Below are positions 1 to 5,816 of a stretch of DNA of 5,816 nt, in pieces; position 1 is the first letter of the stretch, and each line of letters opens with the position of its first letter. Origin of the DNA: a bacterium (GTDB lineage: Bacteria; JAJVIF01; JAGGVT01); contig JAGGVT010000075.1 of NCBI GenBank assembly GCA_021157815.1, positions 1 through 5,816 of the forward strand, in the 5' to 3' direction. The position numbers and the translations under genes are program-made. The notes under the pieces were generated by a model. The model ran no database searches. It saw only the letters and a program-made list of their open reading frames with translations, and was not told the DNA's origin.

Positions 1-30
1 TACGTATAAAGGGGACGGACACCTTTTGTA
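1..30. repeat. short REP-like motif around GGGGACGGACACC
   Basis: The segment contains GGGGACGGACACC flanked by a short inverted repeat (AAAGG at 8-12 and CCTTT at 22-26), giving a small stem with a 9-nt loop. Motifs of the type GGGGACRGRCACC inside short palindromes are, from general knowledge, common dispersed repeats in many bacterial genomes and are often linked to REP-associated Y1 (IS200-like) transposases. No transposase gene is in this window. Only one copy is visible and the window edge cuts its context, so the assignment rests on motif resemblance. Confidence 0.35.
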
Positions 31-121
31 TCGCTGATTATATCTGCTTTCTCGGACACTGTATTAACACTTAGCAAATTTAATCGAACGCCGTTTTTTT
101 ATATCTCAACATCCCAACCAC

Positions 122-160
122 CTATTTCCACCCAATCACTCTAGCGCACCGCTCGATAAA
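122..160 (-). pseudogene. remnant or duplicate of an RND pump gene 3' end (13 codons including stop)
   Basis: Read on the minus strand this segment encodes F-I-E-R-C-A-R-V-I-G-W-K-stop. It matches the last 12 residues and stop of the intact pump gene (F-V-E-R-C-A-K-L-I-G-W-K-stop at 288-250). By eye, 32 of 39 bases are identical. The differences are three conservative replacements (I/V, R/K, V/L), two synonymous changes and a different stop codon (TAG for TAA). In-frame homology ends sharply at 161-163, where a TGA precedes the Phe codon, and the GTAACCCGG element starts at 164. It has no start codon and cannot be a gene. It is either what is left of a tandem paralogous pump gene after a deletion, or a diverged gene-end duplication made by an integrating or recombining element. 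The pattern of changes suggests the copy once diverged under protein-level constraint. Confidence 0.65.
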
Positions 161-163
161 TCA

Positions 164-233
164 GTAACCCGGGGACGCTTCCCCGGGCTTTAGTCGTATT
201 TTGACTTCGCCCGGCAAGGCGTTGCCGGGTTAC
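164..233. repeat. 70-bp palindromic element with GTAACCCGG terminal inverted repeats (copy 1)
   Basis: The ends are a perfect 9-bp inverted repeat, GTAACCCGG (164-172) and CCGGGTTAC (225-233). Inside are two independent hairpins, each exactly 20 nt: CCCGGGG/CCCCGGG at 168-187 with a 6-nt loop, and CCCGGCAA/TTGCCGGG at 210-229 with a 4-nt loop, separated by a 22-nt AT-richer spacer. The architecture matches the element at 3347-3421. It lies 16 nt past the pump stop codon at the 3' end of the operon, so the RNA hairpins could slow 3' exonucleases or contribute to transcription termination. Neither hairpin is followed on the minus strand by a proper U tract, so I do not call an intrinsic terminator. 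Both strands fold equally well, and no coding capacity is seen. Confidence 0.8.
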
Positions 234-249
234 ATATTATAGCTGCCTA

Positions 250-3200
250 TTACTTCCACCCAATCAATTTAGCGCAACGCTCAACAAATTCATCCAGCAT
301 GGAGTAAACGACCGGTACGATAACGAGGGTTAAGAACATCGATGTCAGCAGGCCGCCGATTACGCAGACTGCCATCGGAGCCTGCATCTCTGAGCCAGCA
401 CCTGTGCCGAGCGCTACTGGAAGCATTCCGAAAACCATGGCGAATGTAGTCATCATGATTGGACGCAGCCGTACGGGAGCAGCCTCAAGGATTGCCTCCC
501 TGCGACTTTTGCCGCGAGAGCGAACCGTATTTATGTAATCAACAAGAAGAATTGCGTTTTTGGTGACTAATCCCATGAGCATGATTATTCCAAGCATGGT
601 CATGATATTGATTGACATTCCTGAAAGATACAGCGCACCCAATGCTCCGATGAGGCTAAGTGGCAGGGAAATCATAATTGAAAACGGATGGATGAAATGC
701 CCGAACTGGCTGGCGAGAAGCATATAGATAAGAAGAACCGCAAGCGCCATCGCGAAAAACAGGCTCTGGAACGTTTCCTCCATCATGTCTGATTTTCCTG
801 AATATGAGTAACTGACATTTGGAGGAATGATTTGCTCAATTGTTTCATTTGTTATGTTTTTTGCAGTTCCCAATGGCAGATTGTCAAGATTTGCAGAAAT
901 GGTGATAGCTTTTCGGCGATTCTTGTGAGCAATTTCCGATGGGCCTGAACCGCTTTCAATACGCGCCACAGTTCCAAGGTCAATAAGGCTGCCGGTCATT
1001 GAGCGTACGGGAATTGCCAGAAGGTCCATTGGGTCATCACGATAAGATTCGCTCAGCCTGACTTTCACATCATAATCCTGTCCCGCTTCCTTGAAAGAGG
1101 TAATTACACTTTCACCACTGACAAGACCGTTTACAGTTGCGGCGATATCCATTACACTCAAACCAAGCCTGCTTGCCCTGTCACGATCAACATGGACTCT
1201 AATCTCCGGTTTCCCGGATTCGAAAGATGTATCCACGTCCACGAATCCAGGCGTAGCTTTCCATGCTTTTACAAGTTTGTCGGATGCCACTAGAAGGTTG
1301 TCAAGTTCCTCTCCCTGAAATGTAATTTGAATATCACCACTGCCCATGCCTGTCGATACGGGGTCGGACATCTCTACTGAAATTTTCACACCAGTAATAT
1401 CAGCAAGTTTCTCACGTGTAAGCGCGATAATTGCATTCTGCCCCATTTTTCTTTCACTTTTCGAAACAAGTGCGATTTGAATATTTGCTTCAGTTATTGT
1501 CTCAACCGCACCCGCGCCAACGGATGAAAAAACCGCTTCAACTCCCGGAATCTCATTGATAATATTCTCAACCTCAATAATTTTACTTTCTATTAAACTG
1601 ATTGGGCTTCCAGGAGGTGTTTTAATATTGACACTGTACATTTCCTGGTCCATATCCGGTTCGAATTCAAACGGGATTAATGAACCTATCCACATACTGA
1701 AAATAAAGATAATGACCGCTGTAAATACGGTCAGCCATTTGTATTTCATTGCTCTTCTGAGCAATTCGCGATAGCCAATGTCCAGTGCGTCAAGGCCTCT
1801 TTCTATTAATTTAAAAAACATACCGTGAGATTTGGTTACAACAAGGAACCTGCTTGCCAGCATTGGTGTCAATGTGAAGGATACAAACAACGAAACAAGA
1901 ACGGCGAAGGATACTGTCATTCCAAACTGGTACAGGAACTTTCCAATCATACCGTACGTGTACGCAACCGGCACAAAAACAGCCACGATTGAAAAAGTGG
2001 TCGCCATGACAGCAAGCCCGATTTCCGTTGTCGCGTTTCTGGCGGCATTCGTCGGCGATTCACCGGCTTCATTATGGCGATATATATTCTCCAAAACAAC
2101 GATAGCGTCATCAATTAACATTCCAACCGACAGCGACAATCCAAGCATCGATATGATATTAAGTGTGAATCCCATAGCATGCATGAATGTAAATGTTGCG
2201 ATAATCGATGTAGGAATGGCGAGAGCGCTTATTAACGTGCTTCGAGGACTTCTGAGAAATAAAAACACAATCAGTACGGCGAAAAAACCACCATAAAAGA
2301 GGTGCATGAGAAGTTCCTCGAAACTTGACCTTATGAATATTGATTCATCCTCTGGGATTTCAATTTCAATACCCGGTGGAAGTTCATTTCTCAGTTCATT
2401 GATTCCCTCGTTTATTCTCTCAGCAACCTTTACTGTATTAGCACCTGATTTTTTCCTTACAATCAAGCCGATTGCATCCTTGCCATCCAGACGCGCAAGT
2501 GACCGTTTTTCCTCTATTGTGTCATCCACATCCGCGATATCATTTAAGCGAACAAGACCATCAGGAGATTGTTTGATAATGATATCTCCGAATTCATCAG
2601 CGACGAGAACGCGTCCTTTTGTCTTAACAACAAGTTCCCGTGTTCCGGTTTCGATACGACCTCCCGGAATTTCAATGTTACTCATTTTAAGCGCGCCGAT
2701 AACCTCATTTACGCCTATGTTGCGTTCACGCATCGCGTCAGGATTCAGGCGGACATGCACTTCGCGTTCACGGCTTCCGACCATTTTTACTGAACCGACG
2801 CCCTGAATACTCTCAAATCTCGATTTGATACGATCCTTAACAAACGTAGTCAGATTGGATAAAGGCATGTCAGCGGAAACAGCAAGCATCATGACAGGAA
2901 TAGCGCCGATATCGAGTTTTTCAACAATCGGGGTTTCGGCATCCTGTGGAAGATCGCGTTTAATTGATTCAAGCCTGGCGCGAACATCCTGCGCCGCAAT
3001 GTCGACATCAACATTCAGCTCATATTCTATAAACACCAGCCCGACATTTTCCAAAGCTCTTGATCGAATCTGCTTGATTCCCGAAAGTGTGCTGACTTCT
3101 TCCTCAATCTTATCAATGATTTCCGATTCAACTGTTTCAGGATCTGCGCCGGGATAAACAACAGTGACCGTGATCATAGGAAAGTCAACATCGGGCATTA

Positions 3201-3306
3201 AATCGATTCCCAGTTGGCCATAGCTTATGTAGCCAAAAACTACAAGCGCAAGAATCACCATTGTTGTAAAAACCGGCCTGCTTATGGATATATTTGAAAG
3301 GAACAT
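250..3306 (-). CDS. RND efflux pump, inner-membrane subunit (HAE1/AcrB-like)
   Basis: A 1018-residue proton-driven exporter of the resistance-nodulation-division superfamily, expected to work as a trimer in the inner membrane and take substrate from the periplasm or outer leaflet. The N-terminus (MFLSNISISRPVF) is the classic RND start. TM1 spans about 12-30, the first porter/docking half about 35-330, TM2-TM6 about 335-485, TM7 about 523-543, the second periplasmic half about 545-845, and TM8-TM12 about 848-1003. The proton-relay residues are present: the Asp pair D399-D400 in TM4 (GMLIDDAIVVLEN) and K916 in TM10 (GLVTKNAILLVDY). The Asp pair points to HAE1 rather than the metal-exporting HME branch. 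The length is slightly below AcrB (1049). The start is forced: the frame has a stop eight codons upstream and no other start codon between. The Shine-Dalgarno is weak (GAGA only 4 nt from ATG). The gene is last in the operon, 118 bp after the adaptor, and ends with tandem in-frame stops TAA TAG. Its final 12 codons have a diverged copy at 122-160. Substrate is unknown. Confidence 0.96.
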   Translation of the reverse strand: MFLSNISISRPVFTTMVILALVVFGYISYGQLGIDLMPDVDFPMITVTVVYPGADPETVESEIIDKIEEEVSTLSGIKQIRSRALENVGLVFIEYELNVDVDIAAQDVRARLESIKRDLPQDAETPIVEKLDIGAIPVMMLAVSADMPLSNLTTFVKDRIKSRFESIQGVGSVKMVGSREREVHVRLNPDAMRERNIGVNEVIGALKMSNIEIPGGRIETGTRELVVKTKGRVLVADEFGDIIIKQSPDGLVRLNDIADVDDTIEEKRSLARLDGKDAIGLIVRKKSGANTVKVAERINEGINELRNELPPGIEIEIPEDESIFIRSSFEELLMHLFYGGFFAVLIVFLFLRSPRSTLISALAIPTSIIATFTFMHAMGFTLNIISMLGLSLSVGMLIDDAIVVLENIYRHNEAGESPTNAARNATTEIGLAVMATTFSIVAVFVPVAYTYGMIGKFLYQFGMTVSFAVLVSLFVSFTLTPMLASRFLVVTKSHGMFFKLIERGLDALDIGYRELLRRAMKYKWLTVFTAVIIFIFSMWIGSLIPFEFEPDMDQEMYSVNIKTPPGSPISLIESKIIEVENIINEIPGVEAVFSSVGAGAVETITEANIQIALVSKSERKMGQNAIIALTREKLADITGVKISVEMSDPVSTGMGSGDIQITFQGEELDNLLVASDKLVKAWKATPGFVDVDTSFESGKPEIRVHVDRDRASRLGLSVMDIAATVNGLVSGESVITSFKEAGQDYDVKVRLSESYRDDPMDLLAIPVRSMTGSLIDLGTVARIESGSGPSEIAHKNRRKAITISANLDNLPLGTAKNITNETIEQIIPPNVSYSYSGKSDMMEETFQSLFFAMALAVLLIYMLLASQFGHFIHPFSIMISLPLSLIGALGALYLSGMSINIMTMLGIIMLMGLVTKNAILLVDYINTVRSRGKSRREAILEAAPVRLRPIMMTTFAMVFGMLPVALGTGAGSEMQAPMAVCVIGGLLTSMFLTLVIVPVVYSMLDEFVERCAKLIGWK

Positions 3307-3346
3307 ATTGTCTCGCTTGTTTTGTAATTAGTTAATATTTGAATTT

Positions 3347-3421
3347 GTAACCCGGCGCCCCTTCGCCGGGGTAATGCGTGAATCTACCACCATTTTCCCC
3401 GGTTAAGGGAAACCGGGTTAC
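3347..3421. repeat. 75-bp palindromic element with GTAACCCGG terminal inverted repeats (copy 2)
   Basis: Perfect 9-bp terminal inverted repeats, GTAACCCGG (3347-3355) and CCGGGTTAC (3413-3421), enclose two 20-nt hairpins: CCCGGCG/CGCCGGG at 3351-3370 and CCCGGTT/AACCGGG at 3398-3417, each with a 6-nt loop, separated by a 27-nt spacer. The ends and two-hairpin plan are those of the element at 164-233, while the spacer and loops differ, so these look like two diverged members of one dispersed family. This copy fills most of the 118-bp gap between adaptor and pump, starts 3 nt after the adaptor stop, and ends 40 nt before the pump start. In the operon mRNA it could stabilise the upstream message or reduce read-through into the pump gene. 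That role is inference. Confidence 0.8.
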
Positions 3422-3424
3422 AAT

Positions 3425-4666
3425 CTATTCCCCTTTTTCAGAGGTCTCAGAACTTGAATTCTCAGATTTATGCTCAATAATTCGAATGTCAGTGTCATCA
3501 ACAACATACTTATTACCGGATAAAACCACATTGTCATCTTTGGAAAGCCCGGATAAAATCTCGATATGGTCTTTCGTTACAAGCCCTGTTTTGACAATGG
3601 TTTTGACGGACTTATTGTTTTTAGCGATATAAACAATCTTCTCACCGGCAAGTTCGATTATAGCCTCAACCGGCAGGCTGATAGTATTCGCGCTACGGTC
3701 AATCTCGAAACTTAAATGCGCGAACATGCCATGCCTGAGAGCTCCATTAACATCTTTCAGATCAATAGTCACACCGAAATTGCCTGTTTGGGCGCTTACT
3801 TCACGATGAACCATTGTGACTTTCTGCAAATTATTAACGTAATGATTATTGGGAACAGTCAACAGGAGATTTGAACCTTCAGAAACACTGTTTATATAAC
3901 GCTCCGGCAGTGAGGCTTCAATTTTCAAATCACCATCTGCAACAACCTCATAAACAGGCTCTCCCGGCTTTGGCACCGAGCTGGTGTCAGTCATTTTTTT
4001 ACTGATTGTGCCATCAAACGGGGCGTGAATAACAGTGTCATCATATTGCTTCTTAGCGACATCCCTTTGCGCAGTAGCGGCATCAACGGCATCCTGTGTT
4101 GTCGCAATCTGCACCTGGGCAAGTTTCAATGCGCTTTTCGCGTTATCGACAGCAAGTTTCATGCTTTTATAACGAGTTTCCATTCCTTCAAATTCCTTTT
4201 GAGTAATGACTTTTTCATCGCGCAGCCTTTTATATCGATTGAAATCCTTTTCAGTATCAGCCAGCATATTTTCCGCGTCTTTAAGTTGATTCTGATGGAT
4301 TTGCTTTTGCACTTTTGCCGCATTGTTACGTTTCAACGCAAGCGCAAGATTGCTTTCCGCCGCTTTAAGGCCGTTCAGATATGATTCCCTGTCCAGCTCG
4401 GCTATTATTTCACCTTTGGAAATTCGCTCACCATCATCTTTATACATCTCAGCGATTTTTCCCGGCACGGTAAATGAAAGCGTACGGACATCCGCGGCTT
4501 CAATTGTCGAGGATGTGTCGTAATAAACCACAATATCTCTCACTTCGGGCTTTATTACAGTCACAGGAAAACCTTTGACTTCCTCCTGCGGCGCTTCAGT
4601 GTTCGCGCATGACAATGAAATGAAGCATAAAAAAATAATCGTTAATGCAAGTCCTGTTCTATTCAT
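3425..4666 (-). CDS. RND efflux periplasmic adaptor lipoprotein (membrane fusion protein, HlyD/AcrA-like)
   Basis: A 413-residue adaptor that links the inner-membrane pump to the outer-membrane channel. The N-terminus is a lipoprotein signal peptide: Arg3, a hydrophobic stretch 6-19, then I-S-L-S-C with the likely lipidated cysteine C20, so the mature protein should be anchored by acyl chains. The first half of the lipoyl (barrel-sandwich) domain is about 58-92 (GKIAEM...GERISKGEIIAELD), an alpha-helical coiled-coil hairpin about 95-208, the second lipoyl half about 210-242 (IHAPFDGTISKK), the beta-barrel about 245-325 and the membrane-proximal domain about 328-397. At the hairpin tip R144, L148 and T155 fit the R-x3-L-x6-S motif used by AcrA-type adaptors to dock TolC, with Thr replacing Ser. 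A Ser/Glu-rich tail ends the protein. ATG at 4666 is the only ATG before an upstream in-frame stop (4721-4723), and a good Shine-Dalgarno precedes it. It sits between the channel and pump genes on the same strand, the usual operon order. Confidence 0.95.
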   Translation of the reverse strand: MNRTGLALTIIFLCFISLSCANTEAPQEEVKGFPVTVIKPEVRDIVVYYDTSSTIEAADVRTLSFTVPGKIAEMYKDDGERISKGEIIAELDRESYLNGLKAAESNLALALKRNNAAKVQKQIHQNQLKDAENMLADTEKDFNRYKRLRDEKVITQKEFEGMETRYKSMKLAVDNAKSALKLAQVQIATTQDAVDAATAQRDVAKKQYDDTVIHAPFDGTISKKMTDTSSVPKPGEPVYEVVADGDLKIEASLPERYINSVSEGSNLLLTVPNNHYVNNLQKVTMVHREVSAQTGNFGVTIDLKDVNGALRHGMFAHLSFEIDRSANTISLPVEAIIELAGEKIVYIAKNNKSVKTIVKTGLVTKDHIEILSGLSKDDNVVLSGNKYVVDDTDIRIIEHKSENSSSETSEKGE

Positions 4667-4676
4667 AATTGATATT

Positions 4677-4682
4677 TCACCT
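4677..4682 (-). promoter_or_regulatory. ribosome binding site of the adaptor gene
   Basis: The minus strand reads AAAGGTGA with the AGGTGA core 10 nt before the ATG at 4666. It supports the chosen start of the adaptor and contrasts with the weak signal in front of the pump gene. It lies outside the MITE-like insert, whose near end is at 4714. Confidence 0.6.
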
Positions 4683-4713
4683 TTGGCCTCTGCCAGTTCT
4701 AATAATTCAGAAG

Positions 4714-4859
4714 CACCATGCTAAAGCGCTTGTTGATAAACTCACTTTCTCGTAGCCCGTCATGCCTGCGAAGGGAAACGGGTTGGATTCGCATTTTCGC
4801 ATAAAGGCATGACGGGCTACGGTTCTAATAGGTTTTTCAACAGCCCCTAAAGCATGGCG
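4714..4859. mobile_element. MITE-like non-autonomous element with IS-type ends
   Basis: The segments 4714-4742 and 4831-4859 form an imperfect inverted repeat, with 21 of 29 positions matching by eye. Reading inward from the right on the minus strand, the end contains TTTAGGGGCTGTTGAAAAAC; the left end has the decayed counterpart with TTGTTGATAAAC. The string GGGGCTGTTGAAAAA resembles terminal inverted repeats I know from several bacterial insertion sequences, but I cannot name the family. A direct repeat CTAAAGC at 4721-4727 and 4847-4853 could be a target duplication, although it lies within the outer inverted repeat, so the exact borders are uncertain. No transposase is encoded, and the centre is occupied by the hairpin at 4751-4821. 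It fills most of the 200-bp gap between channel and adaptor genes and ends 7 nt beyond the channel stop codon. Confidence 0.5.
4751..4821. repeat. 71-bp perfect-stem palindrome (GTAGCCCGTCATGCC type)
   Basis: CGTAGCCCGTCATGCCT at 4751-4767 is exactly complementary to 4805-4821, giving a 17-bp perfect stem. Inside, GCGAA (4768-4772) can pair with TTCGC at 4788-4792 or 4796-4800. The start resembles the widespread CGTCATNCCNGCGAA class of dispersed repeats. The interior AAGGGAAACGGGTT (4771-4784) resembles AAGGGAAACCGGGTT in the element at 3405-3419, so the families may share parts. There is no U tract after the stem on the minus strand, so it does not look like a standard terminator; as RNA it would separate the channel and adaptor parts of the message. 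Confidence 0.8.
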
Positions 4860-4866
4860 TTATTTT

Positions 4867-5816
4867 TTATTTAGACAATAATGTTTTATAAAATTCATCA
4901 GTTGATTCAAAACCGCTTTCCATCGCGAGTTTCGCCAGTTCTCTATATGAATCATAGATAGATTGGTTGTATTCAAGTTTCGCGGCTGCCAGAAGAGTTT
5001 CACCCTCCAGCAGATTTGTTGTTCGCTCAAGCCCCTCACTAAATCGCTCGTTGAGAATCCTGAGATTCTCTGTTGCCGATTTAAGATTTTCGCTTGTTAC
5101 ATCAATGTTGTCCAACGCCCTGAAATAATCATCAAGTGATTTGTTAATGGAAATTTCAAGTTTCTGTTTAATGTCCGTTCGTTGAATTTCCAATGCCGCA
5201 ACAGACTCCTCAAGCTGTTTTATCTCGCTTGAAATCTTCTTCGAATCATAGATAGGCCAGCTTAATTGAAGAGTGGCAGAGAAAGCGTTTGGGTCACCGC
5301 CAAGTCCGTTGCCACTTACTTTGAAAGTGTCGCCCTCATTGCTGTACTGGCTGATGAAATTCAGTGATGGCCGTTTTCCAGATTTCACCATTTGAAGGCG
5401 TTTGCTGAGCATATCAATCTGAAGATTCATCTCTTGAATTTCCCCATTTTGTCGTAATGCGAGTTCAACAACATCCAGCCTGTCCAATTCAACATCGCGC
5501 GATGGCTTGTCAGGCTCAAGAGTTTGCAGATTGGAATCGACATCAAGCCCCAGAATCTGGCAGAAGCTCATTACCGCAGTATGTTCAATGTCCTGCGCGG
5601 CGCGAAGATCCATTTGCGCGCGTCCTTTCGCGACATTCATCTGAAGAACATCACTCGCATGAAAGAAACCTTCCCGCTGCATTAATTGCGCGTTTCGGTG
5701 TGCTTCAGTTATAAACTCAAGCGATGCTGTACGAACATCAACAAGGCGTCTTGCGCTTAGAACGCCGTAATATGCCTGCACAGCGCCGTACGCGATTCCC
5801 CGTCTTGCGATATCGA
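4867..5816 (-). CDS. TolC-family outer-membrane efflux channel, 5' end missing
   Basis: The C-terminal 315 residues of an outer-membrane efflux protein, the exit duct of the tripartite pump. The frame is open to the window edge. The GTG at 5781 is an internal valine codon, since the preceding in-frame residues (RRGIAYGA) continue the family motif A-x-A-Y-Y-x-x-L seen at VQAYYGVL. Next come a long helical segment with the G-x-x-x-x-x-D-x-L pattern (REGFFHASDVLQ) and an ILGLD helix end. The second structural repeat follows: GKRPSLNFISQYS, then the beta-strand motif LQLSWPIYDSKK, then helices ending with LLEGETLLAAAKLEYNQSIYDSYRELAKLAMESG, typical of the family's C-terminus. Full members are usually about 420-480 residues, so roughly the first 130 residues (signal peptide, first strands and helix) lie outside the window. 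It is the first of the three operon genes visible here, 200 bp upstream of the adaptor, and any promoter should lie further upstream. Confidence 0.93.
   Translation of the reverse strand, partial: DIARRGIAYGAVQAYYGVLSARRLVDVRTASLEFITEAHRNAQLMQREGFFHASDVLQMNVAKGRAQMDLRAAQDIEHTAVMSFCQILGLDVDSNLQTLEPDKPSRDVELDRLDVVELALRQNGEIQEMNLQIDMLSKRLQMVKSGKRPSLNFISQYSNEGDTFKVSGNGLGGDPNAFSATLQLSWPIYDSKKISSEIKQLEESVAALEIQRTDIKQKLEISINKSLDDYFRALDNIDVTSENLKSATENLRILNERFSEGLERTTNLLEGETLLAAAKLEYNQSIYDSYRELAKLAMESGFESTDEFYKTLLSK

Follow-up and report, generated by a model that had tools for sequence, protein, structure and literature searches.

A diverged second copy of an RND pump gene's last codons beside a REPIN, probably left by an old local flank duplication

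According to Bertels and Rainey (2011; PMC3116915), REPIN clusters are typically tandem repeats that include the flanking sequences, and REPINs excise. The locus described here resembles such clusters, as it combines an inverted REP pair and resident RAYT-type genes with locus-specific sequence duplicated beside the REPIN, the flank being repeated in direct orientation next to it. It differs from them in having one REPIN between the flank copies and not two or more (one per unit), in that the duplicated flank consists of a gene's last codons and stop, and in that the copies are 88% identical instead of nearly identical. It also shares with the REP and BIME elements and their RAYTs described by Nunvar et al. 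(2010; PMC2817692) the intergenic palindromes, the alternating orientation and a Y1 transposase among the REPs, but the 5' tetranucleotide is here mostly GTAA, with GTAG variants, while the REPs listed in that study mostly have GTAG or GTGG. As in the attL/attR sites of integrative elements, copies of a gene 3' end border an insert on either side; here, however, the insert is a hairpin of ~77 bp without an integrase.

The window analysed, 5,816 nt, is the whole of contig C94 in a draft genome of 3.2 Mb (221 contigs, 91% complete). Its minus strand carries an RND operon with genes for an outer-membrane efflux protein, an HlyD-type adaptor and an AcrB-type pump (Pfam), and an Rfam search of the window gave no match. 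The features referred to below are the following.

1 to 127: 127 bp shared exactly with the end of contig C57 (assembly fork)
6 to 58: segment of a second dispersed repeat (AAAGGGGACGGACACCTTTTG...), with copies in C7, C51, C142, C39 and C143 at 83-97%
121 to 161, minus strand: tail 1, the diverged second copy of the RND 3' end (FIERCARVIGWK-TAG), non-coding there and downstream of the gene
162 to 238: REPIN of two inverted REPs (TAACCCGGGGACGCTTCCCCGGG, CCCGGCAAGGCGTTGCCGGGTTA) and a spacer, palindrome core 165-232 (from the inverted repeat, the fold and the genome copies)
246 to 289, minus strand: tail 2, the real RND gene 3' end and one copy of the repeat
247 to 252, minus strand: pump gene stop TAA at 250-252, then TAG at 247-249 (open reading frame)
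250 to 3306, minus strand: AcrB-type RND efflux pump gene, intact (1018 aa; Pfam ACR_tran E 2.2e-276; open reading frame)
5690 to 5816: exact 127-bp overlap with C7, typical of k-mer forks

Aligned without gaps, positions 123-161 and 251-289 are identical at 33 of 39 bases (E 1.9e-5 when searched against all 3.2 Mb of the genome). Allowing a 3-nt gap (252-254, ACT) lengthens the match, which then pairs 121-161 with 246-289 at 36/41 identities. The observed score of 48 compares with a best score of 33 in 5000 Markov shuffles of the left flank, and a degenerate tail pattern, allowed up to three mismatches, found the two tail sites and no third copy in the whole draft genome. A preliminary description of this DNA had proposed a diverged second copy of the pump gene's 3' end adjoining a palindromic element, and had named a chance match to intergenic DNA as one of the findings that would undo it; the copy is confirmed, the match lying far beyond the shuffled flank and being confined to two sites genome-wide. 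The match ends at ~161, the outer edge of the REPIN, and the rest of the interval first marked, 162-245 and 290-300, is REPIN, REPIN edge and ordinary coding sequence.

The translations are F-I-E-R-C-A-R-V-I-G-W-K-TAG for tail 1 and F-V-E-R-C-A-K-L-I-G-W-K-TAA for tail 2. When the indel is placed so that AAG-TAA-TAG (AAGTAATAG) faces AA---A-TAG (AA---ATAG), the apparent AAG/AAA and TAA/TAG differences reduce to a single 3-nt event, which also explains the 'tandem stops' TAA TAG of the intact gene, the downstream TAG being the shared stop. The two tails thus do not end in different stop codons, as had been proposed, and the TAA TAG pair does not call for a reworked join.

The segment between the tails is a canonical REPIN of a family resident in this genome. 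Both REPs of 162-238 fold together as a single hairpin (-24.4 kcal/mol, z -6.4), and C215 carries a 95% identical element in another context, without tail-like flanks. The genome contains 273 occurrences of the pattern GTAACCCGG against 6 of a reversed control pattern, and three same-class genomes have 13 to 47 of them each. Nine Y1_Tnp genes were found in the genome, and those on C85 and C182 sit amid these REPs; five exact REP tokens lie near the C85 open reading frame, whose product scores E 3.1e-8 against Y1_Tnp and contains an HxH motif (ILPDHIHWV). One REP of the window's REPIN can form a predicted terminator-like hairpin behind the gene, while the duplication itself needs no function. 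A single REPIN lies between the tails, and no second one was seen directly beyond tail 1.

Flank duplication is not special to this locus, as it recurs at at least one other REPIN. On C97 (L109 1434-1602; C97 5297-5380) a gene 3' end with its stop is followed by a REPIN and then by the 3' end once more, the same layout as in the window. The gene end reads ...AERKSAENADA-stop with the REPIN directly behind it, and 23 bp, GCCTGAACTGTCAATAATCATAG, are identical on either side, with GCC-TGA-ACTGTCAATAATCATAG beyond the REPIN; the identical stretch includes 3' untranslated sequence. C111 (L092) has the order REPIN-40 bp-REPIN-40 bp and C9 (L085) the order flank-REPIN-flank-REP, and tandem REPs with locus-specific spacers are present in C82, C69, C46 and C54. 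With the REPs masked, non-trivial direct flank repeats were found at 3/113 REP clusters versus 6 distinct ones in 1528 control windows, a modest enrichment (one-sided Fisher p 0.02) that is indicative only, as the control windows overlap; ~97% of the clusters lacked a flank repeat of such length. Another scan gave 3/121 clusters above the 99% null, one of those being of low complexity. Flank duplication is therefore not general to REPINs, and the idea that it is their usual target-site duplication was dropped on these counts.

Some further details of these loci may be noted. In the C97 copy the AEN-like codons are GCA GAA AAC against GCG GAG AAT, so that third positions alone differ. The locus-specific spacers of the tandem REP arrays in C82, C69, C46 and C54 (L202, L189, L175, L181) are repeated nearly unchanged, and the hairpin arms in these arrays can vary by paired changes, e.g. 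CGTCCCCTCG and CATCCCCTTG in C69.

We lean towards an old local flank duplication associated with the REPIN, of which one REPIN is now left, as the probable origin of tail 1. We infer the following course of events and mechanism. The intergenic stretch behind the RND gene holds a REPIN, together with which the last ~12 codons of the gene and the stop would have been duplicated locally, giving the order gene-tail 2-REPIN-tail 1-downstream, by the process that makes tandem flank-plus-REPIN units, possibly hairpin slippage or repair of a cut there. Such an arrangement could be expected since tandem REPIN clusters include their flanks and REPINs excise; with a single REPIN present, either the tandem unit must have lost one or the REPIN arrived with the duplication, and a second REPIN may never have been fixed or may have been excised. 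From then on tail 1 would have been free non-coding DNA. The event should be old, because five substitutions and a 3-nt indel separate the copies.

Those substitutions speak against REPIN-associated duplication, as do the single REPIN and the ~97% of clusters that lack a long flank repeat. The replacements between the tails, V/I, K/R and L/V, are all conservative, the remaining changes are silent and no premature stop has arisen; under random substitution, the absence of stops together with conservative replacements alone was obtained in 0.2-1.2% of simulations (p 0.002-0.012), a post hoc value from one case of 12 codons. Codon-wise conservative divergence of this kind is not predicted of a non-coding relic and would be a little unusual in one. 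The preliminary description had read it as divergence under protein-level selection, and this pattern, one post hoc case though it is, is the strongest point in favour of that view. On its account recombination with a diverged orthologue is the foremost competing explanation, although we regard it as unlikely. Here tail 1 would be the tail of a related species' orthologue, brought in by illegitimate or homology-facilitated recombination with a fragment that ended in the orthologue's last codons, included the region downstream of it and was joined at the REPIN edge. Six bases into tail 1, at 127, the assembly forks, which can reflect strain variation there and agrees with a foreign fragment, but no orthologue with this tail is known, the homologues found having unrelated C-terminal tails at ~47% identity or less, and the 23 identical bp on C97, with their 3' untranslated sequence, are unexpected from a diverged donor. 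We also considered the fork at 127 as the trace of a REPIN-less allele but base nothing on it, as a simple tail 1/tail 2 recombinant would fork at 126 or 139. The conservative changes would also suit a downstream tandem paralogous RND gene that was lost from the REPIN edge up to its 13th last codon so that its tail remained, as the preliminary description had suggested, and distant genomes sometimes do have tandem RND genes (e.g. contig C87 of G004). We find this improbable: the deletion would have to end exactly at the REPIN edge, each match listed for the three same-class genomes is a lone gene without another RND gene next to it, and in the 91% complete draft the other RND genes found reach no more than 33% identity in the matched parts and none of them carries the tail.

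Direct repeats of ~22-43 bp flank REPINs in C94, C97 and C9, as they would if a RAYT had inserted the REPIN with a long (~40 bp) target-site duplication; most REPINs, including the 95% identical copy in C215, have none, enzymes of the IS200/IS605 type reportedly produce no larger duplications (PMC2817692), and such an insertion seems to us quite improbable. A broader form, in which RAYT-driven insertion or copying of REPINs in this lineage makes target duplications of ~20-45 bp and so gives gene ends a free second set of C-terminal codons and stop, we hold to be highly doubtful. That an element integrated at the gene's 3' end, supplied a replacement tail and then shrank, the other history offered in the preliminary description, is extremely improbable, for all that the arrangement resembles attL/attR around a gene 3' end: the interior is the resident REPIN only, no integrase was found in the list of open reading frames for the window, and the C97 REPIN is flanked in a similar way. 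An assembly artefact or strain chimera might be suspected in a metagenome-like draft with forks at both contig ends. It is very unlikely, since the junctions lie inside the contig and the apparent k-mer of 127 exceeds the ~77 bp of the REPIN, so that assembly words span the REPIN with both flanks; the analogous case is moreover on another contig.

REPIN-associated duplication is a simpler account than a lost gene or an integrated element, as a duplicated REPIN flank at a gene end mimics the remnant of a paralogue, and such tails can mislead annotation. The window locus is ordinary in kind, probably a known type of REPIN-associated flank duplication that took in a gene's last codons. Genomes rich in flank-duplicated REPINs are places where footprints of REPIN movement and amplification can be read.

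Within 1.5-kb flanks of the RND gene in same-class relatives, none of the genes of C57 and C7 was found. The second dispersed repeat (AAAGGGGACGGACACCTTTTGTATCGCTGATTATATCTGCTTTCTCGGACA) overlaps the final codons and the stop of a short open reading frame on C57 (...TYKGDGHLLYR-stop), and a similar sequence is apparently present at the end of the C85 open reading frame (...KEDSALFRN-stop). The repeat seems to provide C-termini; near the Y1 transposase gene of C65 there are related AAGGGGAC(A/G)G motifs. Beside the window, a small lipoprotein-like reading frame at 7986-8564 of C57 (L209) is interrupted in frame by a TAG at 8283-8285 and may, judged from its sequence, be a pseudogene. Within the operon, the gap between the pump and adaptor genes contains a second REPIN-like inverted pair (window 3345-3423), and that between the adaptor and outer-membrane genes a separate 17-bp perfect inverted repeat (CGTAGCCCGTCATGCCT; window 4751-4821).
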